Origin: Candidatus Margulisiibacteriota bacterium
GTDB taxonomy: Bacteria > Margulisbacteria > Termititenacia > Termititenacales > Termititenacaceae
DNA: 35,619 bases
Reading direction: 5' to 3'
Assembly: GCA_031268855.1 (NCBI GenBank)
Contig: JAIRWS010000021.1
Coordinates: 1 to 35,619, forward strand
Positions within the stretch are counted from its first letter, which is position 1, and every line of letters starts with the position of its first letter. The notes beneath the pieces were generated by a model. The model was not told the DNA's origin. It saw only the letters and a list, made by a program, of their open reading frames with translations, and made no database searches. The translations under genes were made by a program, and so were the position numbers. Below, one piece after another: positions 1 through 35,619 of this stretch.

Positions 1-24
1 TTAACCGCAAAAGCTCTGGCACGG

Positions 25-165
25 TTAACTTACAATCTTTCTGTTCGCCTCCAGCGTACTACACCGTGATTTACCAAACCCCCTCAGTCTACAGGCTATG
101 CGCTTTTGTTGCTTTCTACCGAGCGCAACCAAAGTGGATCGAAAGGAGTGGAACTCGTCCACCAT
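25..165 (-). CDS. possible small ORF, 46 aa, unknown
   Basis: A 46-residue reading frame starts at an ATG at 165 and ends with TAA at 25-27. The only support is a good ribosome binding site (AGGAG, seven bases before the ATG). The product is basic (many Arg and Lys), with no membrane segment and no family I recognise. It lies downstream of the cysteine-rich cassette on the same strand, but a hairpin-rich element at 281-337 separates them. It could equally be a chance frame in non-coding DNA. Confidence 0.2.
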   Translation of the reverse strand: MVDEFHSFRSTLVALGRKQQKRIACRLRGFGKSRCSTLEANRKIVS

Positions 166-280
166 AACGCCTCTCCTGTTGTGCCAAACATCTTTCCCGC
201 CGCGCCAGGAATACTCACCGCGCTGATTTCTTTACAATTCACCTTCCCTTGCTCATAACGTCGCGTACTTTACTGGTTTT

Positions 281-337
281 CTCCCCTTTACAAGGGGAGA
301 TGTCTTAAATTTGCTTGCTCCAAGCAAATTTTAGACA
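281..337. repeat. double-hairpin palindromic element (REP/MITE-like)
   Basis: Two strong hairpins sit back to back. The first is a perfect 8-bp stem (281-288 with 292-299) with a 3-base loop. The second has 5-bp outer arms (301-305 with 333-337), one T-T mismatch and a perfect 11-bp inner stem (307-317 with 321-331) around a 3-base loop. Neither is followed by a clear T-run on either strand, so it is not a typical terminator. The layout is that of dispersed repetitive extragenic palindromes. Only one copy is visible in this window. Confidence 0.55.
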
Positions 338-445
338 GTGGGGTGTCCGCGCCAGCAGACATAACAACGCTGAACGCTGATCGAACGCCAAAATATCCGC
401 TCTGCAAAATATTCACCGCGCTTAACGTTTTACCGCTTCAACCCC

Positions 446-733
446 CTACTCGTTCATAAGCAACTCTTTCGTATTAAAATCCACATACAGTTTTCCGCTA
501 TCACCATCACTCAAGCCAAATCGCCGCGCCAGTTCCCGCCAGAAACTGTTTTGCAAATACTCCGCGTCCGCAGACGCAAAGATCGCTTCACGGAAAAATT
601 TATCTCTGGCCTGAAGCGGAGCGTATGCCGGCACGGCGCCGGGGCGCATAGCTTGGCGTGCGCAAAGGACTTTATTGCTGGCGACTTCCAGATCGCGGAT
701 GTCGTCTTTGGTCAGCAGGGCAAGAGTTCTCAT
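446..733 (-). CDS. small phage-like protein downstream of the Cys-rich gene
   Basis: A 95-residue soluble protein with no signal peptide or membrane segment. Its ATG at 733 lies two bases after the TAG stop (736-738) of the cysteine-rich gene, so the two are almost certainly co-transcribed and translationally coupled. The C-terminal part (FWRELARRFGL, then a short acidic segment ending YVDFNTKELL) is reminiscent of small proteins encoded just after tail genes in Firmicutes prophages. I recognise the style but cannot name a family. It contains one cysteine, unlike its partner. A role as accessory, chaperone or assembly factor for the upstream protein is a guess from position only. Confidence 0.6.
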   Translation of the reverse strand: MRTLALLTKDDIRDLEVASNKVLCARQAMRPGAVPAYAPLQARDKFFREAIFASADAEYLQNSFWRELARRFGLSDGDSGKLYVDFNTKELLMNE

Positions 734-735
734 AT

Positions 736-2298
736 CTATGTCCCTGCCGCGCGGTTGGCTTTAGTGTCTTTGGTATTGCCCGCTGGATTTGGCTCATATC
801 TGCTCGTCTCCGCGCAGCCGTTGTAGCAGCTGCTGACGCAGCCGTCATAGCAATTGTTCAGGCAATTTGTACTGCAATCTGACTTACAGACCTCATCGCA
901 TAGTTGAGAACAGCCGATAACGCAATTGCCGCCGCAATTATTGGCGGAACACGCCGCGCTGCATCCGCCATCACATGCGTTGCCGCAGCCGATCGAACAG
1001 ACCCCGCCGCACTCGCCATTACATGCGCCGCCGCAGGCAATTTGACAGTCCGTGCTACACCCACCAGCACATGCGTCGCCGCAGTCTTTCGAACAGGCCG
1101 CGCTACACCCGCCAGCACAATCGCTACCGCAGTCAATTGAACAGGCCTCACTGCACCCGCCAGCGCATGCGTCGCCGCAGTCAAGTGAACAGGCCGCTCT
1201 ACACCCGCCACTACATGCGCCACCGCAGCCGCTCTCACAGGCAGCGCCACAACCGCCATCGCAAGCGTTATTACATCCTATAGTACATCTACCGCTACAT
1301 TGATTACAATTCCCTCTACAGCCATTTCCACATGAATTTTCACAATCTTCACAATGAAACGCTATCCCATCATTTCTCCCGCTGCCTCCACATATACCAT
1401 TACACTCCCCAGAACAGGTGGTAGCACAATAATTGCTTCCACAATTTCCTGCACAACTTGTTCCACAACCACTACCACAAGCGTTGCCGCAGCCGTCAGC
1501 ACAGGCATTGCCGCAGTTAACTCTACAAGCCACACTACAGCCGCCAGCACAGGCATTACCGCAGCCAACTTTACAGGCCGTGCTACAGCCGCCAGCACAA
1601 GCGTTGCCGCAGCCAACTTTACAAGCCACACTCCAGCCGCCAGCACAGGCATTGCCGCAGTCAAGTTTACAGGCCGCGCCGCAGCCGCCAGCACAGGCAT
1701 TGCCGCAGCCAACTTTACAGGCCGCGCCGCAGCCGCCAGCACACTTACTACCACAGCCGACGGCACAACTCGAGCTGCAGCCGCCATCACAGGCGGCGCC
1801 GCAATCGAGCACGCACACATTAGCCGCGCAGCCAGTGCCGCATTCTCTGCCGCATGTTGAGCTGCAACCTCCGCTGCATCGCGCATTATTCAGGCTGTCA
1901 TCGACAACTTGCCTGACTTCTTCGAGATGGCTGGCTCTGAGTTTCGTGGACAGAGCAGTTATATTCTCGCCCCAGGGGAAAGTATTGCTGCCGTTATAAT
2001 TAACCAGCCCCTGCGTGGCTGTCCGCAAATTAGTGAGCTGACTTGCTTCTATACGGGATTTTTCGGCTTCAACAGCGATCAGTGTGGTTTGTGTCACGCC
2101 GCGGCGCGTCTGTTCTTTTTTGAGATTGGCCAGAGTCTGATTATAATCCGCCGCGTAAGCCTCTTTGTTGGATAAATAGTTTTTTTGTTTCTTTTCAGCC
2201 GTGTCCGCCAGCCCCACATTGGTTGTCGGTGTTGCGCCCGCCCCTGTCAACGGTTCCTCTGCCGTACTGTCCGGTGTCCGGTATTTGTAACGCGCCAT
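736..2298 (-). CDS. Cys-rich periodic-repeat protein, phage tail-like N-terminus
   Basis: A 520-residue protein. Residues 1-140 are cysteine-free and include a helical segment (about 35-100). Then comes a motif, LRASHLEEVRQVV, resembling the 'I-x-A-x-H-[NL]-E-[IL]-R' segment common in Firmicutes phage tail-associated proteins. From about 141 to 495 cysteine recurs almost every fourth residue, about 86 in all, largely as a 16-residue unit of the type CGNACAGGCSAACKVD. One unit has Trp for Cys (AGGWSVA), and a spacer near the middle (GGSGRNDGIAF) breaks the rhythm. There is no signal peptide, membrane segment or sortase signal. I chose ATG 2298 over ATG 2304 because the ribosome binding site AAGGGGG is only one base from the latter and seven from the former. 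The function is unknown; a disulfide- or metal-stabilised fibre, spike or adhesin is an inference. Confidence 0.8.
   Translation of the reverse strand: MARYKYRTPDSTAEEPLTGAGATPTTNVGLADTAEKKQKNYLSNKEAYAADYNQTLANLKKEQTRRGVTQTTLIAVEAEKSRIEASQLTNLRTATQGLVNYNGSNTFPWGENITALSTKLRASHLEEVRQVVDDSLNNARCSGGCSSTCGRECGTGCAANVCVLDCGAACDGGCSSSCAVGCGSKCAGGCGAACKVGCGNACAGGCGAACKLDCGNACAGGWSVACKVGCGNACAGGCSTACKVGCGNACAGGCSVACRVNCGNACADGCGNACGSGCGTSCAGNCGSNYCATTCSGECNGICGGSGRNDGIAFHCEDCENSCGNGCRGNCNQCSGRCTIGCNNACDGGCGAACESGCGGACSGGCRAACSLDCGDACAGGCSEACSIDCGSDCAGGCSAACSKDCGDACAGGCSTDCQIACGGACNGECGGVCSIGCGNACDGGCSAACSANNCGGNCVIGCSQLCDEVCKSDCSTNCLNNCYDGCVSSCYNGCAETSRYEPNPAGNTKDTKANRAAGT
814..1878 (-). repeat. 48-bp coding tandem repeats of the CxxxC region
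   Basis: The cysteine-rich half of the gene is built of degenerate 48-bp units, each encoding 16 residues with four cysteines. GCC/GCA-rich words such as GCCAGCACA and GCCGCAG on the plus strand repeat throughout. Copies differ at many positions, mostly in the codons between cysteines, so the array is old or under selection for cysteine spacing. It creates long spurious open frames on both strands, which are not genes. Confidence 0.8.
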
Positions 2299-2324
2299 AA
2301 ACATACCCCCTTGTTTGTTATATC

Positions 2325-2384
2325 AGCAAATAGCCAATACTGATATTATAGTGTCTATTTGCTAATAGTCAAGTCATTGGCTAT
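2325..2384. promoter_or_regulatory. palindromic operator cluster between Cys-rich gene and XRE1
   Basis: CTATTTGCTAATAG (2355-2368) is a palindrome with 5-bp arms lying in the spacer of the leftward promoter and over the -35 of the rightward one. AGCAAATAG (2325-2333) is the exact inverse of CTATTTGCT (2355-2363), and ATAGCCAAT (2330-2338) is the exact inverse of ATTGGCTAT (2376-2384). Repeated half-sites over both promoters fit binding by the adjacent XRE protein. Binding is inferred from layout. Confidence 0.6.
2345..2372 (-). promoter_or_regulatory. sigma-70-type promoter of the Cys-rich operon
   Basis: On the minus strand the -35 TTGACT (2367-2372) and the -10 TATAAT (2345-2350) are separated by 16 bp. 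The start would be near 2338, giving a leader of about 40 bases before ATG 2298. A palindrome lies inside the spacer. Confidence 0.7.
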
Positions 2385-2387
2385 AAG
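2359..2387 (+). promoter_or_regulatory. putative promoter of XRE1
   Basis: TTGCTA (2359-2364), 17 bp, TATAAG (2382-2387). The predicted start near 2394 leaves only about nine bases before ATG 2403 and no Shine-Dalgarno sequence, so the message may be near-leaderless. The -35 lies in the palindrome, which suggests autoregulation. Confidence 0.45.
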
Positions 2388-2402
2388 TATATATACAATC
2401 GC

Positions 2403-2726
2403 ATGGGCTTAAAGCAAATATTCATTGCTAATTTACGTAGAATTCGCAGGGCATCCGGTCTATCTCAAATGCAATTAGCCTTTCATTGCAATACCGCGCC
2501 CAGCTATATCGGCGAGATCGAGATCGGCCGCCGCTTCCCCTCAATAGAGATGATCGAAAAGATCGCCGCGGCGCTGCAAATCCAGCCGCAGCTGCTTTTT
2601 GCGGATCAGCCGTATGTGCCGCGTCACAAAACAGCGCGGGATTTTTCGTTTTTGCCGGAAACGCTTAAAAAAGATTTGCTCAAAAAAGTGACCGTCGCCA
2701 CACAGAAAGTTTTGCAAAAATATTAG
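2403..2726 (+). CDS. XRE-family transcriptional regulator (XRE1)
   Basis: A 107-residue protein. Residues 5-65 form a Cro/C1-type helix-turn-helix: IRRASGLSQMQLAFHCNTA, then YIGEIEIGRRFPSIEMIEKIA. The 40-residue tail has no recognisable sensor domain. It is transcribed away from the Cys-rich operon across a 98-bp gap carrying overlapping promoters and palindromes, the classical layout of an autoregulated repressor controlling a divergent target. No shikimate, peptide or protease domain that would name an inducer is seen. The helix-turn-helix assignment is secure; the target assignment is inference. It resembles but is clearly different from the second XRE protein at 17378-17641. Confidence 0.85.
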   Translation: MGLKQIFIANLRRIRRASGLSQMQLAFHCNTAPSYIGEIEIGRRFPSIEMIEKIAAALQIQPQLLFADQPYVPRHKTARDFSFLPETLKKDLLKKVTVATQKVLQKY

Positions 2727-2731
2727 AAAAC

Positions 2732-2750
2732 CCTACCGCAGTCCGGCAGG
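2732..2750 (-). terminator. intrinsic terminator after the toxin-antitoxin pair
   Basis: On the minus strand a 7-bp stem (CCTGCCG / CGGTAGG with one G-U pair) and a 5-base loop are followed by GTTTTC. It lies about 30 bp past the toxin stop. On the plus strand the stem has an A-C mismatch and a poorer tail, so it would serve XRE1 less well. Thirteen bases of the stem-loop (2734-2746), plus the next base position in the repeat, are also found at the 3' end of fliJ. Confidence 0.55.
2734..2747. repeat. 14-bp direct repeat, left copy
   Basis: TACCGCAGTCCGGC is identical to 3404-3417, which encodes the last residues and stop of fliJ. The two copies bracket the toxin-antitoxin pair. Read leftwards, this copy would end a fliJ-like frame as Ala-Gly-Leu-Arg-TAG and run directly into a terminator. 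This suggests it is the original fliJ end, displaced by insertion of the module. Confidence 0.6.
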
Positions 2751-2777
2751 CCAAGACAGCGCCGTTTTGTTTGTGCT

Positions 2778-3053
2778 CTATTCGTAATGCGACCACATTC
2801 TGATAACACGGACATAATGCTCTTTTGTATGCACGGAATAAACTAACCGATGTTTTAAATTTATTCTCCGCGAATACGCTCCGTCAAGATTACCACTCAG
2901 CTTCTCATAAGGCGGCGGACTTTGAAATGGGTTGGCACGCAAGACATCAAGTAATTTCTGTCCGCCGCCTTTCAATCCTGCCCTGCTAAGATACTGCGCG
3001 TCTTTGAGCGCCTGCTTGGTGAAAAGCAGTTCCCAGACAGCAGTTTCTACCAT
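2778..3053 (-). CDS. YoeB-family mRNA interferase toxin
   Basis: A 91-residue protein of the RelE/YoeB fold, a ribosome-dependent endoribonuclease. The C-terminal half is diagnostic: PPYEKL, then SRRINLKHRLVY, and the end RMWSHYE. By family knowledge the catalytic set corresponds to Glu50, Arg63 and His89-Tyr90 here, so the enzyme looks intact. The last residue (Glu) extends past the usual C-terminal Tyr by one. The start overlaps the antitoxin stop by seven bases, so translation is coupled. It sits at the 3' side of the flagellar array, between a terminator and fliJ, inside a pair of direct repeats. Confidence 0.9.
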   Translation of the reverse strand: MVETAVWELLFTKQALKDAQYLSRAGLKGGGQKLLDVLRANPFQSPPPYEKLSGNLDGAYSRRINLKHRLVYSVHTKEHYVRVIRMWSHYE

Positions 3054-3307
3054 TTGAGCTTGCTCTCTTTAAAAAGTTTTTTCTTGGGCGTGCTCAATCC
3101 TTTAATTATCGACTGTTCCATTTGCGGAATATTTTGCAGATAGTCCGTGTCATTTTGGGCAATCGGTTCAAATGGAATTTTTCCGTAGTTGACCACCTGG
3201 TGGTAAAACAAATTCGTCGCCGAAGCCACAGATAATCCAATATTTTCAAATATCTTTTGCGCTTTTTCTTTAACTGTATCGTCAACTCTGACACTGATTG
3301 TAGCCAT
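3047..3307 (-). CDS. RelB/DinJ-family antitoxin
   Basis: An 86-residue protein. The N-terminal ISVRVDDTVKEKAQKIFENIGL is a ribbon-helix-helix DNA-binding domain of the RelB/DinJ type, and the charged C-terminal half would wrap the toxin. The ATG at 3307 has a good ribosome binding site (AAAGGAG, six bases). The pairing is of mixed type, a DinJ-like antitoxin with a YoeB-like toxin, which is common. By family knowledge the antitoxin represses its own promoter. The upstream region holds an extended -10 and a small AT-rich palindrome (3325-3332). Confidence 0.9.
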   Translation of the reverse strand: MATISVRVDDTVKEKAQKIFENIGLSVASATNLFYHQVVNYGKIPFEPIAQNDTDYLQNIPQMEQSIIKGLSTPKKKLFKESKLKW

Positions 3308-3340
3308 TTTGCGCTCCTTTTACTATAATTATGTATGAAT

Positions 3341-3349
3341 ATTGTAACA
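3341..3349 (-). promoter_or_regulatory. putative extended -10 promoter of the toxin-antitoxin pair
   Basis: TGTTACAAT on the minus strand matches the extended -10 form TGNTANAAT. It would start transcription near 3334, 27 bases before the antitoxin ATG. The palindrome ATAATTAT (3325-3332) at the start site is a candidate operator. No convincing -35 is seen. Confidence 0.3.
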
Positions 3350-3402
3350 CATTTACTGCAAATATGCCAGCTATTTGTAAAGCCCCTGCGCTTCAACCAT
3401 AT

Positions 3403-3921
3403 TTACCGCAGTCCGGCCCGCAAACGCTCTTCTTTGAGTTTTTCTTCCTTCGATTTTTCTTCCATAGTCCGAAAATATTTCGCCGTGGAAATTTCGTCCA
3501 AAAATTTGGTGGCCTCGCGGTCCATTAAACGTTTCCAGGCCTGCTTTTTGTGCTCGCGGTCTTTTTCCAAAATCTTGCGGTCTTTCATGGATTTCACCAG
3601 ACGCTCGCGCTGTTCTTCTTTGCGCTGATCGGCCTCTTTGGTTTTGTTTTCCTGTTCATTTACGTCGATCTTATATTTTTTGAGAAAATTTTGGCGGTGC
3701 ATAATGCTGGCAAAATTAATATTGCCCTGCAGACCGCTTTTCAGCGTGCGCTGCTGCTGCATTTCATAATCCTTCATTTTCTTTTCACGTTCTAATTCTT
3801 CCAAATATTTGCGCTGGGCTTCGGCAAATTTTTCTTTTTCTAATTTCTCGTAAATCTCGCGGACTTTTAAAACTGTCCGGAGATTATATTGAAACTTATT
3901 GGATTTTTTTGCTTTTTTCAT
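3403..3921 (-). CDS. fliJ: FliJ-like flagellar export chaperone/ATPase stalk
   Basis: A 172-residue, highly charged, almost wholly coiled-coil protein (KLEKEKFAEAQRKYLEEL is typical). Family role: FliJ inserts into the FliI hexamer, links it to the export gate FlhA and helps recycle chaperones. The identification rests mainly on coiled-coil character, the N-terminal FQYNLRTVLKVREIYE segment typical of FliJ, and position directly after fliI. It is somewhat longer than the usual 145-150 residues. It is the last gene of the flagellar array. Its 3' end is duplicated at 2734-2747. Confidence 0.8.
   Translation of the reverse strand: MKKAKKSNKFQYNLRTVLKVREIYEKLEKEKFAEAQRKYLEELEREKKMKDYEMQQQRTLKSGLQGNINFASIMHRQNFLKKYKIDVNEQENKTKEADQRKEEQRERLVKSMKDRKILEKDREHKKQAWKRLMDREATKFLDEISTAKYFRTMEEKSKEEKLKEERLRAGLR
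3404..3417. repeat. 14-bp direct repeat, right copy (fliJ 3' end)
   Basis: Exact copy of 2734-2747. It covers the last codons and most of the stop of fliJ (Ala-Gly-Leu-Arg-TAA). Together the two copies enclose about 656 bp holding only the toxin-antitoxin pair. This could be a target or attachment-site duplication. Confidence 0.6.
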
Positions 3922-3938
3922 AGCGGCCCCCGCAGATT

Positions 3939-5255
3939 TTACGCAAAAATATTTTCCAGCCGCGCCACGGTTTCATCAAAATCAAATTTTTCATCCGTGG
4001 CCTGGCATAAAAATTCATTCACCGCGTCGATCTTTTCGATCGCGTTGTCGATCTTTGGATTGCTGCCTTTGACATAGGCGCCGATATTGATGAGATCCTC
4101 GGCTTCGGTGTAACGCGCCAGCACCTCGCGCAGCTTGCCAGCGGCGGCTTTATGCTCCGGCGTGCAGATTTCCGACATCAGCCGGCTGACGCTCGGGCCG
4201 ATCTCAATGCAGGGATAATGATTTTTAGCGGCCAGATCGCGCGAGAGGACAACGTGGCCGTCCAGCACGCTACGCGCGCAGTCCGCAATCGGCTCATCCA
4301 TGTCGCCGCCGTCCACCAGCACAGTGTAAATCGCCGTGATCGAACCCTTTTCCGAAGTGCCGGCACGCTCCATCAGGCGCGGGATCATCGCAAATACCGA
4401 CGGCGTGTAGCCCTTGGTGGTAGGCGGCTCGCCGACAGCCAGGCCGATCTCACGCTGCGCCATGGCAAAACGCGTCACAGAGTCCATCATGAATAGAACT
4501 TTTTTGCCCTGATCGCGGAAATACTCGGCGATCGCGGTGCCGGCCATCGCGCCCTTTAAGCGGATCATCGGCGGCTGATCCGAGGTCGCGCAGACCACCA
4601 CAGATTTGCGCAAACCCTCTTCACCCAGCGACTGCTCAATAAAATCGCGCACTTCGCGGCCGCGCTCGCCAACCAGCGCGATCACGTTGATATCCGCTTC
4701 CGTGCCACGCGCCAGCATACCCATCAGCGTTGATTTGCCCACGCCAGAGCCGGCAAAAATACCGATACGCTGTCCCTGGCCGAGCGTCAACAAACCGTCA
4801 AAAGCTTTGACGCTGGTCGCCAAATAATCTTTGATGCGCGGCCGTTTGGTCGCGTCCGGTGGATCATGGTCAAATGGGTAAAACATGTCCGTCACAATCG
4901 CGCCTTTGCCGTCCATCGGCCGACCCAGACCGTCCAGCACGCGCCCCAGCAGTTGATTGCCCACGCCGACGCGCAGCGGGTGGCCGGTCGGCACGATCTT
5001 GCAGCCCGGCGCAATACCAGTGGTCAGACCCAGCGGCATCAACAGCACATTGTCGCCCTTGAAGCCGGTAACCTCCGCGTAAACCGGATGCGGGTCTTCG
5101 CCCTCCAAAAAAATCGTGCAGAGTTCGCCATTGGCCACGCCGGTAACCTGCGCCTCGATCACCAGGCCGACCGCCTGTAAAACCTTGCCGATCACTTTGA
5201 CGTGCTCGGTATTGTCGATCGCCTGCAAATATTTGGTTAAATCTTTGACGACCAT
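3939..5255 (-). CDS. fliI: flagellar export ATPase FliI
   Basis: A 438-residue F1-beta/FliI-type ATPase energising flagellar type III export on the cytoplasmic face. Residues 1-90 are the N-terminal barrel domain. The P-loop GSGVGKST lies at about 169-176, Walker B FMMDSVTRF around Asp258, and the signature AVGEPPTTKGYTPSVF follows. The 'ERGREVRDFIEQSLGEEGL' region is also typical. All catalytic elements are present. Length matches the family. It follows fliH with a 3-bp gap and precedes fliJ, the standard fliH-fliI-fliJ order. Confidence 0.97.
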   Translation of the reverse strand: MVVKDLTKYLQAIDNTEHVKVIGKVLQAVGLVIEAQVTGVANGELCTIFLEGEDPHPVYAEVTGFKGDNVLLMPLGLTTGIAPGCKIVPTGHPLRVGVGNQLLGRVLDGLGRPMDGKGAIVTDMFYPFDHDPPDATKRPRIKDYLATSVKAFDGLLTLGQGQRIGIFAGSGVGKSTLMGMLARGTEADINVIALVGERGREVRDFIEQSLGEEGLRKSVVVCATSDQPPMIRLKGAMAGTAIAEYFRDQGKKVLFMMDSVTRFAMAQREIGLAVGEPPTTKGYTPSVFAMIPRLMERAGTSEKGSITAIYTVLVDGGDMDEPIADCARSVLDGHVVLSRDLAAKNHYPCIEIGPSVSRLMSEICTPEHKAAAGKLREVLARYTEAEDLINIGAYVKGSNPKIDNAIEKIDAVNEFLCQATDEKFDFDETVARLENIFA

Positions 5256-5258
5256 AGT

Positions 5259-6245
5259 TTAGAGCTCCGGCGCTTTTTCCAGGCCGCCTTCTGCTTTGGC
5301 TTTTTCCTGCTGCTCTTCCAGCATTTTCTTTTCCTGCTCGCGGATCTCCTCCAGCGAAGTCACCTGCATCAGCTCCGCGATTTCTTTTTGTTCCTCGGCG
5401 GCCACGTCGATCTCTTCACCGCGCTCCACCGCCTCTTTTACCGCCGTTTCGCGCTTGGTTTTTTCTTCCTGATAAACACCCAGCAGCGCGGTCTGGATCA
5501 TGTCCAGTTTCGTGACCACTTTGGCATCGATAAAACCTAATTTGGTTTCGATCACGCAGCCGCCTTCCGCGCAATGCTTGTCGGGCACAATGCTCAAATT
5601 CTTGGCCTCGACCAGATCGATGATCAATTCTTTTTCATTGCGCACGGCCTGCAAATCCTGCGCCGCTACTTTGATAACCACCTGTTCATTATCAGAAATT
5701 TTTTCAATAGCGTCCTTGACTATGTCCATCACAATATTCTGACTCTGCGCCAGCTCATTGCGGACAACCTGCGCGGCAATGCGTGTGGATAAACGCATGA
5801 TTTCCGGCACCGCGGATTTGACGATCGTATTTTTCTGCGCGTTGGCCTGCTTCACCACATTTTGCGCTTCGACGATATGTCCTTTGAGCTGTTCATAAAT
5901 TTTTTGTCTGCCCTCTTCCACACCTTTGGCAATTTCTTTTTCCAGCAGCTCTCTGGCTTTGTGCTCCGCGGCGTCGATAATCTGCCGCGCTTCTGCTTCG
6001 GCTTTTTGTTTGATCTCCCCGGCGACGGCGTCCGCCTGCGTCCGGCCTTCCTGTAAAATATTTTGGATCATTTGCTCGCGTTCTTCGTCGCTGACCAGCG
6101 GCTCGGCCGGCTCCACATACACCTCGACCGGCGAGATATTCGGCGTCTCGCTTAATTTTAATTCCTCAATTCCGGCAGCCTCCGGCAGTCCCATATGCAC
6201 CAGCCGTTCACCTAAACGCAAAGTATGTTTTTTTAACAGCGGCAT
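5259..6245 (-). CDS. fliH: flagellar export stator FliH, C-terminally extended
   Basis: A 328-residue, glutamate- and lysine-rich protein. A long helical region at about 60-140 is followed by the conserved FliH/V-ATPase-E-like domain (about 150-255), including LSTRIAAQVVRNEL and the pattern GGCVIETKLGFIDAKVVTKLDMIQ. FliH binds FliI and regulates and tethers it. An acidic, coiled extension of about 70 residues (257-328) follows the domain and is not usual in FliH. Its start lies seven bases from the fliG-like stop, so the genes are co-transcribed. Confidence 0.88.
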   Translation of the reverse strand: MPLLKKHTLRLGERLVHMGLPEAAGIEELKLSETPNISPVEVYVEPAEPLVSDEEREQMIQNILQEGRTQADAVAGEIKQKAEAEARQIIDAAEHKARELLEKEIAKGVEEGRQKIYEQLKGHIVEAQNVVKQANAQKNTIVKSAVPEIMRLSTRIAAQVVRNELAQSQNIVMDIVKDAIEKISDNEQVVIKVAAQDLQAVRNEKELIIDLVEAKNLSIVPDKHCAEGGCVIETKLGFIDAKVVTKLDMIQTALLGVYQEEKTKRETAVKEAVERGEEIDVAAEEQKEIAELMQVTSLEEIREQEKKMLEEQQEKAKAEGGLEKAPEL

Positions 6246-6251
6246 AAACCT

Positions 6252-6740
6252 CTACCCCCGAGCTTTGACCTGTTCATTAAGTATAGCAAACAAGCTGTCC
6301 GACCATGGCAGCTTCTCGACCGCGCATTGTTTGATCTCGCTGCGGCGGCCGGGTGAGAGCATTTCATAATAGTCTTTCTGCCGGCCGGCGCTCAGATAAC
6401 TCAAAACAAAAGCGGCGGTCTGCGGCAGTTCATTTTGTAGCAAAGCCACCAGCTCCGGCAGCGGCTTGCGGCCAATTTCGCTCGCTGTGTCAAGCGGATC
6501 CGGCTCCGGTTCTTTGAGTTTCGGCGCCTCGGGCGGCTGAGTCAGGGCAAAGCGTGTTAATTCTTTGAGCACAAAAGCCACCGCTTCCGGCGAAGGTTTC
6601 TTAAAATTATTTAACTCCCGCGTGATCTTGAGCGCGATGCTCTCCGGCAGACAATCCAGCACTTTGCGGGACACCTCGTCGCCCAGCGCGGAAAGAAAAA
6701 TCAACGCTTTTTCACGGCCTTTTAACTGCATCGCCACCAT
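6252..6740 (-). CDS. short FliG-like protein lacking the torque domain
   Basis: A 162-residue protein. Residues 1-72 resemble the FliG N-terminal domain (KALIFLSALGDEVSRKVLDCL), which binds FliF. Residues 95-160 resemble the FliG middle domain, with LQNELPQTAAFVLSYL corresponding to the EHPQT motif that docks FliM. The C-terminal domain with the charged ridge facing MotA is absent: the frame ends at 6252 and fliH begins straight after. Normal FliG is about 330-340 residues. There is no residual FliG-C coding in the gap, so this is a clean short form rather than a recent frameshift. A separate full-length FliG may exist elsewhere. The ATG at 6740 has a GAGGAG site eight bases upstream. Confidence 0.75.
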   Translation of the reverse strand: MVAMQLKGREKALIFLSALGDEVSRKVLDCLPESIALKITRELNNFKKPSPEAVAFVLKELTRFALTQPPEAPKLKEPEPDPLDTASEIGRKPLPELVALLQNELPQTAAFVLSYLSAGRQKDYYEMLSPGRRSEIKQCAVEKLPWSDSLFAILNEQVKARG

Positions 6741-6756
6741 TTCAAAATCTCCTCAT

Positions 6757-8469
6757 CTATTTCTGCGGCACGGCGTCTTCCTGGAACCACTTTTCCAGAA
6801 CTGCCGCGACTTTATCCGGACTCTGCGCGGCCAGCTCGCGGATCGCATCCGTCGACGGCGCGGCCAGATCCGCAAAGCCTTCTTTGTCTTCCGCGGGCTC
6901 ATCAAAAACAGAACTTTTTTTGCCGCCTTTTTCCGCCGTAACTTTGTTAGTACGCCTCGGGCGCAAGACCAGGATCAAAACCAAGAGGCCGAAAAGTCCA
7001 CAGCCTAAATACGCTATATTACTCCACGTCCAAAAACTTTTTGGTTTGGTCTGTAATTTAGACAGGTCTATCTCCGGTTTATTTTTCTCCGCTGGCGGCG
7101 TGGGTGTCCTGGTGGTTTCTTTGACAGCGGTTTCTGTTTTGCCAGACTGACCGCCCAAGCCGCCAAACAAATTGCCTCTGTTACGCACATTAACATTGGG
7201 CGACCAGCGCAGATCGATGCGGTCACGTCCTTTGATATAGCTCGTCGCCGCGGCAATTGATTTCATGAAAGCCTCGCGCACTTCTGGAGTTAAGATCACA
7301 TCTTTGTCGTTCTGGTCCAGCAGGATCATGCTGGTAATCCGCGCGATCATGGAATTTGGCGTTGTCCTGCTAAAGGGCTGGTCATTCAGCTCGACATTAA
7401 CTTTGACCGCTGTGGCTTTTTTCGGGAAAAACTGATCGGCCATTTGTTTGACATTGCGTTCCAGCAGATTTTCGTAGCGTTCTTTGAATTTCATTTTGGC
7501 CGCGTAAATTTCTTCCGCGCTGGCATTGGTTTGCACCCGCAGCCCTCTAACTGAATCTCTCTGCTGTTTATTCATCTTGCTGTTGTCGATATTGTAATAC
7601 ATTTCAAAAACCGAACTCTCGTCGCCGACAGGGGCGGAAGGATCCAGCGGTATATCGGAAGAATTCAGCAAGGCCGCCGTGCTGACGCCTCGCGCGCTAG
7701 CCTGTGACTTTTGCAAAGCCAGCATCGCCGCCAACCGGTCATAATCTTTGGCATACTCCTCGGAGCTCAAAACCCGGCCGTTGTAATCCACCACCGTAAT
7801 ATTTTCTTTTTGCAGGCCTTCCACCGAAGCGGAAACCAAAGCGATCACCGCCTGCACCTGCGCCGGGGAAAGCAGCTCGCCCTCAACAATTTTGACCAGC
7901 ACCGAAGCCTGCACCGGATTTTGCACGGTGGAGAAAAGCTGTTTGGCCGGTATGACCACGATCACCCGCGCTTCTTCGATGCCGTTGATCCGCGCCACGC
8001 TGCGCGCCATTTCACCGCTGATCGCGCGGGAAAATTTCACGTTTTGATCAAACTCCGACGCGCCCAGCGCACTGCCTTTGTCAAAAATCTCGAAGCCCAC
8101 CGCGCCGCCGTTGGGCATAATGCCCTCCTGGGCGATAGTCAAAACTATATCCGTGCGTCTTTTGGTCGGCACGAGGATCGTGCGGCCGTCGTCCTCCAGC
8201 CGGTAATCTTTCACGCCCTGCGTTTTCAGCGAATCCACGATCAGCGCCGCTTCCGCATAATCGAGGTTTTTAAACAACACCGAATAACCGGCCGGCTCTT
8301 TTTTTTGCTGAAAACCGGGCAGAGAGCCGCCGATCTTGAGATTGCCGGCCAGCGACGGACGGTAAAGGAAAAATAAAATCGCCAGCGCGGCGATCACCAC
8401 AACACCGATAATGATAAAAATCGTTCTATTGCCGCCGGCTTTAGCGCCCGCTCCTATCTGCTCGCCCAC
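6757..8469 (-). CDS. fliF: flagellar MS-ring protein FliF
   Basis: A 570-residue inner-membrane protein forming the MS ring. A first membrane helix lies at about 15-36, then the YscJ/FliF periplasmic domain (VLFKNLDYAEAALIVDSLK; SALGASEFDQNVKFSRAISGEMA; ARVIVVIPA). A second membrane helix (about 477-500) is followed by a cytoplasmic tail. The extreme C-terminus (SPDKVAAVLEKWFQED) is the FliG-binding peptide and is intact. The upstream neighbour is fliE and the downstream neighbour the short fliG-like gene, the normal order. Confidence 0.96.
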   Translation of the reverse strand: MGEQIGAGAKAGGNRTIFIIIGVVVIAALAILFFLYRPSLAGNLKIGGSLPGFQQKKEPAGYSVLFKNLDYAEAALIVDSLKTQGVKDYRLEDDGRTILVPTKRRTDIVLTIAQEGIMPNGGAVGFEIFDKGSALGASEFDQNVKFSRAISGEMARSVARINGIEEARVIVVIPAKQLFSTVQNPVQASVLVKIVEGELLSPAQVQAVIALVSASVEGLQKENITVVDYNGRVLSSEEYAKDYDRLAAMLALQKSQASARGVSTAALLNSSDIPLDPSAPVGDESSVFEMYYNIDNSKMNKQQRDSVRGLRVQTNASAEEIYAAKMKFKERYENLLERNVKQMADQFFPKKATAVKVNVELNDQPFSRTTPNSMIARITSMILLDQNDKDVILTPEVREAFMKSIAAATSYIKGRDRIDLRWSPNVNVRNRGNLFGGLGGQSGKTETAVKETTRTPTPPAEKNKPEIDLSKLQTKPKSFWTWSNIAYLGCGLFGLLVLILVLRPRRTNKVTAEKGGKKSSVFDEPAEDKEGFADLAAPSTDAIRELAAQSPDKVAAVLEKWFQEDAVPQK

Positions 8470-8505
8470 AGGGTTTTATTTCTCCTTTCTTAAAAAAATA
8501 TCTGC

Positions 8506-8820
8506 TTAAACCGGTATTTGCTCGATCTCTTTAAAGGTTGACACCACCTGATTGACCACGGTTGTCGCCATTTGCACGGCCATAGTCATTTTTTGCACTT
8601 CGATCAACGCTTCCTCCATGCTGACGCGCCCCAGTGAATACTGCGTGATGTAAGCATTGGCTTTTTCTTCCGCCGCGCTCACATCCTGCAGCCCGCCGAT
8701 CGCCGCATCCAACATGACCTGAAACGGCGAAGTGTTCTGCACATTGACCGGAGCCACTATCGTATTCGCACCGGTCTGCACCGGATTTAAACCGCCGATC
8801 GCCGGTATTCCTTCCGCCAT
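8506..8820 (-). CDS. fliE: flagellar MS-ring/rod junction protein FliE
   Basis: A 104-residue protein with the FliE pattern: F-x-x-ML-x-x-A-I near residue 33-43, a central helix, and the C-terminal VSMEEALIEVQKMTMAVQMA followed by VNQVVSTFKEIEQIPV. FliE links the MS ring to the proximal rod and is exported first through the flagellar type III apparatus. It has no Sec signal, in contrast with the next two upstream genes. The ribosome binding site AGGAGG lies eight bases before the ATG. Confidence 0.95.
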   Translation of the reverse strand: MAEGIPAIGGLNPVQTGANTIVAPVNVQNTSPFQVMLDAAIGGLQDVSAAEEKANAYITQYSLGRVSMEEALIEVQKMTMAVQMATTVVNQVVSTFKEIEQIPV

Positions 8821-8862
8821 AAATTTTTCCTCCTTGTTTTTATTGTTTTTTAATTCTCGGCG

Positions 8863-9357
8863 CTACTGCGCCAGCTCCAAACTGGCCTGCATCATCGCTT
8901 TGGTGTTGTTAAAAACCACCACGTTATTTTCAAACGCCCCGCTAATCTCTGACAGCTGGATCAGCTCCTCGGTAATATTCACGTTAGGATACAGGACAAA
9001 ACCACTTTCGTCAGCATCGGGATGATCGGGCTGATAGACGCGCCGAAATTTTTTCTCGGCGTTTTTCTCCGGCCCGACCGAGACCACCTGCACGCCGTTC
9101 ATCACTGGCTGCCCGGCGCGGCCGCGCGTTTTGAAATTTTCCGCCGGGCGCAGGATCACCACTTTGCGGCGGTAAGGCAGTCCATCGGCGGTTTTAGTCG
9201 TGTCCATATTGGCGATGTTTTCCGCGGTAACCTGCGCCTTGGTGCGCTGGGCGATGGCCCCCGAAGCGCTGATATCCAGAGCGTTCTCCAGCCCGACCGC
9301 CGCGCCGAAACACCAGGCCAGCCAGACCAGCGCCGCCGCGCCAAAAATTTTTCGCAT
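8863..9357 (-). CDS. flgC: proximal rod protein FlgC with an N-terminal Sec-type signal
   Basis: A 164-residue protein. From residue 24 it is a normal FlgC: ALDISASGAIAQRTKAQVTA then ENIANMDTTKT, and the C-terminal NVNITEELIQLSEISGAFENNVVVFNNTKAMM. It is preceded by a classical signal-peptide-like segment, MRKIFGAAALVWLAWCFGAA, which FlgC normally lacks. The ATG at 9357 is well supported: AAGGAGG lies five to six bases upstream, and no ATG, GTG or TTG occurs in frame between it and the conserved ALDIS. The stop of flgB overlaps this ribosome binding site. Confidence 0.93.
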   Translation of the reverse strand: MRKIFGAAALVWLAWCFGAAVGLENALDISASGAIAQRTKAQVTAENIANMDTTKTADGLPYRRKVVILRPAENFKTRGRAGQPVMNGVQVVSVGPEKNAEKKFRRVYQPDHPDADESGFVLYPNVNITEELIQLSEISGAFENNVVVFNNTKAMMQASLELAQ

Positions 9358-9369
9358 AAGACCCTCCTT

Positions 9370-9738
9370 TTATTTACCCTGGCTTAAAACCGTTTTGACC
9401 GTCGAAGTTTTCATTGTATACAGCTTCAGCAGCGTTTGATGCCGCATTCGATTCTTGGCCATTTTGACCATTTCCTCCTCCACAATCACGCGGTCAGCCG
9501 ACACGCCGCCGGGTTTTTCCTGCAAGGCTTTTAACTCCTCTTTAAAACGGATCGGCTTAAAACCCTCAACTTCCGCATTGGCCACATTGTGCGCGATGAT
9601 TCCCTGCTGCCGCGTCGCTTCCTGAATATCCCGTTCCAGACGTATGGTCACTTCGTCGAACAAAATATTTTCCACTGCCGCCGGCAGGGCCGCGCTCAAG
9701 AACAGGCTGGCCAAAATAATTTTCTTAACCGCGATCAT
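9370..9738 (-). CDS. flgB: proximal rod protein FlgB with an N-terminal Sec-type signal
   Basis: A 122-residue protein. The mature part carries the flagellar rod/hook motif (QQGIIAHNVANAEVEGFKPI) and the FlgB C-terminal VIVEEEMVKMAKNRMRHQTL. The first 22 residues are a signal-peptide-like sequence (VKKIILASLFLSAALPA). A GTG at Val22 could give a conventional signal-less FlgB, but it has no ribosome binding site, whereas the ATG at 9738 has AGAGGAA upstream. The start overlaps the 3' end of the sigma factor gene by 14 bp. The protein is shorter than many FlgB proteins (about 130-140 residues). Confidence 0.92.
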   Translation of the reverse strand: MIAVKKIILASLFLSAALPAAVENILFDEVTIRLERDIQEATRQQGIIAHNVANAEVEGFKPIRFKEELKALQEKPGGVSADRVIVEEEMVKMAKNRMRHQTLLKLYTMKTSTVKTVLSQGK

Positions 9739-10540
9739 AATTTAATTTCCTCTGAATACGCAAACGCAGCTTGCTTAAAACCTGTGAGTGAATACGGCTG
9801 ATTTTGCTTTTGGAATACCCCAGTTCGTCGGCGATCTCTTTTTGCAGGCAGTCGTCGATATAAAACATCTTGATGATTTTTTTTTCGTCTTCGGCCAGGG
9901 TCTTGACCGCGTCCCAGAGCGCTTTTTTTTCTTCGGCAAAATCGATCTGGCTGGTCACCGCTTCTTCCAGCTGCAAACCGTTGTCCGCCACGCCGTCACC
10001 CGCTGACTGCGTGTCTTCAAAAGACAGCAGGTAAGCCACCGATGAATTAGCCGCGATATTTTTAATATTTTCCTCTTCGCCGCCCGTGTTTGTGCTCTTG
10101 GTATCGAGCGCCGCTTGGGCCACTTTGGCCTCGACACGGCTGACCGATTTATAGCCGCCCGGATTTTGGTATTTCCATTCTTTGCGGATTTTGTCCAGCA
10201 TCTCACCGCGGATCCGGTAGGAAGCGTACACTTTAAATTTCACATTTTTGGTCTTGTCAAAATTTTCCCAGGCTTTGATTAAGCCGCTCGTGCCGTAACT
10301 CATCAAATCGTCAAAATGAATATTGGGCGGTAGCTTGCCCGCGGTAGTGATGTTAGCGGCGATGATCTGCACCAGCGGCGTGAACACCGTTATCACCGAA
10401 TCTTTATTTTTAAAATCCACATTATCTTCTGGAGCTTCTTCTGCCTTGTACAAATGCATGTGCACGTTTACCGGCAGCGGTTTTTTTTCCAGCGTTTTGA
10501 GCTTTTTCGGCGGATTAGGATTAACGCGCTTGACTGCCAT
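9725..10540 (-). CDS. fliA: flagellar sigma factor FliA (sigma-28)
   Basis: A 271-residue alternative sigma factor of the FliA/WhiG type. Region 2 includes LPPNIHFDDLMSYGTSGLI and WENFDKTKNVKFKVYASYRI then RGEMLDKIRK; region 4 includes DDCLQKEIADELGYSKSKIS. By family knowledge it directs transcription of late flagellar genes, normally under control of an anti-sigma factor FlgM, which is not seen here. It lies inside the structural operon, overlapping flgJ-like upstream by 20 bp and flgB downstream by 14 bp, so its synthesis is tied to that of the basal body. Confidence 0.95.
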   Translation of the reverse strand: MAVKRVNPNPPKKLKTLEKKPLPVNVHMHLYKAEEAPEDNVDFKNKDSVITVFTPLVQIIAANITTAGKLPPNIHFDDLMSYGTSGLIKAWENFDKTKNVKFKVYASYRIRGEMLDKIRKEWKYQNPGGYKSVSRVEAKVAQAALDTKSTNTGGEEENIKNIAANSSVAYLLSFEDTQSAGDGVADNGLQLEEAVTSQIDFAEEKKALWDAVKTLAEDEKKIIKMFYIDDCLQKEIADELGYSKSKISRIHSQVLSKLRLRIQRKLNYDRG

Positions 10541-10889
10541 TATTTTCCAGACCTTCCTGCAAAAAGCCCTGCTCGGCCAAATAAGCCGCCAGCTCTTTGC
10601 GCGTATAATCGCCGTAAATACTCGACAAGCCGCTCAAAACCAAACTATCCTCGTCATCTTTTTCCGGTTTATAAATGCTGCTTTCATTACCAAACATGTC
10701 GCGCAAAAAAACTTCTTCCAGCAGCATTTGCCGGAAAGCCATTTGCCGCCCCGCATTGTCCGTCGGCTGACGGCGCATACCTTCTTGAACGACAATATCG
10801 CTCATAAACTCCGCCGGATTGACCGGCACAACGCCAGGCGCCGCCCAAACCAGCGCCAGCAGCAGTAAAAAACCAAGTTTCTGCCGCAC
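10521..10889 (-). CDS. FlgJ-like rod-associated protein with signal peptide
   Basis: A 122-residue protein from a GTG start at 10889 with an AGAGG site eight bases upstream. Residues 1-20 are a signal peptide (KLGFLLLLALVWAAPG). The segment AFRQMLLEEVFLRDMF and the later helix SIYGDYTRKELAAYLAEQG fit the rod-binding domain of FlgJ. The position directly after flgI is that of flgJ. There is no muramidase domain. Canonical FlgJ has no Sec signal, so this follows the same oddity as FlgB and FlgC. Similarity is modest, so the assignment relies partly on position. Confidence 0.6.
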   Translation of the reverse strand: MRQKLGFLLLLALVWAAPGVVPVNPAEFMSDIVVQEGMRRQPTDNAGRQMAFRQMLLEEVFLRDMFGNESSIYKPEKDDEDSLVLSGLSSIYGDYTRKELAAYLAEQGFLQEGLENNGSQAR

Positions 10890-11981
10890 TTAAATAACCT
10901 CTATCTCTGCCGCCAGCGCGCCAGCGGTCTTCAGCCCCTGCAAAATAGCGATCAAATCCTGCGGTGAAGTGCCGACGGAGTTCAGCGCCTTGACCAAGCT
11001 GCTCAAAGTGGAGCCCTCCCGCAGCTGCACCAATTTGATGATCTTCTCCGGCTGTTGCTGCGGCGCAAGCGGGCTGCCGCCGGCCGCGGCTTGATCCATG
11101 GCCAGCAGCGCGTCATCCAGATTTTCGCCTTCAGCGTTTTCTTCCCCGCCCTCGATGCGTATTTCCACATCGCCGTGTGAGATTGCCACCGGCGCCAGAC
11201 GCACATTTTCGCCGATGACCACCGTGCCGGTGCGCTGATTGATGACCACTTTGGCCACCGCGTCAGGCACAACCATAAAATCCTGCACCCGCGCAATGAA
11301 CGGCACCAGATCCTCACGATCTTCCGCCTCGATCGGTATCTCCACCGTCGACGGGTCTATGGCGCGTGAACCGGAATAACCCGCCCGATCCAGAGCTTCG
11401 GCGACCCGCATGGCCGTGCTGAAATCCGCTTTATTTAAGTTGAGCGCGATGCCGCTTTTGCCGGCGATCTCCATCGGCACAGTCTGCTCAACGATCGCGC
11501 CTTCCACAACTTTGCAAACCGTTTCGTTACGATTGGAACCCGTGGACATGCGGCCACCTAAAATTATCGGCCCCTGCGCCACCGCGTAGACCTGATCGTC
11601 AGCGCCTTTGAGCGGCGTCATCAGCAGATTGCCGTCGCGTAGCGATGTCGCGTCGCCGATCGACGAAACAAAAACGTCGATCTTTTGCCCGGGTTTCACA
11701 AAAGCCGGCAGCTCAGCGGTGACCATGACCACCGCGATATTTTTACTGCGGTATAGATCCTGTCGATTGGTCACGCCCATATTGACCAGCAGATTGGTCA
11801 GGGCTTTGTCGGTCACGCTGGAGCCATTGTCGCCGGTGCCTTTCAAGCCAGCCACCAGCCCCACGCCCATGAGTTGATTGGCACGCATGCCAGAAATCAC
11901 AGCGATGTCTTTAATGCGCACGGCCGGCGATTCCGCCACGGCCAGACAAATCAAAATTATCAGCAGTAAATATCTCCGCAT
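10890..11981 (-). CDS. flgI: flagellar P-ring protein FlgI
   Basis: A 363-residue periplasmic protein. A signal peptide at 1-22 (RRYLLLIILICLAVAES) is followed by the hallmark RIKDIAVISGMRANQLMG and GLVAGLKGTGDN, and later INQRTGTVVIGENVRLAPVA and the C-terminal STLSSLVKALNSVGTSPQDL. It forms the P ring around the rod in the peptidoglycan layer. I chose ATG 11981 (AAGGGGG upstream) over the in-frame TTG at 11999. The TAA stop is adjacent to the GTG of the flgJ-like gene. Confidence 0.96.
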   Translation of the reverse strand: MRRYLLLIILICLAVAESPAVRIKDIAVISGMRANQLMGVGLVAGLKGTGDNGSSVTDKALTNLLVNMGVTNRQDLYRSKNIAVVMVTAELPAFVKPGQKIDVFVSSIGDATSLRDGNLLMTPLKGADDQVYAVAQGPIILGGRMSTGSNRNETVCKVVEGAIVEQTVPMEIAGKSGIALNLNKADFSTAMRVAEALDRAGYSGSRAIDPSTVEIPIEAEDREDLVPFIARVQDFMVVPDAVAKVVINQRTGTVVIGENVRLAPVAISHGDVEIRIEGGEENAEGENLDDALLAMDQAAAGGSPLAPQQQPEKIIKLVQLREGSTLSSLVKALNSVGTSPQDLIAILQGLKTAGALAAEIEVI

Positions 11982-11995
11982 CGCGCCCCCTTGCG

Positions 11996-12610
11996 TCAAA
12001 ACAACCAGCTAAACATCGAGGAAAGAATGCCGGGCTGCTGCGGCGTGGACACCGAGCCAGCGCCGCGGATCGTGATCTTGGCATTGGCGATCTGTGTAGA
12101 GCTGATCGAGTTATCGTCAGAAAGTTTGGCGGTGTTCACAATGCCGGAAACCTCGACAGTCTCCACCTCTTCATTGACGCGGATCGAGCGCTGTCCCAAC
12201 ACAAAAAGATTGCCGTTGGGCTGCACGTCGACGACCGTCGCGGTGATCGTTGTTTTCAGCGAAGTCGAACGCTGGGTGCTTCCGGTGCCGGTATAATTAC
12301 TGCGGCCGTTAAAGAGCGTATTTAAGCGCGTATCTCCCGCGCTTTTGCTGGCGAGGCCGCTGACCGGAGTCCGATTGTCTTGCAGGCTGTTGGATAGACT
12401 GAAAGTAGTGTCCGAGCCTTTGTTGGTGCGTGTTGTGCCGGATTGCGCGGCGGATAAACTTTCCTCGATCACGATCGTAATAGTGTCGCCCACCGCAAAT
12501 TTGGAAGCTCTCGCCAGCGGTGATTTGGAATCCGCGCTCCACAGCGACGCGGCAAAACTAACGCACACCAGCAGGAGAACCCCCAGGCACACCCCAAAAT
12601 ATTTTCGCAT
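11996..12610 (-). CDS. flgH: flagellar L-ring protein FlgH (no lipobox)
   Basis: A 204-residue outer-membrane ring protein. A signal peptide (YFGVCLGVLLLVCVSFAAS) is followed by ASKFAVGDTITIVIEE, LKTTITATVVDVQPNGNLFV and GQRSIRVNEEVETVEVSGIV, all typical of FlgH. The characterised enterobacterial FlgH is a lipoprotein. Here the cysteines in the hydrophobic core lack a lipobox, and a type I cleavage after SFA looks more likely. It confirms a diderm envelope. It has its own strong promoter (12658-12686) within the flagellar array. Confidence 0.95.
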   Translation of the reverse strand: MRKYFGVCLGVLLLVCVSFAASLWSADSKSPLARASKFAVGDTITIVIEESLSAAQSGTTRTNKGSDTTFSLSNSLQDNRTPVSGLASKSAGDTRLNTLFNGRSNYTGTGSTQRSTSLKTTITATVVDVQPNGNLFVLGQRSIRVNEEVETVEVSGIVNTAKLSDDNSISSTQIANAKITIRGAGSVSTPQQPGILSSMFSWLF

Positions 12611-12657
12611 TTTCCCCGCCCTTTAATTAAATTTTAACTTTAACCCCTATATAATCA

Positions 12658-12686
12658 ATTATAATATAGCGCTCCAGGATTATCAA
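12658..12686 (-). promoter_or_regulatory. internal promoter for flgH onward
   Basis: On the minus strand TTGATA (12681-12686), 17 bp, TATAAT (12658-12663), a near-consensus sigma-70 promoter in the 86-bp gap between flgA and flgH. The start near 12651 leaves a leader of about 40 bases. It would let flgH-flgI-flgJ-fliA and later genes be expressed independently of flgG-flgA. Confidence 0.6.
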
Positions 12687-12696
12687 ACCATAATTT

Positions 12697-13383
12697 TTAA
12701 AGAATAATCTGACATTCGCCGCTACCGGTAATTTCCGCCTGCAGAACACGTTTTTTATCATTCTGCACCTGCACCATGATCTTATCGCCCAAAAGACCGT
12801 GCTGCAAAGCTTTCGCGGCGGTCTTAATAGTTACGCTGCCGCTGCTCACCGAAAGCGCTACTATGTCACCGGAATTTACCAATTGCTTGATGCTCAGCAT
12901 CCAGGCAAAGAGCGGCTCGTCAGGACGCAGACCGGTGGTCATAACGCGCGCGTTCCAGGACGCGCCGTTTTCCACCAAATAATGCGAGTATTTCAAAATA
13001 TCCGTGCGCCGCAGATAAAAATCCTCAGCCGCGACCTCTTCGCCTTTGACCAAATGCCGATCAGCATAATAGACATCCGCCCAGACCGCGGCGTCGTATT
13101 TAACGCGGAAAGCTTTGAGCAGCTTTTCCCCGGCCAACACCGAATACTTGATATACATCGACGGCGCGGCCGCCCGTATTTCCGCCCGGATCGTATAATT
13201 AGCGGTCTCCACAGAAATAACCGGAGGCGTTCTGGTAAAATTGAGCGAAACTTCTTTGCCGGTAAAACGCGGCAGCGTCTGCATCTCCCGCAAACCCAGC
13301 GCCAGCAGCTCGGCCGGCGGCAGCTCCGCGGCAAAAAGTCCGGCAGCCAAAAAAACCGCCGGCCAGGTTTTTTTAAAAAACAT
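12697..13383 (-). CDS. flgA: P-ring assembly chaperone FlgA
   Basis: A 228-residue protein with a signal peptide (FKKTWPAVFLAAGLFAAE). The C-terminal SAF/FlgA domain (about 100-228) includes HLVKGEEVAAEDFYLRRTDI, LRPDEPLFAWMLSIKQLVNSG, and the closing KIMVQVQNDKKRVLQAEITG that defines the family. FlgA is a periplasmic chaperone for FlgI. No clear ribosome binding site precedes the ATG, which lies eight bases after the flgG stop, suggesting translational coupling. Confidence 0.9.
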   Translation of the reverse strand: MFFKKTWPAVFLAAGLFAAELPPAELLALGLREMQTLPRFTGKEVSLNFTRTPPVISVETANYTIRAEIRAAAPSMYIKYSVLAGEKLLKAFRVKYDAAVWADVYYADRHLVKGEEVAAEDFYLRRTDILKYSHYLVENGASWNARVMTTGLRPDEPLFAWMLSIKQLVNSGDIVALSVSSGSVTIKTAAKALQHGLLGDKIMVQVQNDKKRVLQAEITGSGECQIIL

Positions 13384-13391
13384 TCGGCAGA

Positions 13392-14180
13392 TTAGCCGCG
13401 GGCTATCTCGATCGCGCTGTTAAGCATGGCCTCGCCGGACTGGATCGCTTTGGAGATAATGTCAAACGAACGCTGCGTGATGACCATTTGCATCATTTCC
13501 GAAACAATGTCCACATTGCTGCTCTCCAGCGAGAACTGGGCGATCTGGCCGAAGCCCTCATCTTCAGGCATGCCATCCAGAGCAATGCCGGAAGACGCGG
13601 TCGCCGCGTACATGTTGCCGCCGATACTCTTGAGCGACGCCGGATTGATAAATTTTACCATTTCGATCTGGCCGATCTGGGTCTGCTCGATCTGATTATT
13701 TTCCTGCACGTACACCGCGCCAGCGGTGGTGATCAAAACATTGGTGGTGGTGTCCGGCACCCGGATCTCCGGCTCCATAGGATAGCCGCTGATATTGACG
13801 ATCCGGCCGTCAGAGTCTTTGTGCAGATTGCCGGCGCGCGAGTAAGCGACCGAGCCGTCCGGCATACGGAACTTCAGCAGACCCTCGCCCTCAATGGCGA
13901 TGTCGAGCGAACCATTGGTTACCTCGATCGTGCCGGACGAAAAATCTTTGGGCGTGCCGACCACGCGCACACCCGAACCCAGTTCGACCAGACCTTTTTC
14001 GTAAGAGGTCTCCGTATCGCGGATAGCCTCTTCGAGTATCTCGGGGAAAAGCGTTTCTAATTCCACCCGCGCTTTTTTGAAACCAGTCGTTTTCACGTTG
14101 GAAACATTGTTGGTGATCGTAATCAAATCTTTTTCCATGGCGCTCATACCCGTCGCCGCAATGTGGAATTGTCTAAACAT
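13392..14180 (-). CDS. flgG: distal rod protein FlgG
   Basis: A 262-residue axial protein without a Sec signal. The N-terminal rod/hook motif AMEKDLITITNNVSNVKTTG follows HIAATGMSA. The FlgG-specific LGSGVRVVGTPKDFSSGTIE and SLDIAIEGEGLLKFRMPDGS come next, and the C-terminal QFSLESSNVDIVSEMMQMVI then TQRSFDIISKAIQSGEAM. All are normal for FlgG. It is the first gene of the leftward flagellar array, with AGGGGG six bases before the ATG. FlgF is not present nearby. Confidence 0.96.
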   Translation of the reverse strand: MFRQFHIAATGMSAMEKDLITITNNVSNVKTTGFKKARVELETLFPEILEEAIRDTETSYEKGLVELGSGVRVVGTPKDFSSGTIEVTNGSLDIAIEGEGLLKFRMPDGSVAYSRAGNLHKDSDGRIVNISGYPMEPEIRVPDTTTNVLITTAGAVYVQENNQIEQTQIGQIEMVKFINPASLKSIGGNMYAATASSGIALDGMPEDEGFGQIAQFSLESSNVDIVSEMMQMVITQRSFDIISKAIQSGEAMLNSAIEIARG

Positions 14181-14220
14181 CGAAAACCCCCTACCCCTTT
14201 TATAAAAACAAATCCTGATA

Positions 14221-14250
14221 ATTGTAGCACAAAATGTTCAGTATAGCCAA
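14221..14250 (-). promoter_or_regulatory. promoter of the flagellar array (flgG)
   Basis: On the minus strand TTGGCT (14245-14250), 18 bp, TACAAT (14221-14226), with TG one base before the -10 (extended form). The start falls near 14214. No sigma-28 (TAAAGTTT/GCCGATAA) promoter is seen here. Its -35 overlaps that of the divergent rpsP promoter. Confidence 0.5.
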
Positions 14251-14272
14251 ACCCGCAAATTTTGTTTATAAT
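14244..14272 (+). promoter_or_regulatory. promoter of the rpsP operon
   Basis: TATAAT at 14267-14272 with a weaker -35 TAGCCA at 14244-14249, 17 bp apart. The start falls near 14279, just upstream of the Shine-Dalgarno site. This rules out the upstream ATG at 14234 as the rpsP start. Confidence 0.5.
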
Positions 14273-14299
14273 AGCGTTCCGATTTTTGGAGGTGAATTT

Positions 14300-14551
14300 G
14301 TGTCTGTAAAAATTAAGTTAAAACGCATGGGCAAAAAACATCAGCCTTATTACCGCGTGATCGCCGTTGACAGCCGGAAATCTCTGAGCTCCGGCGAATA
14401 CCTGGATAATCTGGGTTTTTATAATCCGGCGGTCAAACCGGCGGCTTTTCAAGTTGATGTCGAAAAATTGCAAGCCTGGCGGCAGAAAGGCGCGCTGCCT
14501 TCGGAGCGCGTGGCCAAGCTCTTGCAAAAAGCCAATATTGCCCTAAAATAA
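14300..14551 (+). CDS. rpsP: 30S ribosomal protein bS16
   Basis: An 83-residue basic protein with the bS16 signature: VKIKLKRMGKKHQPYYRVIA, VDSRKSLSSGEYLDNLGFYN, and the C-terminal QKGALPSERVAKLLQKA. It binds 16S rRNA early in 30S assembly. The start is GTG 14300: GGAGG lies seven bases upstream, and the protein then begins exactly as bS16 does. It is the first gene of a rightward operon. Confidence 0.97.
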   Translation: MSVKIKLKRMGKKHQPYYRVIAVDSRKSLSSGEYLDNLGFYNPAVKPAAFQVDVEKLQAWRQKGALPSERVAKLLQKANIALK

Positions 14552-14567
14552 AGAGGAGATTTAAACA

Positions 14568-14813
14568 ATGAATAATTTAGTGGAATTGTTGGTCAAAGCA
14601 CTGGTTGACAATCAAGAGCAGGTAAATGTGTCCGAGACCAGCGGCAACAGCATAACGGTCATCGAGATCTCGGTCGCGCCTGAAGATGTGGGCAAGATCA
14701 TCGGCAAAGAAGGCCGCATCGCCAACGCGATCCGCACCGTGGTCAAAGCCGCCGGCGCGAAGCAGAATAAAAAGGTTACGGTGGAGATCGTGACCAAAGA
14801 CAAGCCGGAATAA
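14568..14813 (+). CDS. khpA: KH-domain RNA-binding protein KhpA
   Basis: An 81-residue protein consisting of a single KH domain, with the GxxG loop in IIGKEGRIANAIRTVVKAAG. It belongs to the YlqC/KhpA family, found between rpsP and rimM in Firmicutes and related groups. In Gram-positives KhpA pairs with KhpB (Jag) and influences cell division and elongation through RNA binding. The ribosome binding site GAGGAG is strong. Confidence 0.95.
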   Translation: MNNLVELLVKALVDNQEQVNVSETSGNSITVIEISVAPEDVGKIIGKEGRIANAIRTVVKAAGAKQNKKVTVEIVTKDKPE

Positions 14814-14839
14814 CGGCCAGCCAAAAAGGAGGGAGTTTT

Positions 14840-15262
14840 ATGGCAGAGCTTACACTGCAGAGAAATGTAGTAATCAAGGTTACTGTTACGGAAGAATTCA
14901 AAAAATATCTGGTGGGCGAACTGGAAAAATCGATCAAGAATATGGACGCGCAGCTGGCCAATATGGAAACGCAGGGCAAACGGCTGGTCGAAAATCTCAA
15001 AAAACAGGGCGAGAAAACCGTCAAGCAGGTGTCCGCGATAGTTCAGCAGATCAATATGGACAAGCAGCAGGCCACACTGGCCAAAGCCGATATTGAGAAA
15101 AAGATCGCCGAAGCCCAAGAGCTGAAAATCGGCTCGGAGTTTTTGCAGGGCACGGTGCAGGGCATCACGACAGTCAAGGCCGGTGACAATCTTTACAAGA
15201 AACTCGGCGGCATCGAAGTGCTGCTAAAAGACGGCGTGATCCAGGAAATCCGGGGAGCCTAG
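14840..15262 (+). CDS. ylqD: YlqD-family protein
   Basis: A 140-residue protein. A short beta-rich N-terminus (LQRNVVIKVTVTEEFKKYL) is followed by a coiled coil (about 25-100) and a C-terminal beta segment (TVKAGDNLYKKLGGIEVLLK) typical of YlqD. The family function is unknown. Members are found in Firmicutes and Cyanobacteria, and in Bacillus the gene occupies the same place, rpsP-ylqC-ylqD-rimM-trmD. It has an AAGGAGG ribosome binding site. The TAG stop (15260-15262) is in frame with, and three bases before, the inferred rimM start. Confidence 0.88.
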   Translation: MAELTLQRNVVIKVTVTEEFKKYLVGELEKSIKNMDAQLANMETQGKRLVENLKKQGEKTVKQVSAIVQQINMDKQQATLAKADIEKKIAEAQELKIGSEFLQGTVQGITTVKAGDNLYKKLGGIEVLLKDGVIQEIRGA

Positions 15263-15265
15263 AGT

Positions 15266-15754
15266 ATTTATTTTCTTGGCGTTATTGTCGGCGCGCACGG
15301 CATCAAAGGCGAGCTGAAGCTCAACTGCCGGTATCGCAATTTTGATTTTTCTAAAATCGCCAAAATTTTTATTGGCGGGCAGGAATATGCTTTGCGGGCG
15401 GCGCGGCCGCATAAAACCAATATTCTGCTGTCCCTGGCCGAAGTAAACTCGCTGAACACCGCCGAAAAATTGCGCGGCCAAAAAGCCGAAATTGCCGTCA
15501 GGCCGCCGGACGATATTGTTTTAGATGAAGACATCTTACAAAAAAAAGTCTACGACCAAAACGACCAATTCGTTGGCACGGCGGCGGAGATAATCCAAAC
15601 TCCAGCGCATGACGTGCTGGTAATCATGGCGGACGCTGAGCGAAGTCGAAGCATCCGCAAAGAAATTTTAGTTCCGCTTATTCCGGTTTTTGTTAAAGAG
15701 ATTTCTGCTATAATCAAGGTGGATTTGAAAAATTTGGCAGAATACCCCGCATGA
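15266..15754 (+). CDS. rimM: ribosome maturation factor RimM, apparent AUU start
   Basis: About 162 residues. The N-terminal barrel begins YFLGVIVGAHGIKGELKLNC, the classical RimM opening, and the C-terminal PRC-barrel-like half includes ILQKKVYDQNDQFVGTAAEI and LVPLIPVFVKEIS. RimM binds uS19 and helps mature the 30S head. In frame between the ylqD TAG and the conserved region the codons are AGT, ATT, TAT, TTT, CTT. There is no ATG, GTG or TTG until a TTG at 15392, which would delete the first 42 residues including the core motif. ATT at 15266 lies eight bases after GGGGAG and is the best start. Amber readthrough from ylqD is the alternative. The stop overlaps the trmD ATG (ATGA). Confidence 0.85.
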   Translation: MYFLGVIVGAHGIKGELKLNCRYRNFDFSKIAKIFIGGQEYALRAARPHKTNILLSLAEVNSLNTAEKLRGQKAEIAVRPPDDIVLDEDILQKKVYDQNDQFVGTAAEIIQTPAHDVLVIMADAERSRSIRKEILVPLIPVFVKEISAIIKVDLKNLAEYPA

Positions 15755-16416
15755 AGTTCAATATATTAACGATATTTCCCGAAGTCATCGAGCCGTACTG
15801 CGGCGCGTCGATCATCGGGCGGGCGCGGAAAAAAAAACTGCTGCAAATCAAGGTCGTGAATATCCGTGATTTTGCCGCGGACAAACACCGCAAGACGGAT
15901 GACGAGCCTTTCGGCGGCGGGCCGGGCATGGTCATGCTGGCGCAGCCGATCTATGACTGCCTCGCCGCGCTGAAACTCCCCAAAAAACGCCGCGTGATCC
16001 TGACCAGCCCGCAGGGACAGCCTTGGACGCAAAAACTCGCGCGGGAAATGGCCGCTGAGAAAAATATCACCATCATCTGCGGCCGCTACGAGGGCGTTGA
16101 CGAGCGGGTCATGCCGCTGATTACGGACGAGATTTCCATCGGCGATTATGTCCTGACCGGCGGGGAACTGCCCGCGCTGGTCATGCTGGACAGCATCGCG
16201 CGGATGATCCCCGGCGTGGTCGGCAAAGAGGAGTCCGTCATCAACGAAACTTTTTACGACGGCGCGTCTTTTGATTACCCGCATTATACGCGGCCGGCGG
16301 ATTTTCGCGGCCTAAAAGCCCCTGACGTCCTGCTCAATGGCAATCACCAAGCCATCGCCGCGTGGCGCCAAAAAATGGCGGAAGAAAAAAGAAAAAAAGT
16401 CCGGCCAGAACTGTAA
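15751..16416 (+). CDS. trmD: tRNA (guanine37-N1)-methyltransferase TrmD
   Basis: A 221-residue SPOUT-class enzyme that methylates G37 of tRNAs using S-adenosylmethionine, preventing +1 frameshifting. Motifs: ILTIFPEV at the start, DEPFGGGPGMVM, IICGRYEGVDERV, and the trefoil-knot segment SIGDYVLTGGELPALVMLDS. The SFDYPHYTRP region carries the catalytic aspartate. It is translationally coupled to rimM by an ATGA overlap. In many genomes rplS follows; here the next gene is a convergent phage-like gene 17 bp away, so the usual operon end is interrupted or moved. Confidence 0.97.
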   Translation: MKFNILTIFPEVIEPYCGASIIGRARKKKLLQIKVVNIRDFAADKHRKTDDEPFGGGPGMVMLAQPIYDCLAALKLPKKRRVILTSPQGQPWTQKLAREMAAEKNITIICGRYEGVDERVMPLITDEISIGDYVLTGGELPALVMLDSIARMIPGVVGKEESVINETFYDGASFDYPHYTRPADFRGLKAPDVLLNGNHQAIAAWRQKMAEEKRKKVRPEL

Positions 16417-16433
16417 ACAACTCGAAAGCCCAA

Positions 16434-17228
16434 CTACGCGCATTTACGGATATAGATCAGCGTGTAATAACTCGGCCGGTTGTCAAAAGCCGTGCCGGAG
16501 CCGGTATCGCCCACACTGCCGCCGGAAATATTATGCGTGTGAGCGCCGTCGCCCCCTGTAGTCCCTGAATAGTAATGTGTATGCGAGCCTTCACCGGCTG
16601 TATCACCGGCCAGCGTATGCTTGTGTCCCACGCTGTCTATCGTGCCGGACGGTGTCATAGAAAATTTTATACCCCTGCCATTACCACCAGTCGTAAGTCC
16701 CCACGTAATACCAGCTTGTGAAGAAAACACATCACCCATACCACCTACACTTGTCAGCTCAGCCGCATCACCAATGGGTATGTACCCGGAAGCAGCCGTG
16801 CCGGTAAATGTATGACTGTGGTATTCGTCGGACACGCTGACAGCGGATAAACCGTGCGCGTGGGTTGTGCCACCGCCTGATGATCCTGAATAACTATGCG
16901 TGTGCCCTGACGCCATGTCAGCGCTCAAGCCGGACAATTGATGGCTGTGCGCCGGCAAGTTGCTCGTGGTTAACGTAAGGCTGTTGCTGCCGCCGGCGCT
17001 TCCTTTAACAGCGGCGCCCATGATAAATTTGTCCGTCAAATCCGGCGTCAGTCCAGCGGCGGCGTTGGCAGCGTCGCACCTGTACCAGCCCTTGAGCGTA
17101 ACATTATCCGCCCAGCTATTTCCGTCATACATCAGTATCGCGCCTATCGGAAAAAAAGTTAAATGCAAAATATCGTCCGCCAGCATCGGCTCGCCTTTGG
17201 CTATTTTAGGCTGCAAAATTCTAGTCAT
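16434..17228 (-). CDS. phage tail-collar/needle-like fibre protein with seven HxH motifs
   Basis: A 264-residue protein. The N-terminal ILMYDGNSW, then LKGWYRCDAANAAAGLTPDL and DKFIMGA, match the tail-collar fold ('GWLLCDG..PDLRGRF'). The end, FDNRPSYYTLIYIRKCA, is the usual terminus of such fibres. Between them lie seven His-x-His motifs (HSH, HTH, HAH, HSH, HKH, HTH, HTH) in Gly/Ser/Thr-rich strands. In the T4 gp37 tip such motifs in an intertwined trimer coordinate a row of iron ions. There is no signal peptide. ATG 17228 is chosen (AAGGGGG seven bases upstream) over a GTG at 17288 that would extend into the leader. No other tail, capsid or lysis gene is adjacent. Confidence 0.85.
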   Translation of the reverse strand: MTRILQPKIAKGEPMLADDILHLTFFPIGAILMYDGNSWADNVTLKGWYRCDAANAAAGLTPDLTDKFIMGAAVKGSAGGSNSLTLTTSNLPAHSHQLSGLSADMASGHTHSYSGSSGGGTTHAHGLSAVSVSDEYHSHTFTGTAASGYIPIGDAAELTSVGGMGDVFSSQAGITWGLTTGGNGRGIKFSMTPSGTIDSVGHKHTLAGDTAGEGSHTHYYSGTTGGDGAHTHNISGGSVGDTGSGTAFDNRPSYYTLIYIRKCA

Positions 17229-17297
17229 ACAAAATCCCCCTTTGTTCTTTATAGTGTCTTTATAAATCTCCGCCCAACAATCCGGCACGGCTTCTTT

Positions 17298-17338
17298 ATA
17301 ACGTATACGTTATTGGGAAATTATAACATATACGTTAT
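17298..17338. promoter_or_regulatory. twin 16-bp palindromic operators
   Basis: ATAACGTATACGTTAT (17298-17313) is a perfect 16-bp palindrome. ATAACATATACGTTAT (17323-17338) is a copy with one change. Their centres are 25 bp apart. The second covers the -10 and spacer of the leftward consensus promoter; the first covers its start site. They also overlap a possible rightward promoter (TTGGGA 17313-17318, 17 bp, TATATG 17336-17341). They are the obvious binding sites for the divergent XRE protein. Confidence 0.75.
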
Positions 17339-17348
17339 ATGTTGTCAA
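17320..17348 (-). promoter_or_regulatory. consensus sigma-70 promoter of the tail-collar gene
   Basis: On the minus strand TTGACA (17343-17348), 17 bp, TATAAT (17320-17325), a perfect match to consensus in both boxes and spacing. The start is near 17313, leaving a leader of about 85 bases. The spacer and -10 are covered by a palindrome. Confidence 0.8.
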
Positions 17349-17377
17349 TACACTGTTTTTAAGCAAAGGAATCCCTT

Positions 17378-17641
17378 ATGGCCAGAGCAAATGCCCACCA
17401 CAAACCCAATGTTGCTTTTCTGCGCAAGATCGGTATTAAAATCCGGCAATTGCGGGAACAAAAAAATTTAACGCTGGAAGAATTGGCCGATCTAGCCGGT
17501 ATTTCTTACAAATATTTACAGGAAGTGGAAACAGCAAAATATAGTTTTACGGTTTCGGTGTTGCATTCCATCACGCAGGCGCTCGGCGTTTCGCTGGCGG
17601 AGTTTTTTCAAAAAGTAGAAACTTATAAATCCAGACTATAA
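17378..17641 (+). CDS. XRE-family transcriptional regulator (XRE2)
   Basis: An 87-residue protein that is almost entirely a Cro/C1-type helix-turn-helix domain (IRQLREQKNLTLEELADLAG, then YKYLQEVETAKYSFTVSVLH and ITQALGVSLAEFF). AAAGGA about seven bases before the ATG is a plausible ribosome binding site. It is divergent from the tail-collar gene across 149 bp carrying twin operators, so it is probably an autoregulated repressor of that gene. It differs in sequence from XRE1 and its operators have a different sequence, so the two switches should be independent. Confidence 0.88.
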   Translation: MARANAHHKPNVAFLRKIGIKIRQLREQKNLTLEELADLAGISYKYLQEVETAKYSFTVSVLHSITQALGVSLAEFFQKVETYKSRL

Positions 17642-17692
17642 TATTGTTTTACGGTCAATGCTAGAGCATATCCGTATTGCCCTTAAAAAATA

Positions 17693-19375
17693 TTATCCCA
17701 CAGCCCGCTCATACTCTTTTCGCAAATAACTTTTCGGTACGAGTGTGCGGATATTATCCCAGGGCAATTCCTTATCGATATCTATCGCCCGCAAAAAATA
17801 TTCCAGCTTATATCCGCATTGCGCCAAAGCCTGCAGCCAGAGATCGTATTTGAAATGCTCCTGCCAGGCATCGTAACAGCAGCCCAAACGGTACGCCGCC
17901 AAAATAACCGCGCCAGTTTCGCGGCCAGAGCGGCTCAAGACCGCTTCGATCGCCGAGGACTCCGCCCGATGATAGCGGAATTGCACGCGGCGGGAATGGA
18001 GATTTTGTTTAATTAAACTTTGTTTGCGTTTAATTTCCTCCGGCGGATCTACCGCCGCCCACTGAAAAGGCGTATGCGCTTTAGGCACAAAATTAGACGC
18101 GCTGATCGTCAGGGTAAAATTTCTAGTCTGCTTATTTTCATTCAGGATCTTCTCCGCCAGCTCCGGTATGGCCAGCACATCGACGTCAGTTTCGCCGGGC
18201 AGGCCGAGAATAAAATACAGCTTCAAAGAACGGATGCCGCTGCCGACGGCGATGCGCGCGGCCTGCAAAATATTTTCCTCGGTCATTTCTTTATGAATAA
18301 TATCGCGCAGCCGCTGCGTGCCGGCTTCCGGCGCGATAGTCACGGTGCTGCGGCGGACTTTTTGGGTCTCGGCCAGCAGGCGCGCGGAAATACTCTCCGT
18401 GCGCAGAGACGGCAGAGAAATATTTATTTTTTGCGCGGCGTATTTTTGATTGAGCGCACAGACCAGCTCCTCGATCTGCGGATAGTCCGTCGCCGTCAGC
18501 GACAACAGGGAAATTTCCGCATAGCCGCTTGCGGACAGGCCGGTCTCCGCGTCGCGCAAAACAGCCTCGAGCGGACGCGGACGCAAAGGCCGCCAGGTAA
18601 AACCCGCCTGACAAAAACGGCAGCCGTGCAGACAGCCGCGCATGATCTCTAAAACCAGGCGATTGTGCACCGTGTCGATATAGGGAATTATCGTCTTGAC
18701 CGGATTGTTTAATTGGCGCAAATCTCTAATATAATTTTTCGTCGTCTGATTGCGCAGCGCGGGAAGATAAATGCCGGGGCGCGGCAGAGCGGCCAGATAT
18801 TCCAGCTTGGCCGGACGCGGCAGCTTTTTAAAATCCGGCCTGGCCAGCGCGCGCAAAAAATCCTCGAACAGCTCCTCGCCTTCGCCGACCAGCACGACAT
18901 CCAAAAAATCCGCCAGCGGCTCGGGATTGAAAGCGCAGGGGCCGCCGGCAAAAATCAGGGGGCTGTCCTCGCCGCGTTCTCTGGCCAGCAAAGGGATCCG
19001 CGCGCGGTCTAAGAACAAAAGCAGATTAGTGTAGGTCAGTTCGTGCTGCAACGAAAAACCCACCGCGTCAAAATCTTTAACCGGCCGCCGCGACTCCAGC
19101 GCAAACAACGGCCAGTTTTTTTCCTGCAGGGCTGCCAGCATATCGTCTTCCGGCAAAAAAGCGCGCTCCACCGCGGCTTCCGGCAAAGCGTTGCCGCGAA
19201 AATACAAAATATTCAAACCCAGATTGGACATGCCGATCTCGTATTTGTCGGGATAACAAAGGCAGCAGGAAACCGCAAAATCTTTTTTTTGTATAGAGTT
19301 TTCTTCCTGGCCGATATACTGCGCCGGGTTGCGCACTGTCCGCAGCGTTTTTTTCAATTCCCGCAGGTCTGGCAT
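17693..19375 (-). CDS. B12-binding/radical SAM protein (TIGR03960-like)
   Basis: A 560-residue protein. Residues 1-200 resemble a cobalamin-binding-like domain (YPDKYEIGMSNLGLNILYF; LIFAGGPCAFNPEPLADFLD; VLVGEGEE). The radical SAM core follows, with the cluster motif CLHGCRFC in EIMRGCLHGCRFCQAGF and later TIAPEAGTQRLRD and LKLYFILGLPGETDVD. It matches the uncharacterised family often followed by or fused to a DUF2344 protein; no such partner is in this window. Start ATG 19375 is preferred to a TTG at 19438 that would lie inside lpxC. The TGA of lpxC is one base before it, so they are coupled. Substrate unknown. Confidence 0.88.
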   Translation of the reverse strand: MPDLRELKKTLRTVRNPAQYIGQEENSIQKKDFAVSCCLCYPDKYEIGMSNLGLNILYFRGNALPEAAVERAFLPEDDMLAALQEKNWPLFALESRRPVKDFDAVGFSLQHELTYTNLLLFLDRARIPLLARERGEDSPLIFAGGPCAFNPEPLADFLDVVLVGEGEELFEDFLRALARPDFKKLPRPAKLEYLAALPRPGIYLPALRNQTTKNYIRDLRQLNNPVKTIIPYIDTVHNRLVLEIMRGCLHGCRFCQAGFTWRPLRPRPLEAVLRDAETGLSASGYAEISLLSLTATDYPQIEELVCALNQKYAAQKINISLPSLRTESISARLLAETQKVRRSTVTIAPEAGTQRLRDIIHKEMTEENILQAARIAVGSGIRSLKLYFILGLPGETDVDVLAIPELAEKILNENKQTRNFTLTISASNFVPKAHTPFQWAAVDPPEEIKRKQSLIKQNLHSRRVQFRYHRAESSAIEAVLSRSGRETGAVILAAYRLGCCYDAWQEHFKYDLWLQALAQCGYKLEYFLRAIDIDKELPWDNIRTLVPKSYLRKEYERAVG

Positions 19376-19376
19376 G

Positions 19377-20186
19377 TCAGGCCGCCAGCACTTCACGGAC
19401 AAATCTGTGATTGAAAACATGCCCGGACTTATAGACAAAAAATTCCGCCTGCGGCAACGCGCCCGCCGCCGCGATATCGCCGATAAAATCCAAAATTTTA
19501 TGCCGGACTAATTCATCGGGGAAACGCAAAGCCGTGGAAAAACCCCGGGCGGAAATCACGACGGCGTTCTGCAGCGACGCGCCCTGCGCTTTGTTCCGCG
19601 CCAGCAGCCACTCCAGCTCTTCCTGAAAACCATATGTCCGCGCCGGCGCGATATACCGCATGTAATCGTCCCGCGCCAGATCAAAGCTGCCCAGGTCTGT
19701 CTGCGCCTGCGGATTGTCGTAATCCAGCAAAAAATTCACTTTGAAATTTTCGGCGGGCAGCGCCAAAATAAACTTTCCTTCGGCAACTAATTTTTGGGGG
19801 CCGGCGATCCGCAAAAGACGCCTGGGCTTATCCTGTTCCCGCAGACCAGCGGCCAGGATCTGTTCGGCTATAAATTTAGCCGAGCCGTCTTTGATCGGCG
19901 CTTCAATGCCGTCGATCTCGATCAGCGCGTTATCCACACCTAAGCCCGCCAAAGCGGAAACCAAATGCTCCACCGTCTGCACCGAACTGCCGTCAGAAAA
20001 AATCACCGCGGTGCCGCGCTCATCTCCGCGCACATTGGGATAAAAATATTTGCTGGTCAGTGTTGAACTGCGAAAAATCAAACCGCTGTCCGCCTTGAGC
20101 GGCGAAATAATAACTTCCGCAAATCTAGCCGTGTGAATGCCGTAACCGTTGAAAACGATCTGCCGCGCCAGCGTTTTTTGTCTCAT
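19377..20186 (-). CDS. lpxC: UDP-3-O-acyl-N-acetylglucosamine deacetylase LpxC
   Basis: A 269-residue zinc enzyme catalysing the committed step of lipid A synthesis. Zinc ligands are visible as His74 (SVQTVEHL), His229 and Asp233 (RHKILDFIGD). Glu73 is the general base and His256 (SGHVFNH) is conserved. The N-terminal TLARQIVFNGYGIH is typical. It is shorter than Escherichia coli LpxC (about 305), mainly at the C-terminus. It has no Shine-Dalgarno site; an extended -10 promoter immediately upstream suggests a leaderless message. Confidence 0.97.
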   Translation of the reverse strand: MRQKTLARQIVFNGYGIHTARFAEVIISPLKADSGLIFRSSTLTSKYFYPNVRGDERGTAVIFSDGSSVQTVEHLVSALAGLGVDNALIEIDGIEAPIKDGSAKFIAEQILAAGLREQDKPRRLLRIAGPQKLVAEGKFILALPAENFKVNFLLDYDNPQAQTDLGSFDLARDDYMRYIAPARTYGFQEELEWLLARNKAQGASLQNAVVISARGFSTALRFPDELVRHKILDFIGDIAAAGALPQAEFFVYKSGHVFNHRFVREVLAA

Positions 20187-20192
20187 GCCGCA

Positions 20193-20201
20193 ATTATAAC
20201 A
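20193..20201 (-). promoter_or_regulatory. extended -10 promoter just upstream of lpxC
   Basis: TGTTATAAT on the minus strand is a full extended -10. Six bases separate it from the lpxC ATG, so transcription would begin at or next to the A of the ATG, giving a leaderless mRNA. No good -35 is seen, as is usual for extended -10 promoters. Confidence 0.45.
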
Positions 20202-20207
20202 GCAACA

Positions 20208-20939
20208 CTACAAAATTCCGTTGATCGTCATCGTCAACACGCCGCAAAAAGGATGCGCCTCGTCGTCATTGCCGTCACCATCTATGTCAACTTTGGAGGA
20301 ATTGCGCACCAGATTGACCGCCATCAGGCTGAAGTACATTTTGTTGGTTGTGTAAATACGCAGGCCAAAATTGGCGTTGTATTTATTGTCCTCATAAGCC
20401 AGCGCGTCCGCCACCCAGGAAACTTCTTCGCTGGTAAACAACTCGCCGCCGGCCAGCAGCGAAGCCCGCAGTTCTTTTTCCGGCTCAATGTAGCGGCCAG
20501 CAGCGCCCATGCTTATTGAATGTCCGCCCACGAATTTTTTGGTTATCACCATAAACACGCTGGGATATTCCCGAAAAGTATAAGTCCCTTTTGAGGAAAG
20601 ATTTTCCCAGCCAAAAGCCACCAGCATCGGATCATCATCGTCCCGCATCGCGCCGTACCATTTGGCATTGCTAAAAAGGCCTTCGCGTTCGCTGCGTCCG
20701 CCAAAAGTCAGTTCCAGCCATTCCGACCAGCCCAAACCGATATTGTACCGCCAGTAAGCCGGTTCGGTGTAAGCGGACGAAGCCCCCGCGGAAAAAGCGG
20801 AAAGTCCCATATTCCACTCCTGATAACGCAAAGCCTCGGCGTTGGGCACCATAATATAACCGCTGGAACCGGTCAGCGTGCGCCCGCTAGCCCAGATCAG
20901 CGCCGGAAAGAATACCACGCAAAATAAAAGTTTCTTCAT
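20208..20939 (-). CDS. outer-membrane beta-barrel-like protein, unknown
   Basis: A 243-residue protein with a signal peptide (KKLLFCVVFFPALIWASG). GSSGYIMVPNAEALRYQEWN resembles the opening of YjbH-like barrel proteins ('GliniPtAe.l..g'). The rest alternates polar and aromatic/hydrophobic residues as in membrane beta-strands. Near the C-terminus DIDGDGNDDEAH has the form of a calcium-binding DxDxDG loop. It sits between the glycosyltransferase and lpxC, suggesting an envelope role. I cannot assign a specific function. Confidence 0.65.
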   Translation of the reverse strand: MKKLLFCVVFFPALIWASGRTLTGSSGYIMVPNAEALRYQEWNMGLSAFSAGASSAYTEPAYWRYNIGLGWSEWLELTFGGRSEREGLFSNAKWYGAMRDDDDPMLVAFGWENLSSKGTYTFREYPSVFMVITKKFVGGHSISMGAAGRYIEPEKELRASLLAGGELFTSEEVSWVADALAYEDNKYNANFGLRIYTTNKMYFSLMAVNLVRNSSKVDIDGDGNDDEAHPFCGVLTMTINGIL

Positions 20940-20955
20940 GGAACCCCCCTCGCGC

Positions 20956-22098
20956 CTACCTTAGGCTATTATATAATATTTCCAGCTTTTTGGTAATAGC
21001 CGAATTTAAGAAAGATTTTTTGGCATTCTGTTCCGCGCCGCCAGCCAAACGCCGCAATTCCGCCGGCGTCCGCAACAAAGCAACAACCTTTTGGCTGAAC
21101 ACCTCTAGATCGTCGGGAACTAAATAACCGTCGATGCCGTTTTCGATCATCTGGGACACGCCGCGGGCATCGATCGCCACAGCCGGCCGGCCGCAGGCTT
21201 TGGCTTCGGAGATCACCAGCCCCTGTGTTTCGGTCTTGCTGGCGCAGACAAAAAGATCGCCCGCTTTGAGATAATCATACACCCGCGCGCGCTCCACGCG
21301 GCCGGTAAAGATAACCCCGTCAGAGATCTGCAGCTCAGCTGCCAGTTTCCGGAGCGCGGCTTCCAGCGGACCAAACGCCACGATCATCAAACGCGCCGCC
21401 GGCGCCTGCGCGGAAATTTTCTGGAACGCTCTCAAGAGAAACTCTATATTTTTTTCTTTGGACAAACGGCCGCAGTACATCAACAGCGGCGCGTCCGGCG
21501 CTATGCCGTATTTTTCACGAATGCCCCGCGGGTCGGCTCTTTGCACAGCCGCGTCGTCCACGCCGGTCGGCAGCGCTTCGATGCGCTGCCGGACACCGTA
21601 TTCCTGCTGTAAAATATTTTTGACTATCGCGGTCGGCGTGATAATCAGATCGCAGCGGCGGCAAAAATTTTTAATAATGCCGATCAAAACCGGTCGGCTG
21701 ATAAAACGCGGCAGCGGCACAAAATGCAGATAATCCGTGAACAGCGTGTGAAAATGATAAACGAACGGGATTTTCATTTTGCGGGCGATATGCCGCGCCA
21801 GATAGCCCAGCTGATACGGCGAATGGGAATGAATAATGTCCGGTTTATTGGCGCGCAGCCACCGGCCAAAACCGCGTTTGAACGGCCAGGCTAGCCGGAA
21901 GCCCGGGTACAGCCGCGTGCCCAGCGACGGGAAACGCACCACGCGGTAAACGCTATCGTCTTGAAAACCGGGATACCACGGCGCAAATACGGTCACTTCG
22001 TGGCCAAGCGCGGCCAGACCGCGGGCATAAGTGTCCACCGAAACCGTCACGCCGCTCAGATATGGTTTAAAGGATTCCGTATATAAATGAATCTTCAT
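20956..22098 (-). CDS. GT4-family glycosyltransferase
   Basis: A 380-residue GT-B enzyme. The N-terminal domain begins [20 protein letters not shown] and has [11 protein letters not shown]. The C-terminal nucleotide-sugar domain has [20 protein letters not shown] and [20 protein letters not shown], the GT4 E-x7-E region. It most resembles diacylglycerol or phosphatidylinositol glycosyltransferases of the GT4 family, but the acceptor cannot be read from sequence. ATG 22098 is preferred to ATG 22104, because AGGA abuts the latter. The 22098 ATG overlaps the lpxD TGA (ATGA), so translation is coupled. The context suggests glycolipid or LPS assembly. Confidence 0.88.
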
Positions 22099-23057
22099 TC
22101 CCATTCCTGCTGTTTCCCTTCCAGCGCTTTCAGCCTGTCGTATATTTCCGGCAGCTTATTGTACAGCGCGCGGCGGCGCATGGCCGGACCGTAATCATCA
22201 GCGGTCGGCGTGCCGTAGATCTTGGAATTGGGCGGAATGTCGGTCAGCACCGACGTCGAGGCAAAGATCACCGTATTGCTGCCAATGCTGATATTGTCGC
22301 CCACGCCCGCGTTACCGGCCAGCACCACATTGTCACCGAGCGTCGAACTGCCGGCCACATTGGTCGCGCCAGCCAGAATACAGTTCTTGCCGATCCGCAC
22401 ATTATGGGCGATATGCGCTTTGTTGTCGATCTTTGTGCCCTGCCCAATGACAGTCGCCGCAATAGTCGCGCGGTCAATACAGGTGTTCGCGCCGATCTCC
22501 ACCTCGTCCTCAATGATCACTTTGCCTTTTTGCGGCACTTTGATATGCCGACCATTTTCGTCCTGTATATAGCCAAAACCGTCGGCGCCGATCACAGCGT
22601 TGGCGTGAATAATGCAATTTTTGCCAATGACGCAGTCCGCATACACCACCGCGCCCGCGTATAATATCGTATTGTCGCCGATGACCGCATTTTTGCCGAC
22701 AAAAGCCTGCGGATAGATCGTCACATTCCGGCCAATTACCGCCGTCGGATCAACAAAAGCTCTTTCCGCGACTCCGGTCTTTTCCGACGCGGGATAAAAA
22801 ATATTGAGCAGCTCGATCAAAACTTCTTTGCCTTTGGCCGTGATGATCTTGGGGCAGGAAAATTCCGGCCGGTCTTGATTGAGAATCAAACAATTTGGTT
22901 TTTTATCCTGCAATTTGGCGAGAGTTTTACGCGCTAGACCAAGACAAACCGACTCCGCTCTGGCGCAGTCCGCCGCTTCCACTAAAAACCGCAAAGGAAG
23001 ATCTTGGCCGAACAACTGACCGCCGATCTTTTCAGCGAGCGCTCGCGCGGTCAGCAT
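22095..23057 (-). CDS. lpxD: UDP-3-O-acylglucosamine N-acyltransferase LpxD
   Basis: A 320-residue left-handed beta-helix acyltransferase, the third step of lipid A synthesis. The N-terminal uridine-binding domain covers about 1-95. The hexapeptide-repeat helix covers about 100-265, with [20 protein letters not shown] and the catalytic histidine in [15 protein letters not shown]. The C-terminal helical tail covers about 285-320. Length and order are normal. The start abuts the skp stop. lpxA and fabZ, often adjacent in proteobacteria, are absent from the window. Confidence 0.97.
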
Positions 23058-23507
23058 TTATTTTTTCTTATTCAGGCGGGTGACCACCTGTTCGGTCAAA
23101 TCCATGCCGCCGGAAATAATCACCTGTTTGTCCACCACCACATCGATACCGACTTCTTTGGAAATAGTGTCGACCGCGGCGATAATATCCTTGCGGATTT
23201 TGGCCATTTGCTCGTCATTGATCATCTGGATCTCCGCTTCTTTGGGGCCGAGTTCTTTTTTCATGTCTTCCTGCAGTTTTTCCAGCTCTTTTTCCGTCTT
23301 GCCGTCGATTTTGGCTTCGGTTAATTTTTGCGCGTGTTTGTTACGCAGTTTTTCGTAGTCTTTCATTTTATTATTCAGATCATCCTGCACGGTTTTCGTT
23401 TTGCCGTAACCCTCAAAAACCTGCTTCACATCAATATAGCCGACCGTGGCCGCCAGCGAAACGCTCGCCAAGACCGCCAAACTTAAAATTATTTTTGCTG
23501 ATTTCAT
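23058..23507 (-). CDS. skp: periplasmic chaperone Skp (OmpH family)
   Basis: A 149-residue protein with signal peptide (KSAKIILSLAVLASVSLAA), the first strand ATVGYIDVKQVFEGY, a long charged coiled coil (about 45-110) and the C-terminal VDTISKEVGIDVVVDKQVII segment. Skp trimers grip unfolded outer-membrane proteins in the periplasm. The usual bamA-skp-lpxD order is kept. The ribosome binding site is GAGGAG. Two extended -10 sequences on the minus strand (TGGTATAAT 23570-23578 and TGCTAAAAT 23538-23546) may give it its own promoters. Confidence 0.95.
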   Translation of the reverse strand: MKSAKIILSLAVLASVSLAATVGYIDVKQVFEGYGKTKTVQDDLNNKMKDYEKLRNKHAQKLTEAKIDGKTEKELEKLQEDMKKELGPKEAEIQMINDEQMAKIRKDIIAAVDTISKEVGIDVVVDKQVIISGGMDLTEQVVTRLNKKK

Positions 23508-23537
23508 GTTTCTACTCCTCTAAAAATATACTTATTC

Positions 23538-23578
23538 ATTTTAGCATAAAACTAAAAACGTTTCATTATATTATACCA
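23538..23578 (-). promoter_or_regulatory. putative tandem extended -10 promoters of skp
   Basis: Within the 110-bp gap between the bamA-like stop and skp, the minus strand carries TGGTATAAT (23570-23578) and TGCTAAAAT (23538-23546), both of the form TGN-TANAAT. Starts would fall near 23563 and 23531, leaving leaders with a Shine-Dalgarno site. The rest of the gap holds a weak GC hairpin (around 23602-23612) but no convincing terminator. Confidence 0.4.
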
Positions 23579-23617
23579 GGCAAAAGACTATTTTGTTCCC
23601 GCGCTTCGCGTGCTTGT

Positions 23618-25648
23618 TCAGAAAGTATTGCCCATATTGAAACTCAAGAAACCATCGGCAAATTCATGGTGATCAGGCCAGCCATAGTCGAGGCGGATCG
23701 GCCCCATCGGCGTGATGATGCGCACGCCAAAACCCTGCGCTGAACCCCAGCCAACACGGTTGGTAAAATCGCGTTCGGTATCCAGCGGATCGTAGACCGG
23801 ATACAACGCCTGTCCGATATCGTAAAACAACGCGCCGACAAACATCTCTGTAAAAACGTAGCGGTATTCCAGATTGAAAACAATGCGTTCATTGCCCTTG
23901 GCAAAAATCGATTGATAGCCGCGCACCGTGCTGTCGCTGCCCACATAGTATTGCTCGGCCGGGAAAATATCGCCCAGCTGATAATCATACATCGTGCGGA
24001 AAGCCAGCACCTGCTTCTCGGCCAGCGGGTGAAAATGATTGTACTGCGCGGAGTACCGCGAAGCATTGATGTTGCCGCCCAGCAGCTTGGCGGAATGATC
24101 CATGGAAAAAACCGCATACTGACCGGTGGTCGGGTTCATCCACTGGTCGCGCGAATCATAAGCAATGCTGTAACCCACCGCGCGGTCTTGATAATCCTGC
24201 GTGCGGTCGTCAATATTGAAAACGTCCTCGTAACGGAAACTGTATGTCTCGCTGATGTATTTCGTCTTGCGGAAACCGACCGCGGTTGACCAGCCGTTGC
24301 GCAGCTCGCGCTGGGCCGAGAGATAATTGTAGCCGTAAGTCGACCACAGCTTGCCGGTAAAAGAAGTTTTGTTGTCCCACATCCACGGGTTATGGTAACG
24401 GATCTGATAAGAAGTCAGTTTTTCGCCAAAAGACGCTTTCAATAACAGGGACTGGCCGGAGCCCATAATATTGTCCAGCAGGAGATCGGCAAAACCAAAC
24501 CAGCCCTGCACCTGTCCGTAGCCGCCGCCAAAATTTATCGAGCTGGTTTTCTTTTCTTCCACTCTCCAATCCAGATCGATCCGGCCGGTCTCTTCATTGA
24601 CGCGCACATCGGGTATTAACTGAGAAAAATAATTGAGATTGTAAATGCTGCGGAAATCATCGCGCAGCACAGCGGCATTGAAAATATCGCCGGATTTTAG
24701 CTCCGTCTCGCGCAGGATAACGTTGGTCTGGGTCACATCGTTGCCCCGCACACGGACAGCGCCGAGTTCGCCTTCGGAAATCCGCAGAGTCAGCGTGTAA
24801 TCGTTGTTTTTGTCCGGACGCTCGATCGAGACGATGCGCGCAAAGGTATATTCTTTGTCGCTGTAAAATTTTTCCACCGCCAGCATGTCTCTTTGCAGCT
24901 GGCGCGTCGCCAGGATCTCACCGGCCTTTAATTCCATGACCGCCAGGATCTCCGCTTCGGAAAGCGCGCGGTTGCCGGTCACGCGGATCTTTTTCAGCTC
25001 CGGGTTTTCCCAAAAAGAAAAGATCACCTGGCTTTTCCAGTCCCGCACTGTCCGCTCAACTTCTACTTTTTCAAAAAAACCCAGATCCAAAATCCGCTGT
25101 CTGTTGACTTCCGCGCGCATGGCCGAATAAAAATCACCGACTTGCAGCAAAATTGTTTCCGAGATAGCGACATTCAGGGTCGGCGAGGGGGACGCGGTAG
25201 TCTGGCTTCTTAAAATAATTTCACTGATCGGATAAACAATATTTATTTCGGCCTGCTCGTCAGCCGCGTAGTCCTGCCCGCGCAGGGAGAGCGTTACCGG
25301 CAGCGCGCCTTCGTCCAGCTCCGCAGGCAGCGCAAAGTAGCCAGTCCAGCTGTCTTTTTCATACTCGCGCAATTCACCGCGCTGCCCGAGTAATTCCACG
25401 GTAACGGTGGAAATATTCAAATCCGCGCGGGTCTTCTGGACGTTGAAAGTTACAACCTGTCCGGGCGCATACATGCTGTCCAGCTCGAAAGAATAACCCG
25501 CTGTCTCCTCGTTTTCGGCGGGAGACAAAGTCAATTCGCGCAGGGCCGGTGTCACTGGCGCGGAAAAACGCGGCGCGGTGTCCAGCTCCAGCGCGCCAGC
25601 AGCGGCCAGCAGGCAGAACAACAATAACATAGAAGGCAGTTTTTTCAC
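23618..25648 (-). CDS. bamA: BamA-like Omp85 protein with an N-terminal Ig-like domain
   Basis: About 676 residues from GTG 25648, which gives a clean signal peptide (KKLPSMLLLFCLLAAAGA); an ATG at 25702 extends it by 18. Residues about 20-145 are a beta-rich, Ig/macroglobulin-like domain (APGQVVTFNVQKTRADLN; SWTGYFALPAELDEGALPV) not normal for BamA. Three POTRA domains follow (about 150-390; ELKKIRVTGNRALSEAEI; GAVRVRGNDVTQTNVILRET), then a 16-strand Omp85 barrel with the VRGY motif and the C-terminal FGVRIITPMGPIRLDYG. Position before skp-lpxD supports the BamA role. No start has a good ribosome binding site. Confidence 0.88.
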   Translation of the reverse strand: MKKLPSMLLLFCLLAAAGALELDTAPRFSAPVTPALRELTLSPAENEETAGYSFELDSMYAPGQVVTFNVQKTRADLNISTVTVELLGQRGELREYEKDSWTGYFALPAELDEGALPVTLSLRGQDYAADEQAEINIVYPISEIILRSQTTASPSPTLNVAISETILLQVGDFYSAMRAEVNRQRILDLGFFEKVEVERTVRDWKSQVIFSFWENPELKKIRVTGNRALSEAEILAVMELKAGEILATRQLQRDMLAVEKFYSDKEYTFARIVSIERPDKNNDYTLTLRISEGELGAVRVRGNDVTQTNVILRETELKSGDIFNAAVLRDDFRSIYNLNYFSQLIPDVRVNEETGRIDLDWRVEEKKTSSINFGGGYGQVQGWFGFADLLLDNIMGSGQSLLLKASFGEKLTSYQIRYHNPWMWDNKTSFTGKLWSTYGYNYLSAQRELRNGWSTAVGFRKTKYISETYSFRYEDVFNIDDRTQDYQDRAVGYSIAYDSRDQWMNPTTGQYAVFSMDHSAKLLGGNINASRYSAQYNHFHPLAEKQVLAFRTMYDYQLGDIFPAEQYYVGSDSTVRGYQSIFAKGNERIVFNLEYRYVFTEMFVGALFYDIGQALYPVYDPLDTERDFTNRVGWGSAQGFGVRIITPMGPIRLDYGWPDHHEFADGFLSFNMGNTF

Positions 25649-25699
25649 GCGGGGAGAATAATAACGTGTTTGAGGAAATCTGTCATATATCTGGAAGAC

Positions 25700-25758
25700 C
25701 ATCGGCAGAATATTACCGTTATAAAATTACTGTCTGTTTTTCATATAACATCGGCAGA
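25700..25758. repeat. short direct repeats at the restriction-module/bamA junction
   Basis: CATCGGCAGA occurs at 25700-25709 and 25749-25758, 49 bp apart, each preceded nearby by TCATATA. One copy is in the last codons of the endonuclease gene and the other at the first possible ATG of bamA. It may be a remnant of the insertion event. Confidence 0.35.
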
Positions 25759-26522
25759 GCATTTTGTTTCAGGCGAAATTTTGTCCCGTGATTATGACCA
25801 GTTCGCGCATCAAAATCCACAAACACATTCGCGGCTTCCAATGCTTTCAGAAAGCCGGCAAAGTTAAATTTTTGCAGCATCATTATTTTATTGTAATGAT
25901 AGAATTCGATACCTTGCTCAGTTTTTACATCAGCCTGCACATAAAAAGCGTTATGCAATTTTGTTCCCGCTTTATGTGCCAAATCGTCAAAACCCCAATA
26001 TGGTTGTGGGTCTAATTCAGTCAAGCCTATATTTCTTTTGACACTATTCAGCCATTCTTTGTGTTGTTGCACATCAACACTATTAGCGTCAAAAGAAATC
26101 AAAACTTTCTTGTTTTCGCAATCAACAACAACTTTGAAGCCGCGATCACTTCTTGACTGTCCCTGTATAGTTTGTCGAAAGCTTTTCTCATTGACAGGAT
26201 ATTTTTTGCCAGCATTTTGATGTTTCCAACCATATTTTGGCAAAAGCATTTGCGGCACAAAGCGAATTGCGCGTGGAGAAGGCTCAATATGAAACAACGT
26301 AGTTAATGCAGTGGTATTTTTTCTTTGCGCTTTTAACTCCCATTCTGCGGCATTTGGAATAGGCAGATTATTTTCTTCAATACCCAGCAGGTCTTCAAGA
26401 GTATTTCCAACACCACCCGCGCTTCCTTGTCGTTTGTTTTGCACAAAACCAAGAGCGGAAATTTCTTTTAACTTTTCAATAAGTTCCGGTTTAGTATAAA
26501 TTTTTAGCTTATTGCTTGGCAT
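25719..26522 (-). CDS. MvaI/BcnI-like type II restriction endonuclease
   Basis: A 267-residue protein. GGVGNTLEDLLGIEENN (about 36-52) followed by EWELKAQRKNTTALTTLFH is characteristic of the MvaI/BcnI family. Glu62 and Lys64 fit the E-x-K half of the PD-(D/E)XK nuclease site. Known members cut at CCWGG or CCSGG as monomers; the exact specificity here cannot be read. It lies two bases after the methyltransferase stop and on the same strand. The region is visibly more A+T-rich than the envelope genes on both sides, which suggests recent acquisition. Confidence 0.85.
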   Translation of the reverse strand: MPSNKLKIYTKPELIEKLKEISALGFVQNKRQGSAGGVGNTLEDLLGIEENNLPIPNAAEWELKAQRKNTTALTTLFHIEPSPRAIRFVPQMLLPKYGWKHQNAGKKYPVNEKSFRQTIQGQSRSDRGFKVVVDCENKKVLISFDANSVDVQQHKEWLNSVKRNIGLTELDPQPYWGFDDLAHKAGTKLHNAFYVQADVKTEQGIEFYHYNKIMMLQKFNFAGFLKALEAANVFVDFDARTGHNHGTKFRLKQNALPMLYEKQTVIL

Positions 26523-26524
26523 AA

Positions 26525-27292
26525 TTATAATAAACTCATTTGAGCTTGGTGTTGTTTTAGGCGTTCTCTAGCCATTTCACAATATTCAGGCGAAACATCA
26601 ATTCCTATAAAGTTTCTTTTAAAATTTAGAGCAGAGATCGCTGTGGTTCCAGACCCCATAAACGGATCAAGTATAATATTAGCGTCTGTTGAGGAAATAA
26701 TTCTATCGATTAAATTTACCGGGTATGCCGCCGGATGATCATTGTTCATTTCTTGTGTAAATTCCCATACATCGCCATAAGAATTTGCTTTGGCCGCTAG
26801 TCTGAATTTCGGTTTGGCTATCAAGTAAATAACCTCATAAGTTGGCAAAAAATAGCCGGGATTAAAATTAAATCCGCCTTTTCGTTTCCAAATAATTATT
26901 TGTCTTACCGGAAAGCCCGACACAATATCTTGGCGGTCTTGTAGTAACCCATTTTGCACTCGCCATTTATGGTTATAGAATATTGCGCCGTCATTTGTAA
27001 CAACTCGCATCATTTCAGCAAGACAATCTCTTTGCCACTGGACATATTCCTCGTGCGGCATACAATCGTGATGATGTGAATACCCTTTCTGCAGCGCCGC
27101 GTTCGCCCATTTTCCGCTACTTCCACATTTCATGCCGTTTCCAGTAGAGTTTTTAAGATTATACGGCGGAGAAGTAACAATAAGATTTACAGATCGATCC
27201 GGCAGTTCTTTCATTACATCAATAGCGCTACCGCAAATAATCTTATTTAAGAACGTTTCTTCAAATGTTTTTACTAATTGTTGCGTTGGCAT
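26525..27292 (-). CDS. type II DNA methyltransferase (N4-cytosine or N6-adenine)
   Basis: A 255-residue beta-class amino-methyltransferase: catalytic motif TSPPYN at about 40-45 and the S-adenosylmethionine-binding motif DPFMGSGTT at about 209-217. SPPY is most common in N4-cytosine enzymes, which fits a partner of the MvaI/BcnI type; this is an inference. It precedes the endonuclease gene, so protection would be made first. The ribosome binding site AAGGAAG lies beside a palindrome (27302-27316) that could control its translation or transcription. Confidence 0.9.
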   Translation of the reverse strand: MPTQQLVKTFEETFLNKIICGSAIDVMKELPDRSVNLIVTSPPYNLKNSTGNGMKCGSSGKWANAALQKGYSHHHDCMPHEEYVQWQRDCLAEMMRVVTNDGAIFYNHKWRVQNGLLQDRQDIVSGFPVRQIIIWKRKGGFNFNPGYFLPTYEVIYLIAKPKFRLAAKANSYGDVWEFTQEMNNDHPAAYPVNLIDRIISSTDANIILDPFMGSGTTAISALNFKRNFIGIDVSPEYCEMARERLKQHQAQMSLL

Positions 27293-27301
27293 ACCGGACT
27301 T

Positions 27302-27316
27302 CCTTTTATTAAAAGG
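27302..27316 (-). promoter_or_regulatory. palindrome over the methyltransferase ribosome binding site
   Basis: CCTTTTA-T-TAAAAGG is a perfect 15-bp palindrome. On the mRNA it can form a 6-bp hairpin whose 3' arm runs into the Shine-Dalgarno site AAGGAAG. It could be an operator for autoregulation by the methyltransferase or an RNA switch; the sequence cannot decide. Confidence 0.35.
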
Positions 27317-27357
27317 TAGTCTAACATAATCAGTTGCTAAAATAAATTTACCGCGAG

Positions 27358-29097
27358 TTAAAACGTATACCCCATGCCAAAATGGAAGATCCAGTGCAGC
27401 TCGCCGCGGCCAAGGTCAAAACGCAGCGGCCCGATCGGCGTAGACAAGCGCGCGCCAAAACCATAGCCGGATTTAAATTCTTTGACCGAGATTTGCGGAT
27501 CAGTAAAAGCATGACCCCAATCGTAAAACAAAACGCCCTGCCAGTATTCATTGAAAATATAGCGGTACTCCGCGTTGAGCAAAATCATTTTCGGCCCGAC
27601 GGCAAACGGCGCGATGTCCGCGTAGCCGCGCACCGTGGAGCTGCCGCCCATAGAATATTCCTCTCCCTCTAGAATATTGCGTTCGCGCGAGGACAAATAT
27701 GCGCCGCTGCGGTAACTGACGCCCACCACGTTATTGTCGCCGGTCAGCGGTATGTAGCGCAGATATTGCAGTTCGTTGCGGAGAAATTCCACGCCGCCCA
27801 TGCTGATAATTCTCTGGCCGAGAAAATAAATATTGTCGCCGCCCTCGAAATGCAGCCGGTACATGTCGCCATCCAGCGCAATGCCGGTCTCGCCCAGATA
27901 ACGCAGGCTGTCGTAAATATAAGTCAGCGCCAGCGAGCGTTTGAGATAATGCACCTCGGGATTAGGCCGGTCTTCCTGCACAAATTCGTCCTTATATTCC
28001 AGCAAAATACTGTACTGCCGGCCAAAAGGCAGCGGCAGACTAAAATCGGTGGAAAAACCGTTGCGGCGAATCGCCAGTATGTCGCCAACGCCGGATTCAG
28101 GATTGCGGATAGTTTCGTAGCTGGTGTTTAGATACGTGGTAAAACCCCAGGTCAGATCGCGCGTCAAAAACCACGGATAATAGTAGCGCGCGCGGTAGCC
28201 AAATTTCGGCAGAGCAGCGGGCACGCGGTATTCACGGCCAAACTGCATATTGAGCTGCATTTGCTCGCCGGTGTCCAGCAAATTAATCAAACTAAACCGC
28301 GCAAAAGCAAACTGCTCGCGCGAGGTAACGCCCAGTCCCGCGTTGAGCTGGTTTTTCTTTTTTTCTGTCACCTGCAGCCGGATATCCACCTCGCCGTCGT
28401 TCACACCCGGGACTATTTCCGGCAGCAGCACCGAGGAAAAATACCCCAAACGGAAAATCCGCACCCTGTCCGCGGCGAGAGTTTTGGCGTTAAAAACCGC
28501 GCCGGGCGCCAGGGCCATTTCGCGGAGGATCAAACTGTCGCTGGTATAAACGTTGCCGGACAAAACAATTTCGCCGACAACTGGCTCGACAATGCGCACG
28601 CGCAGCGCATTGTCCGAAACAAGCTCGATTTCCTGTATCGAAGAGAGTTCATTGCCCTGTTTTTGATAAGCTCTATTTAAATGCTGAATATCTTTTTCCA
28701 GCGTTAAAAAATTCAACTGCTCACCGGTTTTATTTTGCCAAAAATCCCGGATCTGTTCTTCCGGCAGAGACACATTGTCGGCAAATTCCACTTCGCGCAA
28801 AACCGGATTTTCGCTCACCACAAAAAAGAGCAGCAGCCCGCCGCCGCGCGGCTGACAATCCGCGTCAACCGCCCGAAAACCGCCCAGCGCCATGATCCGG
28901 CTGAGATCCTCCTGCAGAACAGCCGTATCGAGACGCTCACCGCGGCGGGTCTTAATTGCCGCGCGGTTCAAAATATCCGGCGCGCTGTAGATCTGGTTAC
29001 CGGTGACCGCGATGCGTAAAATCGGCAGATTGAAATATTCCGGGTCCAGCGCGTGCAGTGTACAGCAGATTAAAATCAGGCTTAAGAATTTTCTCAT
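27358..29097 (-). CDS. tamA: Omp85-family protein, probably TamA-like
   Basis: A 579-residue outer-membrane protein. A signal peptide (RKFLSLILICCTLHALD) is followed by three POTRA domains (about 25-265; ILRIAVTGNQIYSAPDIL; GEIVLSGNVYTSDSLILREM) and a C-terminal Omp85 barrel with STVRGYADIAPFA and GFGARLSTPIGPLRFDLG. It lies immediately after tamB, and such a pair usually forms the TAM translocation and lipid-transport complex, hence TamA-like. A second BamA is the alternative. ATG 29097 is chosen, with GGAG five to six bases upstream overlapping the tamB stop; GTG 29103 is too close to it. Confidence 0.85.
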   Translation of the reverse strand: MRKFLSLILICCTLHALDPEYFNLPILRIAVTGNQIYSAPDILNRAAIKTRRGERLDTAVLQEDLSRIMALGGFRAVDADCQPRGGGLLLFFVVSENPVLREVEFADNVSLPEEQIRDFWQNKTGEQLNFLTLEKDIQHLNRAYQKQGNELSSIQEIELVSDNALRVRIVEPVVGEIVLSGNVYTSDSLILREMALAPGAVFNAKTLAADRVRIFRLGYFSSVLLPEIVPGVNDGEVDIRLQVTEKKKNQLNAGLGVTSREQFAFARFSLINLLDTGEQMQLNMQFGREYRVPAALPKFGYRARYYYPWFLTRDLTWGFTTYLNTSYETIRNPESGVGDILAIRRNGFSTDFSLPLPFGRQYSILLEYKDEFVQEDRPNPEVHYLKRSLALTYIYDSLRYLGETGIALDGDMYRLHFEGGDNIYFLGQRIISMGGVEFLRNELQYLRYIPLTGDNNVVGVSYRSGAYLSSRERNILEGEEYSMGGSSTVRGYADIAPFAVGPKMILLNAEYRYIFNEYWQGVLFYDWGHAFTDPQISVKEFKSGYGFGARLSTPIGPLRFDLGRGELHWIFHFGMGYTF

Positions 29098-29107
29098 TTT
29101 CACTCCG

Positions 29108-32100
29108 TTAAAAATTATGCAGCATTTCCAGCGACAGCACCGGTATATATTCTTTTTGCAGCGAATCCAATTCTTGTCCGAAATTAAAAGACAATTCGTC
29201 CAAAAAACTATTTTTCAAAATCCTCAGCGTAAGTTTATAAGAATTAACCGTGAGGTTCAGGTTTTTGGTCTGCAGATTGCGGTCAAAGGTAGTGTCCACG
29301 CTAAAAAACACACGTTCCATCCAAAGGTCTCCGACCATTTCCAGGCCGAATAAATATTCGGACAACGGCGCTTCCGCCGCGTCCGTCAGCGCCGCGGTCT
29401 GGGTTTCCAGCCCGGTAAAACGCACCGCGTCAACACCGATATCCCGCTTAAAACGCACATCATAGAGGCCGGTCATTTGCGCCGCGCCTTTTTCCACCGG
29501 CCGCAGAATAGCGCGCGCCAGCAAATTTATTTCCGTGACGGTCAGATCGCGTATGGTCTTCCGGACTACCTCGCTGCCGGTCTGCGTGCTTGTGCCGCGC
29601 GCCAAAGCCAGCGCCGACTTCATCAACGGCGGAGAAATTTCGTAAGCCAGCTCCTGGAAACGGTATTGGTCGATAGTCTTGCCGGTGTTTCTATCGCGCA
29701 GAACATATGGCTCGCCATCCAGCGTCATAGTCAAATTTTCTTTGCGGTATCTTTCAAAAGTGATGGACGACAGATCAAAAACCGAGCCGTCGATAAAGAC
29801 CAGATAATCCATCTCTGTCGTGATCGTTTGCGGCGTATCCTCTAGATCTATATTGCCGGACGCAACCGCGGCCGCGCTGACCGCCTGCGTGTCATACACA
29901 GTAGTCTGCGCCACGACCGAAAGATACGGCTCAAGCAGATGCCTTTCTGTTTCGATAAATTCCAGGTAGTTTTCCCGTGAGCGGTGCGCTGTCGCGCCCA
30001 AAAAATATTTTTCCTGATCACGCTGCTCCAGCAGGGTAAATCTGCGGTCGAGAAAGCCCACATAGCCGTCGTCGAGATAAATCAAGCCATCGATGCGCAG
30101 ATGATTTGTCGAGCCGCCGATGTGCACGGGCGGATTGTTGTCGCGCAGACCAACATTGATCTGCCCAAAAAACCCGGAAAAATCGCTGCTCAAAAGCGAT
30201 GCCGAGGACGCCGCGCGCAGATTATTTTTAATATTTAAATTCAAATCCAGCAGCACCGAAAGCGCTTTTTCCGATTCGAGATTGAACGGCTTATCGGCGG
30301 CTAAAAGGATCAAAGCGCCGTTGGAGAAAGACAGCGTGCCGGTCAACAGCGGCCCCAGCGGCTCATTAGCGCGGATCCGCCTGTCGATGTCCGCTTTTTT
30401 CTCCGCGCTGACTGGCAGCACCAGCTCGCCGTTTAGGCGGACGTCGCGCAGCTCAAAATCTCCGCTGTACAAACCGCGGAGATTCAGCTCGCCTTGCGTA
30501 TCCTCGATCGCCAGATCGACCGGTAAAACGACCTGTTCGACCTGCTGGAAATTCCAATCCCGCAGCCCCAGTCTGCCAGACAAACGCAGTGGAGGAGTAT
30601 CACGCCCGTCGCTGCGCAGAATAATTTCCAAATTGTGGAGCGTCAACTCATTATCGCGCAAAACCAGATCGGCGCGGCGGATCAAAGCATTCTGAATATA
30701 ATAATTATCAAAACCGAGCCTGGTGTTCGCCAGGTTTAATTTGTCCGCGGAAAGCCGCGGCTCCGCCAGCGTGCCGCGCAGGGTAAGGTCTACCTCGCCG
30801 GTCGGACTGCTGATCGTTCCGCCGAAAAACTGGTTCAGCAGCGCAAAATCTTCTCCCGCCAAATGCAGACGCAAATTTATTTCATCCTGCGCAAAATCCT
30901 CATCCCAAAAACCGAACAAAGGGAAGGAGCCGGTCAAAACATGCCGCGCGGCGCGGCCGCCTTCCGTTAAAGTAAAATCCTGAAAATACAAATTGCCCGA
31001 GCTGACCAGCGCGCTTAAAAAGAAACTGTCGTGGCCGGGCATACCGGCGGCACGCAGTCCTCGAACCAAAATATTCAAACTAACCTGCCCGCCGCGATCT
31101 GTACCGGCGGTAAACTCTATTAAATCCGCGCCCTGCCCCTGCAGCGAACCGCTGACAATACGCAAATCCTGCTCCAGGCGGAAATCACCGCCGTGGCTGT
31201 AAAAAGCCAGATGTCCGTCCAGTTGTCCGCGCAAATCCAGCGCTGGCAATGCTCCAGCAGTCGGCGCGGCCGGAAGATAATCTTTAAATTTGCTTAAAAC
31301 CGATTCGCCGTATTCCGCGTACAAAATACCGTCTGGCAGCCGCGCCGGCACGAACGGCTGCTGATCTTCCGCGGGGTTTTGCAGACGGCGCTGCAGATCC
31401 TGCCAGACCGTTCCAGCCTTATCGGCAAATTCATAAGCCGCCGCCAGATCCACTTTGGTGTCCACATCCACGCTGACCGCCAATCTCTGCCAGACTGGCT
31501 GCCCGCCCGCTGCGAGTTTGACGCTGGCATTGCCGGTCAAAAAACTGTCGGCCAAACCAAAATGGAAATCCGCCACATGGAATTCCGTACCGTCGAATAA
31601 AAACTCTCCACTGAGCAGCGCCACAGACAGATCGGCATAGCGCAGCTCCTCGGCACGCAGAGAGCCGTCAAAGCGCAGCCGCTTGTCCAGCCAAAACAAT
31701 TCACCGGTAAATTCCGCCGCGCCGGCGCTGTCCGGAAAATACCGCTGCGCAAAACTGCTTTTCTGCAAATCCAGCCGCGCGCTATGCACCACCGCCGCAA
31801 TATTCTGCGAAATGTCTTTGTGTAGCGCGGCGTTGATCGCCAATCCGTCGACTTTGAGGTCTAGATCAGCCAGCAGATTTTCCCAGCCGCCGCGCAAAAC
31901 CAGACTGCCTTCCATTTTGTCGGGACTGCGAAAAAATATTTCGCCCTGACCGCCCTGCACGGCAAATTCCGCAGACACCAATCCGATCTCGCTTTCCAAA
32001 TAACCCAGATCAGCAACCGCCAGCCGGCCGCCGCCGGACAATTCGGACAGCGGGCCTTTTAGCTCAAACGAAGCCGCGGCGAGACCGGAAAGGCCGTCCA

Positions 32101-33118
32101 GCGGCGCCAACGCGCTGTATTTTTTTCGCAGATCGACATCCCGAATACTGCCCTGCAAATTAATTTCGGGAAGCGGGCCGGGCAAAATCACGCCGTTGAG
32201 CGTCAGCGGCGCGCCGGACAGATCGGCCTGCAAATTATCAAAATAGATCTGCCCGTCCTGCCAGCTCAAAGTTCCGTTGATCTGCCGCAGCGGCTCGGTC
32301 AAAAGTCCGCCGGGTTTAAATTCTCCGCCGCTCACGTTCATTGCCGCGGCAAACACCGGCGCGGATTTTTCCCGGGCGGTGAGGCGGAAATCAATATCCG
32401 CGCGGCCGGTGTTAAGCTCGTAATCAGAAAAAGACAGCGCGTAAAAGCCGTGCTCAGCCAGCTCGACCCGCCGCGCGTTAATAGTCAAAGCATAACCTTT
32501 GCCGTAGCGGCCGTTGAGATACACGCCGGTATTTTGCCCAAGCGTGCCGGCCGCGCTAAAAACAATCTCACCGTCCTGGATCTCCGCCGTGCCGTTCAGA
32601 CCGGACAACCGCTGCTCGTAGCGGCGCGGCAGAGGCTTTTTGCCCCAGCCCTTTTCATCAATGTACCGCACGCTGATATTGTTCAGGCTGACGCGTATTT
32701 TGGGCTGCGGCGTTTTTTTGCTATTCTCCTTTTGGTCTCCGCTGTCCGCCGGCAAAACCAAATTCCACTTGTCCTGCGCGTCGCGTTTGAGCAGCAGATA
32801 GGCGTCGTTTACCGAGATGGTGCGGAGATTGGACACAATGTCCATTCTTTGCAGGAGAATATTTTTAAGGCTGTAGGTCAGCTCGGCGCGCCCGATCAAG
32901 ATCGTATTCTGGCCGCCAGCCTCGCTGACCGTCACGTCGTTTAAGATCAAGCGATTGTATAAATTGCCGCGCAGCTCGCCGATCGCCACATTTTTAGAGA
33001 TCAGCGCGCCCAGCTGTTCTTCCAGCAGCGGCTTTATGTACCGCCGCACATCCAGCGGGTTGGCGAACACGGCCGCCCAGAGCAGGAAAAACAGGCAAAA
33101 ATAGCGCCAGCGCAGCAT
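29108..33118 (-). CDS. tamB: TamB/AsmA-like envelope translocation protein
   Basis: A 1336-residue protein. One N-terminal membrane anchor or signal (LRWRYFCLFFLLWAAVFA) is followed by a very long repetitive beta-structure of about 20-residue strands, typical of the hydrophobic-groove taco fold (GELRGNLYNRLILNDVTV; LKGPLSELSGGGRLAVADLG). The C-terminal DUF490/TamB domain (about 1000-1336) includes INVGLRDNNPPVHIGGS and the closing INFG-like FNFGQELDSLQKEYIPVLSL. TamB spans the periplasm and is implicated in lipid transport and outer-membrane protein assembly with TamA. ATG 33118 is preferred to upstream in-frame starts that lie within the divergent gene. Confidence 0.92.
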   Translation of the reverse strand: MLRWRYFCLFFLLWAAVFANPLDVRRYIKPLLEEQLGALISKNVAIGELRGNLYNRLILNDVTVSEAGGQNTILIGRAELTYSLKNILLQRMDIVSNLRTISVNDAYLLLKRDAQDKWNLVLPADSGDQKENSKKTPQPKIRVSLNNISVRYIDEKGWGKKPLPRRYEQRLSGLNGTAEIQDGEIVFSAAGTLGQNTGVYLNGRYGKGYALTINARRVELAEHGFYALSFSDYELNTGRADIDFRLTAREKSAPVFAAAMNVSGGEFKPGGLLTEPLRQINGTLSWQDGQIYFDNLQADLSGAPLTLNGVILPGPLPEINLQGSIRDVDLRKKYSALAPLDGLSGLAAASFELKGPLSELSGGGRLAVADLGYLESEIGLVSAEFAVQGGQGEIFFRSPDKMEGSLVLRGGWENLLADLDLKVDGLAINAALHKDISQNIAAVVHSARLDLQKSSFAQRYFPDSAGAAEFTGELFWLDKRLRFDGSLRAEELRYADLSVALLSGEFLFDGTEFHVADFHFGLADSFLTGNASVKLAAGGQPVWQRLAVSVDVDTKVDLAAAYEFADKAGTVWQDLQRRLQNPAEDQQPFVPARLPDGILYAEYGESVLSKFKDYLPAAPTAGALPALDLRGQLDGHLAFYSHGGDFRLEQDLRIVSGSLQGQGADLIEFTAGTDRGGQVSLNILVRGLRAAGMPGHDSFFLSALVSSGNLYFQDFTLTEGGRAARHVLTGSFPLFGFWDEDFAQDEINLRLHLAGEDFALLNQFFGGTISSPTGEVDLTLRGTLAEPRLSADKLNLANTRLGFDNYYIQNALIRRADLVLRDNELTLHNLEIILRSDGRDTPPLRLSGRLGLRDWNFQQVEQVVLPVDLAIEDTQGELNLRGLYSGDFELRDVRLNGELVLPVSAEKKADIDRRIRANEPLGPLLTGTLSFSNGALILLAADKPFNLESEKALSVLLDLNLNIKNNLRAASSASLLSSDFSGFFGQINVGLRDNNPPVHIGGSTNHLRIDGLIYLDDGYVGFLDRRFTLLEQRDQEKYFLGATAHRSRENYLEFIETERHLLEPYLSVVAQTTVYDTQAVSAAAVASGNIDLEDTPQTITTEMDYLVFIDGSVFDLSSITFERYRKENLTMTLDGEPYVLRDRNTGKTIDQYRFQELAYEISPPLMKSALALARGTSTQTGSEVVRKTIRDLTVTEINLLARAILRPVEKGAAQMTGLYDVRFKRDIGVDAVRFTGLETQTAALTDAAEAPLSEYLFGLEMVGDLWMERVFFSVDTTFDRNLQTKNLNLTVNSYKLTLRILKNSFLDELSFNFGQELDSLQKEYIPVLSLEMLHNF

Positions 33119-33139
33119 GCCGAATACTAGCAAATTTTC

Positions 33140-33148
33140 TGCTAAAAT
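33140..33148 (+). promoter_or_regulatory. extended -10 promoter upstream of the ArnT-like gene
   Basis: TGCTAAAAT (33140-33148) is an extended -10. Only seven bases separate it from ATG 33156, so the message would be essentially leaderless, as for lpxC. The whole divergent gap to tamB is 37 bp. It also contains TAGCA/TGCTA inverted arms (33128-33144). Confidence 0.35.
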
Positions 33149-33155
33149 ACCTTTT

Positions 33156-34520
33156 ATGCGCCTGCTCAAAAGATTGGATTTCTGGCTGCTCGCTGGATTT
33201 ATTTTAATCTTCTTTTTTATCCTGCCCTGCGTGCCGGTCATCGACGGTGACACTTTTTATTATCTTGGCCGAGCGCGGCGGATACTGGCCACCGGCGACC
33301 TGTTTAACAGTCAGTTCCTGATGACCAAACCGGTGCTCGGCCTGTGGTCTATGGCTTTGAGTTTAAAAATTTTCGGCCTCAATCTTTTTGGCGTATATTT
33401 CTGGCATACTATTTTTGCGGCGGCCGCGCTTGGCCTGCTCTACTATTTTACCCGCAAACATTTTGACCGGCGGACAGCCTTGTGCGCCGCGGCTATTCTG
33501 CTTACTTCTCTAATGTTTTTTTATCAAACAGCTTCTCCCATGCTGGATATACCCATGCTGTTTTTCCTGCTTCTCGGGCAAATTCTGGCTTTAGAATATT
33601 TACAAACCGGACGGCCGCGGTATCTTTACAGCCTGGGTCTGGCGACCGGCCTGGGTTTTCTGACCAAAGGTCTTTTGCCGGCGGCGCTGCCGTTCCTGAC
33701 AGCCGGAGCATATCTGCTGGTCACGCGGCGGGAGCGGGTCTGGCGCGCGGAATTTCCGCGGCAGCTCGGGCGGCTGGCCGTAACCGGGCTTATTTTTCTG
33801 GCGGTCTGTTCCGTCTGGCTTATTCCGCAATTTCAAAATCACGGCGCTGAGTTTGGCGCGGCGCTGTACCGCGAAAACATCGAGAGATTTTTTCACCCGA
33901 TCGACGAGACCGGCGGTTACCGCGAAGTATCTTCCAGCGCGCAGATCGACCCGCATCTAAATATTCTTTATCTCTGGCTGGGTTTCCTGCCGTGGAGTCC
34001 GTTAATTATTCCGGCCCTTCACGCCGCTTACAAAAATAAATATTTCAACCGCCGGCCGGAAATTTTGTTCATGCTCTGCTGGTTTTTTCTGGAGCTTTTC
34101 TTGACTTCGGTCTCCGGACATTACAAAGGCCCGCGTTATTTACTGCCGCTTTTTCCGCCGTTGAGCATTTTATGCGGCGCATTTTTAACTTCGTCCGCCG
34201 CAAATAAATACGCCAAAACTATTTCTCTTTCTTTCTTTTGGACTGGATTTGTTTTTGCCGGATTGGCTTTAGCCCTGCCTTTTATCAAATACACACACGG
34301 CGAAGAAGTTTACCTGCCGGTAGTCCTGCCTTTTCTGATCTATTTTGTCATCAGCCTGTTTGGCTCGGCGCGGCTGGCGCGTCAGGGGCGCGGCTGGCAA
34401 TTTACGCTGCTTAGCGCGCTGGTCAGTTACATTATCTTATTTACCTGCGCGGCTTTATTTTTGCCCGGGGTACAGTTCCCGGAAAGATACGCTGACCCGC
34501 GCGCGCGGATACTAAAATAA
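33156..34520 (+). CDS. ArnT/PMT-family membrane glycosyltransferase
   Basis: A 454-residue polytopic membrane protein of the dolichyl-phosphate-mannose/ArnT (GT39/GT83) type. The first helix is followed by VIDGDTFYYLGRARRILATG, with the acidic residue in the first periplasmic loop typical of the family, then FLMTKPVLGLW and about ten further membrane helices. The loop SGHYKGPRYLLPLFPPL is also typical. It transfers a sugar from a polyprenyl-phosphate carrier, in ArnT to lipid A; its acceptor here is unknown. ATG 33156 is preferred to ATG 33117, which would overlap the tamB start. It is two bases from folP. Confidence 0.85.
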   Translation: MRLLKRLDFWLLAGFILIFFFILPCVPVIDGDTFYYLGRARRILATGDLFNSQFLMTKPVLGLWSMALSLKIFGLNLFGVYFWHTIFAAAALGLLYYFTRKHFDRRTALCAAAILLTSLMFFYQTASPMLDIPMLFFLLLGQILALEYLQTGRPRYLYSLGLATGLGFLTKGLLPAALPFLTAGAYLLVTRRERVWRAEFPRQLGRLAVTGLIFLAVCSVWLIPQFQNHGAEFGAALYRENIERFFHPIDETGGYREVSSSAQIDPHLNILYLWLGFLPWSPLIIPALHAAYKNKYFNRRPEILFMLCWFFLELFLTSVSGHYKGPRYLLPLFPPLSILCGAFLTSSAANKYAKTISLSFFWTGFVFAGLALALPFIKYTHGEEVYLPVVLPFLIYFVISLFGSARLARQGRGWQFTLLSALVSYIILFTCAALFLPGVQFPERYADPRARILK

Positions 34521-34521
34521 C

Positions 34522-35619
34522 ATGCTTTACCCGCTGGCTATTTTTTCCGAACAGGATTTGCGCCGCGAGATGCTGGCTATTGACGTCAGCGCCGAGGGCG
34601 CCAAATATATGCGGGACAAATTGTCTTTACAAACTGTCAAGATAATCAATTTGACCGGCTCCTGCGCCATTATATTAAAAGAAGAGGCTTTGTCCGCCGG
34701 CGCGGAATGTGCCATACCGCGTGAGGTAATTTTGGCGCCGCGTCAGAAATATTCCGCGCTGCTCTTTGGCACGCGGCGGCAGTTCAAAAAAATTCAGGCC
34801 AAAATAAAAAACCAGGCTTTCCAGGAATTACGCGAATTAGCTCTGGCTCTGGCCAAATACTGCGTTGAACCCAGACCAAAATCTCCGCTGCTCATGGGCA
34901 TTTTAAATGTCACGCCGGATTCGTTTTCCGACGGCGGGCAGCACAACGCTAGCGCGCCTGCTGTCCGTCAGGCCCTGCGCCTCTGGCGCGAAGGCGCGCG
35001 GATCATCGATATCGGCGGCGAGACCACCAAACCCGGCGCGCCGGAGATCAGCGCGGCGGTAGAGCTGCGCCGGACGATTCCGGTTATTCAAGAAATTCTG
35101 CGCCGCCGGCCCCAAGCAGTTATTTCGATCGACACGACGAAAAAAGCCGTCGCGCTCGCCGCGGTCAAAGCCGGCGCGCGGATCATCAACGATGTTTCCG
35201 GCCTGACCCGCGAACCGCTGCTGGCCAGGATCGCCGCGGAGCATAATACCAAATTGATCGTCATGCACCGCGCCGGCAATTCGCGCGTCATGCAGCAGAA
35301 AACCAAATACGCCGATCTGCTCGGCGACATTTTGCGTTTTTTGGAAAACAGCCTGCTGACCGCGCGAAAATACGGCGTGCCGCGCGAAAATATTATTGTC
35401 GACCCGGGCATCGGCTTCGGCAAAACCACGGCGCAAAATCTTTATCTGCTCAAAAATCTGCGGGCTTTTCATTGCCTGGGCTGCGCCGTGCTGCTGGGCG
35501 CGTCGCGCAAATCCGTCATCGGCGACACTTTGCGCCAGCCAGTCGAACAGCGTGAATTCGGCACCGCCGCGGCCAGTATTGCCGGAGTTTTAGGGCAGGT
35601 TGATTATCTGCGCGTGCAC
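34522..35619 (+). CDS. folP: dihydropteroate synthase FolP, long form, 3' end cut by window
   Basis: An open frame of 366 codons from ATG 34522 that runs off the window without a stop. Residues 123-366 are the DHPS barrel: MGILNVTPDSFSDGG, IDIGGETTKPGA, VISIDTTK, INDVSG, VDPGIGFGKT, LLGASRKSVIG and LRVH near the end, so only a few residues are missing. It condenses the pterin pyrophosphate with p-aminobenzoate in folate synthesis. Residues 1-120 form the extra N-terminal domain seen in clostridia-type FolP (INLTGSCAIILKEEALSAGA). All active-site motifs are present. It follows the glycosyltransferase by one base. Confidence 0.95.
   Translation, partial: MLYPLAIFSEQDLRREMLAIDVSAEGAKYMRDKLSLQTVKIINLTGSCAIILKEEALSAGAECAIPREVILAPRQKYSALLFGTRRQFKKIQAKIKNQAFQELRELALALAKYCVEPRPKSPLLMGILNVTPDSFSDGGQHNASAPAVRQALRLWREGARIIDIGGETTKPGAPEISAAVELRRTIPVIQEILRRRPQAVISIDTTKKAVALAAVKAGARIINDVSGLTREPLLARIAAEHNTKLIVMHRAGNSRVMQQKTKYADLLGDILRFLENSLLTARKYGVPRENIIVDPGIGFGKTTAQNLYLLKNLRAFHCLGCAVLLGASRKSVIGDTLRQPVEQREFGTAAASIAGVLGQVDYLRVH

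Follow-up and report, generated by a model that had tools for sequence, protein, structure and literature searches.

The 35,619-nucleotide stretch of DNA analysed here (the window) quite likely encodes much of a flagellum-type secretion basal body, found in one branch of the Margulisbacteria, in which the proximal rod proteins FlgB, FlgC and FlgF have been shifted to the Sec pathway. The N-terminal signal peptides on these proteins are, judged from sequence comparison, real, clade-specific and proximal-rod-specific, with the addition of a FlgJ-like protein in some lineages. Use of Sec, cleavage, assembly from the periplasm and a function in secretion are inferred.

The window is contig C21 of genome G000 (genus Ca. 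Termititenax, phylum Margulisbacteria; 1.55 Mb, 96% complete), and it contains a flagellum-type operon on the minus strand with the gene order flgG, flgA, flgH, flgI, flgJ-like, sigma-28, flgB, flgC, fliE, fliF, a short fliG, fliH, fliI and fliJ. The features used below are as follows.

13392..14180, minus strand: flgG, distal rod protein without signal peptide (TIGR02488, 266 bits)
12697..13383, minus strand: flgA, P-ring chaperone (TIGR03170, PF13144)
11996..12610, minus strand: flgH, L-ring (profile match)
10890..11999, minus strand: flgI, P-ring (profile match)
10521..10889, minus strand: flgJ-like by position and homology (iterative HMM relatives), with a signal peptide if read from the GTG at 10889 (p=0.975)
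9725..10540, minus strand: sigma-28, fliA-like (profile match)
9746..9753, minus strand: Shine-Dalgarno-like AGAGGAAA upstream of the flgB ATG (sequence inspection)
9370..9738, minus strand: flgB, proximal rod protein of 122 aa with N-terminal signal peptide (TIGR01396, 39.6 bits, below cut-off; signal peptide p=0.86; fold match)
9676..9738, minus strand: predicted FlgB signal peptide, about residues 1-21 (sequence, dN/dS, classifier)
9362..9369, minus strand: Shine-Dalgarno AAGGAGGG, 4 nt upstream of the flgC ATG (sequence inspection)
8863..9357, minus strand: flgC, proximal rod protein of 164 aa with N-terminal signal peptide (TIGR01395, 123 bits; signal peptide p=0.92; AlphaFold fold match)
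9295..9357, minus strand: predicted FlgC signal peptide, about residues 1-21, predicted cleavage near GAA|V (alignment boundary with FlgC lacking the signal peptide; dN/dS)
8506..8820, minus strand: fliE, without signal peptide (PF02049, TIGR00205)
6757..8469, minus strand: fliF, MS ring (PF01514)
6252..6740, minus strand: fliG of 162 aa without the C-terminal torque domain (PF14842 and PF14841 only)
5259..6245, minus strand: fliH (PF02108)
3939..5255, minus strand: fliI, export ATPase (PF00006, PF18269)
3403..3921, minus strand: fliJ (PF02050)

FlgC begins with MRKIFGAAALVWLAWCFGAA, followed by the core VGLENALDIS..., and its alignment to TIGR01395 starts at residue 24, while FlgB begins with MIAVKKIILASLFLSAALPAA, followed by the core VENILFDEV... 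In both proteins charged residues, a hydrophobic stretch and small residues follow one another and lead directly into the rod core, which is the pattern that the original prediction had described, and its open reading frames, coordinates and N-termini were all confirmed. The cleavage site of the window FlgB is less typical than the standard one; otherwise the two segments have a positive n-region, a hydrophobic h-region and small residues at -3 and -1. FlgC scores above its family cut-off (TIGR01395, 123.3 against 102.1 bits) and also above those of PF00460 and PF06429. The scores of FlgB lie below the cut-offs (TIGR01396, 39.6 against 59.05; PF00460, 18.5 against 20.7), and despite this the product of 9370..9738 is FlgB-like by its position before flgC, its alignment and its fold. 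Between the ATG of flgC and its core there is no ATG, GTG or TTG start, as had been claimed, and in flgB an in-frame GTG lies at V22, the first residue of the core, with TTGs within the signal peptide. Both ATGs have a Shine-Dalgarno sequence at normal distance, and the V22 GTG has none.

Signal-peptide prediction for the two proteins, one of the checks proposed with the original prediction, was made with a home-made classifier trained on FlgH and FlgI of the phylum as positives and on FliE, FliI, FliA, FliH and FliG as negatives, with leave-one-genome-out testing. A simple threshold rule gave false positives on FliG, and the calibrated classifier was used instead; it recognised 55 of 64 positives and called a signal peptide in 2 of 176 negatives. 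The window proteins scored 0.86 (FlgB) and 0.92 (FlgC), and FlgB read from the V22 GTG scored 0.003. None of 74 FlgC proteins of other bacteria (mostly Firmicutes) passed 0.5, and none of 21 FlgB proteins of other bacteria was given a signal peptide. Between Termititenax genomes the dN/dS of the signal-peptide part was 0.23-0.45, compared with 0.06-0.10 for the mature part, and values in the former range indicate that the segment is translated and under purifying selection. The AlphaFold model of FlgC (pLDDT 86.5) matches the proximal rod chains of Salmonella in 7cg0 with a TM-score of 0.87 by target; the same structure is the best PDB fold match of the FlgB model, with a weak E value of 3e-3.

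The distribution of the signal peptides was followed in 55 Margulisbacteria genomes, 51 of which have FlgC, and a tree was built from FlgB, FlgC, FliE and FliF of the 59 flgBC systems gathered. The systems fall into three groups, namely 8 true flagella (support 100/100), 22 systems without signal peptides (100/99) and 29 with a signal peptide on FlgC (80/72, only moderate support for a single clade), the latter two being sister clades. The assignments of FlgC in G032, G038 and G039 and of FlgB in G001, G036 and G039 were made on inspection or with an alternative start, and not by the automatic call. All 6 Termititenax-family genomes in which the locus was found have signal peptides on both FlgB and FlgC; in G001-G004 FlgC aligns over residues 1-164 at 76-91%, whereas the signal peptide of G007 has a different sequence. 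Alignment with relatives, also proposed as a check, consequently gave an extension that is conserved in the family and present on FlgC throughout the 29-system clade, and its end coincides with the Met start of FlgC proteins lacking it. Between families the signal peptides are highly divergent; nevertheless many have at their end, directly ahead of the core, a classical site with Gln as the next residue, as in the distant members LVA|QSLDD, VVA|QGYND and LMA|QTIED, which points to cleavable peptides. Termititenax relatives of the window FlgC have the ideal sites AVA|GLEN and AGA|GLEN. The Sec-route reading of FlgB and FlgC, which relatives without the extensions would have refuted, is in this way supported, at the level of prediction, by the 29-system clade of relatives that carry extensions with small-x-small sites before the core.

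FlgB has a signal peptide in 18 systems, those of Termititenax and of most members in a 14-member group. In eight systems with signal-peptide FlgC, and in G047, FlgB is without one, which would require mixed routing; the pattern for FlgB corresponds to 3 changes on the tree. In the two-system genomes, FlgB and FlgC of the true flagellum carry no signal peptide.

The signal-peptide-bearing set extends to FlgF. G000 encodes a FlgF-like protein with a signal peptide on contig C57, outside the window, whose best NCBIfam match is flgF at a score below the cut-off (TIGR02490, 122 against 178.5 bits). FlgF signal peptides were likewise found in G001, G003 and G007, in the second G008 system, in G010:C31 and in most members of the 14-member group. 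All 4 Termititenax-family genomes checked have one, and so do most systems inspected in the signal-peptide clade. FlgF of the sister clade has a signal peptide in none of 22 systems, all starting at the core. The set is hence FlgB, FlgC and FlgF, the proteins that follow FliE in the proximal rod of Salmonella (PMC12403130). FliE (signal-peptide-like in 0 of 46 in the phylum) and FlgG proper are without signal peptides, as had been noted for the operon itself. The FlgJ-like protein of the operon, absent from the original prediction and not recognised by Pfam or NCBIfam, also has a predicted signal peptide (0.975 from the GTG start); such signal peptides were gained in some lineages and within Termititenax occur only in G000-G002. 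A lipoprotein reading was rejected on the absence of a conserved lipobox, the single LGSC being found in the FlgF of G000 only. In much of the 14-member group the fliE open reading frames are about 190-250 aa, normally about 105, owing to an insertion or an added segment (L033, L034, L036, L037, L039, L041-L043).

The export route leaves a possible trace in FlgB itself. Salmonella FlgB requires F45 for FlhB-dependent type III secretion (PMC9307174), and this protein served as the yardstick, with residue numbering checked against PDB 7bin. The equivalent residue is Phe in 39 of 39 FlgB proteins without and in 8 of 18 with a signal peptide, and in the other 10 of the 18 it is replaced by Leu, Ile, Tyr or Glu. 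A phylogenetically independent test of this loss comprised 2 pairs on supported branches, which leaves it without power, and gave no significance. Since the losses amount to 2 events on the tree and Termititenax FlgB retains the Phe (FKEEL), the replacement is only suggestive, although it would fit a release from the type III route. The equivalent of Salmonella FlgC F49 was also considered as a route marker and proved uninformative, being variable in both groups.

As to the kind of machine, G000 has the flagellar type III export apparatus (FlhA, FlhB, FliP, FliR and FliI) together with the P- and L-ring genes flgI and flgH in the window, for rings whose place is taken by a secretin in injectisomes. 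Flagellin (PF00669) was found only in the 8 two-system genomes, i.e. those with a second, true flagellum, and Pfam FlgD only in these (7 of 8) and not in G000. Hook-sized FlgE was likewise restricted to genomes with a true flagellum among 18 genomes sampled, and G000 has no FlgEFG member above about 300 aa. Near fliP, G000 encodes proteins of 202 and 277 aa that occupy the positions of FlgD and FlgE, respectively, so that a short hook is possible. A FliM-like protein is present, the FliG_C torque domain (PF01706) was found nowhere in G000, and the search for a MotA stator gave only a 136-aa MotA/ExbB-family protein. Such absences come from draft genomes and are not proof, but the pattern recurs across dozens of genomes. 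As far as its recognisable genes go, the machine is a flagellum-type export apparatus in which no filament, standard hook or FliG torque domain can be recognised, and not an ordinary flagellum. The original prediction keeps its signal peptides on FlgB and FlgC and is corrected in three respects: they are confined to a single lineage, FlgF belongs to the set, and the machine is of the kind just described. Torque-less FliG occurs in the window (6252-6740) and in G012, G017, G020, G030, G034, G041, G043, G045, G049, G053 and others. Several genomes of the signal-peptide clade encode separate FliG_C proteins of 480-560 aa, no more than about 1 kb away from genes of the MotA family (for example G049:C22, G030:C27, G020:C43), possibly a motor detached from the flagellar locus. 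Most Margulisbacteria examined have a flagellum-type export system without flagellin, and the systems lacking signal peptides are mostly also without MotA; a flagellum-related export system appears to be widespread in the phylum and not to serve swimming.

In the assembly that we propose, FlgB, FlgC and FlgF would be synthesised as precursors and cross the inner membrane via Sec, signal peptidase I would cut directly before their canonical N-termini, and the mature proteins would assemble from the periplasmic side onto FliE and the FliPQR gate, within an MS ring that the Sec-delivered subunits would have to enter. The first layer on FliP and FliR, within the MS ring, consists of FliE (PMC12403130). 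In Salmonella strains unable to build a rod, type III substrates are secreted into the periplasm (PMC13344023), and Sec delivery would put FlgB, FlgC and FlgF in this same compartment, and there they could join FliE. Exit via the type III channel would remain the route of FliE and of the distal rod protein FlgG, FlgG and later substrates following after the proximal rod, and the channel would then act as a conduit crossing the P and L rings, with no filament attached. On balance we favour, with some reserve, a filament-less machine in which Sec-delivered subunits form all of the proximal rod but FliE from the periplasmic side, the type III gate being freed from exporting that part, and such a hybrid Sec/type III assembly may have arisen about once in Margulisbacteria.

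The original prediction had left room for anchoring in the inner membrane, where FlgB, FlgC and FlgF, inserted by SRP/Sec through uncleaved signal anchors, would stay as a collar at the MS ring. The segments are hydrophobic helices, AlphaFold gives FlgC residues 2-49 as a single continuous helix, and some Termititenax FlgB cleavage sites are non-ideal (LPAAVEN). However, a modelled helix across a signal peptide carries little information, and small-x-small sites, often with Gln, recur just ahead of the core in unrelated signal-peptide sequences and are ideal in the Termititenax FlgC relatives; because these classical sites recur and a conserved lipobox is absent, we regard anchoring as unlikely. 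It is more doubtful still that the hydrophobic N-termini act as type III export signals in altered form, with exit through FlhA/FlhB/FliPQR. The intact export gate and the FlhB-binding Phe kept in Termititenax FlgB would suit this, but no such segment is found on FliE or FlgG, for which the same gate is expected, the segments show the n, h and c regions of Sec signals, and the Phe is gone in 10 of the 18 FlgB proteins concerned. Translation from the core, with the upstream segment never made, has in its favour the in-frame GTG at FlgB V22. FlgC offers no alternative start, good Shine-Dalgarno sequences stand at both ATGs and not at the GTG, and the segment is under codon-level constraint; mis-annotation of the starts is refuted in large part by the dN/dS values and by the same architecture recurring in 29 systems, and we consider it extremely improbable.

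Sec delivery of FlgB, FlgC and FlgF would depart from what is established for their homologues. It is central to flagellar assembly that the growing structure exports its rod subunits through its own channel; a clade with Sec signals on these proteins shows how this rule could be broken and offers a natural experiment on whether periplasmic subunits are able to build a proximal rod. The Salmonella proximal rod (FliE-FlgB-FlgC-FlgF on FliPQR) shares with the present system homologous FlgB, FlgC, FlgF, FliE and FlgG, the export gate and the FlgC fold (7cg0), but its FlgB, FlgC and FlgF lack Sec signals and are exported as type III substrates (PMC9307174, PMC10936197, PMC12403130). The signal peptides are of the same kind as those of the Sec-exported FlgA, FlgH and FlgI and lead to the same compartment; those proteins are however ring and chaperone proteins, whereas the ones bearing signal peptides here are axial subunits. 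Flagellum-type basal bodies without a filament are represented by the hook-basal bodies of Buchnera, which have the export gate and rod without flagellin and retain the hook, and we know of no Sec signals on rod proteins in such systems. The 22 filament-less systems of the sister clade have a related gene set, also without flagellin, and differ in that FlgB, FlgC and FlgF start at the canonical core. Among the open-access papers that we found, none described signal peptides on rod proteins.

Two further genes of the window, both on the minus strand, may be mentioned. A repetitive Cys- and Gly-rich protein of 522 aa without a Pfam match is encoded at 736-2304, with repeats like GCGNACAGGC, and the product of 16434-17288 is similar to the C-terminal domain of the phage baseplate protein Gp10 (PF21939).
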